The notes under the pieces were generated by a model. The model was given only the letters and a program-made list of their open reading frames with translations, ran no database searches and was not told the origin of the DNA. From positions 2,604,001 through 2,668,000 of the forward strand of contig LR134390.1 in assembly GCA_900637705.1 (NCBI GenBank): 64,000 nucleotides of DNA, written 5' to 3'. Of the stretch, positions 1 to 64,000 are shown piece by piece; position 1 is the stretch's first letter; each line of letters opens with the position of its first letter. The translations under genes and the position numbers were made by a program. This DNA comes from Fusobacterium varium. GTDB lineage: Bacteria > Fusobacteriota > Fusobacteriia > Fusobacteriales > Fusobacteriaceae.

Positions 1-521
1 TCAATTGGCTTAAATTTTAATTTTTTAGGATTTTTAACTATATCAAATTCTGTAACATACAGATTTGAAGAATCATTTAAAGTAATAATTCCATTATTGT
101 GTAAAAGGATAAGTGCTCTTCCTCCATTTGAGGGATCACTTGGTATAGCTATTGTTGCTTTATCTGGTAACGCTTCTATTGACTCATATTTTTTAGAAAA
201 AACTCCAAGAGGTTCAACATGAATCTTTGCTGCTGAAGCAAGTTTTAATCCTCTTTCAGTTATAAATTTTTCTAAATAAGGATAATGCTGAAAAAAGTTA
301 GCATCTATTTCTCCCTCTGCAAGTGCTAAGTTAGGAGTTACATAGTCTGTAAATTCAATGATTTTAAGTTCTACTCCCTCAGCTTTCAAATCATCTTTTA
401 CAAGATTTAAAAGTTCTGCATGAGGTACAGGTGTAGCTCCAACTTTTAATTCCCCTGCAAATATTGTTGTTCCCACTAATACAAATGCTGCTACTAATAA
501 TGTTTTCAATGATTTTTTCAT
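1..521 (-). CDS. metQ: MetQ/NlpA-family D-methionine substrate-binding protein (3' part outside the window)
   Basis: Periplasmic substrate-binding component of the methionine ABC importer whose permease and ATPase genes lie immediately upstream on the same strand. About 173 residues are visible; the C-terminus runs off the left edge. The N-terminus has a basic start and hydrophobic core (residues 1-22, ending TIFAG), followed by the family's characteristic ELKVGATPVPHAELL and later NFFQHYPYLEKF. There is no lipobox cysteine after the hydrophobic core, so it looks exported by a plain signal peptide rather than as a lipoprotein, unlike many MetQ proteins. A GGAG ribosome binding site precedes the ATG at 519-521. 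It is the last gene of metN-metI-metQ, 32 bases after metI, and so is under the SAM riboswitch. Family assignment is secure; D- versus L-methionine specificity is not visible. Confidence 0.9.
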   Translation of the reverse strand, partial: MKKSLKTLLVAAFVLVGTTIFAGELKVGATPVPHAELLNLVKDDLKAEGVELKIIEFTDYVTPNLALAEGEIDANFFQHYPYLEKFITERGLKLASAAKIHVEPLGVFSKKYESIEALPDKATIAIPSDPSNGGRALILLHNNGIITLNDSSNLYVTEFDIVKNPKKLKFKPI

Positions 522-553
522 AAGTATTCACTCCTTTTATAATTTAATTTTAT

Positions 554-1201
554 TTATCGATTTCTCTTAGCTCTATATACAAGATAATTACCAAATGACT
601 GTAATACTTGTACTAGAAGAATTATAACGATTACTGAATATATCATTATATCTGTTTTAAATCTCTGATATCCAAATCTTATTGCAAGATCTCCAAGTCC
701 ACCTGCACCGATAGTTCCTGCCATTGCTGAAAATCCTATCAAGCTTATTACTGTAACTGTTATTCCATGTATGATATGAGGCATAGTTTCAGGAATCATT
801 ACCTTCAATATTATTGTAGAATTGCTTGCTCCCATACTTGAACTAGCCTCTATAAGTCCTCTGTCAACTTCATTCAATGCTCCTTCTATCATTCTTGCAA
901 CAAATGGTGCTGCTGATATTGATAAAGGAACTATTGCTGCTGTACTTCCTATTGTTGTCCCTACTATTATTCTTGAAAGTGGAAACAGACAAATCATTAA
1001 AATAATGAAGGGAAATGATCTTAAAGTATTAATTATCATTTCAAGAATTTTATTTAATCTTGGTTTTTCCAAAATATTTCCCTCTTTAGTTATTACCAAT
1101 AATATCCCTATTGGAAATCCCATTATCAATGAAAATAAAGTTGAAAAAAATACCATATACAATGTTTCTAATGTTGAGTCTAAAATCATACTAAATACCA
1201 T
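554..1201 (-). CDS. metI: MetI methionine ABC transporter permease
   Basis: Inner-membrane permease of the MetNIQ methionine importer, 215 residues, the usual length for the family. It shows about five hydrophobic segments and the ABC-permease EAA loop region (EASSSMGASNSTIILKVMIPE, residues about 115-135) which docks on the ATPase MetN. The conserved ending GAGGLGDLAIRFGYQRF is typical of MetI. Its ATG overlaps the 3' end of metN by 11 bases, indicating translational coupling in a metN-metI-metQ operon. No internal problem is seen in this gene, in contrast to metN. Confidence 0.92.
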   Translation of the reverse strand: MVFSMILDSTLETLYMVFFSTLFSLIMGFPIGILLVITKEGNILEKPRLNKILEMIINTLRSFPFIILMICLFPLSRIIVGTTIGSTAAIVPLSISAAPFVARMIEGALNEVDRGLIEASSSMGASNSTIILKVMIPETMPHIIHGITVTVISLIGFSAMAGTIGAGGLGDLAIRFGYQRFKTDIMIYSVIVIILLVQVLQSFGNYLVYRAKRNR

Positions 1202-2197
1202 TATAAATCACCTCTACCATAACTCCTGATTCATTAAACCATTCTATTGCTTCCTGCTGTTGTTTTATCTCTCCTGATAATTCAATAAATAGGTGTCCTA
1301 CTTTCATTGTAGATAAATGGTCTATTGATCCTCCAATTATACTAAAATCTATATCAAATTTTCTTAATGCTTGTGAAATTATTGGTTCTTCTGCTATAGT
1401 TCCTAAAAATTTAAGTTTTACTATGTATTTCCCCTTAGTTTTCATTATCTCCACTCCTCTTTCCTCTGTACTTGGAAGATAAGAAATAAGTTCTTTTGTT
1501 ATTTCAGCTTTCGGATTAGAGAAAATATGATGTACTCCTCCTGTTTCAACTATCTCTCCATCTGACATGACTGCCACTCTGTTACAAATATCTCTGATAA
1601 CTTCCATTTGATGAGTTATCATAACTACTGTAAGACCAAATTTCTGCTGAATATTTTTATAAGTTCCAATATTGAATTTGTAGTTTTAGGATCAAGAGCT
1701 GAAGTTGCTTCATCTGATAAAAGTATATCTGGATTATTTGCCAGTGCTCTAGCTATTGCCACTCTCTGCTTTTGCCCCCCACTTAATTGACTTGGGTATG
1801 AGTTTATCTTATCTGAAAGCTCTACTACATCTAGCAGTTCCTTTACTCTATCCTTTATTTTATCTTTACCCCAGCCTGCTATCTCCAATGCAAATGCTAC
1901 ATTTTCTCCTACTGTTCTTGAAGCTAAAAGATTGAAATGCTGAAATATCATTCCTATTTTCTTTCTTCTTTCTAAAAGTTCTTTCTTTGAAAGCTTTGTT
2001 ATATCTACCCCATCAATTATTATACTTCCACTTGTAGGTTCTTCTAATCTGTTTAAAAGTCTTATGAGAGATGACTTCCCAGCTCCACTCAAACCTATTA
2101 TTCCAAATATATCCCCTTTTTTTATTTCAAGGCTGACATCTTTCACTGCATGAAAGCCATTAGAGTATACTTTGTTAATTTTTTCTATTTTGATCAT
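1191..2197 (-). pseudogene. metN: MetN methionine ABC transporter ATP-binding protein, frameshifted
   Basis: ATPase of the MetNIQ methionine importer. The first 190 residues carry Walker A (GLSGAGKSS, about 34-42), the signature LSGGQKQR (about 138-145) and a Walker B region reading [11 protein letters not shown]. The second frame holds the H-loop MITHQM and the C-terminal NIL regulatory domain (about 265-335). The frames part at an A5 run of the coding strand (plus-strand T at 1654-1658): the sequence runs [12 protein letters not shown]-stop where the family reads [20 protein letters not shown]. One added A restores a continuous 335-residue protein of normal length. Either a real frameshift or, given the same pattern elsewhere in the window, an under-called homopolymer. 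Walker B has LLSDEA rather than the usual LLCDEA. First gene of the operon behind the SAM-I riboswitch. Confidence 0.9.
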
Positions 2198-2228
2198 TTC
2201 TTGTGCTCCTCCATATCTAAATTTAAGT

Positions 2229-2262
2229 AAAAAAAATCTCTACTACCATCAAGTAATAGAGA
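2229..2262 (-). terminator. Intrinsic terminator of the SAM riboswitch expression platform
   Basis: On the minus strand a 10-bp stem (2253-2262 with 2237-2246, one G-U pair, six-base loop) is followed by eight U (2229-2236). It lies between the SAM aptamer and the metN start codon, the position expected for a transcriptional OFF switch. Confidence 0.85.
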
Positions 2263-2288
2263 TAAATTACACTAATTTTCTTAGTCTA

Positions 2289-2371
2289 TCCATCTGTCTG
2301 GAATTAGCACCACACCATAGGCAGGTTGCTGAAACATCACAGGGCCAGTCCCTCAGTTTCTCTTGATGGTT
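2289..2371 (-). promoter_or_regulatory. SAM-I (S-box) riboswitch aptamer controlling metNIQ
   Basis: Read on the minus strand, the segment has the diagnostic S-box core: AAGAG, then GAGGGACTGGCCC, then TTTCAGCAACC, then GGTGCTAATTCC. P1 closes by CCATC (2365-2369) with GATGG (2290-2294); GAAAC and GTTTC form part of P2. SAM-I riboswitches bind S-adenosylmethionine and repress methionine biosynthesis or uptake genes, which fits the downstream methionine transporter. The following terminator makes up the expression platform. Confidence 0.93.
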
Positions 2372-2499
2372 GATTCATTTGTTAGAAGTATATTATAACT
2401 TTTTTCAATTTATGTCAATACATTTTTTTAAATTTTTATAGACTGAAAAAAAAATTTCATATACAATACTATATAAAGCTAAATAAACTGGAGGAAGTT

Positions 2500-3837
2500 A
2501 TGATTTTTAAATATTTTAATATTACAAAAAATGATGTAATAACCATAACAGGAGCTGGAGGTAAAACTTCACTTTTATATTTTCTTGCAGAAGAACTTTC
2601 AAAATTTGGAAAAGTACTTATAACTACTACTACAAAAATCTTTTGCCCTTCTGAAGAAAAATATGAATCACTGATTATTGGAAATAATACCTTTACTGGA
2701 AAAAATAAAAATATAACTGTGGTTGGAAGTAGAGTAGAAGATGGAAAACTTCACTCTTTATCTTATGAAGAGATAAATAATATAAGAAAAAATTATGATT
2801 TTGTTTTAATAGAGGGAGATGGAGCAAAGGAAAAATTATTAAAGGAATGGAATGATTATGAGCCTTGTATCCCTAAATTTTCCACAAAAATAATTGGAGT
2901 AATCAATATGGATATAATTGATTTGCATCTCTGTGAAAAAATATTCATAGATTTGAGCTTCTAAAAGAAAAGTTTCCTGATAATATAAATAAAAAATAAC
3001 TTCTGACTTTTTATCCAAATATATTTTATCTGCTGACTATTTTAAAAATTCAAATATAAATTCAGAAAAATATCTTTTTTTAATGGAATTGATGGTAAAA
3101 ATTATCTTTCTAAATTTCAAAATACTCTAAAAATAGTATACAAATTATCTGAAAATAATTTTTTACCAAAAATAGTTATGGGAAGTCTTCATGAAAAAAA
3201 TATATTTCCCTTAAAAAAATTAGATGCTGTAATTATGGCTTCTGGATTTTCTAAAAGAATGGGAAAAAATAAACTATCTCTCACATACAATGGAAGGACT
3301 ATTTTAGAATCAACTTTAGAAAAAATTTTTCACATTCCTTTCAATAAAGTTATCATTTGTGGAAGAGAAAAATGGATTAAAGAACTTGCTTCTAAATATA
3401 ACTTTGAATATTGTTATAATTCTTTTGCTGATTTAGGACAAAGTGAAAGTATAAAACTTGGAATAGAAAATTCTACTGGTGAAGGAATAGTATTCTTTCC
3501 TGGAGATCAGCCATTATTGTCTGAAAATACTATTTTAAATCTATACTATGAATTTCAAAAAACTAATCTTATCACTGTCCCTACAGTTGAAGAAAAAAGA
3601 TTTTCTCCTGTATTTTTTCCAGAAGATAAAAAAGGTGAACTACTAAAATTAGAAGGAGATATAGGTGGAAAAAGTGTTATTAAAAAAACTCCTATTATTA
3701 ATCTTGTTAAATTTTCTTCTGAAGAAGAATTTAAAGATATAGATACTATTGAAGATTATATGTATATAATTAATAATAAAAATAATGAACAGAGGCTGCT
3801 ACAAATAAAAGAAAGATATAGAGCATTACAACGATAA
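2500..3837 (+). pseudogene. yqeC: YqeC-MobA-like fusion (selenium-dependent Mo-hydroxylase cofactor protein), three frameshifts
   Basis: The N-terminal part matches the YqeC family (putative selenium-dependent molybdenum hydroxylase accessory protein), with the P-loop GAGGKTS at residues 19-25 and the ITTTTKIF segment. The C-terminal part, from about base 3218, is a MobA/MocA-type nucleotidyltransferase (VIMASGFSKRMGKNKL signature, then FFPGDQP) expected to transfer CMP or GMP to molybdopterin. Frames break at A6 (2936-2941), A6 (2991-2996) and T7 (3075-3081). Adding one base to each run joins everything into about 446 residues, including the expected HRFELL and ITSDFLSKYI segments of YqeC. 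As given, two fragments remain (2500-2964 and 3178-3837). GGAGG precedes the ATG. No Mo-hydroxylase structural genes lie in the window. Real decay cannot be excluded, but three same-sense homopolymer losses argue for sequence error. Confidence 0.82.
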
Positions 3838-3855
3838 GAGAATAAAGGCAAAATT

Positions 3856-3896
3856 AAAAGGATTAACTCCTGCACAATACAGGAGTCAATCCTTTT
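3856..3896. terminator. Bidirectional terminator between yqeC-mobA and hydA
   Basis: Two 17-base arms (3856-3872 and 3880-3896) with one mismatch and a 7-base loop; ends AAAAGG/CCTTTT give a U-rich side in both directions. It sits between converging genes. Confidence 0.85.
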
Positions 3897-3960
3897 CAAC
3901 TAATATTAAAAATATACTATCTCACTACATTCCCTACAATTTATAACAGCCCTCTATTTA

Positions 3961-5718
3961 TTATTTATTCTTTCTATCTATATAATGAGTATGGAAAAGT
4001 TTATGTGTCATAACTCCATAAGGTTTTCCTAGTGATTCTCTATAAAGATCTATAACATATCTATTATTATGAGATGTTCTTATTTCCTTATGATAATCTA
4101 TATTTTGAATAGCTGCTGCTCTTGTCTTAACAATATCAAAGTTTCCATGATGGTAAGGTTGTCCTCCTCCACCTACACATCCACCTTTACATGCCATTAC
4201 TTCTACAGCATGGAAGCTTTCTTCTCCAGATTTTATTTTTTCCACAACTTTTCTGGCAGCTCCTAATCCATGGACTACAGCAAGTCTAAGAGTTTCATCT
4301 CCAACTTTTACTTCTGCTACTCTTAATTCTTCAAAACCTCTCATAGGAACAAAATCTACATCTTCTAATTTAGTTCCTGTAGCCCATTCATACAATGTTC
4401 TTGAAGCAGCTTCCATAACTCCTCCAGTTCTACCAAAAATATCTGCAGCTCCTGTAGATTTCCCCATAGGTGAATCAAATTCACTTTCTTGAAGCGAATT
4501 GAAGTCTATATTATATTGTTTTAAAATTCTTCCAAGTTCTCTTGTAGTCAATGAATAATCTACATCTGGATTCTTTTCAACAGTAAATTCTTCTCGAGAT
4601 GCTTCATATTTTTTAGAAATACAAGGCATTATAGATACACATACAAGATCTTTTTTATCTATTCCCATCTTCTCAGCCCATACATGTTTAGCTAAAGAAC
4701 CAAATATTTGTTGTGGTGATCTCGTAGTTGAAAGATTATCTAATATTTCTGGGAAATTAAGTTCTGCAAATCTTACCCATGATGGACAACAAGAAGTAAA
4801 TAATGGAAGTTTTACATCTTTCTTTCCAGCTAAATAATCATCTAATCTATGTTTCAATTCTGTAGCTTCTTCCATTATAGTTATATCTGCTGCAAAATTT
4901 GTATCAAATACTCCATCAAATCCTAATTTTTTAAGAGCTGTAACCATTTTACCAGTTGAATCAGTTCCAACAGGTATTCCAAAAAGTTCTCCAATAGCTA
5001 CCCTTACAGCTGGAGCTACCTGTACTATAACCTTCTTATTAGGATTTATAAGATCACGAGATAATTTAAAACTATTATCAGTTTCATATAATGCTCCAAC
5101 TGGACATACAGCTACGCATTGCCCACAGAAAGTACAATCAGTTTCAATAAGATTTCTATTAAAAGCAGTATTAACCACAACATTAAATCCTCTATCTATT
5201 CCTGTAAGAATTCCACAAGTTTGAATATCCCCACACATAGTTTCACATCTTCTACACATAATACATTTTGTAATATCTCTAGTTATAGAAATAGAAAGTT
5301 GTTTGTCATGAGCTGCTTCTTTACCTTCAAATCTCATTTCTCTTAATCCAAAAGAAATAGCAAGTTTTTGAAGCTCACATTCTCCATTTTTTCCACATAT
5401 CAAACAATCTTTTGGGTGATCCGAAAGCATAAGTTCTACCACCATTCTTCTCTTCTGCATCACTTGAAGAGAATTTGTTACAACTTCCATTCCTTCAACT
5501 ATTGGAGTTGTACAAGAAGGAAGAAGTCTATTCATTCCTTTTACCTCTACTACACAAACTCTACATGATGCACAATTATTTTTATATCCAATCTCGTCCA
5601 TTTGCATATAGCACAAGTGAGGAATATGTATACCAGCTTTTAATGCTGCATTAAGTATAGTTGTTCCTTCTGGTGCCAGTACTATTTTACCATCTATCTT
5701 AAGTCTTATCATTCTCAT
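3961..5718 (-). CDS. hydA: [FeFe] hydrogenase catalytic subunit HydA, NADH-linked type
   Basis: Catalytic subunit (585 residues) that makes or uses H2 in the cytoplasm. Order of domains: a plant-type [2Fe-2S] domain (residues about 1-80; cysteines in CASCRVC and PSC), an NADH-dehydrogenase G-like His/Cys cluster region (HPKDCLICGKNGEC, about 98-113), two [4Fe-4S] ferredoxin motifs (CIMCRRCETMC and CTFCGQCVAVCP), then the H-cluster domain. All three H-cluster signatures are intact: TSCCPSW, IMPCISKKYE and MACKGGCVGGGGQP. It is the last gene of hydC-hydB-hydA, 26 bases after hydB, so it probably works as the H2-producing module of a trimeric NADH/ferredoxin-linked (possibly electron-bifurcating) hydrogenase. 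Bifurcation is inferred from subunit make-up, not shown by the sequence. Confidence 0.95.
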   Translation of the reverse strand: MRMIRLKIDGKIVLAPEGTTILNAALKAGIHIPHLCYMQMDEIGYKNNCASCRVCVVEVKGMNRLLPSCTTPIVEGMEVVTNSLQVMQKRRMVVELMLSDHPKDCLICGKNGECELQKLAISFGLREMRFEGKEAAHDKQLSISITRDITKCIMCRRCETMCGDIQTCGILTGIDRGFNVVVNTAFNRNLIETDCTFCGQCVAVCPVGALYETDNSFKLSRDLINPNKKVIVQVAPAVRVAIGELFGIPVGTDSTGKMVTALKKLGFDGVFDTNFAADITIMEEATELKHRLDDYLAGKKDVKLPLFTSCCPSWVRFAELNFPEILDNLSTTRSPQQIFGSLAKHVWAEKMGIDKKDLVCVSIMPCISKKYEASREEFTVEKNPDVDYSLTTRELGRILKQYNIDFNSLQESEFDSPMGKSTGAADIFGRTGGVMEAASRTLYEWATGTKLEDVDFVPMRGFEELRVAEVKVGDETLRLAVVHGLGAARKVVEKIKSGEESFHAVEVMACKGGCVGGGGQPYHHGNFDIVKTRAAAIQNIDYHKEIRTSHNNRYVIDLYRESLGKPYGVMTHKLFHTHYIDRKNK

Positions 5719-5744
5719 TTTATTAGTTCACCTCATCAGAAATA

Positions 5745-7529
5745 TTATAATTTTACAATTGCACCAAATTTACATGTTTCATAACAAGCTCCACATTTTA
5801 TACAGATTTCATTATTTATTTCATGTCTGTGCTTTACAGTACCTGTAATAGCATCTATTGGACATACTCTCGCACAAGCTGTACAACCAATACATTTATC
5901 TGTAATAGAATATGTAATAAGTTTTTGACATGCTCCTGCAGCACATCTCTTATCTACTACATGCTCAACATATTCATCATAAAATTGTGCTAATGTAGAA
6001 AGAACTGGGTTAGCAGATGTTTGTCCCAATCCACATAGAGAAGTTGCTTTTATCCCTTCTGATAACTCTTGTAAAAGCTGAAGATCTTCCAATGTTCCTC
6101 TTCCTTGAGTTATTTTATCAAGCATCTCATAAAGCCTTGTATTTCCGACTCTGCAAGGTGTACATTTTCCACAAGATTCATCAAGAGTAAATTCTAGGAA
6201 AAATTTTGCAATGGCAACCATACAGTCATCTTCGTCCATTACTACCATTCCTCCAGAACCCATGATAGAACCTTTTTTACTTAAAGTATCAAAATCTATT
6301 GGAGTATCAAGATCTTTTTCAGTCAAACACCCTCCAGATGGTCCTCCTGTTTGTACTGCCTTAAATTTTTTATTATCTTTAATTCCTCCACCTATTTCAA
6401 ATATTATTTCTCTTAAAGTTATTCCCATAGGAACTTCAACAAGTCCCACATTGTTAATTTTTCCTGCCAAAGCGAATACTTTTGTTCCAGGAGATTTTTC
6501 AGTTCCAACTTCTCTAAACCATTCTTTTCCATGCAAAAGTATTCCTGGTACATTTACCAAAGTTTCAACATTATTTACTACTGTAGGTTTATTCCAAAAT
6601 CCTTTTTCTGCTGGATATGGTGGCTTAGAAGTAGGTTCTCCTCTTCTTCCCTCCATTGAATGAATAAGAGCTGTTTCTTCCCCACATACAAATGCTCCTG
6701 CTCCAAATTTTAATTCAATATCAAATTCAAAATCGCTTCCTAATATATTCTTTCCTAAAAATCCTTTTTTTCTTGCTGATTCTATAGCAACTGATAATCT
6801 ATGAATTGCTAATGGATATTCAGCTCTAATATATACTAAACCTTTTGTAGCCCCAATAGCATATCCTGCTATCATCATTCCCTCTATTACTGAATGTGGA
6901 TCTCCTTCCAGTATAGATCTATCCATAAATGCTCCTGGATCCCCTTCATCAGCATTACACACGATATATTTTTGTTCAGCTTCTATATTAGAAGCAATCT
7001 CCCATTTAATACCAGTAAGAAATCCTCCTCCACCTCTTCCTCTCAGTCCAGAGGCGAATATCTCTTTTATAACATCTCTGTTACTCATAGTCTTCAAAAC
7101 TTTTTCTATTCCCTTGTATCCATCATTTTTCAAGAAGTCATCTATATTCTCAGGGTCAATAACTCCACAATTTTTAAGTGCTCTTCTTTCTTGTTTCTGA
7201 TAAAATTCCATATCTTTAGAATCATGAATACGTTCTTCAGTTTTAGGATCTATATAAAGTAATCTTTCTATCTTTTTTCCTTCTATTATATCAACTTTAA
7301 TTATTTCTTCTGCATCTTCTGGCTTTACTTCTATATAGAAAGTATTTTCAGGTATTATTTTTACTATTGGTCCTTTTTCACAAAATCCAAAACACCCTGT
7401 AAGAACTACTTCTATGTCTTTTATATCATATTCTGCTATACATTTTTCTAAATTTTTCTTTATCTCATCACTTTTAGACGATAAGCAACCTGTTCCACCA
7501 CATATTAAAATTTTCTTACTGTAGTTCAT
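5745..7529 (-). CDS. hydB: HydB, NuoF-like NADH-binding subunit of the [FeFe] hydrogenase
   Basis: 594-residue subunit that oxidises or reduces NAD(H) for HydA. An N-terminal thioredoxin-like [2Fe-2S] domain (CGGTGC near residue 10, GCFGFCEKG near 45) is followed by the NuoF core: NADH-binding GRGGGGFLTG (about 165), FMN-site residues around GAGAFVCGEETALI (about 277) and the SCGKCTPCR cluster motif (about 455), with a fourth cysteine in SLCGLG. The C-terminus adds two [4Fe-4S] ferredoxin motifs, CIGCTACARVCP and CIKCGACYETC. This architecture is that of HydB from trimeric hydrogenases rather than respiratory NuoF. A strong GGAGG site sets the start at 7529. It lies between hydC and hydA in one minus-strand operon. 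Confidence 0.94.
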   Translation of the reverse strand: MNYSKKILICGGTGCLSSKSDEIKKNLEKCIAEYDIKDIEVVLTGCFGFCEKGPIVKIIPENTFYIEVKPEDAEEIIKVDIIEGKKIERLLYIDPKTEERIHDSKDMEFYQKQERRALKNCGVIDPENIDDFLKNDGYKGIEKVLKTMSNRDVIKEIFASGLRGRGGGGFLTGIKWEIASNIEAEQKYIVCNADEGDPGAFMDRSILEGDPHSVIEGMMIAGYAIGATKGLVYIRAEYPLAIHRLSVAIESARKKGFLGKNILGSDFEFDIELKFGAGAFVCGEETALIHSMEGRRGEPTSKPPYPAEKGFWNKPTVVNNVETLVNVPGILLHGKEWFREVGTEKSPGTKVFALAGKINNVGLVEVPMGITLREIIFEIGGGIKDNKKFKAVQTGGPSGGCLTEKDLDTPIDFDTLSKKGSIMGSGGMVVMDEDDCMVAIAKFFLEFTLDESCGKCTPCRVGNTRLYEMLDKITQGRGTLEDLQLLQELSEGIKATSLCGLGQTSANPVLSTLAQFYDEYVEHVVDKRCAAGACQKLITYSITDKCIGCTACARVCPIDAITGTVKHRHEINNEICIKCGACYETCKFGAIVKL

Positions 7530-7607
7530 TAGTCCCTCCTGAATAATTACTTGTATTTACCCAAATTTAAGCGTTCTCTTGTCTTTCCTTTTCCATATAA
7601 GTTTCGA

Positions 7608-8060
7608 TTAATTTTTTATATCAGTTGGTTTTACTTTTCCATGAACTTCTTTACCAACAATAACTACTGGAGCCAATCCACATGCCCCTACACATCTTAA
7701 ACAATCAAGAGAAAAAAGTCCATCTTTAGTAACTCCTCCCACTCCTATGTTGAGTTCTTTTTCAAGATTTTCCAGAACTTTTCCTGCTCCTCTAACATAG
7801 CATGCTGTCCCTGTGCATACAGATATTTGATATTTTCCTTTTGGTTCCATAGAGAAGAAGTTATAGAAACTTACTACTCCATATACTTTTGCTACTGGTA
7901 TTTCTAATTCTTCTGCTATAAATTCTTGAACTTCTGCTGGAATATATCCAAAAATTTCTTGGGCTTTGTGTAAAACTATAATAAGAGCACTTTTTTTGTC
8001 CTCAAATGTTGATATATAACTTTTTAGTTCTTTAAACCCAATATTATCTTTACATATCAT
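7608..8060 (-). CDS. hydC: HydC, NuoE-like [2Fe-2S] subunit of the [FeFe] hydrogenase
   Basis: 150-residue thioredoxin-like [2Fe-2S] subunit; cluster cysteines are in CTGTAC (about residue 84) and in LDCLRCVGACG (about 122). The fold and helical N-terminus (KVYGVVSFYNFF) match NuoE. A longer reading with six extra residues (MRRGQK) is possible from base 8078, but those bases contain the ribosome binding site GGAGGGG (8068-8074), ideally spaced for the ATG at 8058-8060, so the shorter start is chosen. First gene of hydCBA. A TATAAT at 8109-8114 may be the -10 of the operon promoter, but no good -35 accompanies it. Confidence 0.92.
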   Translation of the reverse strand: MICKDNIGFKELKSYISTFEDKKSALIIVLHKAQEIFGYIPAEVQEFIAEELEIPVAKVYGVVSFYNFFSMEPKGKYQISVCTGTACYVRGAGKVLENLEKELNIGVGGVTKDGLFSLDCLRCVGACGLAPVVIVGKEVHGKVKPTDIKN

Positions 8061-8259
8061 TTTTTGACCCCTCCTCATTTAATTATGTAAGATTTTAATT
8101 CTATTTATATTATAATAACATAGAAACTATTAAAACTAAATACTTTTTTTACTAAGCAATGATACATATTTTTAATGTTTAAAGAATTCAAATGGCTCTA
8201 TTAATATCATTCTTCTTATCATATTAAAAGAATGAAAAATCGTTTTCAAAAAATAAAAA

Positions 8260-8279
8260 AATTCCAGTAAAATGGAATT
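8260..8279 (-). terminator. Terminator of the rRNA operon
   Basis: A 7-bp inverted repeat (8260-8266 and 8273-8279) lies about 100 bases beyond the last 5S gene; the minus strand continues with a run of T. T-rich on the plus side as well, so it can act in both directions. Confidence 0.65.
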
Positions 8280-8379
8280 CTTTTTTCATTTATTTGGTTA
8301 AAATTATTAACTTTTTACATATTTCATCAAAAATCATATTATTCAATAATAATTATTATATATATAATATAATAAAAAA

Positions 8380-8497
8380 GCTTAGCGAATTCCTATCCTC
8401 CCGGGAGGCTTCCCTCCAAGTACTTTCAGCGTTTACGGGCTTAACTTCTGGGTTCGGAATGGGACCAGGTGTACCTCCATAGCTATCTTCACTAAGC
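8380..8497 (-). rRNA. rrf: 5S rRNA (distal copy)
   Basis: 118-base 5S rRNA gene, recognised by the GGTCCCATTCCGAACCC core (minus strand) and a closing helix I of ten pairs between its ends. It lies 32 bases beyond a second 5S copy. Its helix I and adjoining bases differ from that copy by paired substitutions. Confidence 0.95.
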
Positions 8498-8529
8498 ATA
8501 TATATAAATTATTTATTTTCAGTTAAAAA

Positions 8530-8647
8530 GCTTGGCAAGTTCCTATCCTCCCGGGAGGCTTCCCTCCAAGTACTTTCAGCGTTTACGGGCTTAACTTCTG
8601 GGTTCGGAATGGGACCAGGTGTACCCCCGCAGCTATTCTTACCAAGC
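8530..8647 (-). rRNA. rrf: 5S rRNA (proximal copy)
   Basis: 118-base 5S rRNA gene directly after the 23S gene, with helix I of ten pairs. The inner 80 or so bases are identical to the distal copy; differences are in helix I and in the GCGGGGG versus ATGGAGG segment. Confidence 0.96.
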
Positions 8648-8676
8648 TGTGTCTTTTTCTTTTCCAATAGACACTT

Positions 8677-8691
8677 GAAACTATATAGTAG
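8677..8691 (-). other. Downstream half of the 23S processing stem
   Basis: These 15 bases are the exact reverse complement of 11699-11713, on the other side of the 23S gene; with weaker pairing the match extends to about 29 bases. In the precursor this forms the long stem looping out 23S that RNase III cuts in bacteria. The enzyme is inferred; the complementarity is seen. Confidence 0.75.
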
Positions 8692-8718
8692 CTTACGCCT
8701 TCGCGCTTTTCAATCTTT

Positions 8719-11630
<2,912 letters not shown>

Positions 11631-11795
11631 TTTTGTTTTTGTTTAATTTGATTGACAGCTAACTCTGTTTATATAAACAAGAGTTAAAATTGTATTATCT
11701 ACTATATAGTTTCCAATGTCCATTTGATAAGTTATCCAGCGCTAATACGCTGCAAGAACATTATCAATAGAATAGAGAAAGAGAAATGATCTCCT
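11631..11795 (-). other. 16S-23S spacer without tRNA genes; contains the upstream half of the 23S processing stem (11699-11713)
   Basis: 165 bases with no tRNA. It holds the 15-base partner (11699-11713) of 8677-8691 and a separate near-perfect hairpin at 11661-11685 (AACTCT..GTTTAT, one bulged base). Confidence 0.8.
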
Positions 11796-13305
<1,510 letters not shown>

Positions 13306-13444
13306 AATCTATTTACTCAGTTTTTTCAACTGATTGTTTACACCTATTTATTGTTTGTTGATTTTTTCATCTCTCTCTATTCTGTTGTTAATGTCCTTTT
13401 TTATTGCTTTTCTTTTCCGTCCCCTTTTCTCGTGGACAAGGATT

Positions 13445-13473
13445 ATAATATCACAATTAATATCTTCCGTCAA
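13445..13473 (-). promoter_or_regulatory. rRNA operon promoter
   Basis: Minus strand: TTGACG (13468-13473), 17-base spacer, TATTAT (13445-13450), with A/T tracts resembling an UP element just upstream (13474-13510). It lies about 140 bases before the 16S 5' end. Confidence 0.8.
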
Positions 13474-13528
13474 CAATTTTTTTAAAATATTTTTAAAATA
13501 TTTTTTATAGTTTGGAAAATTCTTTATT

Positions 13529-14200
13529 TTATTGGCCTTTCAACCTGCTCATATCAATTATTTTATATCTTCTCTTCTCAATTTTTTCTAAAATATTTTC
13601 TTCTAAAAAATTTTTTATTACTCTTGAAAGAGATGGACGACTCACATCAAAATATTCTGCTAAATCTTTTACAGATATTTTCATTTGAAAAAAACCATCT
13701 TTTTGATTCTCTAAAATATACTGACTGAATTTTTCTCCAATAGTTTTATTAGTAAAATTATTCCAAAGGTGATTAGATAAAAATTGTGCTTTGCAACTTA
13801 TTTCGTCCAAAAATTTTTTTAATAATCTATCATCTTTTTTCAATAATTGTATAAGTTCATTTTTTTCTATATAAAATATGGAAGTAGAAGTTACAGCATT
13901 CAAGTCTACAGGAAACCTATTCTTATCTCCAAAGATAAATGCTGTAGCTAAAAGAGAATAATTGTCTATTTCTTCTATTCTTTTTACCTCTCCGCTTTCT
14001 TTCAACATTTCTGTAGCTACTTTACCTTCCAAATTGATATACAACCCTTTTATTTCATCTCCTCTGAAAGCTATATTTTCATCTTGAGAATATTTTTTAA
14101 TCTCATATTTTATTCCAGTAAAATATTCTTCTATACTCTTCTCTTCTATCTCAGAAAACAATCCTGTTTTTTTTAATCTTTTAATTATATTTAAATCCAT
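13529..14200 (-). CDS. Crp/Fnr-family transcriptional regulator
   Basis: 223-residue regulator: an N-terminal cyclic-nucleotide-type beta-barrel (residues about 10-115, with a GDEIKGLYINLEGKV segment), a connecting helix, and a C-terminal winged helix (KDLAEYFDVSRPSLSRVIKNF, about 165-185). No N-terminal cysteine cluster of the FNR type is seen, and the usual cAMP-contact residues are not evident, so the signal is unknown. A longer reading (13 more residues from 14239) is possible, but GGAGG at 14204-14208 is correctly placed for the ATG at 14198-14200. It is divergent from the zinc-ribbon gene at 14324 across a 120-base gap and may control it; that is inference from position only. Confidence 0.88.
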   Translation of the reverse strand: MDLNIIKRLKKTGLFSEIEEKSIEEYFTGIKYEIKKYSQDENIAFRGDEIKGLYINLEGKVATEMLKESGEVKRIEEIDNYSLLATAFIFGDKNRFPVDLNAVTSTSIFYIEKNELIQLLKKDDRLLKKFLDEISCKAQFLSNHLWNNFTNKTIGEKFSQYILENQKDGFFQMKISVKDLAEYFDVSRPSLSRVIKNFLEENILEKIEKRRYKIIDMSRLKGQ

Positions 14201-14257
14201 TATGCCTCCTAACTGACTATGATTATTACTATTTTTCATTTTATCATATTTTTAAGC

Positions 14258-14286
14258 TTGAAAACATTATATTTCTCTGTTAAAAT
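14258..14286 (+). promoter_or_regulatory. Promoter of the zinc-ribbon protein gene
   Basis: TTGAAA (14258-14263), 17-base spacer, TAAAAT (14281-14286), 38 bases before the start codon at 14324. Confidence 0.6.
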
Positions 14287-14323
14287 TACTACATCAAATA
14301 AATTAATTTTAGGGAGATATAAT

Positions 14324-14677
14324 ATGAAAAAAATAGTTATTGTCTGTCCTTCTTGCCAGAAAAAAATGAAGATATCAGATAAAACAGCTAAATACAAATG
14401 TCCACATTGTGGAAATATATATAAATATACTTTTGATAAAAAAATTATCCATAATGTAAAAGATATAAGTGTTGGTTTTGTCACTACACTGAAAGATATC
14501 AAATATAATATAACAAAAAAATACAATGATACAAAAGCTACTTATAAATATATGAGCCAACTTAAAAAAAATATGAAGAATGATCCTAACTGGTCAAATT
14601 ACAGAAAACAGCAAGAAGAAATGAAAGATGTAACTCCAAAAAGATCATTTAAAAACTTTTTCAAAAAGAAAAAATAA
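14324..14677 (+). CDS. Small zinc-ribbon protein of unknown function
   Basis: 117-residue basic protein. The N-terminus is a zinc ribbon with CPSC (residues 7-10) and CPHC (residues 26-29). The rest is lysine-rich and helical, ending in KRSFKNFFKKKK, with no membrane segment. The ATG at 14324 follows GGGAGA at 14312-14317; a longer open frame back to 14219 lacks a ribosome site and is rejected. Function is not recognised; a nucleic-acid or ribosome-associated role would fit the basic tail, but that is a guess. Confidence 0.75.
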   Translation: MKKIVIVCPSCQKKMKISDKTAKYKCPHCGNIYKYTFDKKIIHNVKDISVGFVTTLKDIKYNITKKYNDTKATYKYMSQLKKNMKNDPNWSNYRKQQEEMKDVTPKRSFKNFFKKKK

Positions 14678-14680
14678 TAA

Positions 14681-14746
14681 AAAATAGGCTGATCAAAAGA
14701 AGTTTAAATAATCTTATTTTTACTTTTTAGACCAGTCTTTATTATT
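14681..14746. terminator. Probable terminator between the zinc-ribbon gene and the MATE gene
   Basis: An imperfect long hairpin (arms near 14681-14703 and 14724-14742, with GGCTGATC opposite GACCAGTC) followed by T-rich sequence on the plus strand; it separates converging genes. Confidence 0.5.
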
Positions 14747-14862
14747 TTTTTCTTCAGTATTTCTTAATCTTTTTTCTATTAACTTCCATTATATTTAATA
14801 TACTTTTTCTATACTTAATTCTATTTAGTTTATAAATCTTTCCCCGTTATTTTCCATTTTCA

Positions 14863-16228
14863 TTATCCTATTGCTCTTCTTTTTAATAACTTAGGAAATC
14901 TAATACTAAATACTGTAGCTGTTATTGAAGCTGCTAATATCCCTGCTACTGGCTCTGCTAAAAATACTGCAAATACTTTATTTTCAAAGAAAAATGGAAA
15001 TATTAAAGCAAATGGTACTAAAAGTATTATTTTTTTCAGTAAAGAAAGTATAAGAGAAACTTTAGCTTCTCCCAAAGCAACAAATGTCTGTTGACATGGA
15101 ACTTGAACCCCCATCATAAAAAGTCCTGCCCCATATATATTCAATGCCCACACTGTAAATTTTATGAGTTCTTTATCTTCTGTAAACATAGTCACAAACA
15201 TAGCTGGGAATAAAATTTCTATAAGCCATGCTATTCCACAATATCCCATACTCATAAACAGAAGTATTTATATGCTTTTTTTACTCTATCTATATTCCTT
15301 GCTCCATAATTATAACTTACTATTGGTTGAACTCCCTGTGCAAGACCAAAAACTGGCATTTGAAGTACTTGAATAACACTTCCACATATAGTCATAGCTC
15401 CCACAGCTAAATCTCCTCCAAATTTTTGAAGGGAAGAATTAAGTACTACATTTACCACACTATTTGTACTCTGCATTACAAAAGGTGAGAGTCCAAGACC
15501 TATTATGGGAATTATTACTGATTTTTTATTTTAAAATATTCTTTTTTTATTTTTATTTTTGTATTTTTTCCTATTAAAAACTTTGTTACCCATATTGCTG
15601 ATACAGCTTGTGATACAACAGTTGCAACTGCTGCTCCTTGTACTCCCATTTTAAAGTAAAAAATCAAAATAGGATCAAGAATTATATTTAAAACTGCTCC
15701 TATAAGTACTGTAAGCATTCCTGTTCTTGCAAACCCTTGAGCAGTTATAAAACTATTAAGAACTAATGTAGCCTGAACAAAAATTGTTCCACATACATAT
15801 ATGTTAAGATACTTTAATCCATACACTATTGTTTTATCACTAGCACCAAACATCATTAAAAGAGGCTCTTGAAAAACTAAAAAGAAAACTGTAAGAACTG
15901 TTGCCATCACTATCATTCCAGAAAAACAGTTCCCTAAGATTTCTTCTGCTGCATCATTATTTTTTTCTCCCATTTTGATAGCAGCCTTTGGTGCCCCTCC
16001 CATTCCTAAAAGAGCTCCAAAAGCAGATATAAGCATTACAATTGGAAATGTTACTCCTACTCCTGTAAGAGCTGTTCCCCCTACTTCTGGTATTCTTCCA
16101 ATATATATTCTATCTACTATATTATATAAAGCATTTATTAATTGAGCAGTGATTGCTGGAATAGTCAGATTTATTATTAATTTACCTATACTGTCTTTTC
16201 CAAGATCATTTTTTTTCATTTGTTCCAT
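14863..16228 (-). pseudogene. MATE-family multidrug/Na+ antiporter, two frameshifts
   Basis: Inner-membrane exporter of the MATE family (MepA-like subgroup). The pieces are residues 1-237 (15515-16228), a 74-residue middle (15252-15476) and a 130-residue end (14863-15255), together about 455 residues and 12 membrane segments, which is normal. The start has the conserved LTIPAITAQLINALYNIVDRIYIG and later GGAPKAAIKMGE. The first break is at T6 on the plus strand (15522-15527): one added base gives KKSVIIPIIGLGLSPFVMQSTNS. The second lies within 15252-15270, where one added A or T joins ...DRVKKAYK to the next segment. GGGGGAGAAC precedes the ATG. Substrate cannot be told. Intact if the homopolymer calls are wrong. 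Confidence 0.85.
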
Positions 16229-16259
16229 TTGTTCTCCCCCATTTAGTTTTCTATGTTTT

Positions 16260-16751
16260 CTAATAATCTGAAGCTTTAAAAGACAGTTCCAGCTTTTCTA
16301 ATTTTGATTCAAGTTTTCTATATTTTACTCCTGCTGCATCTAACATTCTTTTTGATGCCATATCAGATTTTGTTCCACAATACTTATCTGAGAGATAAAC
16401 AAGCTCTTTTATTCCACTTTGTATAATTGCTTTGCTACATTCATGACATGGAAAAAGTGCTACATATAATGTACAATTTTTTAATGTTTTTGTACTATTC
16501 AATATTGCATTTAATTCTGCATGACATACAAATGGATATTTTGTATCAAGAAATTCTCCATCTCTCTCCCAAGGAAATTCATCATCACTACATCCTTTAG
16601 GAAGTCCATTATATCCTACCCCAATTATTCTCCTCTCCTCATTAACAATGCAGGCTCCCACTTGAGTATTAGGATCCTTACTCCTTTTAGCTGAAAGAAG
16701 AGCTACCCCCATAAAATATTCATCCCATTCTATATAATCTTCTCTTTTCAT
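16260..16751 (-). CDS. Deoxycytidylate (dCMP) deaminase
   Basis: 163-residue cytosolic enzyme converting dCMP to dUMP, feeding thymidylate synthesis. The zinc site is complete: HAELNAI (catalytic His and Glu, about residue 77) and PCHECSKAI (about 101-109). NTQVGACIV and VGYNGLP near the N-terminus are typical of dCMP deaminase/ComEB proteins. A reading from a TTG five codons upstream exists, but AAGGAGAG just before the ATG at 16749-16751 decides the start. It lies 31 bases upstream of the MATE gene on the same strand and may be co-transcribed. Confidence 0.92.
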   Translation of the reverse strand: MKREDYIEWDEYFMGVALLSAKRSKDPNTQVGACIVNEERRIIGVGYNGLPKGCSDDEFPWERDGEFLDTKYPFVCHAELNAILNSTKTLKNCTLYVALFPCHECSKAIIQSGIKELVYLSDKYCGTKSDMASKRMLDAAGVKYRKLESKLEKLELSFKASDY

Positions 16752-16897
16752 GATTCTCTCCTTCAATAATATTTTTTATTATATATACCAATATATCATA
16801 CCTGACTTGATTTTTTCAATTTTTTCAAAATTTTATTTGTTATATCTGAAAATTTAAAGTAAAATAATCTATAAGTACATTACTAGGAGGCTATTTT

Positions 16898-17392
16898 ATG
16901 AAAAAAATAATATTTTTATTTCTATGTTTATACAGTTTGGCTTTTGGAATTATTGATTTTAATGAAGTAAATTGGGGAGATAGTAAAAGTAATCTTGATC
17001 TTATTTTCCCAAAATTAAAAGAGGAACCATCTCTTTATCCTGATATGAAAATATATGCTTTTGAAAAACCAAATGATAATGTTAGTAAATATACTTTTTA
17101 TTTTAGTAATGGAAGACTTTTCAAAATAGAAGTTCTTTTTAACAAAGAAACTGTTGGAAGAAATGAAATCAAACAAATTTATGGTGATCTTGTACAAAAA
17201 ATGGGAAAGCCTATTTCTAAAAATCCTATTGATCAAAAATTTAATGGACTTACTTTAAGAGGTAATTCATTAAAATTTGTTCCTAATATTTCAACATCAG
17301 TTTATTATAAAGGTATTGACACTATTGATGAAGTTGGAAAAATGATAGATTCTAATCTAATTATTGAATATGTAGATGCTACAAAAGAATAA
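16898..17392 (+). CDS. Exported protein of unknown function
   Basis: 164 residues with a clear signal peptide (residues 1-17, MKKIIFLFLCLYSLAFG). The mature part has a DFNEVNWGDSKSNLDLIFP opening, which resembles small secreted proteins where a short acidic/aromatic segment precedes a beta-rich domain, but I do not recognise the family. AGGAGG precedes the ATG by 8 bases. Stand-alone gene followed by a terminator. Confidence 0.75.
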   Translation: MKKIIFLFLCLYSLAFGIIDFNEVNWGDSKSNLDLIFPKLKEEPSLYPDMKIYAFEKPNDNVSKYTFYFSNGRLFKIEVLFNKETVGRNEIKQIYGDLVQKMGKPISKNPIDQKFNGLTLRGNSLKFVPNISTSVYYKGIDTIDEVGKMIDSNLIIEYVDATKE

Positions 17393-17396
17393 AATA

Positions 17397-17436
17397 AAAA
17401 AGCTGACTTCAGAATTATAATTTTAGTCAGCTTTTT
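17397..17436. terminator. Bidirectional terminator
   Basis: Twelve-base arms AAAAAGCTGACT (17397-17408) and AGTCAGCTTTTT (17425-17436) between converging genes; the stop codon of the minus-strand kinase lies inside it. Confidence 0.85.
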
Positions 17437-17931
17437 TTATCAATTTTTCTATCTGAATAACAATTTCTTCAACTGATATTTTATCTGTATTTATTTTTAT
17501 GGTATCCATCATTTTGTAATTATCCATTTTTATATAACTTCTTTCCAAAACATTTTCATCCCTTATTCCATTTTCTACATCTTTCATTATTCTTTTTTTT
17601 AATTCTTCTTTTGAACATATTAAAGAAAATTTATATAATTTATAATTACTTGATTCCAATTTTTTATTATGTCTTGTATAATATTTTCTTCATGCATTAC
17701 CCAACAGAAAATCACATTTTCATATTCACTGCATTTTAGAAAATTATTTAAAAGAAAGGTTATATTTTCCAATACCATTTTTTTAGTCTCATTATTTACA
17801 ATAAAAGGATCCATGTTCCAACACCAATCTCCATCAAGAAAAATACTTTTATTTAAAAGAATTTTAAGTTTTTGACTTACTGTTGTTTTTCCAGAACCCA
17901 TAGTTCCATTGATAAAAATTAAATTTTTCAC
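17423..17931 (-). pseudogene. Small P-loop kinase-like ATPase, frameshifted
   Basis: P-loop protein with Walker A NGTMGSGKTT (residues 8-17) and a FLDGDWCW segment, as in small nucleotide/shikimate-kinase-like AAA-type proteins of unknown substrate. Residues 1-92 are in one frame; the remainder (KLESSNYKLYKFSLICSKEELKKRI...) is in another. The break is at T6 on the plus strand (17660-17665): one extra base gives DIIKKLESSNYK and a 169-residue protein. As written, the first frame ends at INFL-stop. Family membership is from the P-loop and general layout only. Confidence 0.72.
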
Positions 17932-17961
17932 AATATTCTCCTAATTTACAAAAAAATTTCT

Positions 17962-18011
17962 AATAATATAATGAGAGAATATTTAGAATTAATTTCTCTC
18001 ATTATATTATT
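17962..18011 (-). terminator. Terminator after cstA
   Basis: Perfect 18-base inverted repeat (17962-17979 with 17994-18011), 14-base loop, T-rich on both exits; lies directly after the cstA stop on the minus strand. Confidence 0.8.
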
Positions 18012-18021
18012 TTTTAAGATA

Positions 18022-19734
18022 TCAAATCTCCATTCTTACAATATTCTTTTTTCTTCTATTTTCCCACAATACTTTTCCTCCCTCAATTACCAAAATAAAT
18101 GCAAGGGCGAATATAGGAATGATAATAACACATTGAAGTCCGTGTACTGCAAGACTTCCTTTCCCACTCATAAGTATAAGTACATTTGACTTAAAAGAAA
18201 TCAACAAAGAACTCATTGTTGCCATAAGCATAAACACCATTGGAATAAAAAGCATCTTATTATTTTTTCCTTTCTTAGAAAGCCATACAGATACTCCAAG
18301 AAAACAAGGTACAGCAACTAATTGATTACAAGCTCCAAATAAAGGCCATATATTCTTATATCCTCCAAGGCATAAGACTCCACCTAAAATAACTGTTATG
18401 AAAGTTCCTACATACATATTTCCCAAAGATTTTCTAATTTTACCTGCCTTTTCTCCTGCTTTAGCTGCAAATAATTCTTGAAACATAAATCTTCCAAGCC
18501 TTGTAGCAGTATCTAAAGATGTAAGTGCAAAAGCTGAAATTGCAAGTGAAATAACTGTAAATGTTGTACTTACTGCTATTTCACCCATTCCTAAAGTTTT
18601 AAAGAATCCAGAAATAGCAGAAGCAAAAACCACTGCTGGTGTTCCTTTAGGCATTTCATTATTTGTGAATAATGCTCCTACTGCTATAAGAGCTACAACT
18701 GCAAGTCCACACTCTATAAGCATAGCTCCATATCCAATAAGTTTTGCATCTTTTTCATTGTCTAATTGTTTTGATGTAGTTCCTGATCCAATCAAGCTAT
18801 GAAAACCTGAAATAGCTCCACATGCCACTGTGATAAATAGATATGGAAACATAACCTGTCCATTAAAACTGCTTGTCCACCCAGTAAAAGCTGGAAGATT
18901 TACAGTAGGATTACTCCCTACTATACCAATAACTGCTGCTATTATCATAAAATATAAAAGAAAACTATTAAGATAATCTCTAGGTTGCAAAAGAATCCAT
19001 ACTGGTGTTACTGACGCAATAAAAATATATACAAATACCATTCCCAACCAAAAAGTTTTGCTTAGATATATTGGATATTTTAGTCCAACAGCTATACACA
19101 CTACCAAAAGTCCTACTCCTGCCACTGATGATACTATAAGAGGAGCATTTTTTCTATGAATAAGAAATCCAAATACTACTGCCAGTGGTATAAAAAGTAC
19201 AGAAGCTGTTGCTACTGACCCATTTGCCGAATTATACACTTTTACTCCATCAGCTGCAACTGTATATCCTTGAAATGTAGAGGCAACAATATCGGCAAAA
19301 GCTGCAACTACTAAAAGAAGTACAAGCCATGAAAAAATAGTAAAAAGTATCTTACATCTGTATCCTATATTTTCTTCAATAACTTCTCCTAAAGATTTTC
19401 CTTTATGTCTTATTGAAACTATTATCGAAGAAAAATCCTGTACTGCTCCAAAGAATATTCCACCAATAATTATCCATAGCAACACTGGCACCCAACCAAA
19501 CACTGCTGCCTGAATAGGACCATTAATCGGTCCTGCTCCTGCTATGGAAGCAAAATGATGTCCCAAAAGAACTGGTGCTTTTGCTGGTATGTAATCGATT
19601 CCATCATTAAATTCATGTGAAGGTGTTTTCCTTGAAGGATCTACATCCCATTGTTTTGCCAACCATGATCCATAGGTTACATATGCAATAAAAAAGCACA
19701 AAATTGAACATACTAAAATAATTACTCCGCTCAT
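18022..19734 (-). CDS. cstA: CstA-family carbon-starvation transporter
   Basis: 570-residue polytopic membrane protein (about 15-16 hydrophobic segments). The conserved CstA core is present: GHHFASIAGAGPINGP near residue 60, FGAVQDFSSI near 97 and GFHSLIGSGTTSKQ near 313. Members import peptides or pyruvate under carbon limitation. The length is shorter than the E. coli protein (about 700) but usual for anaerobes. A GGGGGAAAG site precedes the ATG. Only 12 bases separate it from the upstream unknown gene, which itself is 16 bases from ilvE, so ilvE-19747-cstA looks like one operon linking branched-chain amino-acid turnover to nutrient uptake. Confidence 0.93.
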   Translation of the reverse strand: MSGVIILVCSILCFFIAYVTYGSWLAKQWDVDPSRKTPSHEFNDGIDYIPAKAPVLLGHHFASIAGAGPINGPIQAAVFGWVPVLLWIIIGGIFFGAVQDFSSIIVSIRHKGKSLGEVIEENIGYRCKILFTIFSWLVLLLVVAAFADIVASTFQGYTVAADGVKVYNSANGSVATASVLFIPLAVVFGFLIHRKNAPLIVSSVAGVGLLVVCIAVGLKYPIYLSKTFWLGMVFVYIFIASVTPVWILLQPRDYLNSFLLYFMIIAAVIGIVGSNPTVNLPAFTGWTSSFNGQVMFPYLFITVACGAISGFHSLIGSGTTSKQLDNEKDAKLIGYGAMLIECGLAVVALIAVGALFTNNEMPKGTPAVVFASAISGFFKTLGMGEIAVSTTFTVISLAISAFALTSLDTATRLGRFMFQELFAAKAGEKAGKIRKSLGNMYVGTFITVILGGVLCLGGYKNIWPLFGACNQLVAVPCFLGVSVWLSKKGKNNKMLFIPMVFMLMATMSSLLISFKSNVLILMSGKGSLAVHGLQCVIIIPIFALAFILVIEGGKVLWENRRKKNIVRMEI

Positions 19735-19746
19735 AAATCTTTCCCC

Positions 19747-20286
19747 CTAGTTCAATATATTATTTTGTTCAAAAATTTTTCTGTAAAATTTACCTAAAAC
19801 CTTCCCTGACTTATTTGTTACAATTTCCATATTTTCTGTATCAATAACTATTATTCTACCTGAGGTATAACCTCTTATGAAAAAAAGATAATTTTTTTCA
19901 TATTTATATTTTTCTATTTTTCTTTTCATATCATCTGAAATTCTTTTAGAAGTAAAAATAACAACAGTCAGAAAACTATACATATGATTTTTCTCTGGAT
20001 ATTTTTCTCCCTTCCTCACAAGAAAGGGTTCCATATACTCTTTTATCAAGATATCCACTTTTTTTAAATCATTCATTTTTATTTCAGAGATATCCATAAA
20101 AATGATATGTTCATGACTTTTAACTTCCCAGAGCTGTACCTCTTTTACCAAAACATATTTTTCAGAATGAGAATAAAAATGTCCATAAGCTAAATATTTT
20201 TCACCATTTATCTCTTCATCTCTGTATATATCAAATGTCTTTTCATATTGTTCTGCTATTTTATTAAAATATTCTCCTGTTGTCAT
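19747..20286 (-). CDS. Protein of unknown function between ilvE and cstA
   Basis: 179 residues, soluble, mixed alpha/beta, rich in Lys, Glu and Tyr, with no signal peptide or membrane segment. Segments FLTVVIFTSKRISDDMKRKI and IRGYTSGRIIVIDTENMEIVTNKSGK look like beta-alpha units but I do not recognise a family. A GAGGAA site precedes the ATG at 20284-20286. Tight spacing on both sides indicates co-transcription with ilvE and cstA, so a role accessory to either is possible. Confidence 0.75.
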   Translation of the reverse strand: MTTGEYFNKIAEQYEKTFDIYRDEEINGEKYLAYGHFYSHSEKYVLVKEVQLWEVKSHEHIIFMDISEIKMNDLKKVDILIKEYMEPFLVRKGEKYPEKNHMYSFLTVVIFTSKRISDDMKRKIEKYKYEKNYLFFIRGYTSGRIIVIDTENMEIVTNKSGKVLGKFYRKIFEQNNILN

Positions 20287-20302
20287 AATAAATTCCTCAT
20301 TT

Positions 20303-21370
20303 CTATCTTTTTACTTCATGAGTCCAACCAAATTTATCCTCTATTTTTCCCCATTGAATATCTGTCAATGTATCATAAAGTCTTTGAGTAAGTTCTCCTG
20401 TTTTAAAATTATTAATTATTGCTATTTCTCCCTTATAGTTCAGTTCTCCTACTGGAGAAATAACAGCTGCTGTTCCTGTCCCAAAAGCTTCTTCTAATTC
20501 TCCTTTACTTGCTGCTTCCATTAGAAAATCTATAGTAAAATGTTCTTCATGAACTTTATATCCCCATTCTTTTAAAAGAGCTATGCACGAATCACGAGTT
20601 ACACCTGGAAGAACTGTTCCATCAATAGGAGCAGTATAGATTTCATTATTTATTTTAAACATTACATTCATTGTTCCAACTTCTTCTACATATTTTCTTT
20701 CTACTCCATCTAGCCATAAAACCTGAGTGTATCCAAGTCTGGCTGCTTTTTCCTGAGCAGCAATACTAGAAGCATAATTTCCACCACATTTTGTAAATCC
20801 TGTTCCTCCTTTTGTTGCACGGACATATTCATCTTCAACATATATTTTTACTGGATTTACACCTTCTGGATAATAATTCCCTACTGGTGAAAGAATAATA
20901 ATAAACTTATATGATATTGCTGGATGTACACCTACAGCAACTTCAGTAGCAAATATAAATGGTCTAATATATAGAGATGTTCCTTCTAAATGAGGTATCC
21001 AATCTTTCTCATGATTTACAATGGCTTCCACTGCTTCAACAAACATTTCCTCTGGAAGTTCTGCCATACAAAGCCTTTTATTTGAGTTTCTCATTCTCTT
21101 TGCATTCATTTCTGGACGAAATAAAAGAATACGATCATCTGGTGCACGATATGCTTTTAATCCTTCAAATGTTTCCTGAGCATAATGAAGAACCATTGAG
21201 GCTGGATTCATAGAAATAGGTCCAAATGGAACTATCCTTGCATCGTGCCAACCTTGTCCTTTATCATAATCCATAACAAACATATAGTCAGTAAAATGCT
21301 TTCCAAATCCAAGTTTACTTTCATCTGGTTTAACCTTTAAATGTTCTGATTTTTCTACTCTTATTTCCAT
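20303..21370 (-). CDS. ilvE: Branched-chain amino acid aminotransferase
   Basis: 355-residue class IV PLP enzyme exchanging amino groups between Leu, Ile, Val and 2-oxoglutarate, in the cytosol. Typical features: ETFEGLKAYR near residue 68, the PLP lysine in FTKCGGNYA (about 195-203), and EVGTMNVMF (about 229). The length and N-terminal GFGKHFTDYMF place it in the long bacterial BCAT2 subgroup. In a peptide-fermenting anaerobe it can also start branched-chain amino-acid degradation. Upstream lie a TATAAT near 21385-21390, a terminator and a small Ile/Leu/Val-rich reading frame, which may be regulatory. Confidence 0.95.
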   Translation of the reverse strand: MEIRVEKSEHLKVKPDESKLGFGKHFTDYMFVMDYDKGQGWHDARIVPFGPISMNPASMVLHYAQETFEGLKAYRAPDDRILLFRPEMNAKRMRNSNKRLCMAELPEEMFVEAVEAIVNHEKDWIPHLEGTSLYIRPFIFATEVAVGVHPAISYKFIIILSPVGNYYPEGVNPVKIYVEDEYVRATKGGTGFTKCGGNYASSIAAQEKAARLGYTQVLWLDGVERKYVEEVGTMNVMFKINNEIYTAPIDGTVLPGVTRDSCIALLKEWGYKVHEEHFTIDFLMEAASKGELEEAFGTGTAAVISPVGELNYKGEIAIINNFKTGELTQRLYDTLTDIQWGKIEDKFGWTHEVKR

Positions 21371-21427
21371 TTTTTCCCCCTTAAAATTATACTATTTTTC
21401 TTTAATTTAAAATTTTTATAAAAAAAA

Positions 21428-21442
21428 CAGCCTGTCAGGCTG
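21428..21442 (-). terminator. Terminator between the 49-residue peptide gene and ilvE
   Basis: Inverted repeat CAGCC/GGCTG (21428-21442, five-base loop) followed on the minus strand by eight or more U. It lies between the small reading frame at 21511-21660 and the ilvE start. Confidence 0.75.
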
Positions 21443-21510
21443 CTTATATCAACATTATTAAAATATCCATAAAATTATCATTAAAAAGTATTATTATTTC
21501 CATTTAAAAA

Positions 21511-21660
21511 TTACTCAAATGGAACAAAAATATCCTTTACAACAAGATTTCTGTGGAATAATGCCGCAACTTTTCCTAACATAAATATCTGTATATAGTT
21601 TTTTTCTCTACATATGAGTAGTATATATATGACAAATATTATGCTTAGTATCACGAACAT
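21511..21660 (-). CDS. 49-residue membrane peptide upstream of ilvE (possible leader)
   Basis: Short frame with ATG at 21658-21660 and an excellent GGAGG site six bases before it. Residues 1-17 (MFVILSIIFVIYILLIC) form one membrane segment, the rest is short and soluble. 21 of 49 residues are Ile, Leu or Val. A terminator follows and ilvE starts 58 bases after that, so it could be an attenuation leader for branched-chain amino acids, or simply a small membrane protein with its own terminator. No antiterminator pairing was found. Confidence 0.6.
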   Translation of the reverse strand: MFVILSIIFVIYILLICREKNYIQIFMLGKVAALFHRNLVVKDIFVPFE

Positions 21661-21795
21661 TCTTATTCCTCCTATTTTTAAAATCATTTTATAGGTTTGA
21701 GTATAACCCTAAATTAAAAAAAATCAAGTGTTTTTTTAAAAAAAATTTCATTTCATAATTTTTGAAAGATATTTTTTCATAAATAGCAAAATAAA

Positions 21796-21832
21796 AAACA
21801 GTAGTTGAGATTAATTCCCCCATCTACTGTTT
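21796..21832 (-). terminator. Terminator after yfcC
   Basis: Nine-base arms AAACAGTAG (21796-21804) and CTACTGTTT (21824-21832) just beyond the yfcC stop, with T-rich flank on the minus strand. Confidence 0.7.
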
Positions 21833-21872
21833 TCTTTTATTTTTAACATTAATTAAATATTTTCAATATTTT

Positions 21873-23375
21873 TTATTGAAGCTTCATTAATACCCCACCA
21901 ATAACAAATAATGAACCAAATAAGAAAAGCCAACCTTGGAATTTAATTTGGAATTTTGCCCAAATTCCCCATTCTAATTTAGCAATACCTAATATAGCCA
22001 TTAAGATTCCTGATGTAGGAACAATAAGATTAGTAAATCCATCTCCCAATTGGAAAGCAAGAACTGCAACCTGTCTAGGAACTCCAACTAAGTCTGATAA
22101 TGGAGCCATGATAGGCATTGTCAAAGCTGCTTGACCAGAACCTGATACAACAAAGAAATTGAATACAGATTGGAATATATACATTACCCAAGCAGAAGCT
22201 GCTGCTGGCAATCCTCCAAGTCCATTGGCAACCCAGTTAAGAACTGTATTAAGTACACTTGGTGTTCCAGCTTCTGTTCCACCTAATACAAGAACTATTC
22301 CTTTTGCCATTCCCACTACTATAGCTGCTCCAATTAAATCTTCTGCACCTTTTCTAAATGATGTAGCTATATCATTTACAGTCATATCATTAAGTTTAAA
22401 AATTACACCAATTATTCCTGCCACAACACCCATTATTACAAATTGAGTAGCTATTTCAGGAAGATAATATCCAAATACTACAACTCCATATATTATCCAA
22501 GCCATTCCTAAAAGAACAACTAGTAAGACTAATTTATGTCCAAATTTAAAGTCAACTTCTCCTTGTTCCTCTAATTTAAATTCTTCCCTATAATATCTAT
22601 CTGCTTCATAAGAAATAGAGCTTTGTGGATTAGCTTTTATTTTATTAGCATATCTGATAGTATAGAATATTCCAAATGCTGTAAAAAATGCCCACATAGC
22701 CATTCTAAATCCAGCTGCTGAAAGTACAGGAATTCCTGCTACCCCTTGTGCTATTGCAACACTAAAAGGATTCATCCAAGATGTTCCAAATCCTATTTGT
22801 GTAGAAACATAAGTAATAAGTATACCTGTTATTCCATCATATCCCATTCCTATTACTATTGGGATAAGTACCATAGCAAATGGTATTGCCTCTTCTCCCA
22901 TTCCAAATACAGCTCCTCCTAAAGAAAATACAAAGAAAACTATTGGAAGAAGCAGCCATTCTGATCCTTTTGTCTTTTTTATCAAGGCATAAAGTCCTGA
23001 TTCAACTGCTTTAGTCTTTAATATAATTCCAAAAGATCCTCCAGTGATAAGAATAAATGCGATTACCCCTACTGCAGTTCCCCATTTATCCCCACTTACA
23101 ATACCTTCAAATACATAGTTTGCTACTCCAACTTCTCCACCTGGTTCAAAGAATTTTATTCCTTTTACTAAAGGCTCTCCCTGTTCATTTAATTCATAAG
23201 TAAAACTTCCTGCTACAGGAACTGTCCTAGTTTTTTCTGCCCCAGTTTCAGTTATATAACTAACTTTTTCCATTTGGAATTTTCCTACTGGAACCGTATG
23301 TGTTAATATTGCAGCTAAAATAACTACAAAAAATATGATTACATACGTATCTGGCATATTAAACTTTTTTTTCAT
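21873..23375 (-). CDS. yfcC: YfcC-family (C4-dicarboxylate/amino-acid type) membrane carrier
   Basis: 500-residue inner-membrane carrier with about 12 hydrophobic segments. The motif HTVPVGKF near the N-terminus, FSLGGAVFGMGEEAIPF (about 152-168) and SGSGQAALTMPIMAPLSDLVG (about 417-437) are characteristic of the YfcC/DcuC (anaerobic C4-dicarboxylate carrier-like) family. Substrates of the family include arginine/ornithine-type amino acids and dicarboxylates; which applies here is not visible. A start four codons upstream (GTG) is possible but overlaps GGAGG, which points to the ATG at 23373-23375. Transcribed alone, ending at its own terminator. Confidence 0.88.
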   Translation of the reverse strand: MKKKFNMPDTYVIIFFVVILAAILTHTVPVGKFQMEKVSYITETGAEKTRTVPVAGSFTYELNEQGEPLVKGIKFFEPGGEVGVANYVFEGIVSGDKWGTAVGVIAFILITGGSFGIILKTKAVESGLYALIKKTKGSEWLLLPIVFFVFSLGGAVFGMGEEAIPFAMVLIPIVIGMGYDGITGILITYVSTQIGFGTSWMNPFSVAIAQGVAGIPVLSAAGFRMAMWAFFTAFGIFYTIRYANKIKANPQSSISYEADRYYREEFKLEEQGEVDFKFGHKLVLLVVLLGMAWIIYGVVVFGYYLPEIATQFVIMGVVAGIIGVIFKLNDMTVNDIATSFRKGAEDLIGAAIVVGMAKGIVLVLGGTEAGTPSVLNTVLNWVANGLGGLPAAASAWVMYIFQSVFNFFVVSGSGQAALTMPIMAPLSDLVGVPRQVAVLAFQLGDGFTNLIVPTSGILMAILGIAKLEWGIWAKFQIKFQGWLFLFGSLFVIGGVLMKLQ

Positions 23376-23504
23376 TTTTACCTCCACAAATTTTTAATAC
23401 TATTATTATACTTTATGTTTTTAATTAAATCAATACTTAATGATATAAACTATATTTAAAATTTTTAAGAGGTATTTTATTCAGCTTTTTTATAAGTATT
23501 TATA

Positions 23505-25080
23505 CTAAAATCTCTTTCCTTGACCTATTAATTTTCCATCTTGGCTATAACGTTTATATTCCTTTTCTTTACCATTTTCATATATATACTCCTCAGCTAT
23601 TTTTCCATTTGTATAGAAAAATCTCTGTACTCCATCTCTTTTTCCTGCTTTATAATTTTCTTCTGATATAATAATTTCTCCTGAATATTGCACCCATCTT
23701 CCTTCCTTTTCATCCATCTCATATCTTCCTTGTTTGTATACTTTTCCATTTGGATAATATTCAGTTACTGTTCCATGACGAAGACCATTTTTAAATTCTG
23801 ATTCTCTTTTAAAATAATCTTTTCTATCAAAATCAGTAGGGGTATATTGTATCTGTTTCCCTTCCATTTTCCCATTTTCATTGTAGTTATAAATAGATAC
23901 ATTTTTCCCTTTTTCATCAAAAGTATTCCATGTCCCTACCCTCATAGACTCTTTATATGTACCTGAGATTTCTATATTTCCCTGTTTATTATATTTTTTA
24001 TAATCACCTTCCAGCCTGTCATTAGAATATGTTTCTTCAATAGACAACTTGCCATCTTCATAATAAGTTCTAAATATTCCTTCCTTTTTACCAGAAACAT
24101 AATTTAACTGTCTATATATTTTTCCACTTGGATAGTATATTTCTACAGTTCCATCTATTCCCCCATTTATATAATTTCCTTGTTCTATCTTGTTTCCATT
24201 TTTATCATATTTTGTATAGATTCCATTAAGAATACCCCCCTGAAAATTTTCTTCCCAAAGAAGAGTTCTTTTTCTGCTTATCCCTTGCCACAGTCCATCT
24301 TTTTTGTCTTCTACATAATTTCCTTTGATTTCCACATTTCCATCTTGATAATATTTTACATATGTCCCATTTTTCTTCCATTTTGATAAATAATTTCATA
24401 TTGAAGATTTTTTCCAAAATATATCTTTTCTACGCCTTCTTTTTTTCCATTTTCATAGATAGTTTCGCTTTTTTTATCCCCATTAACTGCGTATGTTATA
24501 TAGCTACCATTAAGTACACCATTTATATAGGTTCCTGTTGCTTTTGTATTTCCATTTTCATATTTTAATATATACTCTCCTAATGGTTTGTTTTCCTTGT
24601 AAGTAATCTCTTCTTTTAAAAGTCCATTAGTATAAAATTTACTCCATTTTCCATCTCTTACTCCATATCTGTATTCTCTTTTTCCTTTATTCTTCCATCA
24701 GTATCATAAATTATTTCTTCTCCATCTTTCTTTCCATCAATATATGAAGTTTCTGATTTTATAGAGCCATTACTATAGTATTCTTTGTACACTCCATTCT
24801 TCTGTTCCCTTTTTACAGTTGTAGGAAGTGTTTTTACCTTTGAAATAGGTTGTGTCACAGTGGTTTTTGTTACTTTCATTACTGGTTTTTTAGATGTTTT
24901 AGATAAATTTGCTGCTATTTCTATATTTTTCTTACTTTCATTGATATTAGCTTCAATCTTCGATTTTATATCTAAATCTTTAATTTTTTTCTGAGCAAAA
25001 TATACTCCTCCAGCTAATATTCCTGCTATGATTAATATTACAATAAATGCTATTAAAAAATTCTTTCCTTTTTCACTCAT
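23505..25080 (-). pseudogene. Membrane-anchored MORN/YwqK-repeat protein, two frameshifts
   Basis: The N-terminus (24658-25080) has one membrane anchor (residues about 8-29), a coiled or disordered linker, then the first repeats. The later frames contain at least ten copies of a roughly 20-24-residue module of the type YYxNGKI-x-E-x-Y-x-GKxxG, matching toxin-antitoxin YwqK/MORN-variant repeats (for example YYPNGKVYKQGRY and YYEDGKLSIEETY). Breaks are at T5 runs on the plus strand (24679-24683 and 24370-24374); adding one base to each gives a continuous protein of about 525 residues, repeats in register throughout. Such repeat proteins face the periplasm or cytosol with unknown role; antitoxin naming comes from one B. 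subtilis relative and should not be taken literally. GGGAAG site before the ATG. Confidence 0.8.
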
Positions 25081-25425
25081 ATATCTTCCCTCATTATTAT
25101 TTTTTCAATTATATTGTACCATCTTATTCCATTATATTTCTATAACCTTTTTTAAAAAGCAAACTTAAAATTTTTTATTTTTTACATAATAATATTTTAT
25201 TAGTATTTATATTAAAATTTCTAAAGAAGAAATTATCAAGCACTAAAGTTATGTTTAATTTTACTATCAAATATATATAGCATTAAGTAATTTTCTAAGA
25301 TTTGAAAAGAGTGACTTAGCAAAAAATTTAAATTTAATTTCTATATTTCATTAGTCTTTTTTATTTTTTAAAAATATTATATTATCTAATTTTTAATAAT
25401 TATTTTTCTCTTTAATATAAAAAAT
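25081..25425. other. Intergenic region, no gene seen
   Basis: About 345 very A+T-rich bases between divergent genes; no frame with a ribosome site, no strong hairpin. The promoter for patB follows it. Confidence 0.6.
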
Positions 25426-25454
25426 TTGACAAATTAAAAATATAGTAGTATATT
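25426..25454 (+). promoter_or_regulatory. Promoter of the patB-M20-abgT operon
   Basis: Consensus TTGACA (25426-25431), 17-base spacer, TATATT (25449-25454); the start codon is 66 bases downstream. Confidence 0.82.
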
Positions 25455-25520
25455 TTCATTAATATAGATTAGATACTTAACTATTAAATCAATAAAATAT
25501 AAATGTCATAGGAGGAATAT

Positions 25521-26702
25521 ATGAAATATGATTTTAATACTTTAATTTCTAGAAAAAATACTGGTTCATCAAAATGGGAGCAAATGTATAAAACAAATCC
25601 CAATATCGGAGAAGATATAGTTCCTTTATCTGTTGCAGATATGGAACTAAAAAATGCTCCTGAAATAATAGAAGGGTTAAGAGAATATTTAAAATCAGCA
25701 GTTTTAGGATATACTTCCCCATATAAAGCATTTACTGATTCAGTTGTAGATTGGATGCAGAGAAGACATAATTTTTCTATTAAACCTCAATGGATAGTAA
25801 ATACTGCTGGGGTTGTTCCTGCATTTTTCACTGCTATCAGAGCCTTTACAAAACCTGGTGATGGAGTTGTAATTATGAGCCCTGTTTATTATCCATTTTA
25901 CAATGCTATAAAATTTAATGAAAGAACTTTGGTTGATTGTCCATTGATAGAAAAAAATGGATATTATACTATAGATTTTGAAAAATTTGATGAAATTACA
26001 AAAAAACCTGAAAATAAACTTTTCCTTTTCTGCAGTCCTCATAACCCAGTAGGAAGAGTATGGAAAGTTGAAGAATTAAAAAAACTTGAAGAAATAATTC
26101 TTAAAAATAATGTAACTGTTATCTCTGATGAGATACATCATGATATTATAATGCCTGGCTATAAGCATACAGTATTTCAAACATTATCTGATGAATTAGC
26201 TGACAGAACCATAACTTGTACAGCACCTTCTAAAACATTTAATTTAGCTGGAATGGGAATATCTAATATCATTATTAAAAATCCTGTAATCAAAGAAAAA
26301 TTTATCCAAGAAATAAATAATGTTTCTGGTTTTCCTTTCAGTATTTTAGGATATAAAGCCTGCGAACTTGCATATACAAAAGCTGAGAACTGGTTGGAAG
26401 AATTTATAACTGTAATAGATGAAAATCAAAAAATAGTAAAAGAGTTTTTTGAAAAAAATTATCCTAAGATAAAAGCTCCTCTTATTGAAGGTACATATCT
26501 CCAATGGATAGATTTTAGAGCTCTAGGCATGGATCCTAAAAAAATGGAAGATTTTATGACTAATGAAGCACAATTATTTCTAGATGAAGGATATATATTT
26601 GGGAAATCAGGAGAAGGATATGAAAGAATAAATCTTGCTGCTCCTTCATGGGTTATTAAAGGTGCTCTTGAAAGATTGGACAAGGCTTTAAAAAAACTAT
26701 AA
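25521..26702 (+). CDS. patB: PatB/MalY-family PLP-dependent C-S lyase (cystathionine beta-lyase type)
   Basis: 393-residue fold-type I PLP enzyme. It shows PLSVADMELKNAPEI near residue 38, CSPHNPVGRVW (about 171), SDEIHHDIIMPG (about 207) and the PLP-lysine motif SKTFNLAGMG (about 237), the hallmarks of the PatB/MalY group, which cleave cystathionine and other cysteine S-conjugates to pyruvate, ammonia and a thiol. GGAGG precedes the ATG by seven bases. It begins an operon with an M20 amidohydrolase and an AbgT transporter, suggesting the substrate is released from an imported N-acylated precursor. In fusobacteria such lyases are known H2S or thiol sources; here this is inference. Confidence 0.9.
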   Translation: MKYDFNTLISRKNTGSSKWEQMYKTNPNIGEDIVPLSVADMELKNAPEIIEGLREYLKSAVLGYTSPYKAFTDSVVDWMQRRHNFSIKPQWIVNTAGVVPAFFTAIRAFTKPGDGVVIMSPVYYPFYNAIKFNERTLVDCPLIEKNGYYTIDFEKFDEITKKPENKLFLFCSPHNPVGRVWKVEELKKLEEIILKNNVTVISDEIHHDIIMPGYKHTVFQTLSDELADRTITCTAPSKTFNLAGMGISNIIIKNPVIKEKFIQEINNVSGFPFSILGYKACELAYTKAENWLEEFITVIDENQKIVKEFFEKNYPKIKAPLIEGTYLQWIDFRALGMDPKKMEDFMTNEAQLFLDEGYIFGKSGEGYERINLAAPSWVIKGALERLDKALKKL

Positions 26703-26736
26703 TCTAACTGCATAAAAATATTTGGGAGGTAAATTT

Positions 26737-27932
26737 ATGTTGTCAAATGAAATGATACTATCAGCTGCTAAAGAAGTTGAAGAATATGTAAAACTTACAA
26801 GAGGATATTTGCATGAAAACCCTGAGATTTCTGGTCAGGAATTTGATACAAGTGCATTTTTAAAAAAGGAAGTTGCAGCTTTAGGACTCCCTATTGAAAA
26901 TGTTTCAACAACTGGTTTTATTGCCACTTTAAAATGTAAAAAACCTGGAAAAACACTTGCTTTAAGAAGTGATATAGATGCTTTGAAAATGTCTGAAAGT
27001 GAAACTAATATGTCTGGTAAGAAAAAATATATTTCTAAAAGACCAGAAGCATGTCATTCTTGTGGTCATGACAGTCATATGGCTATGCTTCTTGGTTCTA
27101 TGAAAATCTTAGTCAAACTTAAAGACTTCCTTTCTGGAACTATTATATTCTGTTTTGAAGAAGGAGAAGAAACAGGTTGTGGAATAGATAAAATGTTAGA
27201 AGTACTTTCTAAAAAAATATAGATGCAGTCTGGGGAATGCATATTACTTCTTTTATGAAAACTGGTACTGTCAGTGTTGACCCTGGACCAAGAATGGCTG
27301 GAGCTGCCCTCATAAATATGAATATTATAGGAAGAGGAGGTCATGGTTCAAGACCTGATCTTTCTATTAATCCTCTTTTTGGTGCTGCTAATGTTCTAAT
27401 GTCATTGTCTTCTGCATGGGTTAACAGAATAGATTCAAATGAAACTGTAACATTAGGTCTTGCCACTATCAATGGTGGTACTGCTGCAAATATAATTCCT
27501 GATAAAGTTTCTATTACAGGGACTATAAGATATTTTAATATCGAAGAAGGAAAAAAAGCTTTTAATCTTATCAAAGAAGTTTCTACATATGCTGCTAAAT
27601 CACAAAATTGTTCAATAGAATTTGCTCCTGATATGAGAATAGCTGCCAATCCTACAATAAATGATACACAATTATCTACTTTTGCTGCAAAACACTTAAG
27701 TGAAATACTTCCTGAAGGAGCACTTATCCATCAAGAAAAATGGTATGCTTCTGAATCTTTCAATAAATATTCAATTCTATGTCCAACTTTATTTGTATTT
27801 GTGGGAGCAGGGAATAAAGAAGTTGGCTCAACAGCTGAACATCATAATGTTCATTTTGATCTTGATGAAAATGCTTTCATCACTGGTGTTATTTCTACAG
27901 TAAAATTTGCTTCATGTTTTTTAAATATCTGA
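26737..27932 (+). pseudogene. M20-family amidohydrolase (AbgA/AbgB-like), frameshifted
   Basis: Metal-dependent N-acyl amino-acid or peptide hydrolase. Metal-site motifs: LRSDIDAL (about residue 74), CHSCGHDSHMAM (about 106), FEEGEETG (about 141), and in the second frame GRGGHGSRPD and the late EHHNVHFD. The frame breaks at A7 (27211-27217), reading KKI-stop; one more A gives KKNIDAVWGMHI and a 398-residue protein, the family's usual size. GGGAGG at 26724-26729 fits the ATG at 26737; a TTG five codons earlier is rejected. Second gene of the operon, 34 bases after patB. Likely frees an amino acid (or p-aminobenzoate) from a conjugate carried in by the AbgT protein. Confidence 0.87.
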
Positions 27933-27946
27933 GGGGTGGATAGATT

Positions 27947-29461
27947 ATGAAAGAAAAAGAAAAAAGTGGGTTTCTTAACTGGATAGAAGTTGTGGGAAAT
28001 AAAATGCCACATCCTATGGCTTTATTCCTTTATATTATTATCATTGTTTTAGGGCTTTCATTTATTTTAGGTAAATTAGGAGTTTCAGCTATACACCCTA
28101 CTTCTGGAGAAACTATATCTGTAATAAATCTTATAAGCCTAAAAGGATTTATGCTTTTAGTCCCTAATTTTGTTAAAAATTTCCAAAACTTTCCTGTTCT
28201 TGGTGTCGTTATTATACTTGGTATAGCAACTGGTTTCTGTGACAGAAGTGGATTTTTTACATCTGCAATAAAAATGGGATTATATGGGAGAAAAGGTAAT
28301 ATAGCTATATATGTAATAGCTACTATAGGAGTGCTCGGAAATCAGGCTGGAGATGCTGCCTTTATTCTTATCCCTGCTATTTCAGGAGCAATATTTTATG
28401 GACTTAGAAGAAATCCTTTAGCTGGAGTATTTCTAGGTTATGCATCTGTTGGTGGTGGATTTAGCACTTCCCTCATTCCTGGAGGCTGGGACGTAGTTCT
28501 TACTCCAATTTCTATACAGTCAGCTACAAGTATCCTTCCTAATTTTGATATGCCTCTATTGAATGGATATTTTTTCCTATTTGTTTCAGCTATTCTTGTA
28601 ATAATCGCTTCAGCAATTGTTACTATAAAAATTATTGAACCAATGCTTGGTGAATATCAATTTACTGAAAGTGATAATTCTGATATGACAATAACAGATG
28701 AAGAAAGAAAAGCTGTGAAAAAAGCTGGAAGAAATGTCTTAATATTTTTAATTATTCTAATAGTAAGTTGTATACCACAAAATAGTTTTCTTAGAAATCC
28801 AATAAATCACTCATTAATATTTGGAGCTCCACTTATGCAGTGCCTTCAATTTATTATAATAATAGTTTTTTCCCTAGCAGGACTTACTTATGCAATAACT
28901 GTAAAAAAAATTCAAAGTATAAACGATGTTTATACTATGATGTCTGAATCTATATCTTCATTATCTGGCTTTATAGCTTTAGCAGTAGTTATCGGACAAT
29001 TTCTTTTCCTTTTTGATAAATCAAATCTTGCTCAAGTTCTTGCAATAAAAGGTGGAAATTTTCTTGCTTCTCTTCCAATCCCTACACAAATAATAGTTGT
29101 CTGTTTTCTGTTGCTGACAGCTCTTGTAAATCTTTTCATAGGAAGTGGTGGAACAAAATGGCTTTTAATGGGTCCAATATTTGTTCCTATGCTGATACAA
29201 TTAAATATACATCCAGCTTTCACACAAGCTATCTATAGACTTGGAGATTGTTCTACTAATCATCTTACTCCATTATTTGCCTACTTTGCTATATTACTTA
29301 CAACAGCTCAAAAATATGATAAAAATACAGGTATGGGAACTTTATTTGCAGCTATGCTTCCCTACTCATTTGTATTCCTTTGTATATTTATAGTTCAGAT
29401 AGTTGTATGGATGACATTTAATCTTCCTGTTGGTCCTGGTGGGGTTATCTGGCTATCTTAA
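27947..29461 (+). CDS. AbgT-family transporter
   Basis: 504-residue inner-membrane protein with about 11-13 hydrophobic segments. The AbgT family signatures PHPMALFLYIIIIV, GNQAGDAAFILIPAIS (about 131) and the late FIGSGGTKWLLMGPIFVPM (about 399) with YRLGDCSTNHLTPLFAY are clear. Family members move p-aminobenzoyl-glutamate or export sulfonamides. Placed 14 bases behind an M20 hydrolase as in E. coli abgAB-abgT, it probably imports an N-acyl amino acid conjugate. GAGGGG site before the ATG. Confidence 0.92.
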   Translation: MKEKEKSGFLNWIEVVGNKMPHPMALFLYIIIIVLGLSFILGKLGVSAIHPTSGETISVINLISLKGFMLLVPNFVKNFQNFPVLGVVIILGIATGFCDRSGFFTSAIKMGLYGRKGNIAIYVIATIGVLGNQAGDAAFILIPAISGAIFYGLRRNPLAGVFLGYASVGGGFSTSLIPGGWDVVLTPISIQSATSILPNFDMPLLNGYFFLFVSAILVIIASAIVTIKIIEPMLGEYQFTESDNSDMTITDEERKAVKKAGRNVLIFLIILIVSCIPQNSFLRNPINHSLIFGAPLMQCLQFIIIIVFSLAGLTYAITVKKIQSINDVYTMMSESISSLSGFIALAVVIGQFLFLFDKSNLAQVLAIKGGNFLASLPIPTQIIVVCFLLLTALVNLFIGSGGTKWLLMGPIFVPMLIQLNIHPAFTQAIYRLGDCSTNHLTPLFAYFAILLTTAQKYDKNTGMGTLFAAMLPYSFVFLCIFIVQIVVWMTFNLPVGPGGVIWLS

Positions 29462-29475
29462 TTTTATAAAAAAAT

Positions 29476-29499
29476 GGAGCTGTTGCAATTGGCAGTTCC
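29476..29499 (+). terminator. Terminator after the AbgT gene
   Basis: GGAGCTG (29476-29482) pairs with CAGTTCC (29493-29499, one G-U), then TTTTGTTTT. Confidence 0.7.
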
Positions 29500-29520
29500 T
29501 TTTGTTTTCTCTAAAAAAAT

Positions 29521-29548
29521 AAAGAAGGGCTATTTATTACCCTTCTTT
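29521..29548. terminator. Terminator after the autotransporter gene
   Basis: Perfect nine-base arms AAAGAAGGG (29521-29529) and CCCTTCTTT (29540-29548), ten-base loop, between converging genes. Confidence 0.8.
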
Positions 29549-29597
29549 AAAAAACTATTAAAACGATTTTTTTCTAAAAATTTCTAATTACCTCTAA

Positions 29598-32500
29598 TTA
29601 AAACCTATACCCCAGTCCTGCTCCTACTATCCATTCACCTTTTGCTCTGTTCTTTCCACTTTCATTGTGTGAATCTCTTTCTACTGAATAACTTCCTTTT
29701 ACATCAAACAGAATTCCACTTTCAAGTTCAAGCGCGTACTTAGCATTTAATCCTATACTGTGTTTATTTTTATGAGCTACCAAAATATCAAAGTCGCTTC
29801 CACCTTTAAATCTTCCTGTGATATTCTCTTCATCTGCCCCAGTAAGCAGTCTTGTATAGCTTACCCCTGCTGACAGGGTGCTTTTCCCTTTCTCATGTGG
29901 TATTACTTTCTTAATGTCTAATCCCACTTTTGCTGCTGTATAGTCAAATGTTTTTGAATCTGTTTCTATTGCTAATACCTTGCTTCCTTCATCTGCGCCC
30001 TCTTGGTCTACATATGTATACGACAATGTTCCATATGGTTCTAAGAATAGATTTTCTCCTATATTATGAGAATATCTTCCATTTAGGTAAATATCATATG
30101 TCATATCATTATAGTTATCTGAGTAACTTCTTGTTTCTGTTATTCCTCTTCCTGCTGCAATTCTGTCTGCATCATAATCTCCATACTGCAGCCCTAATCC
30201 TCCTGTTACTTTTAGATTTCCTACATACTTTTTAGCATATGCTCCCATATATAGCGCATCTCCATCTACTTTTGACCCATTAGACAAATCAGATTTAAGT
30301 TTGTTTCCTCCAATTACTACTCCATAAGTCAATGTATCTGATACTCCATATTCTCCAAGTATATATGCTCCAGTTATCTTAGTATCTGCGTCCATATCAG
30401 AACTTCCTATATCATAAGTGTAGTATCCTTTTCCATAGTATGTATCCTTAGTTCCTCCATCTACATGAGTCAGTCCACCCATTATCAACCATTTATTCAG
30501 TTCTGGTTGGAATTGATTTTCTGTGGCTATATCTCTAAACATTCCCACTGACTTTCTTGAAAGTTCACTTGAATATGAATATGGATTTCCTGCATAGATG
30601 TCATTTAAGTATCCTAAGAATGTTGAAAGTTTCTCATCACTATCTACATTAAAATTAGCTATTAAATCATCGACACTTAAAATTCCATGATATATCTTAT
30701 TAAGCTCTTTGTATTTAAGTATTTCAGGAATATCCCATCTTATAACAACTTTTACTTCATTTTCAGATAGTTTCAATATAGTATGCAACTGGGAAGTAGT
30801 ATCAAGAGTTCCTTCATTCCCTGTTACTAATCCATCTCCTAAAGTAGTCTTTCCAAAAGATATTATACTCTCATTTCCTGCTCCATTGAGAGCAAGTAGA
30901 AGTTTTCCTCCATCAGTTGAAGATATTTCTCCTTCATTTTCATAAAGTGCATGACCTACAATTTTATCTGCTTCATCTCCACTTCCCATTTCACTGCTAT
31001 TTATTCTCAATGTAAGAGTTCCATTTTCCTCTATTGTTATCTTCTCTGCACCTGTTACTTCTAATTCTGCTACTTCTCCACTAGCATTAATAGTTTTCTC
31101 AAATAAAGTAACATTTGTATTTATATTCATCTTTTCAAAACTAGATATATTATATAGGATTCTTACTCCTTCCCTCTCTGCTGGATTTGACTTAGCAACT
31201 GAACTCATTCCAAAATTAAGAGTATCATCTCCATCTCCACCATCAAGAGTTCCATTGATTATTGTTCCATCTCCTACTGTGAGAATATCAGCTCCAGCTC
31301 CCATATTTATATTTCCATTGACTACAGTATTTTGAGTTGCAGATTTTTTCTCTTCATTAATTTTATATTCAATTTCTCCTGACTGTAGTATTAGAGTATC
31401 TCCATTGTTACTTCCTGATATGGCTATACCATTAGTACTATCTTCTATCCCTCCATTTACTATTGTTCCTGATAAAGTCAGCTCTTTATCTCCTGTATCT
31501 CCAAATACAACTGTTGTTCCATAAGCATTGATTATTGAACCTGTTACTTCAGCATTTGAAGCTGTTACTTTTAAAGTTTCGTCTTTTCCATTTAAAATAT
31601 AATTATCATAATTATTATTTCCTAATTCAATGCTTTCTGTTGATGTTCCTGTCCCTGAACCACCTTCTATATTAGCATTTTTTATAGTCATACCTCTTGA
31701 TTTTATTACTTTCCCATCTTTATCATACTCTATTGTTATATCTTGAGTTCCTGCAGTTCCTGCAGTTATTGTACCCTTACCTTCATTTTTTATTGTAAGT
31801 CCATAGTTATTCATATTAGTTATAGTTCCAGCATTTACATCTTGATCTTTTCCATTTACAAGTATTCCATAATTATTTACTGTATCTATAGTTTTAGAGC
31901 CCTCATTCTTTATAGCATTATCGGTTCCATAAATAACTCCTGTATTTTCTATATTTCCCATTTTACCAAAATTATATATTCCACAACTTTCATAATTGCC
32001 ATCATGTTTACTAGTACCACTTATTATTCCTGTATTTATTATATTTCCAATTTTATCTACACTATATATTCCATATATTCCATAACTTTTACCAGAGCTA
32101 TCAAGTTTACCAGTACCACTTATTATTCCTGTATTTGTTATATTTTCCATTGTATGTGTATTATTTATTCCCCTACCACTACCAGTACTAGAACCAGAAC
32201 CATTTATCAGTCCTGCATTTGTTATATTTCCCATTTGAGCTAGAGATTCAAGTGAATAATTAGTTATTCCATAACCAGAACCAGAACTAAGGCCATTACC
32301 ATAACCACTTATTACTCCCGTATTTGTTATATCTCCAATTGTGCCTTCATCATTCTCTATTCCATAACCATTACCATAACCATAACTACTAGAACAATAA
32401 CCACTTATTACTCCTGTATTTGTTATATCTCCAATTGTGCCTTTATAATTCTCTATTCCATTACCATAACCACTAGAACTAGTACCATAACCACTTATTA

Positions 32501-32969
32501 CTCCCATATTTTCTATATTTCCCATTTTAGTTGATTCATTGTATATTCCATAACCATAATTATAAGCTACACCACTCATTTCTCCTATTGAGCTATTATT
32601 TATAAAATTTACATCAGTCAATTCACCACTTAATCTAAGTCCATAACTTATATTTCTACCGCTACTATTTTTCCCATTAGCTGCATTTGATGACAATAGC
32701 GTATTGTTTGTATAAGTTTTGGTATCCTTATCCCAAATATTTCCAGCATTTTCATATGGATTTCTTTCATTCCAAGTTCCCTCAGCACTATCAGTAGTAC
32801 TATCAGTACTAAATTTAATTTTTCCACTATCTTCTTTTATCCAAAGATAATCACCTGCTCCCATTACTGCTGTGCATGACAACAAAAATCCAATAACTGT
32901 CCCTATTGTTATATTTCTACTTCTCTTTTTGTTGCTGCTTTTTACTGCCTTCATAATCTTTTCAATCAT
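29598..32969 (-). CDS. Type Va autotransporter with glycine/asparagine repeat passenger
   Basis: 1,123-residue outer-membrane protein. A long basic N-terminus is followed by a hydrophobic core (residues about 24-40) and likely cleavage near VMGA. The passenger starts with loosely repeated units of the pattern NIxNTGxISGxG separated by Ser/Gly/Tyr runs (residues about 115-360), then a beta-helical stretch with GDGDDTLNFG. The C-terminal 290 residues (from about 830) form an autotransporter beta-barrel ending in the outer-membrane signature GLGYRF. A TTG-initiated form five codons longer is rejected because GGGGAGG sits directly before the ATG at 32967-32969. Likely an adhesin displayed at the surface; the ligand is unknown. 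The upstream region has an unusual repeat arrangement and no convincing promoter facing this gene. Confidence 0.88.
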   Translation of the reverse strand: MIEKIMKAVKSSNKKRSRNITIGTVIGFLLSCTAVMGAGDYLWIKEDSGKIKFSTDSTTDSAEGTWNERNPYENAGNIWDKDTKTYTNNTLLSSNAANGKNSSGRNISYGLRLSGELTDVNFINNSSIGEMSGVAYNYGYGIYNESTKMGNIENMGVISGYGTSSSGYGNGIENYKGTIGDITNTGVISGYCSSSYGYGNGYGIENDEGTIGDITNTGVISGYGNGLSSGSGYGITNYSLESLAQMGNITNAGLINGSGSSTGSGRGINNTHTMENITNTGIISGTGKLDSSGKSYGIYGIYSVDKIGNIINTGIISGTSKHDGNYESCGIYNFGKMGNIENTGVIYGTDNAIKNEGSKTIDTVNNYGILVNGKDQDVNAGTITNMNNYGLTIKNEGKGTITAGTAGTQDITIEYDKDGKVIKSRGMTIKNANIEGGSGTGTSTESIELGNNNYDNYILNGKDETLKVTASNAEVTGSIINAYGTTVVFGDTGDKELTLSGTIVNGGIEDSTNGIAISGSNNGDTLILQSGEIEYKINEEKKSATQNTVVNGNINMGAGADILTVGDGTIINGTLDGGDGDDTLNFGMSSVAKSNPAEREGVRILYNISSFEKMNINTNVTLFEKTINASGEVAELEVTGAEKITIEENGTLTLRINSSEMGSGDEADKIVGHALYENEGEISSTDGGKLLLALNGAGNESIISFGKTTLGDGLVTGNEGTLDTTSQLHTILKLSENEVKVVIRWDIPEILKYKELNKIYHGILSVDDLIANFNVDSDEKLSTFLGYLNDIYAGNPYSYSSELSRKSVGMFRDIATENQFQPELNKWLIMGGLTHVDGGTKDTYYGKGYYTYDIGSSDMDADTKITGAYILGEYGVSDTLTYGVVIGGNKLKSDLSNGSKVDGDALYMGAYAKKYVGNLKVTGGLGLQYGDYDADRIAAGRGITETRSYSDNYNDMTYDIYLNGRYSHNIGENLFLEPYGTLSYTYVDQEGADEGSKVLAIETDSKTFDYTAAKVGLDIKKVIPHEKGKSTLSAGVSYTRLLTGADEENITGRFKGGSDFDILVAHKNKHSIGLNAKYALELESGILFDVKGSYSVERDSHNESGKNRAKGEWIVGAGLGYRF
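31915..32560 (-). repeat. Degenerate repeats in the autotransporter passenger
   Basis: Repeated coding units of roughly 66-110 bases encode variations of GDITNTGVISGYG followed by a Ser/Gly/Tyr spacer and GIxN. The two units around 32330-32470 are nearly identical, indicating recent duplication; the others have diverged. Confidence 0.7.
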
Positions 32970-33086
32970 ATTTTTCCTCCCCAAGTTTGTTTTTATATAT
33001 TTTTTATTTAAATTTTTTCAATTTTCTACTCCAAAATCCTAATTAAAATTGAAAATTTAAATGTAGAAATTAAGCCAACAACTGAG

Positions 33087-33120
33087 AAAAGTTCCCTTTT
33101 ATACATAAAAGCGAACTTTT
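33087..33120. repeat. Quasi-palindrome, left copy
   Basis: 34 bases with 14-base arms that differ at one position (AAAAGTTC...GAACTTTT outermost). Inverted relative to 33242-33271, with 26 of 30 bases matching; the two flank a plus-strand promoter. Confidence 0.75.
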
Positions 33121-33189
33121 AGACGCTCTAACCTCCCAATTTTTAATACCTCATTTTTTGGACCCCATTCACCTCCCAAAACTTTTATA

Positions 33190-33218
33190 TTGACTTTTAC
33201 AAATTTAAAGAGTACAAT
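33190..33218 (+). promoter_or_regulatory. Strong promoter pointing away from the autotransporter gene
   Basis: TTGACT (33190-33195), 17-base spacer, TACAAT (33213-33218). No supported gene lies downstream on this strand; it lies between two inverted copies of a quasi-palindrome. Confidence 0.7.
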
Positions 33219-33241
33219 GATAGGGGAAATATAGGGAATGT

Positions 33242-33271
33242 GTTCGCCTTTATGTATAAACAAGAACTTTT
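33242..33271. repeat. Quasi-palindrome, right copy
   Basis: 30 bases, GTTC..TTTAT..ATAAA..GAAC symmetry, inverted copy of 33087-33120. The surrounding 70 bases are also a weak direct repeat of the left copy's surroundings (period about 151). Confidence 0.75.
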
Positions 33272-33461
33272 TAGCAAAAAGCTCGTTTTTTCAATCTTTT
33301 AATACTCTATTTTTTCTCTCTCTTAGTGCTTCATCAGAAGCTCTTCTGTCCTTGTCATTTTTTCTTGATTCTGATTCCCTCAGTCAGTGTTTTTATATTT
33401 TCTATTCTGAATTTTACTCCTATTGTTTTCATAATTTTTCCTCCGTTTTTTTATTTTTGGG

Positions 33462-33496
33462 CAAAAAAAAGACTGCAGCTTCTGCCACAGCCTCTT
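33462..33496 (-). terminator. Terminator after the 104-residue protein gene
   Basis: Minus strand: imperfect hairpin built from GGCTGTGGCAG and CTGCAGTC, then eight U (33464-33471), right after the stop codon at 33501. Confidence 0.65.
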
Positions 33497-33500
33497 TTCT

Positions 33501-33815
33501 TTAAGCTTCTGTTGTATTATTTTTTACATAAAACTGGTATGCTGCCAGTAGGCTTCTATACTTGTCTATTGTTTCCAATGAAGTTGTATAGGATTTAATT
33601 TCCTTCTCTGCGCTTTCCTGCCAGTCTTTGTATGACTCATATGCTGAGTTTTCTGGGAACTCCTTTCCTGATTCTACTAACTCTGCTATATGCTCAAGAG
33701 TTGCTGTTATATCGTCTATATTTTTTAATATAGCCTTTTCCCTCTTGATTGCATTTTCCACCTTCTCCATTTCCTTTTGAACCACTGCTAAGATTACTTG
33801 ATTTTCTCCTGCCAT
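33501..33815 (-). CDS. Small coiled-coil protein of unknown function
   Basis: 104 residues (MAGENQVILAVVQKEMEKVE...), almost entirely alpha-helical and charged, with heptad-like spacing of hydrophobics; no signal peptide. The ATG at 33813-33815 follows GGAGG; a frame extension to 33875 has no ribosome site. It lies on the same strand upstream of the autotransporter but ends in its own terminator. Family not recognised. Confidence 0.78.
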   Translation of the reverse strand: MAGENQVILAVVQKEMEKVENAIKREKAILKNIDDITATLEHIAELVESGKEFPENSAYESYKDWQESAEKEIKSYTTSLETIDKYRSLLAAYQFYVKNNTTEA

Positions 33816-33922
33816 TTTACTGCCTCCTGTTTTATTTTTGCCATACGTATATGATACTCTCAATGCGCATAACAATCCAGTGCACCAATGTGGCTGTTTG
33901 TGTATGTATGTGTATTAGCATT

Positions 33923-34003
33923 TTATTCCATAGAAAAATCAGGCAGATTCAATTCTTTGTATTTTTTTAATATCTGCTGTATCTCTACTGGTATGTTTTC
34001 CAT
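33923..34003 (-). CDS. Possible 26-residue peptide or gene remnant
   Basis: Minus-strand frame MENIPVEIQQILKKYKELNL..., coding-like composition, open upstream for about 20 more codons without an ATG. A GGGGAAG stands before an in-frame ATT at about 34040. No good site precedes the ATG. Could be the end of a damaged gene. Confidence 0.3.
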   Translation of the reverse strand: MENIPVEIQQILKKYKELNLPDFSME

Positions 34004-34089
34004 GTCATCTTTTTTGCATTTTCTTTTCTCAATATTTTTTTCTTCCCCTGTGTGTATTATTTATATCTTTATATTCTTTTATTATCTTC

Positions 34090-34281
34090 TTAATAAAAAC
34101 TATCTTCTGATGTCTGCAAAAAACCAGCAATGGTTTTACCAGTAATGGTTTCCTCAGTACTGGCTTTCTCGGTAACGATTTTCTTATCATTGTTTTTTTC
34201 TTCTTCAATTATATTTTCTATAATTTGTATATTTTTTATTTTTAATAAAAAAACAAATATTATACTTCCATCTTTAAAATA
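34090..34281 (-). pseudogene. Coding remnant with five-residue repeats
   Basis: Open minus-strand frame of 63 codons without a standard start. It encodes a hydrophobic start (IIFVFLLKIKN), an acidic segment, then four 15-base units at 34124-34183 reading KIVTE, KASTE, ETITG, KTIAG, and ends GFLQTSEDSFY-stop. The repeat periodicity in frame supports past or present coding. Identity unknown. Confidence 0.4.
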
Positions 34282-34367
34282 CTACTTGTTTATATTTCTC
34301 AAAAAATAAAAACAATAAAATAGAAAAATAAAAACACTAAAAATAAATGAATATTATGAAAAAGAGG

Positions 34368-35117
34368 CTACCCAAATATACCTGAAATATATTTTTTAGT
34401 TCTTTCATCTGTTGGATTGTTGAATATCTTTTCTGTTGTATCAAATTCTATCAATTGACCATTCAAGAAAAATCCTGTATAATCAGATATTCTTTTAGCC
34501 TGAAAAAGATTGTGTGTAACTATAACAATAGTGTACCTCTTGGCAAGTTTAAGAAGCAACTTCTCTATTTTCATAGTATTTTGTATATCCAATGCAGAAC
34601 AAGGTTCATCTAAAAGTAATATCTCTGGATTTACACTAAGACTTCTAGCAATACATAATCTCTGCTGCTGCCCTCCACTCAATTTCAAAGCAGATTTTTT
34701 TATATCATTTTTTACTTCATCATATAACCCTACTTCTTCCAATTTATTTTTTATCAATATATCAAGTTCTTCTTTATTTCTTGTTCCATAATAAATAGGT
34801 GCATAAGTCATATTCTTATATATTGAAAAAGGAAATGGAGATGGAGTTTGGAAAACTATTCCTATTTCTTTTCTTAATTTTTCTTTATCAACATCAGCAC
34901 TATTATTTCCATTAAAAAAAATTGTTCCTTCCACTTTAGAATCTTCTTCATCATTTATCATATGATTAATGGTTTTAAGAAAAGTTGATTTTCCACAACC
35001 AGAAGGACCTATTATAGAAACTATTTTATTTTTCTTTATAGACATATTAATATTTTTTAGTATTTCTTTTTCTCCATAGTATACAAAAAGATTTTTTATT
35101 TCCAATATATTTTCCAC
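34368..35117 (-). CDS. pstB: PstB phosphate ABC transporter ATPase
   Basis: 249-residue ATPase with Walker A GPSGCGKST (residues 37-45), signature LSGGQQQRLCIARSL (about 147) and Walker B LLLDEPCSALD (about 167). It powers high-affinity phosphate uptake with PstSCA. The usual PstB core is complete. It is last in pstS-pstC-pstA-pstB and 4 bases from pstA. phoU, which commonly follows pstB, is absent here. Confidence 0.95.
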   Translation of the reverse strand: MENILEIKNLFVYYGEKEILKNINMSIKKNKIVSIIGPSGCGKSTFLKTINHMINDEEDSKVEGTIFFNGNNSADVDKEKLRKEIGIVFQTPSPFPFSIYKNMTYAPIYYGTRNKEELDILIKNKLEEVGLYDEVKNDIKKSALKLSGGQQQRLCIARSLSVNPEILLLDEPCSALDIQNTMKIEKLLLKLAKRYTIVIVTHNLFQAKRISDYTGFFLNGQLIEFDTTEKIFNNPTDERTKKYISGIFG

Positions 35118-35121
35118 TATT

Positions 35122-35943
35122 TCACTTCCTTTTTCTTAAAAGTATCTGACTAAGTATAATCACACTAAGTAACACTAACATCAATACAAAAGCTGTTCCA
35201 TATGCTTTTTCAGTAGATATTCCTTGAGTCAGTAGTATATACAAATGATATGAAAGGGACATTGATGGTTTTGTTATATTAAAAGATATTGGAGAATTTA
35301 TTACAGCCATACAAAACATTATTGGAGCTGTGGCTCCTACTGCATATCCAAATGCTAAAACAAGAGCTGATATTATTTTATCTCTACATAGTGGTATAAC
35401 AATTTTCATTATAGTATATACCTTCGATATCCCCATAGAATAAGATGCTTTTATTAAGTTTTGGTCTACTTCTTTAAATGCCTTCTCTATTCTTGTTTCA
35501 ACTACTGGAAATATCATTATCCCCAATGTCAGACCTCCTGAAATTACTGACCTTCCTAGTCCTAAATACAATACAAACATTGTATACCCAAACAACCCTA
35601 ACACTATTGAAGGGATACCTCCCATACACTGTATTATTGTCTGTATTGTTGCTTTTATTTTTTTATTTTCAGTATAAAATACTAAATGTATCCCTGTGCA
35701 TATTCCAAAAATTCCTGCAATAATACAAGCTATTCCAGTGGAAAGAAAACTTCCTATAATAGCTGGAGCTATCCCTCCTTCTGTTCCCAATATCATTCCT
35801 TTAGGAACATCTGTAATAAATTTCCAGTTTACAGATCCATACCCTTTCCAAAATATATATCCAAATATATAAAGTACAAGAAATATTACTAAAAGTCCAC
35901 TTCCATATGCCCATATTCTTATTATCTTTTCTTTTATTCTCAC
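35122..35943 (-). CDS. pstA: PstA phosphate ABC transporter permease
   Basis: 273-residue permease with six hydrophobic segments and the PstA landmarks GTEGGIAPAIIGSF, GGIPSIVLGLFGYTMFV and the EAA-type loop NLIKASYSMGISKVYTIMKIVIP. The start is GTG at 35941-35943, supported by AGGAGG 8 bases upstream. Nine bases separate it from pstC. Confidence 0.94.
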   Translation of the reverse strand: MRIKEKIIRIWAYGSGLLVIFLVLYIFGYIFWKGYGSVNWKFITDVPKGMILGTEGGIAPAIIGSFLSTGIACIIAGIFGICTGIHLVFYTENKKIKATIQTIIQCMGGIPSIVLGLFGYTMFVLYLGLGRSVISGGLTLGIMIFPVVETRIEKAFKEVDQNLIKASYSMGISKVYTIMKIVIPLCRDKIISALVLAFGYAVGATAPIMFCMAVINSPISFNITKPSMSLSYHLYILLTQGISTEKAYGTAFVLMLVLLSVIILSQILLRKRK

Positions 35944-35952
35944 AGCAGCCTC

Positions 35953-36819
35953 CTAAAGAAATCTTTTCTTTAGATAATTTATAAGTATATTAATACAGAA
36001 TACCATCATCATTAAAATAAATCCAGAAGCAAACAAAGCACTATAATGTAAACTGCCTACCTCTGTCATTCCCATTTCTAAAGCTATCAACGAAGATATA
36101 GTTTGAGCTTTTCCCAGCAATTTAGGAAAAATAGGAGCATTTCCTATTACCATCATTACTGCCATAGTTTCACCCATAGCTCTTCCCATTGATAATATTA
36201 TACTTATAATTATAGTTTTTGTAGAAAGTGGAAGCACCATTTCACTCACCATATACCATTTTGATACTCCCATTGCTTCAGATATTTTTTCATATCTTTC
36301 TCTTGTTTCTCTCATATTTTCTTCGCATAGAGATATCATAAAAGGAAGTATCATAATAGAAAGAAGTATTCCCCCAGCAAGAACTGTTTCTCCTGTAGCC
36401 ATTCCCATACTCTCAAAAAATTTTACAAGTATTACAAGTCCCATAAAACCATAAATAACAGAAGGAACACCTGCTAATATATCTACATAAGGTTTTAATA
36501 TATTTCTAATTTTTAAAGAAAGAACACATGAAAGAAAAATACTGCACCCTACTCCAACAGGAAGTGCAATTAATACTGCTGTAAAAGAAACATAAAAAGT
36601 AGCAGATATAATGGGGAGTATTCCTAAATATTGTCCATTCACAGAAACAGGCTTCCACCTTTTTCCTAAAATAAATTCTTTTAAGCCAACTTCTCTGAAT
36701 AAAGGAAGACTCTCCTTTAATATAAAAATTATTATAAAAGAAATCATAAGAAAAGATATTAATGCTGCAATTTTTAAAATCTCAGCAAATACTTTATCAT
36801 ATTTTTTCCAAAACAGCAT
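35953..36819 (-). CDS. pstC: PstC phosphate ABC transporter permease
   Basis: 288-residue permease, six hydrophobic segments, with FILGKRWKPVSVNGQYLGILP and LAGVPSVIYGFMGLVILV typical of PstC and an EAA loop (EAMGVSKWYMVSEMVLPL). Forms the membrane channel with PstA. A hairpin separates it from pstS. Confidence 0.94.
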   Translation of the reverse strand: MLFWKKYDKVFAEILKIAALISFLMISFIIIFILKESLPLFREVGLKEFILGKRWKPVSVNGQYLGILPIISATFYVSFTAVLIALPVGVGCSIFLSCVLSLKIRNILKPYVDILAGVPSVIYGFMGLVILVKFFESMGMATGETVLAGGILLSIMILPFMISLCEENMRETRERYEKISEAMGVSKWYMVSEMVLPLSTKTIIISIILSMGRAMGETMAVMMVIGNAPIFPKLLGKAQTISSLIALEMGMTEVGSLHYSALFASGFILMMMVFCINILINYLKKRFL

Positions 36820-36845
36820 TTTCCCCCTCCTTCACAAATATAAAA

Positions 36846-36876
36846 AATGGCTCAACATCTATAAAAATGAGCCATT
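36846..36876 (-). terminator. Hairpin between pstS and pstC (partial terminator)
   Basis: Perfect nine-base arms (36846-36854, 36868-36876) followed on the minus strand by a six-U run. Within an operon this would let more PstS than PstCAB be made. Confidence 0.75.
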
Positions 36877-36889
36877 ATTAAACCATTTA

Positions 36890-37768
36890 CTATTTTACAG
36901 GAATATAACCACTTTTACTTACAGAATCCATTCCTTTTTCCGAGAATATATAATCAACAAATGCTTTTTCTTGAGGAGTAAGTTCTCCATTTTTGATAAA
37001 TAATAGAGGTCTTTGAATTTTATATTTACCTGACACAATATTTTCAACAGTTGGTGCTGCACCATCTACAACTAATGCAGTTATTTTATCTTTATTTTGG
37101 TTATACATACCAAACGAAGCATATCCAATAGCATATTTATTTTCTACTAATTTTGCTGCCAAAGCTCCCATTGAAGGTGCCTGAATAGCATCATCTTTCA
37201 CATCAGTTTTTCCCATAATAACATTTTGGAATACTTCATGTGCCCCTCCACCAAGATCTCTAGTTACAACTATAATTTCTTTCTTTTCAAGTCTTTTATC
37301 TATATCACTCCAATATTTGTATTCTCCAGAAAATATTTTTCTTAAAGTTTCTCCATCTATTTCTTTTGTATATTTTAATATTGGATTTTCATTATTGACT
37401 GATACTGTTAAAGCATCCGAAGCTACTACATATTCTCTATATTCAGGAAGCTTAGCTTTTTCACTTTCCTTTACCTGTCTAGCTACCATTCCAAAATCAC
37501 TTACTTTTTCAATTACACTCTTAACCCCAGCTCCTGATCCACCAGAAGATACATAAATTGCTATATTTTTATTTGGAAAACTAGAATCTACTTTATCCCA
37601 AGTTACATTTTCTTCTATAAAATCAGCAGATATTTTTGAAATAACAGGAGCCAAAGAAGATGATCCATTGAACATTATTTGTGCTTTAAACTCTTCAGCA
37701 GCTAAACTTCCAAAAGATAGCCCAAATATTGCAGCTCCTAAAAATATTTTTAATAATTTGTTTTGCAT
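36890..37768 (-). CDS. pstS: PstS phosphate-binding protein
   Basis: 292-residue periplasmic phosphate receptor with signal peptide (residues 1-24, cleavage near SLAAEE) and no lipobox. Phosphate-contact segments are visible: MFNGSSSLAPVI (about 32), YVSSGGSGAGVK (about 70) and TRDLGGGAHEVFQ (about 165). First gene of pstSCAB; promoter just upstream. Confidence 0.94.
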   Translation of the reverse strand: MQNKLLKIFLGAAIFGLSFGSLAAEEFKAQIMFNGSSSLAPVISKISADFIEENVTWDKVDSSFPNKNIAIYVSSGGSGAGVKSVIEKVSDFGMVARQVKESEKAKLPEYREYVVASDALTVSVNNENPILKYTKEIDGETLRKIFSGEYKYWSDIDKRLEKKEIIVVTRDLGGGAHEVFQNVIMGKTDVKDDAIQAPSMGALAAKLVENKYAIGYASFGMYNQNKDKITALVVDGAAPTVENIVSGKYKIQRPLLFIKNGELTPQEKAFVDYIFSEKGMDSVSKSGYIPVK

Positions 37769-37802
37769 TTAAGTCCCCCTTAATTTTGTAATTCTATTTG
37801 TT

Positions 37803-37830
37803 ATTATATCATTTATATAATAATTTTCAA
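37803..37830 (-). promoter_or_regulatory. pst operon promoter
   Basis: Minus strand: TTGAAA (37825-37830), 16-base spacer, TATAAT (37803-37808), 34 bases before the pstS ATG. A second AACTTGAAGTTT element lies immediately upstream; whether it is a PhoB site is not known. Confidence 0.75.
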
Positions 37831-37887
37831 CTTAATTTCTAAACTTCAAGTTGATTTTTCATAAAATTAAATTTTCCTTTTTTTCTC

Positions 37888-38418
37888 TTAATCTTCCTTA
37901 TTTTCAGAATATTTATCAAAAATAACTTTTATACTTTTTCCATTTTCCCTATTTGCAATTATTATAAAATAATCTTTATTTTCAGTTATATTACTAGTCT
38001 TCTTTATATAAGAAGCTATTTCATCACTACTTTTAACTGCTTTTTCAGGCATTTTTTTTATAGAGTCCAACATTTTTTCTGTTAATTCTTTATCTGAAAT
38101 TCCTTCACTCATTTTCTCAACTAAATTTATCAAAGTTTTTTTTAGTTTTAGCTGATTTGAATTTAAATTATGGCAAGATACAATGATTCCTATTCCATAA
38201 GGTATTTCTTTATCTTTCAGTAAAATATCTATTTTTTCATTAAGTTTTCCAGTTTTTCTCTCAAAAAAGTAATATGTTTCTTCATCTTTAAAACTAAATC
38301 CATTTTCTATAAGAATATTTTTTACTTTTTCCAATTCTACTTTTTTTAAAAATTCCTCTTTGGGAAAAATGAAAATGCAAATTATAAAAAATAAAACTAA
38401 AAATAGAAATTTTCTCAT
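37888..38418 (-). CDS. Exported or membrane-anchored protein of unknown function
   Basis: 176 residues. Residues 1-19 (MRKFLFLVLFFIICIFIFP) are a signal peptide or anchor, with KEEF after it. The rest is charged alpha/beta with several lysine-rich helices and a final IIIANRENGKSIKVIF strand pair. No family recognised. Lies upstream of pstS on the same strand but 120 bases away with a pst promoter between, so a functional link is unproven. Confidence 0.7.
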   Translation of the reverse strand: MRKFLFLVLFFIICIFIFPKEEFLKKVELEKVKNILIENGFSFKDEETYYFFERKTGKLNEKIDILLKDKEIPYGIGIIVSCHNLNSNQLKLKKTLINLVEKMSEGISDKELTEKMLDSIKKMPEKAVKSSDEIASYIKKTSNITENKDYFIIIANRENGKSIKVIFDKYSENKED

Positions 38419-38576
38419 AATCTTTCGCCTCTTTTAATAAATAATTTTATAATAATATTTTTTCTAAACTAAGAATTTTATAAAAAGTAAAGTCTTATAT
38501 ACAAAAAAGCAACTGTCACTATATAGACATAATTTTAACTCTCTGTTACTATAATATAAAAACTGGAGGTTAAATT

Positions 38577-38987
38577 ATGGAATGGTTTTCTTCTAAAAAA
38601 TGTGAAACAAATATTTATGTAATATCAGAGAAAATAAATGAAAAAACAAAATTTGATTTTATTTTCTATTCACTTGATGAAGATATAAAAAATAATTATG
38701 AATTTCTAACAAAAATTAGAAATAATATAGGCAATGTAACATCTAAATTAAAAACTCCTGAATGGGAAAAATTCAGTTTAAAATTATGGTATAACTATGG
38801 AAAAAGTAGTGGACCTCTTGGTGCAGTTAAATGTGTTGCTGAGCTTCCTGTTGATGTTACTGAAGGAAAAACTTTATATGCTGCCATTGTAAATTTAAAT
38901 AAAAAAATAATAATTCCCCAAAATCATATTTTACCTGTTACTATTAAAAATTATGATAATATTAAAAAAGCTACAATTATATTTTAA
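38577..38987 (+). CDS. Soluble protein of unknown function
   Basis: 136 residues, no signal peptide or membrane segment. Central WYNYGKSSGPLGAVKC and the following ELPVDVTEGKTLYAAIVNL suggest a compact alpha/beta fold, but I do not recognise it. GGAGG lies eight bases before the ATG. Stand-alone, divergent from the gene at 37888-38418. Confidence 0.7.
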   Translation: MEWFSSKKCETNIYVISEKINEKTKFDFIFYSLDEDIKNNYEFLTKIRNNIGNVTSKLKTPEWEKFSLKLWYNYGKSSGPLGAVKCVAELPVDVTEGKTLYAAIVNLNKKIIIPQNHILPVTIKNYDNIKKATIIF

Positions 38988-39329
38988 TATTTTTATTTCT
39001 AAATTATTGTAATATCACTAACTAAAATCGCTTATATAAACATTCTCCTCAAGTTTATATTTTCTTTTTTATCAAGCAAAAAAATTTCTAGAATATAAAT
39101 TTATCTACATACCATTTAACTATAGTTATCTTTTTTACTTCTTTTTTCTCTAAGGAGATTAAATTTTTTATATATTTAAAATAAAGGCTGCTGTAAATTT
39201 TAATATTTTTTAATTTTTCTATCTTTAATATTAAACAAAATTTTATTTCTCCTGCATCTTTTTATATTTCTTTTTACCATAGTTTTAAAATTATCTAATA
39301 CAGATTTATTCAAGTTTTCTGTATTATTA
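38988..39329. other. Intergenic region after the truncated TpsA frame
   Basis: No independent gene. On the minus strand the frame next to the tpsA stop stays open for 46 codons down to 39200, a possible lost C-terminal tail of TpsA (needs one extra A at 39340-39343). Confidence 0.5.
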
Positions 39330-42300
39330 TCAGTTAAACTTTTCTAATGAAGCAAGAGTTTCTTTAGAAAGATATACTTTTGGAACTAAAACTTTTATTC
39401 CATTTATCTCCTCTTCTACATACCATATAATATCATTTTTAAGATTATTTATCTGTTCTTTTGTAAGAGCTACCCCAATAGATAGATTCAAATCTTCCAT
39501 AGCTTTTATAGAGTTATCTAACAATATCTGCATCTGTTCCCTATCATTTACAGCTCCATTGAGATATCTCTTTCCTGTATTTTCAAGAATAGCTCTGTTT
39601 ACTATTCTTGATTCATAAAATGAATCTCCTAGGAGTTTAATATCTTTTTCAGGATTATATCCTATTTTTTCAAATAAATAATCTGAACCAAGATAATAAC
39701 TCATATCTATAAATTTCAGGTTTGTTTCTATCAGATATTTAAATTTAGGATTTTTTTCAGTTGAAATAGAATTGTTTATACTTGATATTTCATTGTCTTC
39801 TATTTCTATTTTTTCTTTAAAATCTATTGAAATATCTTTTGAATCTATTAAATCTTTATTTACAACAAACAGTTCTTTATCTCCTTCAGGGATTGTAATA
39901 TAACTTTCTGTATTAATTGTTCCTGTTCTTTCAACATCACTGCTATTTAAAATTATTTGTTCCATATCTATAGTTTTTTCATTTACTGTGTTTTCCTCTT
40001 TTGTTAAAATTCCATCTCCTACTTGTATAGCAGATATATTTATATTATTTCCTGCTGATATCTTTGTTCTCTTATCAGTTTCTGCTGCTTTATCTTCATA
40101 ATCACCAATACTATCTAGAAAGTTTCCATTTATCAATCTATATGCTGATATATTAATATCTCTGTCTGCTGAAATATTCCCTCCTCTGTTTATAACATCT
40201 CCTGTAGTTTTCAGAGTAACATTTTTTCCAGATGAAATATATGCCATTTTATTTGTATATTCATCTTCCCAACCTAAACTTGAAGAATTAAAATAAACTT
40301 TGCCATATTTTTCACTATTTTCTTCAGTAGCTATTAAACTTAAAAACTTATCCTTTATCCTGTTCTTTTCTTCTTTTGACATATTTTCTACAGCTCCAAA
40401 CCCTTTTTCAACAACAGTAGAACCTTCTGCAATTTCTCCAAGATTTTCGATTTGAACTGCTTCTATATAAATATCTCCCATTGATTCTATAATTCCTGCA
40501 TTATTTTGAACTTTACCTAAAGTTTTTATCTCTATGTTGTTCCCAGAAAATATTTCTCCCTTATTATTAATAAAATCTTCTTTTAAAGATATAGTCATAT
40601 CATCTTTTGAATATATAAGTGAATAATTTCCATTTAATATACTTTCAGCATTTAAAATTAAAATATTTCCTGAAGCTATTTGTCCATTATTTATCAGCTC
40701 TTTTGAATTTACATCAAGATTATTCTGTGAAGTCAAAATTCCATTATTAGTGATACTTCCACCAGTTGTTATTGTATTATTTCCATTTCCTAAAACAATA
40801 CTATTAAAATTATTCAATTTTCCTGAAAGATTAGTTGTAAAACTTTTTGTACTTCCCAATATTTTATTATTTATTAAATTTACTGCATTTATGGTTAAGT
40901 TATTTCCACCTACAAATTTGCTGTTATTTAGAAAATCTCCAGTTAAATTAAGTACTATATCTCCATTATTTTCTATATCTGTATTTACAGCAAGAGATTC
41001 TGCTGTTATTTTTAAAAGATTATTTCCTATATAATTTCCTTCAAGAGTAAAAGAATTAAAAATATTAAGTTCAAGCTGTCCTTGAGATTGTATCCTTCCA
41101 TCTGTATTATAAATATTTTCTGCCTGAATAGATAAAACAGAATCATTATCAAATACTCTTATATCCCCTGATTGGTTATTAAGAGCTTCTGTGTTTTCTA
41201 TCTCTATATTTCTGCCTTCAATAGTACCATTGCTGTTATCTAATTCTTTTAATCTTATATCTTTATCTGAAATTATGCTTCCTGTATTAGAAACATTTTC
41301 TGCTGTTATATCACCTTTTACTGTAATAATCCCTTCATTGAGCAGTTCTTTTTCAAGACTCATATTCTCTCCAAGAATTAGTTTCCCAAAAAGAAAATTC
41401 AACAGTGCTTCTCCTTCAAAATTCTTCAGAGCTGATATAGTCCCAGTATTTTTTGCTTTAGAAGCTTTTATACTTCCTTTGGCAATTAATTTCCCACTAT
41501 TATCTATTTCTTTAATTGTTATATTATTCCCTTGAATCAAATTAGAATTTTCAACAGAATTATCAGTATCAAATTTTAAATCCCCATCACCTATTATTCT
41601 TCCACTATTATTCACAAATTGAGATGTAATATCCATATTGTTTCCAGAGAATATATCTCCTTTGTTTATTATATTTTTAGAAATTAAATATAGGTTGTTT
41701 GAGCTTTGAATAAGTGCAGTATTCACAATTTTATTTCCTGAAATAGTAATATCTTTCTTCCCGTATACAGTCCCTGAATTTTCAAAATTATAAATATTAA
41801 AAATTCCAGTGTCTGAAGTTATTATTCCATTATTTATAAGCCTTGTTCCAGTAATTAAAAGTTCTAGGGCAGATATTCTATCATTATTCAAAATACTATC
41901 ACTTAATAGTGTAAGCTTACTTCCACTGCTCATATTTTTATTATTAATTACATTCCCTGTTATCTTCATATTTAAAAGAGAAAGAATATCTCCATTATTA
42001 TTGATGTTTCCTGTTATCTCTGCATTTTCACTATAAATATATCCAGTATTTATTATATTTCCAGATATATTTAATTCCTTTTCACTCTTTATATTCTGGC
42101 TGTTGTCTATATTACCAATTATATTTACCAGATTTTTCCCTTGAACTGTTCCACTATTATTTAAATCAGCAGTAATAGTAAGTGTATCTTCTCCTGTTAT
42201 ATTCCCACTATTTTTAATCTTTTCTCCAGATACAACCAATTTTTCTCCTGAAATATCTCCTGCATTATCACCGACACCATCTATAAAAAGATGTCCTCCA

Positions 42301-43925
42301 GTTATAATTCCAGAACCCTCATTAATATATTTAGAAGATACGAGAGTGAAATAATTTTCTCCATAGATAATTCCTCTATTTGATATTTGACTAGCATTCA
42401 ATGTAGCTGTCTTCCCCAATATGCTCCCATTATTTTCTAAATAATCTGTCATTTTTAAAGTTAAAACATCAGCTTGAATAAGCCCATTGTTATATAAAAA
42501 TTTTGATGATATATTTATTGAAGAAGATATTATATTTTTTTCATTCAAAATATTATTTTCACTTTTTATTTCTATATCATTTCCACTGATATTACCTTTA
42601 TTTGATAGATTAGTGCTTTCAATCTTTACCTTTTTATTAGCAGCTATTGTTCCTGTATTTTCTATATTTTTACCTTTAATTTTTAAATTTTCCACTGCTT
42701 TTAATGATTCATTTTTTAAATTTCCACTTAAAGTAATATCTGCATTTAATGCAGTAAGCTCTTTGTTCTCCATATCTTTTGAAGTTATTGTTACATTATC
42801 AGCTGAAATTTTTCCAGTATTAACAATCTTTTCTTTATTAGACATATTTATATTTTTTGAAGATATATTACCTTTGTTTTCAATGTTTGAACTATTTATT
42901 TCTATATTTTTATTTGAAGATATATTTCCAGTATTTACTATATCTTTAGATTTTATATTAATATTATTTTCTGCTATGGCTTTTTCTTGTATTTTTACAT
43001 TTTCTGCATTGATTTTTATATCATTTTTAGCTTGAGCATCTTTTAATATCAAATCTCCATTAACATCTATTTCAAGATCTCCTGAACCTGCAAGCATTTC
43101 TCCCTGACTATTTACCCCAACACCTTTTTCTGTACTTTGAAGATATATTCTTCCAGCATAAATAGACCCTAATGCTTTTGCATCCAGAGCCACTTTAGGT
43201 TTATCTCCATCTTTTTCTGCTTTGGCTTTTACTTCTCCTGTTTCATGGTTATATTCATTTCTCCCCAAAACAACATTTACTTCTTCTCCTCCATAAACTG
43301 CACCATTGAGTTCTGCTGTTCTTGAAACAATATCTACCATTCTCATATTTTTTCCATCTATCCCCTGACTTCCCACTACCACTGTTCCATCATCTATATC
43401 AAATCCTTTTAAATCTCCAAATTCATCAGTTATAGATTTTCCAGTTGTCAATATTACTCTAGGTGTATTTATAAAACCTGCCCCATTCAGATATATTCCA
43501 TTTGGATTTGCTAAAATATATTCAGCAGATTTCCCAACTACCTCAGTATATCCTTCTATATTACTTCTATTCACACCTGTTACTTCTGTCAAAATAACAT
43601 CTGCTTCTCTGCCTTTTAAATTAGAGTTTCCTTGAATAATTCCTCCCAGCTGAGTTCTATTGTTTTCCTTGCTGCTGTTATTTAAAAGTACTCCCTCTTT
43701 TCCTACATTATATTCTTTAAAATAATTATGGGATACTCCATTCTTATTAGGTGCATTTATATTTACTATTGGAACTCCATTTGGTGCTTTCTCAACATTT
43801 ACTTGCTGATTTCTGTTTTGATCAACTACTTTTGCAGATGCAATCACTTGCTGTGTAAAGATACTAAAAAAGATGTAAGTATAGATTATCAATCTTTTCA
43901 GCAATTTATTTTTTAATATCTCCAT
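39330..43925 (-). CDS. TpsA filamentous haemagglutinin-like exoprotein, apparently truncated
   Basis: 1,531-residue exoprotein of a two-partner secretion system. After a signal peptide (about residues 1-31) comes the TPS domain with NSNL (100-103) and the NPNGI motif (140-144), both needed for recognition by the TpsB partner. Then a long beta-helical region built of about 18-residue steps of the type NxGxIxSxxNLxIxSxxI (residues about 280-1300). It stops just after KVYLSKETLASLEKFN, a place where longer relatives continue into a further region and a toxin or adhesin tip. Truncation is therefore likely; a frame change at A4 (39340-39343) would add about 46 residues but no recognised domain. 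Starts 23 bases after tpsB. Confidence 0.87.
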   Translation of the reverse strand: MEILKNKLLKRLIIYTYIFFSIFTQQVIASAKVVDQNRNQQVNVEKAPNGVPIVNINAPNKNGVSHNYFKEYNVGKEGVLLNNSSKENNRTQLGGIIQGNSNLKGREADVILTEVTGVNRSNIEGYTEVVGKSAEYILANPNGIYLNGAGFINTPRVILTTGKSITDEFGDLKGFDIDDGTVVVGSQGIDGKNMRMVDIVSRTAELNGAVYGGEEVNVVLGRNEYNHETGEVKAKAEKDGDKPKVALDAKALGSIYAGRIYLQSTEKGVGVNSQGEMLAGSGDLEIDVNGDLILKDAQAKNDIKINAENVKIQEKAIAENNINIKSKDIVNTGNISSNKNIEINSSNIENKGNISSKNINMSNKEKIVNTGKISADNVTITSKDMENKELTALNADITLSGNLKNESLKAVENLKIKGKNIENTGTIAANKKVKIESTNLSNKGNISGNDIEIKSENNILNEKNIISSSINISSKFLYNNGLIQADVLTLKMTDYLENNGSILGKTATLNASQISNRGIIYGENYFTLVSSKYINEGSGIITGGHLFIDGVGDNAGDISGEKLVVSGEKIKNSGNITGEDTLTITADLNNSGTVQGKNLVNIIGNIDNSQNIKSEKELNISGNIINTGYIYSENAEITGNINNNGDILSLLNMKITGNVINNKNMSSGSKLTLLSDSILNNDRISALELLITGTRLINNGIITSDTGIFNIYNFENSGTVYGKKDITISGNKIVNTALIQSSNNLYLISKNIINKGDIFSGNNMDITSQFVNNSGRIIGDGDLKFDTDNSVENSNLIQGNNITIKEIDNSGKLIAKGSIKASKAKNTGTISALKNFEGEALLNFLFGKLILGENMSLEKELLNEGIITVKGDITAENVSNTGSIISDKDIRLKELDNSNGTIEGRNIEIENTEALNNQSGDIRVFDNDSVLSIQAENIYNTDGRIQSQGQLELNIFNSFTLEGNYIGNNLLKITAESLAVNTDIENNGDIVLNLTGDFLNNSKFVGGNNLTINAVNLINNKILGSTKSFTTNLSGKLNNFNSIVLGNGNNTITTGGSITNNGILTSQNNLDVNSKELINNGQIASGNILILNAESILNGNYSLIYSKDDMTISLKEDFINNKGEIFSGNNIEIKTLGKVQNNAGIIESMGDIYIEAVQIENLGEIAEGSTVVEKGFGAVENMSKEEKNRIKDKFLSLIATEENSEKYGKVYFNSSSLGWEDEYTNKMAYISSGKNVTLKTTGDVINRGGNISADRDINISAYRLINGNFLDSIGDYEDKAAETDKRTKISAGNNINISAIQVGDGILTKEENTVNEKTIDMEQIILNSSDVERTGTINTESYITIPEGDKELFVVNKDLIDSKDISIDFKEKIEIEDNEISSINNSISTEKNPKFKYLIETNLKFIDMSYYLGSDYLFEKIGYNPEKDIKLLGDSFYESRIVNRAILENTGKRYLNGAVNDREQMQILLDNSIKAMEDLNLSIGVALTKEQINNLKNDIIWYVEEEINGIKVLVPKVYLSKETLASLEKFN

Positions 43926-43948
43926 TCTAATTTTCCCCCTAGAAATGT

Positions 43949-45601
43949 TTAAAATCTTGTACTCATACTAAAATATATCTCATGTGTATTTTTCTTTATG
44001 TAAGCTGGAGCTGTTAAAGGCTTCGAATACGAAAAGCTCATATCAAAATTCTTCAAATACATTCTCAGTCCTATTGTTGCTCCACTCATTTCGCTTCCAT
44101 TTTTCTCATAATAATCATCTTTGTAAACATCTTTCACTCTTCCATAATCATATGCTATAAATGGTTCTAAGGATTTATAACTATACCCAATCTCATTTCT
44201 TATATAGAAACCTTTATCACCCATTATTGAATTTTCTTTAAACCCTCTTACAGTAGTATCATCACCTATTCCTAATTTTTCTGAAGAATAGAGTATATCA
44301 TCTGAATACTGTCCACTGAAAGAAACTCTGTATGAAAATCTCTGCTCCTTTATCATAAATGGTTTATACCAGCTCAAATCAACAGTATATTTTTGAAATT
44401 GTGCTTTTGGAGAATCTTCTCCTTTTTCTTCATCACTTTCTGCACCAAATCTTTTTATCCCCTCATGATAAGTAAAATTTCCATAAAGTATTCCGTTAAA
44501 AAATCTTCTATTATGATTGACATCTATTTTTAATACAGAAAGTTTTCTTGAACTTGTTATCAGCTTTATTCCGTCAAAATAATTTTTAGTTTCTTTATTT
44601 GTTAAAGTCATTCCTATGGAAGTTTTTCCATTACTGTTTCTATTTATTATTCTTCTTGCAGAATAATTCATATTTCTTGAAACTCCTGTTGTTTCATAGG
44701 TGTGAGCAAATGATTTTATTGTAGTAAGGTATTCAGACTGATCTTTTGATACTGAAAATTCCCAATATTTTACTGGAACCCTGTAATAAAAAGAAAAGTT
44801 TTCATTATCCTTATATTTTCTGTTTCTTCCAAGTTTTCGCTGATAAGTACTTACAAAAGTATCATTTATATCTGCAATATCTTCAAAAATAAGAGAAAAT
44901 TTTATTCTATCCTTACCAGTGGAACTTTGCCCTAAATCATTGTAATTTACAGCTCCAGATATTTTTTTTCTTTTCTGATTATCTATTTCTACTATGCTTC
45001 CACCAAGCTCATTTCCTGCTACAATATCCACCCTTGCATTATTGGAGGAAACTGAATTAAGATTATCTATTCCTTGATCAAGATCATTTATATTTAATAT
45101 TTTTCCTTTAGAAACAGGAAAAGAAGTAAAAAGCTTTAATTTTTTCTGACCTTCTTCTCCCTTAAATACAATTTTTTCCACATGTCCCTCTATTACCTTT
45201 AAAAATATTTCCCCATCTTGAATACTTGATTTTTCCATATCTATTTTTACTCTAACTGAAATATACCCTTCTTCAAGATACAAATTTTCAAGTTCTTTCA
45301 TTAAATTTAGTATATTTTTTCCACCTTTTTTACCTATATATTTTTCTTTTAAAGAATCAATTTCAGATTTTTTTAATATTGTATTTCCTTCAATAACAAT
45401 ATTCCTTATTTCACTCCCCATGGCTTGGACATCTTCTTCAATATCATTTAATTTGACTTTATCTTTAAGTTCGCTTTTTTCTAATTTTCTCATTTCTTCT
45501 GCTTGTTTTCTTCTTTCTTCTCTAATCAATTCTTGCTGATCAGCATAACTATAATAACTAATCATCAGAAAAAGCCAAAAACATATCCCCTTGATTTTCA
45601 T
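43949..45601 (-). CDS. TpsB outer-membrane transporter of the two-partner secretion system
   Basis: 550-residue Omp85-superfamily pore that secretes the TpsA protein encoded next. Signal peptide (residues 1-20, ending YYSYA), an N-terminal charged helix, two POTRA domains (about 70-225; EGNTILKKSEIDSL and YLEEGYISVRVKID) and a 16-stranded barrel with the conserved VRGF tetrad (about 440, TTVRGFKENS). It ends in FSMSTRF, an outer-membrane C-terminus. A longer frame from 45649 exists but GGGAGAG precedes the ATG at 45599-45601 and gives a proper signal peptide. Confidence 0.92.
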   Translation of the reverse strand: MKIKGICFWLFLMISYYSYADQQELIREERRKQAEEMRKLEKSELKDKVKLNDIEEDVQAMGSEIRNIVIEGNTILKKSEIDSLKEKYIGKKGGKNILNLMKELENLYLEEGYISVRVKIDMEKSSIQDGEIFLKVIEGHVEKIVFKGEEGQKKLKLFTSFPVSKGKILNINDLDQGIDNLNSVSSNNARVDIVAGNELGGSIVEIDNQKRKKISGAVNYNDLGQSSTGKDRIKFSLIFEDIADINDTFVSTYQRKLGRNRKYKDNENFSFYYRVPVKYWEFSVSKDQSEYLTTIKSFAHTYETTGVSRNMNYSARRIINRNSNGKTSIGMTLTNKETKNYFDGIKLITSSRKLSVLKIDVNHNRRFFNGILYGNFTYHEGIKRFGAESDEEKGEDSPKAQFQKYTVDLSWYKPFMIKEQRFSYRVSFSGQYSDDILYSSEKLGIGDDTTVRGFKENSIMGDKGFYIRNEIGYSYKSLEPFIAYDYGRVKDVYKDDYYEKNGSEMSGATIGLRMYLKNFDMSFSYSKPLTAPAYIKKNTHEIYFSMSTRF

Positions 45602-45649
45602 AAAATCTCTCCCAGTAAAATTTTCAATGCTTATTCTTTCAATGTTCAT

Positions 45650-46054
45650 TATTTTTAATTTAATTTTTTATTTATACCTATATTTCTATATAAATTCATT
45701 TCATACTTTTTTACTAGCTCATTTTTCCAAAAGAATATTTTTATAATCTGTAGTCAAATGTATATTTTAAATATTATCATTTTATCATTTTTTAATTGTT
45801 TCATGTAGGGAAATATTATATTATATATTTTTTCAAGTTATTAAACTTCTTGTAATCTTCTTTTTTTAAATATACAAATTCTAAATCACCTTAATCACAT
45901 AAATATATAATTTAAATTATAGAGTTTATGTAAAAATTAAGTTTTGGAAAAGAAAATAGTTCCTCAAAAAAATAAATTAATCTGTTTCCTTATGAAATGT
46001 TGAAATTTAAAAGTTTTGAATTAAAAAGGAAGGAAAAAATAAATATAAAAAAAT
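45650..46054. other. Intergenic region, no gene seen
   Basis: About 400 A+T-rich bases upstream of tpsB. TTGACT (minus strand, about 45755) is present but without a well-spaced -10; nothing else stands out. Confidence 0.5.
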
Positions 46055-46090
46055 GCACTCAAAATCTTAATTGTCTAAGATTTTGGGTGC
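46055..46090 (-). terminator. Terminator after the cyclase gene
   Basis: Fifteen-base arms (46055-46069 and 46076-46090, one G-U), six-base loop, followed on the minus strand by seven U. Confidence 0.85.
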
Positions 46091-46121
46091 AACACAAATT
46101 ACTAATTTGTAACAATCTCTT

Positions 46122-46730
46122 TCACATTTCTATTGCAACAGCTCTCACAGGACAGCCATCTATACCTATTTTTAATGGCATACATGAAAAATAAAATTCT
46201 TTCTCTAAAAGTTTTTCTAATTCACATAAGTTTTCCACAATTATCTTATTTCTTTTTAAAAGTATATTATGATTTTCTAATTCTTTTGAATCATATCCAT
46301 CTGGTGAAATACAGTCTATTCCAATTCCTTTTAAAGGAGAAGCTGCTATTTTTTTAGCTACTTCTTTTGAAATGATTGGATAATTTTTGAAATATTTTTC
46401 TTCATTCCAATATTTATCCCACCCAGTATAAATTAATAAGTAATCAATATTTGCTATTGAACTAAAATCAAAATTATCTAAATTCTTAAAAGAAATACAT
46501 AATCCTTTTCCAAAAAAAGTTTCAATGGAAAAGTCGCAAATATTTTTTCCATTTTCTAATATATGAAAAGGAGTATCCAGATGAGTTCCAATATGTGAAG
46601 TAAGACCTAAGTTAGTTATATTTACTCCATCTTTTTTATAAGAAAAAAGCTCTTTTATATCAGGTTTTTCTTCATTAGAATATGCTGGCATATTATTTTC
46701 TATTTTATGTGTCAAATCATATATTTTCAT
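46122..46730 (-). CDS. Cyclase-family metal hydrolase (kynurenine-formamidase-like)
   Basis: 202-residue member of the cyclase family (PF04199), with the metal-binding HIGTHLDTPFHI (about residues 47-58) and the late GIGIDCISPDG segment. Relatives hydrolyse N-formylkynurenine or other amides and lactones. No kynurenine pathway genes are nearby, so the substrate is open. It is a single gene ended by a strong terminator. Confidence 0.85.
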   Translation of the reverse strand: MKIYDLTHKIENNMPAYSNEEKPDIKELFSYKKDGVNITNLGLTSHIGTHLDTPFHILENGKNICDFSIETFFGKGLCISFKNLDNFDFSSIANIDYLLIYTGWDKYWNEEKYFKNYPIISKEVAKKIAASPLKGIGIDCISPDGYDSKELENHNILLKRNKIIVENLCELEKLLEKEFYFSCMPLKIGIDGCPVRAVAIEM

Positions 46731-46970
46731 ATTTACCTCACTATTTTTACATTTAATTATCTTACACTATATTTATTTTATTCTTTTGCTTCATATTCAT
46801 ATATATTAGGATTATAATATGTCAATAAAGGAAAATCAAAATATATTTGGTAAAAGAAAAAAAGAATTATCTTGAAAAATTATCAATCAATGAAATAGTT
46901 AATTAAGTACTATTAATATATTTCATTTTTAAAACTGAATTAAAATTAATTAATTAAAGGAGAAATTAAA

Positions 46971-47591
46971 ATGAAAGTAATGTTATTAAATGGAAGTCCA
47001 AATGAAAAAGGTTGTACTTATACTGCATTGAGAGAAGTAGAAAAAGTTCTTAACAAACATGGAATAAAAACAGAGATTGTATATCTAGGTAAAAAACCTA
47101 TTGCTGGATGTATAGCATGTTCTAAATGCTCTGAAACAGGAAAATGTATCTGGAATGATAAAGTAAATGAAATAGCAGAGAGACTAGATGAAATAGATGG
47201 ATTAATTATTGGTTCACCTGTATATTATGCCAGTGCCAATGGAAGTTTAACTGCATTTTTAGACAGATTATTCTTTTCAGCAGGAGATAAGATGGCTGGA
47301 AAATTAGGAGCTTCTATAGTTTCATGTCGTCGTGCAGGTTCTACAGCTGCATTTGATCAGTTGAATAAATATTTTACAATTAGTAATATGCCTATCGTTT
47401 CATCTAATTACTGGAATCAAGTACATGGATTTACTCCAGAAGATGTAATACAGGACAAAGAAGGGCTGCAAATAATGCGTACTCTTGGAGAAAATATGGC
47501 ATGGTTGTTAAAATGTATAGAAGCTGGGAAAAAAATGAATATACAAAAACCAGAATATGAAGAAAAAATAATGACTAATTTCATTAAATAA
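46971..47591 (+). CDS. Flavodoxin-fold NAD(P)H-dependent FMN reductase family protein
   Basis: 206-residue flavoprotein with the FMN-phosphate loop NGSPNEKGCTYTAL (residues 6-19), a cysteine-rich patch CIACSKCSETGKC (about 47-59) as in iron-sulfur-flavoprotein-like reductases, and GSPVYYASANGSL (about 83) near the flavin. Probably an electron carrier or quinone/azo reductase. AAGGAG before the ATG; own terminator. Confidence 0.88.
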   Translation: MKVMLLNGSPNEKGCTYTALREVEKVLNKHGIKTEIVYLGKKPIAGCIACSKCSETGKCIWNDKVNEIAERLDEIDGLIIGSPVYYASANGSLTAFLDRLFFSAGDKMAGKLGASIVSCRRAGSTAAFDQLNKYFTISNMPIVSSNYWNQVHGFTPEDVIQDKEGLQIMRTLGENMAWLLKCIEAGKKMNIQKPEYEEKIMTNFIK

Positions 47592-47653
47592 TAATTCTAA
47601 CTCCAATAATAATTTTTTTACTTTTAATATTACTATAAAAAATTAAATTAAAA

Positions 47654-47685
47654 AAAACTCACAAGATACTATCCTTGTGAGTTTT
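47654..47685. terminator. Bidirectional terminator
   Basis: Perfect twelve-base arms (47654-47665 and 47674-47685), eight-base loop, between the converging flavoprotein and symporter genes. Confidence 0.87.
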
Positions 47686-47695
47686 ATTAATTTAT

Positions 47696-49110
47696 TTAAT
47701 CTTCCCAGCATTCAGCATTTTTTAATTCTGGAACAGATGAAGCTTTAAACTGTGGATTTAATCCTTTTTTCTTTTGAGCAATATAATCTTTAAGAGCTGC
47801 AATTGCCACTTTATAAAGTACTGCAATCACTACCAAGTTCATTATTGCCATAAATCCCATAAATAAATCAGCCATATCCCAAACTATCTGGACTTTGGCA
47901 AGACAACCAAACATTACCATAAATACAACAAAACATCTATAAAGATTTAACCATATCTTATTCCCATTTAAAAACTCTATATTTGTTTCTCCATAATAAT
48001 AGTTTCCTATTATTGATGAAAAAGCAAAAAGGAATATACATACAGCAATGAATATACTTCCCCAAGAACCAACCTGTGAAACAAGAGCTTCCTGAGTCAA
48101 TTGTATTCCATTAGACTCTCCTTGTAAATCTACTCCAGACATTAATATAATAAAAGCAGTTGCAGAACATATCAATATAGTATCTGTAAATACTCCTAAA
48201 GTTTGGATAAGTCCCTGTTTAACTGGGTGAGTAACATTTGCTGTTGCAGCAGCATTGGGAGCACTACCCATTCCTGCTTCATTTGAAAATAGTCCTCTTT
48301 TTATTCCTTGCATGATAACAACTCCAAGTCCTCCACCTACTGCTTGTTTAAATCCAAGAGCATTAGAAATAATAGATTCAACAACTGATGGAATCATTGT
48401 AAAGTTTTTTATCAAAACAAACAATGCTACAAGAACATAAGCAACTGCCATTACAGGAACTATATATTCCACTGCATGAGCTATTCTTTTTACTCCTCCA
48501 AAGATGATAATAGCAGTAGCAGTAGATATTGCTATTCCTAGATACATTCTATTAATGTTAAAAGCTTTTTCAAATGCAAATGATACAGTATTAGCCTGTA
48601 CTGAATTGAATATAAGTCCAAAAGTTATAGAAATAAGAATAGAAAATACAATTCCCATCCATCTTTTCCTAAAGCTTTTTCCATATAGTACGCTGGTCCA
48701 CCTCTAAAATGATCTCCTTCTTTTACTTTGTATACCTGTGCCAGTGTACTTTCTACAAAGCTTGAACTTGACCCTATAAGTGCCATTACCCACATCCAAA
48801 ATATAGCACCTGGTCCACCTATAACAATGGCTATAGCAACTCCTGCCATATTTCCAGTTCCAACTCTGGAAGCTGTTGAAATACAAAATGCTTGAAATGA
48901 AGATATTCCACTTGACCCGTGCTTCTCATTAGAACTTTCATTTTTCATAGCTCCTTCACCAAGAAGTCTAAACATCTCCCCCAATAGTTTAAATTGAACA
49001 AACCCTGTCTTAAAACTAAAATATACTCCTAATCCTACAAGAAGTATTATCAGTATATATGACCATATAAAGTTGTTCAGCCAGTTAAAAGCATCATACA
49101 AAAAAACCAT
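47696..49110 (-). pseudogene. Sodium:alanine/glycine/glutamine symporter (AGCS family), frameshifted
   Basis: Inner-membrane Na+-coupled amino-acid importer. The first 150 or so residues hold the AGCS signature ASRVGTGNMAGVAIAI (about 84-99) and FRGGPAYYMEKAL (about 135-147); the second frame contains KRGLFSNEAGMGSAPNAAATA. The break is at an A4 run of the coding strand (48664-48667): reading GKDGWELYFLFLFL-stop instead of GKRWMGIVFSILISITFG. One added A yields 471 residues, normal for the family. It lies next to and downstream of glutaminase on the same strand, hinting at glutamine uptake. Confidence 0.88.
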
Positions 49111-49181
49111 TCTTTCCTCCCGTACTAATAATATTGTTTATTCTATCACATTTTGTTGTGTTAAACAAAATTTTTTTATGA

Positions 49182-50095
49182 TTAAAATATTGTCAGATTC
49201 AGTTCACTAGAAAGATCTTCTAATAAAAGTACTCCTGCTATTGAGTTTCCTTTTTTATCAAGAGATGGTCCATACACCCCTATTCCCATTTTTCCTGGCA
49301 CTACTGAAAGTATTCCCCCACCTACTCCACTCTTAGATGGTATTCCTGCTCTTACTGCAAATTCTCCAGAACTGTCATACATTCCACAAGTTACCATTAA
49401 TGTCTTTACAATAGTAGCTATTCTTGGGGTAATTACTGTTTCTCCATTACTTAATTTTCCGTTATTTGCTAAAAATAATGCTATTTTTGCAAGTGTTTTT
49501 GCAGTTACTTCTATTGAACATTGTTTAAAATATATATCTAAAGCATCTTCAACATTTCCTTCGATTATCCCATCACCTTTTAAAAAATATCCCATTGCTC
49601 TGTTTCTATTTCCTGTTTCTGATTCTCCACAATATATTTTATAGTTTACATCTAAAGTTTCATCTTCTGATATTTTTCTAAAAAAGTCTAAAAGTCTTTG
49701 AAATCTATCTCTTACATCTTTCCCTTTTATCATAGAAGCTATTGCTATAGCTCCTGCATTTATGAGTGGATTATATGGTTTTCTTCGGCTGGAAGTTTCA
49801 AGTTTTTTTATTGAATTAAAAGGATCTCCAGTAGGTTCCATACCTACTTTAGAAAATACATATTCTTCCCCATTATCTAATATAGCCAACATCAGTGTTA
49901 CTATTTTAGAAATGCTCTGAATTGTAAATTTTGTATCCCAATCCCCTGAGTAATATTCATTTCCTTCTACATCTATAATATATAACCCTAAAGCATCTTT
50001 TCTAGCTTTATCCAATTCTGGAATGTAACTAGCAACTGTTCCCTGTTTTGCTTCAGGTATATTTTTTTAACTAATTTATCCAGTAAATCTTTCAT
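49182..50095 (-). pseudogene. glsA: Glutaminase (serine-type, GlsA family), frameshifted near the start
   Basis: Cytosolic enzyme hydrolysing glutamine to glutamate and ammonia. Beta-lactamase-fold motifs are intact: FTIQSISKIVTL (catalytic Ser-x-x-Lys, the serine in QSISK), then KPYNPLINAGAIAI, GNRNRAMG and SKSGVGGGI. The main frame starts without a ribosome site; the true ATG at 50093-50095 has GGAGG but is in another frame, broken at T7 on the plus strand (50062-50068). One extra base gives MKDLLDKLVKKNIPEAKQG and a 304-residue protein, the standard length. Precedes the AGCS symporter by about 70 bases. Confidence 0.9.
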
Positions 50096-50435
50096 CAATT
50101 CCTCCTGATGTCATAAAAATTTTATTTTTACAAAAATATATATTTATAATATAAACTTACTGTAGCATTTTGTCAATAAATTTTCATTATTAATACAATA
50201 AATAGAATATAAATAATATATACCTTTAAGTTTAAGATTTATATTTTTCTTTTATTCTTTTTATGTTACTTTTATCCTTAAATTTTATATATCTCAAATA
50301 TATTTTAAAAACATATTTCATAAATATTCTTTTAAAAATATTTTTTCTTATTTTAGATGAAAAGTTATATTCATTTAATATATTTAATTTTTATATAATA
50401 TATATATTTGGTTAAAAATTCTTAATTTCTCATTT
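50096..50435. other. Intergenic region, no gene seen
   Basis: About 340 bases of extremely A+T-rich sequence. No ribosome site with an open frame and no strong hairpin noted. Confidence 0.55.
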
Positions 50436-53257
50436 TTAAACCTGTAGATAATCAAAAAGATCCTCAGGAACCTCATTTTTTAATTTAAGTTCATATTCTA
50501 CACGAGGAATTCCTTTTTCAGTAAAACATTCCTTTGCTTTTAAAACTTTCTCAGCCTGTCCTAAATAATAGAAGCTTTCTCCTGAACTTTTTTTTACAAA
50601 TATTTCTAAAGTATAATAATTTTCAGCTATTTTTCCTTCTGCTGTTAATCTATTATTTCTACTTAAACATCTATTATTTTTAGAAAACCATGGAAATCTC
50701 TGCTGATCTAAAAATTTATTGTCAAAAATACTTGAATCTTCCATTGTTACAAACATTATAACTTTCTTTTCTTCTTCAAAAACAGTATATCCACTTACTT
50801 GGTATCCATTATTAAAATCCAGATTCAACTGCCAGAATCCCTCTTGTTTTGTATACTGCTTATATTTTTGAATTGATTCTTTTCCAGATTGTTTATAATT
50901 TTTTTCAACATACCCTAAATTATATTTAATCAAGTCTTCTACTAATTCTCTAAAATACTTATTATTCTCATATCCATTTTTAAAATCTTTACTTACTTTA
51001 TATTCTCCATTAACTTTCTCTAAAATAGGTTCAAATTCTTTCATAGTAGAAAGGCTTGTAAATATTTCCTTAGAAAGATGTTTTACTGCATTTTCTATAT
51101 TTTCTTTTTGTTGCTTTATCTTATATTTTTTCTCTAAAATATCTTCTACTTCTTTCAAAGAAATTTTTGCACTTTTAATACTTTCCTGTAATATTACCAT
51201 TTCGTGAATTCTTTTTGCTGGAGTAAAAAAGCTTGACAAGAAAGTTAAAAAATTCTTTTCTATTTCTGATAAAATTCCAAATTCTGTATTAGGTCTTAAG
51301 GCTTTTAAAACACTGTCATAATCTTTTCTAAATTTTAAAATTACACTTGGTTCTATCATATTTCTTGTAAAAAAATCATTTAACATTGGAGTTCTTCCAA
51401 GCTGTTTTTCTAGAAGATTAAAATCATGCTCTATATTTTTCTTAGTTGAAAAATTGGTTTTATTTATATTTTCAAATATTCTTTCTTTTACTATTTCTTC
51501 AAAAGAAATTGAACTTTCTCCTGGAATCATATTTGTTCCATTCAAAATAAATTTTTTCATAAAATCTTTATCAAAACTATTATTTTGAGAAATTGCAGTT
51601 GGTATCAAAAAGTTTTTCTCATAATTTCCTATAAAATCTAAGACTACAACAAATTCTTTATTTTTATTTTTTCTTAACCCTCTTCCCAATTGTTGAATAT
51701 AGACAATAGAAGATTCAGTAGGTCTTAGAAGAATAACTTGATTCACACAAGGTATATCAATCCCTTCATTAAAAATATCCACAGTTATGATATATTCTAT
51801 CTCTCCATTCTCTAATTTTTCAATAGCATTCTCTCTTGTATTATCTCCATGTTCTCCTGTAAGTGCTATACTTTTTATTCCTCTTTCATTAAATTTTTCA
51901 GCAAGAATATTTGCTTCTTCCACTCTTGATACAAACATTAACCCATGAAGTTTCTCTCCACTGTATCCATAATATCTACTTTTCTCAATTATATGATCTA
52001 TTCTTTGCTCTAAAGTAAGATTTTTTATAGAAGTTTTATTATCAATACACTCTCCATCTACTGTTATATCTGAAACTCCAAAATAGTGAAATGGACATAG
52101 CAGATTTTCTCTAAGAGCATCATAAAGCCTTATTTCATATGCTATATTATGATTAAATAATCTATAGATATCAAAATCATCACTTCTTTCTGGAGTTGCT
52201 GTCATTCCTAATAAAAATCTGGCTTAAAATAACTTATTATACTTTGATAAGTTTTAGCTCCACTATGGTGAACTTCGTCAATTATTATATAGTTAAAGTA
52301 ATTTTTAGAAAATTTTTCCAAATGTTCTTTTTTATTTAAAGTTTGAACCATAGCAAATATATAATCTGCGTCTACAATACTTTCCTCTCCATATATAGCC
52401 ATTTTTTTATTACTTATAATATTTTCAAAAGTATACTTAGCTTTCCTCAATATAGTTTTTCTATGAGCTATAAACAGCATTTTTTCTGGTTTTAGATTTT
52501 TTACATCAAAGGCACTTAAATATGTTTTTCCTGTCCCAGTTGCACTAATTAATAACCCTTTATCTTCACTTTCCCTCAATAATTTTAAATTTTCCAATGC
52601 TTCTTTCTGCATAAAATTAGGTTTTATATCCTTTTTAAATAAAGAATTTTGGTTTTTTTCTTGAATTTTTGAATATTCCTTTGATAGCTTATATACTTTT
52701 TCATAATTTTCTATCATTTCTAAATCCAATTTAGGAAGTCTTTCAAAAATTTCTTCAAAATTATTTAAAATGTCCTTTGTAATTTTTCCATCTTCTAAAG
52801 AATTTATTTTTAAATTCCATTCAAAATTCACTGTTAAAGCTGTCTGAGTTAAATTACTGCTTCCAATTATCAAAGTCCAGAGATTTCCTTTTTTAAAAAA
52901 ATACCCTTTTGCATGAAATTTTTCTTTGGATAATATTTTTAATTCAATATTTTTATAGTTTAGAAGTCTTTTTAATGCTTTTGGTTCAGTAAAATTTAAG
53001 TAATCCCCTGTAAGAATCTTTCCTCTTATATTCCTATTTTCTAACTCTTTCAATTGCTCTAGAATTAAAGATAGCCCTCCCTCTGTTATAAAAGCTACTG
53101 AAATTATAAATTCATCACAATTTTCTAATTCTTTCCTTAAATTTATTATTATTTTTTCTTCTTTATTACAAAGCAATTTATGTTGAAAATTTTGACTTGA
53201 TTCTATATTTAAATTTATTGAACTCGTTTTAAGACTTTCAATTAAACTTTTTTCCAC
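50436..53257 (-). pseudogene. PLD-nuclease/SF2-helicase/DUF3427 protein, frameshifted
   Basis: About 940 residues once joined. N-terminus: a phospholipase-D-type nuclease domain (about 30-180) with the HxK-type site HAKGYFF and GSSNLTQTAL. Then a superfamily 2 helicase: Walker A ATGTGKTYLSAF (about 235), DEVHHSGAKT (motif II, about 327), motif III TATPER in the second frame, and QLGRGLRKNKNKEFVVVLDF (motif VI). The C-terminal third matches DUF3427 (NLDFNNGYQVSGYTVFEEEK). The break is at A5 on the plus strand (52213-52217): one more base gives PDFLLGMTATPE. Such proteins are found singly in many bacteria and are suspected in DNA repair or anti-phage defence; no partner gene is adjacent. Confidence 0.86.
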
Positions 53258-53719
53258 ATTTTCCTCCTTAAATATTCCTTATCACTTAAGAAATATTTTA
53301 TCATTTTATGATTAAATTTAATAGAAAGTTTCATTTTTTTTATTCTCTCCTTTGTAAAATTTTTATATAGGGAACCTCAAATATTAATTCAAAAATCACT
53401 TATTTTATTCAGTATATCTAATTACAGAAAATTAATTAATTTTGTTCAAATAAGTGTATCACTTATAGTCAAATATATTTTTTATAATATAGTTGATTTA
53501 AGTCAACAAACGTAATATAATACCATTATATATAAAATATATAACTTATAAGCAAGCTAACATATTTTTTGCATTTTATAGTTAAAATAATATCTTTTTT
53601 AATATAAATGTATTTATTTTTTGATGTTTAAATTAAGATTTATATAAAAAAATATTTTAACTATTTCTCCAATATTTCATATTCTCAATATTAAAAAATT
53701 ATATTTGGAGTAAAAAATA
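53258..53719. other. Intergenic region, no gene seen
   Basis: About 460 bases, extremely A+T-rich, between the divergent helicase gene and the P1B-ATPase operon. No coding frame with a ribosome site. Confidence 0.55.
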
Positions 53720-53748
53720 TTGAAATTATTAAAAAATAGAAGTATACT
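53720..53748 (+). promoter_or_regulatory. Promoter of the P1B-ATPase operon
   Basis: TTGAAA (53720-53725), 17-base spacer, TATACT (53743-53748), 70 bases before the first start codon. The leader contains a short TTATT/AATAA symmetry (about 53769-53782) that might be an operator. Confidence 0.7.
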
Positions 53749-53817
53749 TTAGAAAAAGTTTTATTATCAAATAATCTTATATTATTATATTTTGAAAATA
53801 GTTATGGAGGTAATTGA

Positions 53818-54312
53818 GTGAAAAATAGTACACTACCTAGCTTTTATGGAATATTAGAAATACAGCATTACATAAAAGGAAGAATAAGAGTAAAAATTGA
53901 ATCTTTAAAAAATGATGATAAAAAAGCTGATGAATTAAAAATGAATCTATTAAAACTCAATGGAATAAAGGAAGTTGCTATTAATTCTCTACTGGGAACT
54001 ATTTTAGTAAAATTTGATGAAACTATAATAGAGCCTGTTATACTTATAGGAGTTTTACTCAATTTTTTAGGTCTTGAAGAAGAAGCTTTTGAAAAGAAAA
54101 ATGGAAGAATGTCTTTTGTATTAAAAGATATTCTTGAAGCTATGGATATGACCTTATATAACAAAACAAAAGGAATATTAGACATTAAAACAACAATAGC
54201 CTTATTTTTTCTAATATATGGAGTAAAAAAAATAAAACAGAATCCTATAATGCCAAATGGTGTAAATATGCTATGGTGGGCATATAACATAATGACAAAA
54301 GGAGGAAAATAA
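53818..54312 (+). CDS. HMA-like protein, first gene of the P1B-ATPase operon
   Basis: 164 residues. N-terminus HYIKGRIRVKIESL (about 17-30) begins a ferredoxin-fold HMA-like domain (to about 95) that lacks the CxxC metal motif. The C-terminal part has one membrane segment (TIALFFLIYGVKKI, about 128-141) and ends PNGVNMLWWAYNIMTKGGK. Start is GTG at 53818 after GGAGG. It overlaps the next gene by one base (TAATG). The conserved HxxxGRxRhK is shared with the next genes. Possible membrane partner of the ATPase; by analogy to ferrosome (fez) operons a structural or targeting role is conceivable. Confidence 0.85.
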   Translation: MKNSTLPSFYGILEIQHYIKGRIRVKIESLKNDDKKADELKMNLLKLNGIKEVAINSLLGTILVKFDETIIEPVILIGVLLNFLGLEEEAFEKKNGRMSFVLKDILEAMDMTLYNKTKGILDIKTTIALFFLIYGVKKIKQNPIMPNGVNMLWWAYNIMTKGGK

Positions 54313-54695
54313 TGAATACTCTATTAAAAACAGCATTTTTTTACTTTAATAAAATAAAGGTAATTCATAGTATTCCTGGAAGAATAAGATTAGCTGTTCC
54401 TGGGTTGAATAATGTTCCAGAAAATATGAGAAAATATGAGCATTATACTACTTCTCTTATAAAAATTGAAAAAGGAATAAAAGATGTTTCATATTCTTAT
54501 GTAACTGGAAAAGTCCTTTTGATTTATGATACAAATGAAACAAATGAAAAGAAAATATTAGACTGGATAAATTTTATATGGAAAAAAGTTATTGATAACG
54601 AGGATATTTATAATAAGATGCAACCTGAAGAAATAGAAAAAAATCTTGATAAACTTTATGAAATGCTTTGTAAAGAGCTGAAAAAAGGGAGATAA
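54312..54695 (+). CDS. HMA-like protein, second gene of the P1B-ATPase operon
   Basis: 127 residues; HSIPGRIRLAVPGL (about 18-31) opens an HMA-like domain with VTGKVLLIYD as its later strand. No CxxC, no membrane segment beyond a weak N-terminal one. Translationally coupled to the preceding gene by the TAATG overlap and followed after five bases by the ATPase gene. Function not known; paralogous in its first 90 residues to the flanking proteins. Confidence 0.85.
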   Translation: MNTLLKTAFFYFNKIKVIHSIPGRIRLAVPGLNNVPENMRKYEHYTTSLIKIEKGIKDVSYSYVTGKVLLIYDTNETNEKKILDWINFIWKKVIDNEDIYNKMQPEEIEKNLDKLYEMLCKELKKGR

Positions 54696-54700
54696 TTCAA

Positions 54701-56895
54701 ATGGAAAGAACTAGTAATGGATATCTCTTATCTTGTGAAGTTGTCCATAAAATAAGAGGAAGAATACGTATAAAATCAAGAGCATTAAAATATCTTGGCA
54801 ATATGAAGCAAAATATAGAAAAACAATTAGAAGAAGTCAGATATATCAATAGTGTAAAAATAAGCAATATTACAGGTACCATAGTAATATATTTTACTGA
54901 TATCACTGTTACTGAAGAAAATCTAATAGCTCTTCTACAAAATACACTAAATGTATATCTCGTTGAAATATACAAAAATGAAAAAATAGAAAACAATAAA
55001 CAAATAGTAATAGAAAGGAAGTTGCAGGAGGAATCTCCAGAAGAAATAATCAAAAAATTACAGCAGCTGGAGGATTATTAGCATATAATATATTCAAAAA
55101 AGTTCCTGCTGAACCAATGACAGGGTTAAAAAAATTTTTTAATTTTAATACATTGTCTATAATTTCATTAGCAGCTCCTGTTATAAAAAATGGAATTGGC
55201 TCTCTTATAAGAAATAAAAGACCCAATGCTGATACTTTAAGTTCAAGTGCTATTATAAGTAGCTTGCTCTTAGGAAAAGAAAAAACAGCTTTGACAATAA
55301 TGATATTAGAAGAGTTTGCTGAACTTCTTACAGTATATACAATGAAAAAAACAAGAGGAGCTATCAAAGATATGCTCAGTGTAGGAGAAAATTTTGTCTG
55401 GAAACAGATAGACACAAATAATATAAAGAAAGTTTCTATTGATGAAATTCAAAAGGGAGATAAAATTGTAGTTCAAACTGGTGAAAAGATCAGTGTAGAT
55501 GGAGTTATAATAAAAGGAGAAGCTTTTATTGATCAATCATCTATTACTGGAGAATATATGCCTGTAACTAAAAAGGCTGGAGAAAGTGTTTTTGCTGGAA
55601 CTATAATAAAAAATGGAAATATAACTATTGAAGCTGAAAAAGTAGGAGATGAGAGAACTGTATCCAGAATTATCAAACTTGTAGAAGATGCTAATTTTAA
55701 TAAAGCTCAAATACAAAACTATGCAGATACATTCTCAGCTCAACTTATTCCTTTAAACTTTCTTTTAGCTGGAATAGTATATGTTGCTACAAAAAATATA
55801 CAGAAAGCCATGAGTATGCTTGTTATAGATTATTCATGTGGTATCAGGCTTTCTACTGCAGCTGCCTTTTCAGCTGCCATCAACACAGCTGCTAAAAATG
55901 GTATCCTCATAAAAGGAAGTAACTATATTGAAGAATTATCAAAAGCCGATACAATAATATTTGATAAAACTGGTACTATCACTGAAGGAAAACCAAGTGT
56001 ACAAACAATTAAAGTGTTAGATAAATCAATCAAAGAAAATACTATGCTTGCTTATGCTGCTGCTGCTGAAGAAACATCAAGTCACCCATTGGCTGTAGCT
56101 ATACTTAACGAAACTAAAGACAGAGGTATTGAAATACCATTGCATGAAGAAAATAAAATAGTTCTGGCAAGAGGTATTGAAACTGTAGTAGATGGTAAAG
56201 TTATAAGAGTAGGAAGTAAAAAATTTATGGAAGAAAATGGTATTCCTACTGAAAAAAATCATGAAGAAGTAAAAGTTATTCTTGGAAGGGGAGAGATTCT
56301 CATCTATATATCAAGAGATAATAAATTGATAGGTTTATTAGGAGTAACTGATCCACCTAGAGAAAATATTAAAAAAACTATTAATAGACTTAGAGGGCAA
56401 GGAATAGATGAAATAATTCTTCTTACAGGAGATTTGGAGCAACAAGCACACACCATTGCTTCAAGAATGGCAATAGATAGTTATGAATCTGAACTTCTAC
56501 CTGAAGATAAGGCAAAAAATATACTTACTCTTCAATCAAGAGGTGGAAAAGTAATAATGATAGGAGATGGAATAAATGATGCTCCTGCACTATCTTATGC
56601 TAATATTGGAATAGCTTTGGGAAGCACAAGAACAGATGTTGCCATGGAAGCTGCTGATGTTACTATAACTAAAGATGATCCTTTATTAGTTCCAGAAGTA
56701 ATTGGATTATCTAAAAAAACTATAAGCACAATAAAAGAAAATTTTGCAATGGCAATAGGAGTAAACTCTTTTGCCTTAGTACTAGGGGCTACTGGGATAC
56801 TTCCAGCTATATATAGTTCCGTTATTCATAATTTAAGTACTATACTTGTAGTAGGAAATTCTTTAAAATTATTAAAATATAAATTGAAAAATTAA
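54701..56895 (+). pseudogene. P1B-type heavy-metal ATPase with HMA-like N-domain, frameshifted
   Basis: Membrane metal pump. The N-terminal part (HKIRGRIRIKSRAL, about 15-29) is an HMA-like domain without CxxC. After the break come membrane helices, the actuator motif SSITGEYMPVTK (about 282), the transmembrane ion-site segment DYSCGIRLST (about 376) in place of CPC, the phosphorylation motif FDKTGTITEGKP (about 421), and GDGINDAPAL (about 621). The frame breaks at A6 (55052-55057); adding one A turns KKLQQLEDY-stop into KKITAAGGLLAYNIFKKVPAEP and gives 731 residues. The SCG site resembles the SCA/SCG-type group sometimes called P1B-6, which includes FezB of ferrosomes. Substrate is inferred to be iron; it could be another transition metal. 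Confidence 0.85.
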
Positions 56896-56906
56896 GGAGA
56901 TAATTA

Positions 56907-57665
56907 ATGAAAAAACTTACACTGACAATTCTTCATAGATTGCCTAATAGAGTAAGATTAAAACTTTCAGTTCCTATTAAAAACTTTGATTCATTTGAAA
57001 AAAATATAACTCATGATATTAAAGGAAGCATTGAAATAAAGTATACTCCTGTGACTAAAACAGTAATAGCAAAATTTGATCCTGAAAACATATATCTTCA
57101 AGAGGTAATATATAAAATATTAACAGCATTTTCTATAGAAAATGGAATGATTCCTGTAAAACTTTTAGAGGGAACTGAACAAAAAGCTATAGAAAGATTT
57201 TCTGTTTATTCAGGAGCTACTATTATTATGTCAGGACTGCACATGATAATGAATAAAAATGGAGTTGAACTACAAAATATGATGAACTGGTTTTCATTAG
57301 GAATGACTTCAGCTGCCATATTTGAACATGCTTGTACAGAAATAAACAAAAAAGGAGTATTTGATTTAGAAATACTTCCAGCAATGTATCTTGTAAAATC
57401 ATTCTTAAATACACCTAAATTATCTTTAGTTGCAATGATATGGCTGACAACATTTGGAAGACATCTTATTACTACATCAAATTCAGCCAAAGAAATCAAA
57501 ATATTTAGAATAAAAAATCAAAAAGACAATAAATATCATTATATAGCAAATATTTCTGATGATCATAGTATTGAAAATATAGGAGATTTATTGTATCATA
57601 TTTTCTTTAGAAAAGGCAGAGATTTGGTAAAACCAAGTGAAAAATATATAACTATAAACAAATAA
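56907..57665 (+). CDS. HMA-like membrane protein, fourth gene of the P1B-ATPase operon
   Basis: 252 residues. An HMA-like domain opens with HRLPNRVRLKLSVP (about 10-23), again with the H...R-x-R-L-K pattern and no CxxC. Residues about 95-200 hold two to four hydrophobic segments (FSVYSGATIIMSGLHMIM, WFSLGMTSAAIF, LSLVAMIWLTTFG) like the membrane part of P1B ATPases, so it may be a catalytically dead ATPase relative or a membrane scaffold. Starts 11 bases after the ATPase stop. Confidence 0.82.
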   Translation: MKKLTLTILHRLPNRVRLKLSVPIKNFDSFEKNITHDIKGSIEIKYTPVTKTVIAKFDPENIYLQEVIYKILTAFSIENGMIPVKLLEGTEQKAIERFSVYSGATIIMSGLHMIMNKNGVELQNMMNWFSLGMTSAAIFEHACTEINKKGVFDLEILPAMYLVKSFLNTPKLSLVAMIWLTTFGRHLITTSNSAKEIKIFRIKNQKDNKYHYIANISDDHSIENIGDLLYHIFFRKGRDLVKPSEKYITINK

Positions 57666-57683
57666 ATCAATAGGAGGTAAAAA

Positions 57684-57980
57684 ATGTTCGGATTTGGACA
57701 AGGAAATGGCGGAATAACTAAAGCTCATTTAGTAGGTGCAGCAGTAGGTGTAGGTGTAACAGTAGCTGGATACTATCTATACAAAAAGAATAAATCAAAA
57801 GTAGATGGATTTTTAAAATCACAAGGAATCAATATAAAAAGCTGTGATTCAACAAATTATGAAGATATGTCAGTAGAAACTTTAACTGAAGTTAAAGAAC
57901 ACATAGAAGATATATTGGCAGAAAAAGAATTAAATAATGTAAATGTTGAACAATGTGATATTTCTTGTGAAGCTAAATAA
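57684..57980 (+). CDS. Small membrane protein, last gene of the P1B-ATPase operon
   Basis: 98 residues: a Gly-rich hydrophobic segment (AHLVGAAVGVGVTVAGYYLY, about 14-33), then a charged helical tail with three cysteines (KSCDST near 53, EQCDISCEAK at the end). Resembles small glycine-rich membrane proteins found beside P1B ATPases (possibly of the DUF6110 type; not certain). The terminal Cys-x3-Cys could bind metal. GGAGG before the ATG; a terminator follows. Confidence 0.8.
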   Translation: MFGFGQGNGGITKAHLVGAAVGVGVTVAGYYLYKKNKSKVDGFLKSQGINIKSCDSTNYEDMSVETLTEVKEHIEDILAEKELNNVNVEQCDISCEAK

Positions 57981-58005
57981 GTTTCTGCATTTATAAAAAT
58001 GAACT

Positions 58006-58039
58006 AATGTCTGTTAAGTTAAATAACTTAGCAGACATT
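58006..58039 (+). terminator. Terminator of the P1B-ATPase operon
   Basis: Sixteen-base arms (58006-58021 and 58024-58039) with one mismatch, two-base loop, then TTTTCTTTT. Confidence 0.88.
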
Positions 58040-58275
58040 TTTCTTTTAAAAATATTTTGTATTTTTTTCAAATATTTAATTACATTTAAACTTAAATATT
58101 TTAAAGGAAAAAAGATTGTTTTATAATTTTCAATTTAATATAATTTATCTTTAGTATGTGTAATAATTCATTTTCTTTAAATATATTTTAAAAAAATACT
58201 TGCATTTTATTTTTATATGTTGTATCATTAAGCAATTAATTCTTTAAAAAATAATTAAAAAGGAGAAAATACAGT

Positions 58276-58380
58276 ATGTTTATTTCTAATATGACAAACC
58301 TCATACTCACTTTATTGGTTATAACTCTTATAAGCAATATATTTTTGAGTGTGAAAAATCATATTAGGATCTCCCTCTAA
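58276..58380 (+). CDS. 34-residue hydrophobic peptide (possible leader)
   Basis: ATG at 58276 behind AAGGAG (spacing 10). The peptide (MFISNMTNLILTLLVITLIS...) is one membrane span; 16 of 34 residues are Ile, Leu or Val. A terminator follows at 58417. Resembles in design the 49-residue frame upstream of ilvE: short, branched-chain-rich, followed by a terminator with the same CAGCCTGA core. Either a leader peptide or a small membrane protein. Confidence 0.45.
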   Translation: MFISNMTNLILTLLVITLISNIFLSVKNHIRISL

Positions 58381-58416
58381 TTTTATTATATAAAATTTTA
58401 AAGTTTAAAACTTGGG

Positions 58417-58438
58417 ACAGCCTGATTTGAGGCTGTCT
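58417..58438 (+). terminator. Terminator after the 34-residue peptide
   Basis: GACAGCCT pairs with AGGCTGTC (six-base loop), then six T. Confidence 0.85.
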
Positions 58439-58470
58439 TTTTTATTTATAAAATTTTGGAGGAATTAAAA

Positions 58471-58572
58471 ATGAAAAGAACAATACTATTTAAAGAGAAT
58501 TTTAAAGAAAGAAATACAAACAAAATAATAATAAAATATATAAATTTCAAATCAATTCTACTCTGTTTTTAA
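58471..58572 (+). CDS. 33-residue basic peptide upstream of ykvI
   Basis: Frame MKRTILFKENFKERNTNK... ends CF-stop at 58572. GGAGG stands nine bases before the ATG, as strong as in real genes. Located between a terminator and the YkvI transporter gene. Unknown; could be a short regulatory frame. Confidence 0.35.
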   Translation: MKRTILFKENFKERNTNKIIIKYINFKSILLCF

Positions 58573-58623
58573 ATATTAATTTATAACATTGCCACTTAAA
58601 AATATGAAACAGAGGAGAAAATT

Positions 58624-59808
58624 ATGATAAAAGAAAATAATAACTATACTAAGATTGGATTTGGAGCAGTATTTGCAGTTGCAAGTGTTTTATTTAGTTC
58701 ACATGCTGGAGGAGGTTTTGCCAGTGGTAATCAGGCCACTCAATATTTTGTAGGAAATGGTGTATGGGGAGTAATTTCAGCCATAGTAGCAATGGCTCTT
58801 TTGGCTCTTACCATAAGAGAATGTATTGTTATGAAAAACTCAAGAAATTTAAAAAATTACAAAGAGCTTTTTGAAACTTTATACCACCCTTTTGATAAAT
58901 TGGAATGGTTATTTGAAATATATTTTAATATCATGGTGATATGTGCAGTTGGAGCAGTTATTGCTGGTGCAGCTTCTTTAATTTCAGCTAATGGAGTCAT
59001 GGGATATAAAATGGCTGTAATGGGAGTTGGTATTATCTTACTAATCATGACTATATTTGGTTCCAGTTTGGTATCTAAGGTTTCCACTGTAATGTCTATA
59101 TGTATTTTAATTTCCACTTTTATAATATTTTTCATGGGAATAAAGGCTAAAGCTCCTGAAATATCTATAATTTTTTCTCAGGGATTTTTTACAAATGGAG
59201 ATGTAATAAAAAAATCTATTTTAAATGCTTTTATATATGCTGGTTTTCAATCAGTAGTTATTCCTACAATGATTGCCTGTGGAAAACAATTAGGAGAAAA
59301 GGAAAATGTATCAAAATCAATGATAATAGCTTTTATAATGAATTCTATTGCTTTAGGAATGGCAGTAATTATGTTGCTTGGTTGGCATAGGGATTTTACT
59401 CAAGCTGGAGCTACTACATTGCCTTCCTTATATATCTGCCAGCAGTTAGATACTAATATTTTATACTGGTTCTACAATATAGCTCTACTATTATGTTTCA
59501 TTTCAACTGGAGTAACTACTATATATGGATTTGTTTCAAGATTCTCTTCTCTAAAAATTATGGAAAAAATTGAAAAACCAATCATAAGAAGAATCATAAC
59601 TTCAAGTTTCTGTATGATTATATCTATGAGTGTATCAATGATAGGACTTAGTAGGATCATAAAATACGGGTATGGATACTGTGGATATTTAGGAATTGCA
59701 ATTATCATCATTCCATTTTTAACAGTTGGAGTCTATAAGAACAGAAAATATGCAGCTGAAAGTAATTTTACAGTAGTTGTAAAAGGGAAGGAAGCTTTTG
59801 CCAAATAG
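58624..59808 (+). CDS. YkvI-family membrane transporter
   Basis: 394 residues with ten to eleven hydrophobic segments. Opening FAVASVLFSSHAGGGFASGNQATQYF is a discontinuous helix with small residues as in APC/LeuT-fold amino-acid carriers; this matches YkvI-type proteins, whose substrate is not established. GAGGAG precedes the ATG. The next gene (GldA-like) follows by 40 bases, so they may be transcribed together. Confidence 0.82.
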   Translation: MIKENNNYTKIGFGAVFAVASVLFSSHAGGGFASGNQATQYFVGNGVWGVISAIVAMALLALTIRECIVMKNSRNLKNYKELFETLYHPFDKLEWLFEIYFNIMVICAVGAVIAGAASLISANGVMGYKMAVMGVGIILLIMTIFGSSLVSKVSTVMSICILISTFIIFFMGIKAKAPEISIIFSQGFFTNGDVIKKSILNAFIYAGFQSVVIPTMIACGKQLGEKENVSKSMIIAFIMNSIALGMAVIMLLGWHRDFTQAGATTLPSLYICQQLDTNILYWFYNIALLLCFISTGVTTIYGFVSRFSSLKIMEKIEKPIIRRIITSSFCMIISMSVSMIGLSRIIKYGYGYCGYLGIAIIIIPFLTVGVYKNRKYAAESNFTVVVKGKEAFAK

Positions 59809-59848
59809 AATTTATTACACAAAACTAAAATATAAAGGAGAAATTTAA

Positions 59849-60922
59849 ATGGAAACAAGAAATATATTTTTGCCAAATTACAGTATTGGAGAAAACCCCT
59901 ATATTGAAGTTCCTTCCATCTGTGAAGCATATGGAAAAAAAGTAGTTTTTATAGGAGGGAAAACAGCTTTAGCTAAAGCTAGCGATATAGTGAAAGATAT
60001 AATTAAAAACAGTTCTCTTGAAATTATTGATACTCTTTGGTTTGGGGGAGAAGCCTGTTACGAGAATGTTGAAAAATTGAAACAGAAAAAATCAGTGATA
60101 GAAGCTGATATGATTTTTGCTTTTGGTGGAGGAAAGGCTATTGATACTTGTAAATGTCTTACTGGACAGTTAAAAAAGCCTCTTTTTACTTTTCCAACTA
60201 TATCTTCAACTTGTGCATCTGTTACTTCTGTTTGTGCTATGTACAATGAAAATGGTTCTTTTAGAAATCTTTACTGGAGATTTGCTCCAGCAGAACATAC
60301 TTTTATATGTACAAAAATAATTTCAGAAGCTCCTGATAAATATCTATGGGCAGGAATTGGAGATACTATGGCAAAGGGATATGAACCAGAATTTTCTTCA
60401 AGAGGTAAATCTTTAAATCATTCAAATGCTCTTGGAGTAACTTTATCAAAATTATGTCAGGAGCCTCTTGTCAGATATGGAAAAAAGGCTCTTGATGATT
60501 GTAAAGCAGATAGAGTATCAAATGAATTAGAAGAAACAATTCTTGCTATAATCGTCACAACTGGAATTGTTTCAAACTATGTAATAAATGACTATAACAG
60601 TTCTTTGGCTCATGCTTTATGCTATGGGTTTTCTACTATTCATCATGTTGAAATCAGCCATTTACACGGAGAAATTGTTTCTTACGGAGTTCTTGTATTG
60701 CTTATGGTAGATGGAAGAACTGATGAAATTGATAGAATAATACCATTTTATAAAAGTATTAAACTTCCTATATCTTACAAAAATCTTGGTACAAGTGAAG
60801 AAGAAATGGAGAATGTCATTCAAAAAGCTATAGAAGTTCCTGACTTAAATGTTTCTGCTTTCCCTGTTACAAAAGAAATGATTTGGGAAGCTGTCAAAAA
60901 ATTAGAAAACTATGAGAAATAA
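59849..60922 (+). CDS. Iron-containing alcohol dehydrogenase, GldA (glycerol dehydrogenase)-like
   Basis: 357-residue NAD-dependent dehydrogenase. NAD-binding FAFGGGKAIDTCKCL (about 90-104), TFPTISSTCASVTSVC (about 113), and the metal ligands Asp (GIGDTMAK, about 172), His (SLAHALCYGFS, about 255) and His (SHLHGEIVSYG, about 271) are present. Members oxidise glycerol or reduce 2-hydroxy/oxo acids and related small carbonyls. The conserved binding sites suggest an active enzyme, but the substrate is not assignable. Confidence 0.86.
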   Translation: METRNIFLPNYSIGENPYIEVPSICEAYGKKVVFIGGKTALAKASDIVKDIIKNSSLEIIDTLWFGGEACYENVEKLKQKKSVIEADMIFAFGGGKAIDTCKCLTGQLKKPLFTFPTISSTCASVTSVCAMYNENGSFRNLYWRFAPAEHTFICTKIISEAPDKYLWAGIGDTMAKGYEPEFSSRGKSLNHSNALGVTLSKLCQEPLVRYGKKALDDCKADRVSNELEETILAIIVTTGIVSNYVINDYNSSLAHALCYGFSTIHHVEISHLHGEIVSYGVLVLLMVDGRTDEIDRIIPFYKSIKLPISYKNLGTSEEEMENVIQKAIEVPDLNVSAFPVTKEMIWEAVKKLENYEK

Positions 60923-60936
60923 TTAAAATATATAAA

Positions 60937-60980
60937 AGCTGACTTATAAATAGAAATTTATTCTATATTTAAAGTCAGCT
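60937..60980. terminator. Bidirectional terminator
   Basis: AGCTGACTT (60937-60945) pairs with AAGTCAGCT (60972-60980), with further pairing inside; between converging genes. Confidence 0.8.
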
Positions 60981-60990
60981 TCTTTTTATA

Positions 60991-62319
60991 TTATTTTTCT
61001 AAAACCCAAAAATCTTTGCTTACACTCATCAAATCATTTAGCACCAGTTTTGCTTTTATTGGATTTATTACTGTTCTATTTAATGTTAATGCTTGAAGAG
61101 CTTTTGTATAATTTTTTTCTATAAATGCTTCAACTGTTAATAATTCATAAGCATATTGCCCTTCCATAAGCCCTTTATAGAATGGTTTTATTTCTCCAAC
61201 ATAATTTCCTTTAGCTCCGTTTTTTCCTATTGTTCCATCTACTTCCACTATCGCTTCTGCAGGAAAATTAGTTATAAGTCCATTATTTTTTACCATTACA
61301 ACAAATGGATTATTCAAATCATATGCTATTGATTCTGCAACCTCTACCATCAATTTTCCAAATACACTATTTGTAAGCATCTCTATATTTTCCATGGTAT
61401 CTTTTCCCTCTGCCAATTTACAAGTTTCAAATACCTCTTTTTCTCTACCATCTTTAGCTTCATCAGCCCTTGTATATTCAGGATTAGATTCTTCTACTAT
61501 TTCATCTGCAAACATATAATATTGCATGTATGTAGTGGGAATATATTCGTCAAAAAATTTCATATATTTATTTACTCTAACATATGTATCAAGCCAAGAT
61601 TTTGCTCTTTGTTCTGCATTAAATGGTTGAAATTCATGATTTTTTAAATATTTCCTTAATTTTTCAAAAAGGTCTTTTCCTGATTTATCTTTCAAATCAG
61701 TAAACCACCCAAAATGATTAAGTCCAAAATATTTAGGTACAAGTTCTTCTTGAGCCACTTCTAATATTTTAGCATAGGATTTCAACAATGAATATGGCTG
61801 ATCACATAGATTTAATATTCTTTTATCATCAGGAAACATACGATCCAGTCCTAAAGCTACTATAGCTGCTGGATTAGTGTAATTAAGTATCCATGTATCT
61901 TTTGAATATGAACGAACCTTTTCCACCATTTCTTTCATTCCTTGCAAAGAACGCATTCCATATGAAAATCCACCTGGTCCACATGTTTCTTGTCCTACAA
62001 GTCCATATTTTAATGGAATTTTTTCATCATAACTACGCATTTCTCCTTTTCCTACACGCATCTGGCAAAAAATAAAATCTGTTTTTGAATATGCTATATC
62101 TGCATCTGTTGTAAATACAACTTCTACTTCTGGATAATAAGATTTTAACACAAGTCTGTCATAAGCTTCCATTTGCCCCATACGTTCATTATCTATATCA
62201 TACATAATTATTTTTCTTACTGGAAATCTATCTTTGTATTCTATCAAATTTCCCAAAAGTGCAGGTACACGAGCACTTCCAGCTCCAGCTATAGTTATAA
62301 TGTGTGATTTTCTTTTCAT
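60991..62319 (-). CDS. malH: 6-phospho-alpha-glucosidase, GH4 family
   Basis: 442-residue NAD+ and Mn2+-dependent GH4 glycosidase which cleaves maltose 6'-phosphate and other phosphorylated alpha-glucosides. N-terminal nucleotide fold ITIAGAGSARVPALLG (about 8-23), catalytic region CGPGGFSYGMRSLQ (about 112) and LNLCDQPYSLL (about 170), metal-site residues in GLNHFGWFTDL (about 198). Size and sequence resemble MalH of Fusobacterium mortiferum. Follows the PTS permease by 28 bases in one operon. Confidence 0.94.
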   Translation of the reverse strand: MKRKSHIITIAGAGSARVPALLGNLIEYKDRFPVRKIIMYDIDNERMGQMEAYDRLVLKSYYPEVEVVFTTDADIAYSKTDFIFCQMRVGKGEMRSYDEKIPLKYGLVGQETCGPGGFSYGMRSLQGMKEMVEKVRSYSKDTWILNYTNPAAIVALGLDRMFPDDKRILNLCDQPYSLLKSYAKILEVAQEELVPKYFGLNHFGWFTDLKDKSGKDLFEKLRKYLKNHEFQPFNAEQRAKSWLDTYVRVNKYMKFFDEYIPTTYMQYYMFADEIVEESNPEYTRADEAKDGREKEVFETCKLAEGKDTMENIEMLTNSVFGKLMVEVAESIAYDLNNPFVVMVKNNGLITNFPAEAIVEVDGTIGKNGAKGNYVGEIKPFYKGLMEGQYAYELLTVEAFIEKNYTKALQALTLNRTVINPIKAKLVLNDLMSVSKDFWVLEK

Positions 62320-62347
62320 CTATGCTCCCTTCCTTATTTTCAATCTA

Positions 62348-63900
62348 TTATTTTTTTAATTTATCATCTATAGCATTTCTTACAAATTCAACTAATGGTC
62401 CATAAACAATATGTATATGTTTTGGTAGAGGAAAAAATAATCCAGAATATCCTGATTTTTCTAATATTTTTTGATCTACTAATTTTGTATCTACCAAATC
62501 TATTCTCAATCTTGTAATACAATTGTCCACATTAATTATGTTATTTTTTCCTCCAAGCCCTTCTATTACTATATCTGCTATTTCACTATATCTTTTTTCC
62601 TTTATTAGAGTATTGTCTAATGATGGAGCATCTTCTCTACCTGGTGTCTTTATATTAAACTTTAATATAAAATATTTAAATATAAAATAAGTAGTTACTG
62701 ATAATATTAATCCTACAATTATAAATGATACCCAATTTGTATCTTTATATAATAAACCAAATATAGCAAAGTCAAATATAGTTCCACGAATATATCCTAT
62801 TCCTACATTTACCAGAGAAAGTGCAACTGCTCCTACTCCTATGATACAAGCATAAATAACATATAATAAAGGTGCTATGAAAACAAATGAAAACTCAAGG
62901 GGTTCTGTAACATTTCCTAATAATGCTGTCATTACACATGTAATCATTAAACCTTTTACCATTTTCTTATTTTCTTTATATGCTGTATGATACATAGCAA
63001 GTGCTATTGCTGGAAAAGCAAACATTGTACATAACATTTGCTGCTGAGCCATAAATCTAGTAAGTTTTGGCATAAGTGCCCAATACTCGCTGTTAGGTCC
63101 AAGTGTAAATAGTACATGATTCATAGTTGGCACTACTCCCACATAAGTAGTTCCATCTATTACATAACTTCCTCCTGCTTCTGTAAATCTAAAAAGAGCA
63201 TTCCATAAATGATGCAATCCAAATGGTATGAATAATCTCTCTCCAGCTGCAGTAAAGAAAGGTCCAACTTTGCTAAGAAATATTACAGATAGCCCTGTTA
63301 ATCCAGTTACAAAGTACTGCCATATAAATGGCAATGTAATTCCAATTATCAGCATTATTCCCATACATATTATAGAAACTGATTTTTTTCCAGCAAAGAA
63401 AGCAAAAGCTATTGGTAATTCTAAATTATAAAATTTATCTGTTGCCCATGCTGCCACTAGTCCTGCAGCTATTCCCCCCATTGCATTTATATTCAATGTT
63501 TGAATTCCCAATACTTTTATCTGTCCCATTTGACTCATTACATTTGGTGCAGCCATATTTCCTGTTACACTCAACCATACACTCATTGATATAATTAAAA
63601 TAAGATATCCCAAAACAGAAGCAAAAACTGCTATTCCTTTATCCCTTTTGCTCATACCATATGCCACTCCCATGGCAAACATCAATGGTATATTATCAAA
63701 AACTGTTCCTGCTATAGTTCTTAAACTTACTAATGTTGTATTAATAATAGGATTTCCAAGTCCCGGAAATCTAGCAATCATATATGACTGCACAAATGCT
63801 CCTGTAACCCCTAAAATCATTCCTACTGGTGCCATTACTCCTATTGGCAGCAGCAATGATCGTCCAAATTTTTGTATTTGATCACTGTATTTTTTAACAT
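62348..63900 (-). CDS. malB: PTS alpha-glucoside (maltose) transporter EIICB
   Basis: Membrane permease that takes up and phosphorylates maltose-type disaccharides for MalH. The EIIC part spans residues to about 390 (ten hydrophobic segments; GLHHLWNALFRFTEAGG is the conserved substrate-side motif) and EIIB is C-terminal, with the phosphorylated cysteine in NVDNCITRLRID. The frame as written extends to an ATG at 63928 (526 residues) but passes through the ribosome site GGAGGGG. The ATG at 63898-63900 is ideally placed behind it, though in another frame; one extra A at 63890-63895 (T6 on the plus strand) would join it, giving 517 residues starting MLKKYSDQIQKFG. The start is therefore uncertain. 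Confidence 0.86.
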
Positions 63901-63923
63901 TTCCCCTCCTTTTTAAATAAAAA

Positions 63924-63966
63924 AACATGAAATTCTCTTAGTTTCCCCCCTAAGTGATTTCATGTT
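63924..63966 (-). terminator. Terminator in the malBH leader (possible antitermination site)
   Basis: Ten-base outer arms (63924-63933 and 63957-63966) and a five-base inner stem (63937-63941 and 63950-63954), then a U run on the minus strand, just before the malB ribosome site. Could be the end of an upstream gene or a leader terminator relieved by a PTS antiterminator. Confidence 0.7.
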
Positions 63967-64000
63967 ATCATATTTACATTGCAGGTACAACAAAAAACAG

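What the first reader, a model, noticed from the sequence alone, without database searches (positions are those of the whole stretch)
53720..58039. Ferrosome-like five-gene operon in a fusobacterium
One promoter and one terminator enclose four HMA-like proteins (one of them the N-domain of a P1B ATPase) and a small Gly-rich membrane protein. The ATPase has the SCG ion-site motif rather than CPC, the type I associate with P1B-6 ATPases such as FezB. Iron-storing lipid-bounded ferrosomes made by fez operons are known in Desulfovibrio magneticus, Shewanella, Rhodopseudomonas and C. difficile; gene make-up here (P1B-6-like pump plus small membrane proteins of unknown function) is similar. Seen: genes, motifs, operon layout. 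Inferred: iron storage.
Basis: partly seen in the sequence, partly recalled or inferred. Interest (0 to 1): 0.9.

Follow-up and report, generated by a model that had tools for sequence, protein, structure and literature searches.

The report
Ferrosome-pump relative operon in fusobacteria
A five-gene operon kept across fusobacteria and some Firmicutes encodes a metal pump that is probably the sister group of the ferrosome iron pump FezB; it probably moves ferrous iron, but whether it builds iron-storing organelles is untested, and its pump gene reads as broken in this one assembly.

Summary
The operon is real. Five genes lie in the order HMA2, HMA2, P1B ATPase, HMA2-like, small one-helix membrane protein. 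A close copy occurs in 27 of 61 fusobacterial genomes searched, and the same order occurs on Priestia plasmid pBM400 and in two Bacillota loci. The ATPase carries IDYSCG in place of CPC, plus an HN motif, which are P1B-6 features. In a maximum-likelihood tree its clade is sister to, not inside, the FezB clade (99/98; 91/87 with TM6 masked). Grouping it with CtpC-type pumps is rejected with TM6 included (AU p=0.018) but not with TM6 masked (p=0.264). In 4 of 11 Bacillota genomes the cluster sits next to feoAB, which points to Fe(II). No DUF6110 FezA, no DUF4405 FezC and no recognisable Fur box were found; the 98-aa protein resembles FezA only weakly. I judge it an iron-handling P1B-6 operon that works like, but is not shown to be, a ferrosome cluster. 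The F. nucleatum RNA-binding "PtaT" (PMC12159189) is very probably this same ATPase. The window's ATPase frame break is probably an assembly error: 3 of 7 comparable genes are frame-broken here.

The parts
53720..53748 (+). promoter-like TTGAAA-17-TATACT
   Evidence: same hexamers in L008; no excess over shuffles
53818..54312 (+). gene 1: HMA2-domain protein, 164 aa, no Cys, GTG start
   Evidence: (PF19991 5.9e-58)
54312..54695 (+). gene 2: HMA2-domain protein, 127 aa
   Evidence: (PF19991 2e-10)
54701..55081 (+). gene 3a: N-terminal HMA2 domain of the P1B-6-type ATPase (HKIRGRIRIK)
   Evidence: PF19991 6e-12; fused to the ATPase in relatives
55117..56895 (+). gene 3b: P1B ATPase body, IDYSCG in place of CPC, DKTGT, IHN near the C-end; frame open from about 55000
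56907..57665 (+). gene 4: HMA2-like protein, 252 aa
   Evidence: profile match E=4.7e-8
57684..57980 (+). gene 5: small protein, 98 aa, Gly-rich helix then acidic KEHIEDILAE stretch; FezA/PacL-like layout
58006..58039 (+). intrinsic terminator-like hairpin, 15 pairs, T tail

Best explanation
The operon encodes an Fe(II)-handling P1B-6 pump, probably the sister group of the ferrosome pump FezB, together with three HMA2 proteins without CxxC and a one-helix FezA/PacL-like scaffold. Shown: gene content, order, motifs, wide conservation, tree position and feoAB linkage in Bacillota. Inferred: the scaffold and HMA2 proteins gather the pump into membrane patches or vesicles; the HMA2 domains lack CxxC, so they act as docking or regulatory modules rather than classical metal chaperones; the pump uses its Asp-x-Ser-Cys and His-Asn site to move Fe(II) into a lipid-bounded store, as FezB is thought to do.
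For: Sister position to FezB 99/98, TM6-masked 91/87; AU rejects grouping with CtpC-type pumps when TM6 is included (p=0.018). Shared [IV]D[YF]SC[AG] and invariant HN; the HN motif is named as a P1B6 feature in PMC9374683. feoAB adjoins the cluster in G265, G310, G133 and G358, 4 of 11 genomes, three of them independent, against well under 0.1 expected from 0-4 feoB matches per genome. An iron-dependent-repressor-family regulator adjoins the operon in L155. The five-gene order is kept in L084, L095 and L041. The C. difficile FezB-type locus has the related motif and N-domain.
Against: No DUF6110 in 98 Fusobacteriota; gene 5 vs FezA only prob 11.8%, E=0.0025 over 25 columns. No Fur box. With TM6 masked, a clade with CtpC-like pumps is not rejected (p=0.264). 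Ferritin-family genes are present in 59 of 61 relatives, so no sign of the operon replacing them. feoAB is not beside the operon in 20 fusobacterial genomes.
Confidence: 0.5

Rival explanations
1. A plasma-membrane efflux platform: the pump exports Fe(II), or Mn/Zn, out of the cell and the small protein clusters it, as PacL1 does for the zinc pump CtpC; no storage organelle.
For: CtpC-type HMA2 ATPases are the next clade out and are not excluded as sister with TM6 masked. DUF1490 (PacL) and DUF6110 are described as related, and DUF6110 as paired with P1B6 pumps (PMC9374683). L155 has a ZnuA-type ABC system beside the operon.
Against: CPC is replaced by DYSCG, matching the FezB pattern; no PacL-type DLHDHDH metal-binding tail in gene 5; feoAB linkage points to iron.
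Confidence: 0.33
2. The ATPase's main role is binding and uptake of host tsRNA (PtaT), not metal transport.
For: PtaT residues E456, S459, H461, K511 fall exactly on the F. vincentii copy; the other two P1B pumps there have this His at 354 or 499. The authors report reduced tsRNA uptake in the mutant (PMC12159189).
Against: Catalytic P-type motifs are kept across phyla, with HMA2 partners and feoAB neighbours; the authors themselves leave open whether it is an RNA transporter.
Confidence: 0.04
3. An ordinary Cu or Zn/Cd exporter operon.
For: Generic heavy-metal ATPase models match.
Against: The tree separates it from CopA and ZntA/CadA groups; no CPC in the ATPase and no CxxC anywhere in the operon.
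Confidence: 0.06

Closest known systems
Ferrosome fezAB of Clostridioides difficile (L063/L078)
   Same: P1B-6 ATPase with N-terminal HMA2 GRIR domain, SC[A/G] site, HN motif; small one-helix partner
   Different: Partner is DUF6110, order FezA-FezB, no HMA2 partners; ATPases about 33% identical and in sister clades. Identity of L063 as FezB is by elimination, not by name
Six-gene FezB-type cluster of Azospirillum brasilense (L043), like the six-gene Rhodopseudomonas fez set (RPA2333-2338, PMC12016538)
   Same: SCA ATPase, HMA2 proteins and a small helix protein; beside an iron ABC transporter
   Different: Gene order and sequences differ; ferrosomes not known to have been tested in Azospirillum; the Rhodopseudomonas sequences were not compared
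CtpC-PacL1 zinc efflux platform
   Same: HMA2-type N-domain P1B ATPase with HN motif and one-helix scaffold
   Different: CPC site, Zn export, DUF1490 partner with metal-binding tail
PtaT of Fusobacterium nucleatum (UniProt D5RD38)
   Same: Very probably the orthologous ATPase
   Different: Published as an RNA-binding protein; metal role not studied there

Membership tests
Ferrosome (fez) gene cluster | P1B-6 ATPase (no CPC, HN motif) | tested here: met
   P1B6 features per PMC9374683
Ferrosome (fez) gene cluster | ATPase inside the FezB clade | tested here: not met
   sister clade, 99/98, 91/87 masked
Ferrosome (fez) gene cluster | FezA of DUF6110 type | tested here: not met
   no PF19605 in the operon or in 98 Fusobacteriota; weak profile match only
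Ferrosome (fez) gene cluster | FezC DUF4405-like cytochrome (D. magneticus) | tested here: not met
   no DUF4405 hit in the operon; may not be a feature of every fez cluster (none seen next to the C. difficile pair)
Ferrosome (fez) gene cluster | Fur-repressed | tested here: inconclusive
   no consensus Fur box upstream; fusobacterial operator unknown
Ferrosome (fez) gene cluster | iron-rich lipid-bounded granules | not testable with these tools
   needs electron microscopy
CtpC-PacL efflux platform | CPC-bearing ATPase with DUF1490 partner | tested here: not met
   SCG site; no PF07371 in the operon
PtaT | E456, S459, H461, K511 at those positions in the F. nucleatum-group protein | tested here: met
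   on F. vincentii SB055; the ATCC 23726 sequence itself was not at hand

The most novel reading that the evidence does not exclude
A second class of iron-compartment operon, with an SCG pump and its own HMA2/scaffold set independent of DUF6110 FezA, shared by fusobacteria and Bacillota; in F. nucleatum its pump is PtaT, so host tsRNAs would act on the bacterium through its iron handling.
Probability: 0.3. Interest if true: 0.78.

Novelty: new variant of a known kind. Interest (0 to 1): 0.58.

Why it matters
Fusobacteria are oral and gut organisms linked to periodontitis and colorectal cancer. If the operon stores iron, ferrosome-like compartments would extend to this phylum with a new pump subclass, and a published RNA-binding phenotype (PtaT) would gain an iron explanation that an existing deletion mutant can test at once.

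Tried and rejected
Pfam and NCBIfam on gene 5: nothing above cut-off. PDB sequence search: only Cu/Zn/Cd/K pumps and no FezB structure; gene 1 gave a single weak HMA hit. AlphaFold without an alignment for genes 1 and 4: mean pLDDT 47.6 and 43.6, unusable, so no fold search was run. Fur-box scans: chance level. Ferritin anticorrelation: none. Programmed frameshift in the ATPase: considered, but intact relatives and other broken genes nearby argue for assembly error. The two ferrosome Nature papers (Grant 2022, Pi 2023) were not in the library, so whether fusobacteria were already listed among fez carriers could not be checked.

Full report
Observation. The window (2604001-2668000 of a 3.30 Mb single-contig genome) carries five collinear genes at 53818-57980 between a promoter-like site and a terminator. 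Three separate proteins and the ATPase N-domain belong to or resemble HMA_2. None has CxxC; their shared feature is H-x3-[GN]R-x-R. The ATPase reads IDYSCG where Cu and Zn pumps read CPC. The genome's other two P1B pumps among the matches read (L001, L003) are CPC types.

Conservation. Of 61 genomes searched (the window's own and 60 relatives), 27 carry a close copy of the ATPase (60% identity or more). The other four genes flank it in the same order in the copies read (in two, gene 1 is cut by the contig end), across Fusobacterium and related families. The same order HMA2-HMA2-ATPase-HMA2-small protein recurs on Priestia megaterium plasmid pBM400 and in Bacillota L084 and L095.

Frame break. 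In the window the N-domain (ending 55081) and the ATPase body are in different frames, whereas relatives have one ORF. L026 is the only other split copy seen. Compared with the closest genome G001, 3 of 7 comparable genes of the window are frame-broken and 0 of 8 the other way round, so an assembly error is the likelier cause. Intact copies exist; no repair is proposed here.

Relation to FezB. C. difficile genomes were reached through a 16S pattern. Among the P1B pumps found there, the only one with an HMA2 N-domain and without CPC is L063 (VDFSCA), preceded by a DUF6110 protein; it is taken as FezB with FezA by elimination. DUF6110 lies beside that pump type in other Bacillota. That DUF6110 genes are typically paired with P1B6 pumps, and that an HN motif marks P1B6, is stated in PMC9374683. 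That FezA and FezB are required for C. difficile ferrosomes and are repressed by Fur is stated in PMC12574912. FezC as a DUF4405-like cytochrome is in PMC11334425. The tree of 44 ATPases puts the SCG clade (fusobacteria plus Bacillota) as sister to the FezB/SCA clade (Bacillota, Azospirillum, Vibrio), with HMA2-CPC pumps including a CtpC-like one outside. Masking TM6 lowers support to 91/87. The AU test rejects SCG with CtpC-type pumps when TM6 is kept (p=0.018) but not when masked (p=0.264). The sister relation is therefore likely, not certain.

Iron context. In Bacillota genomes G265, G310, G133 and G358 the cluster adjoins feoA and feoB. The 11 genomes looked at hold 0-4 feoB matches each, so chance adjacency within 5 kb is of the order of half a percent per genome (my estimate from these counts and genome sizes); G133 and G358 are near relatives, leaving three independent cases. 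In L155 (G056, same order) the operon adjoins an iron-dependent-repressor-family regulator and a ZnuA-type ABC system. In four Fusobacterium genomes a flavodoxin lies just upstream, in three of them with a DUF2023 gene. No feo gene lies within the stretches read around 20 fusobacterial copies.

Partners. Gene 1 matches an HMA2 protein of the Azospirillum FezB-type cluster (30% over 80 residues), which lies beside an iron ABC transporter. Gene 5 has the layout of FezA and PacL (Gly-rich helix, then an acidic stretch ending in EDILAE), but the profile match to FezA is weak.

PtaT. PMC12159189 describes an F. nucleatum P-type ATPase that binds host tsRNA, with residues E456, S459, H461 and K511. 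All four fall on the SCG ATPase of F. vincentii SB055. The two other P1B pumps of that genome place the equivalent His elsewhere. PtaT is thus very probably this pump, although the ATCC 23726 sequence was not compared directly.

Verdict. It works most likely like a FezB system, moving Fe(II) into a membrane-bound store, or, as the main rival, out of the cell from a clustered platform. It is not filed as a fez cluster because clade membership and FezA were tested and not met.

Noticed in passing
50436-53257 (-) and about 47699-49110 (-): Two more genes (a 940-aa helicase/DUF3427 protein and a 471-aa protein in relative G001) are frame-broken in the window, suggesting indel errors in this assembly.
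   Followed up: partly
L040:4995-7199: The F. vincentii ATPase matches all four PtaT residues of a published tsRNA-binding protein.
   Followed up: yes
L149:7176-7995 and the same place in L148, L150, L151: A flavodoxin gene (with a DUF2023 gene in L149-L151) directly upstream of the operon in four Fusobacterium genomes; flavodoxin is often iron-responsive.
   Followed up: partly
L155:4588-7972: DtxR-type regulator with a FeoA domain and a ZnuA-type ABC transporter directly downstream of the operon.
   Followed up: partly
L026 (G039): A second genome in which the ATPase N-domain and body are separate ORFs, broken slightly upstream of the window's break.
   Followed up: no
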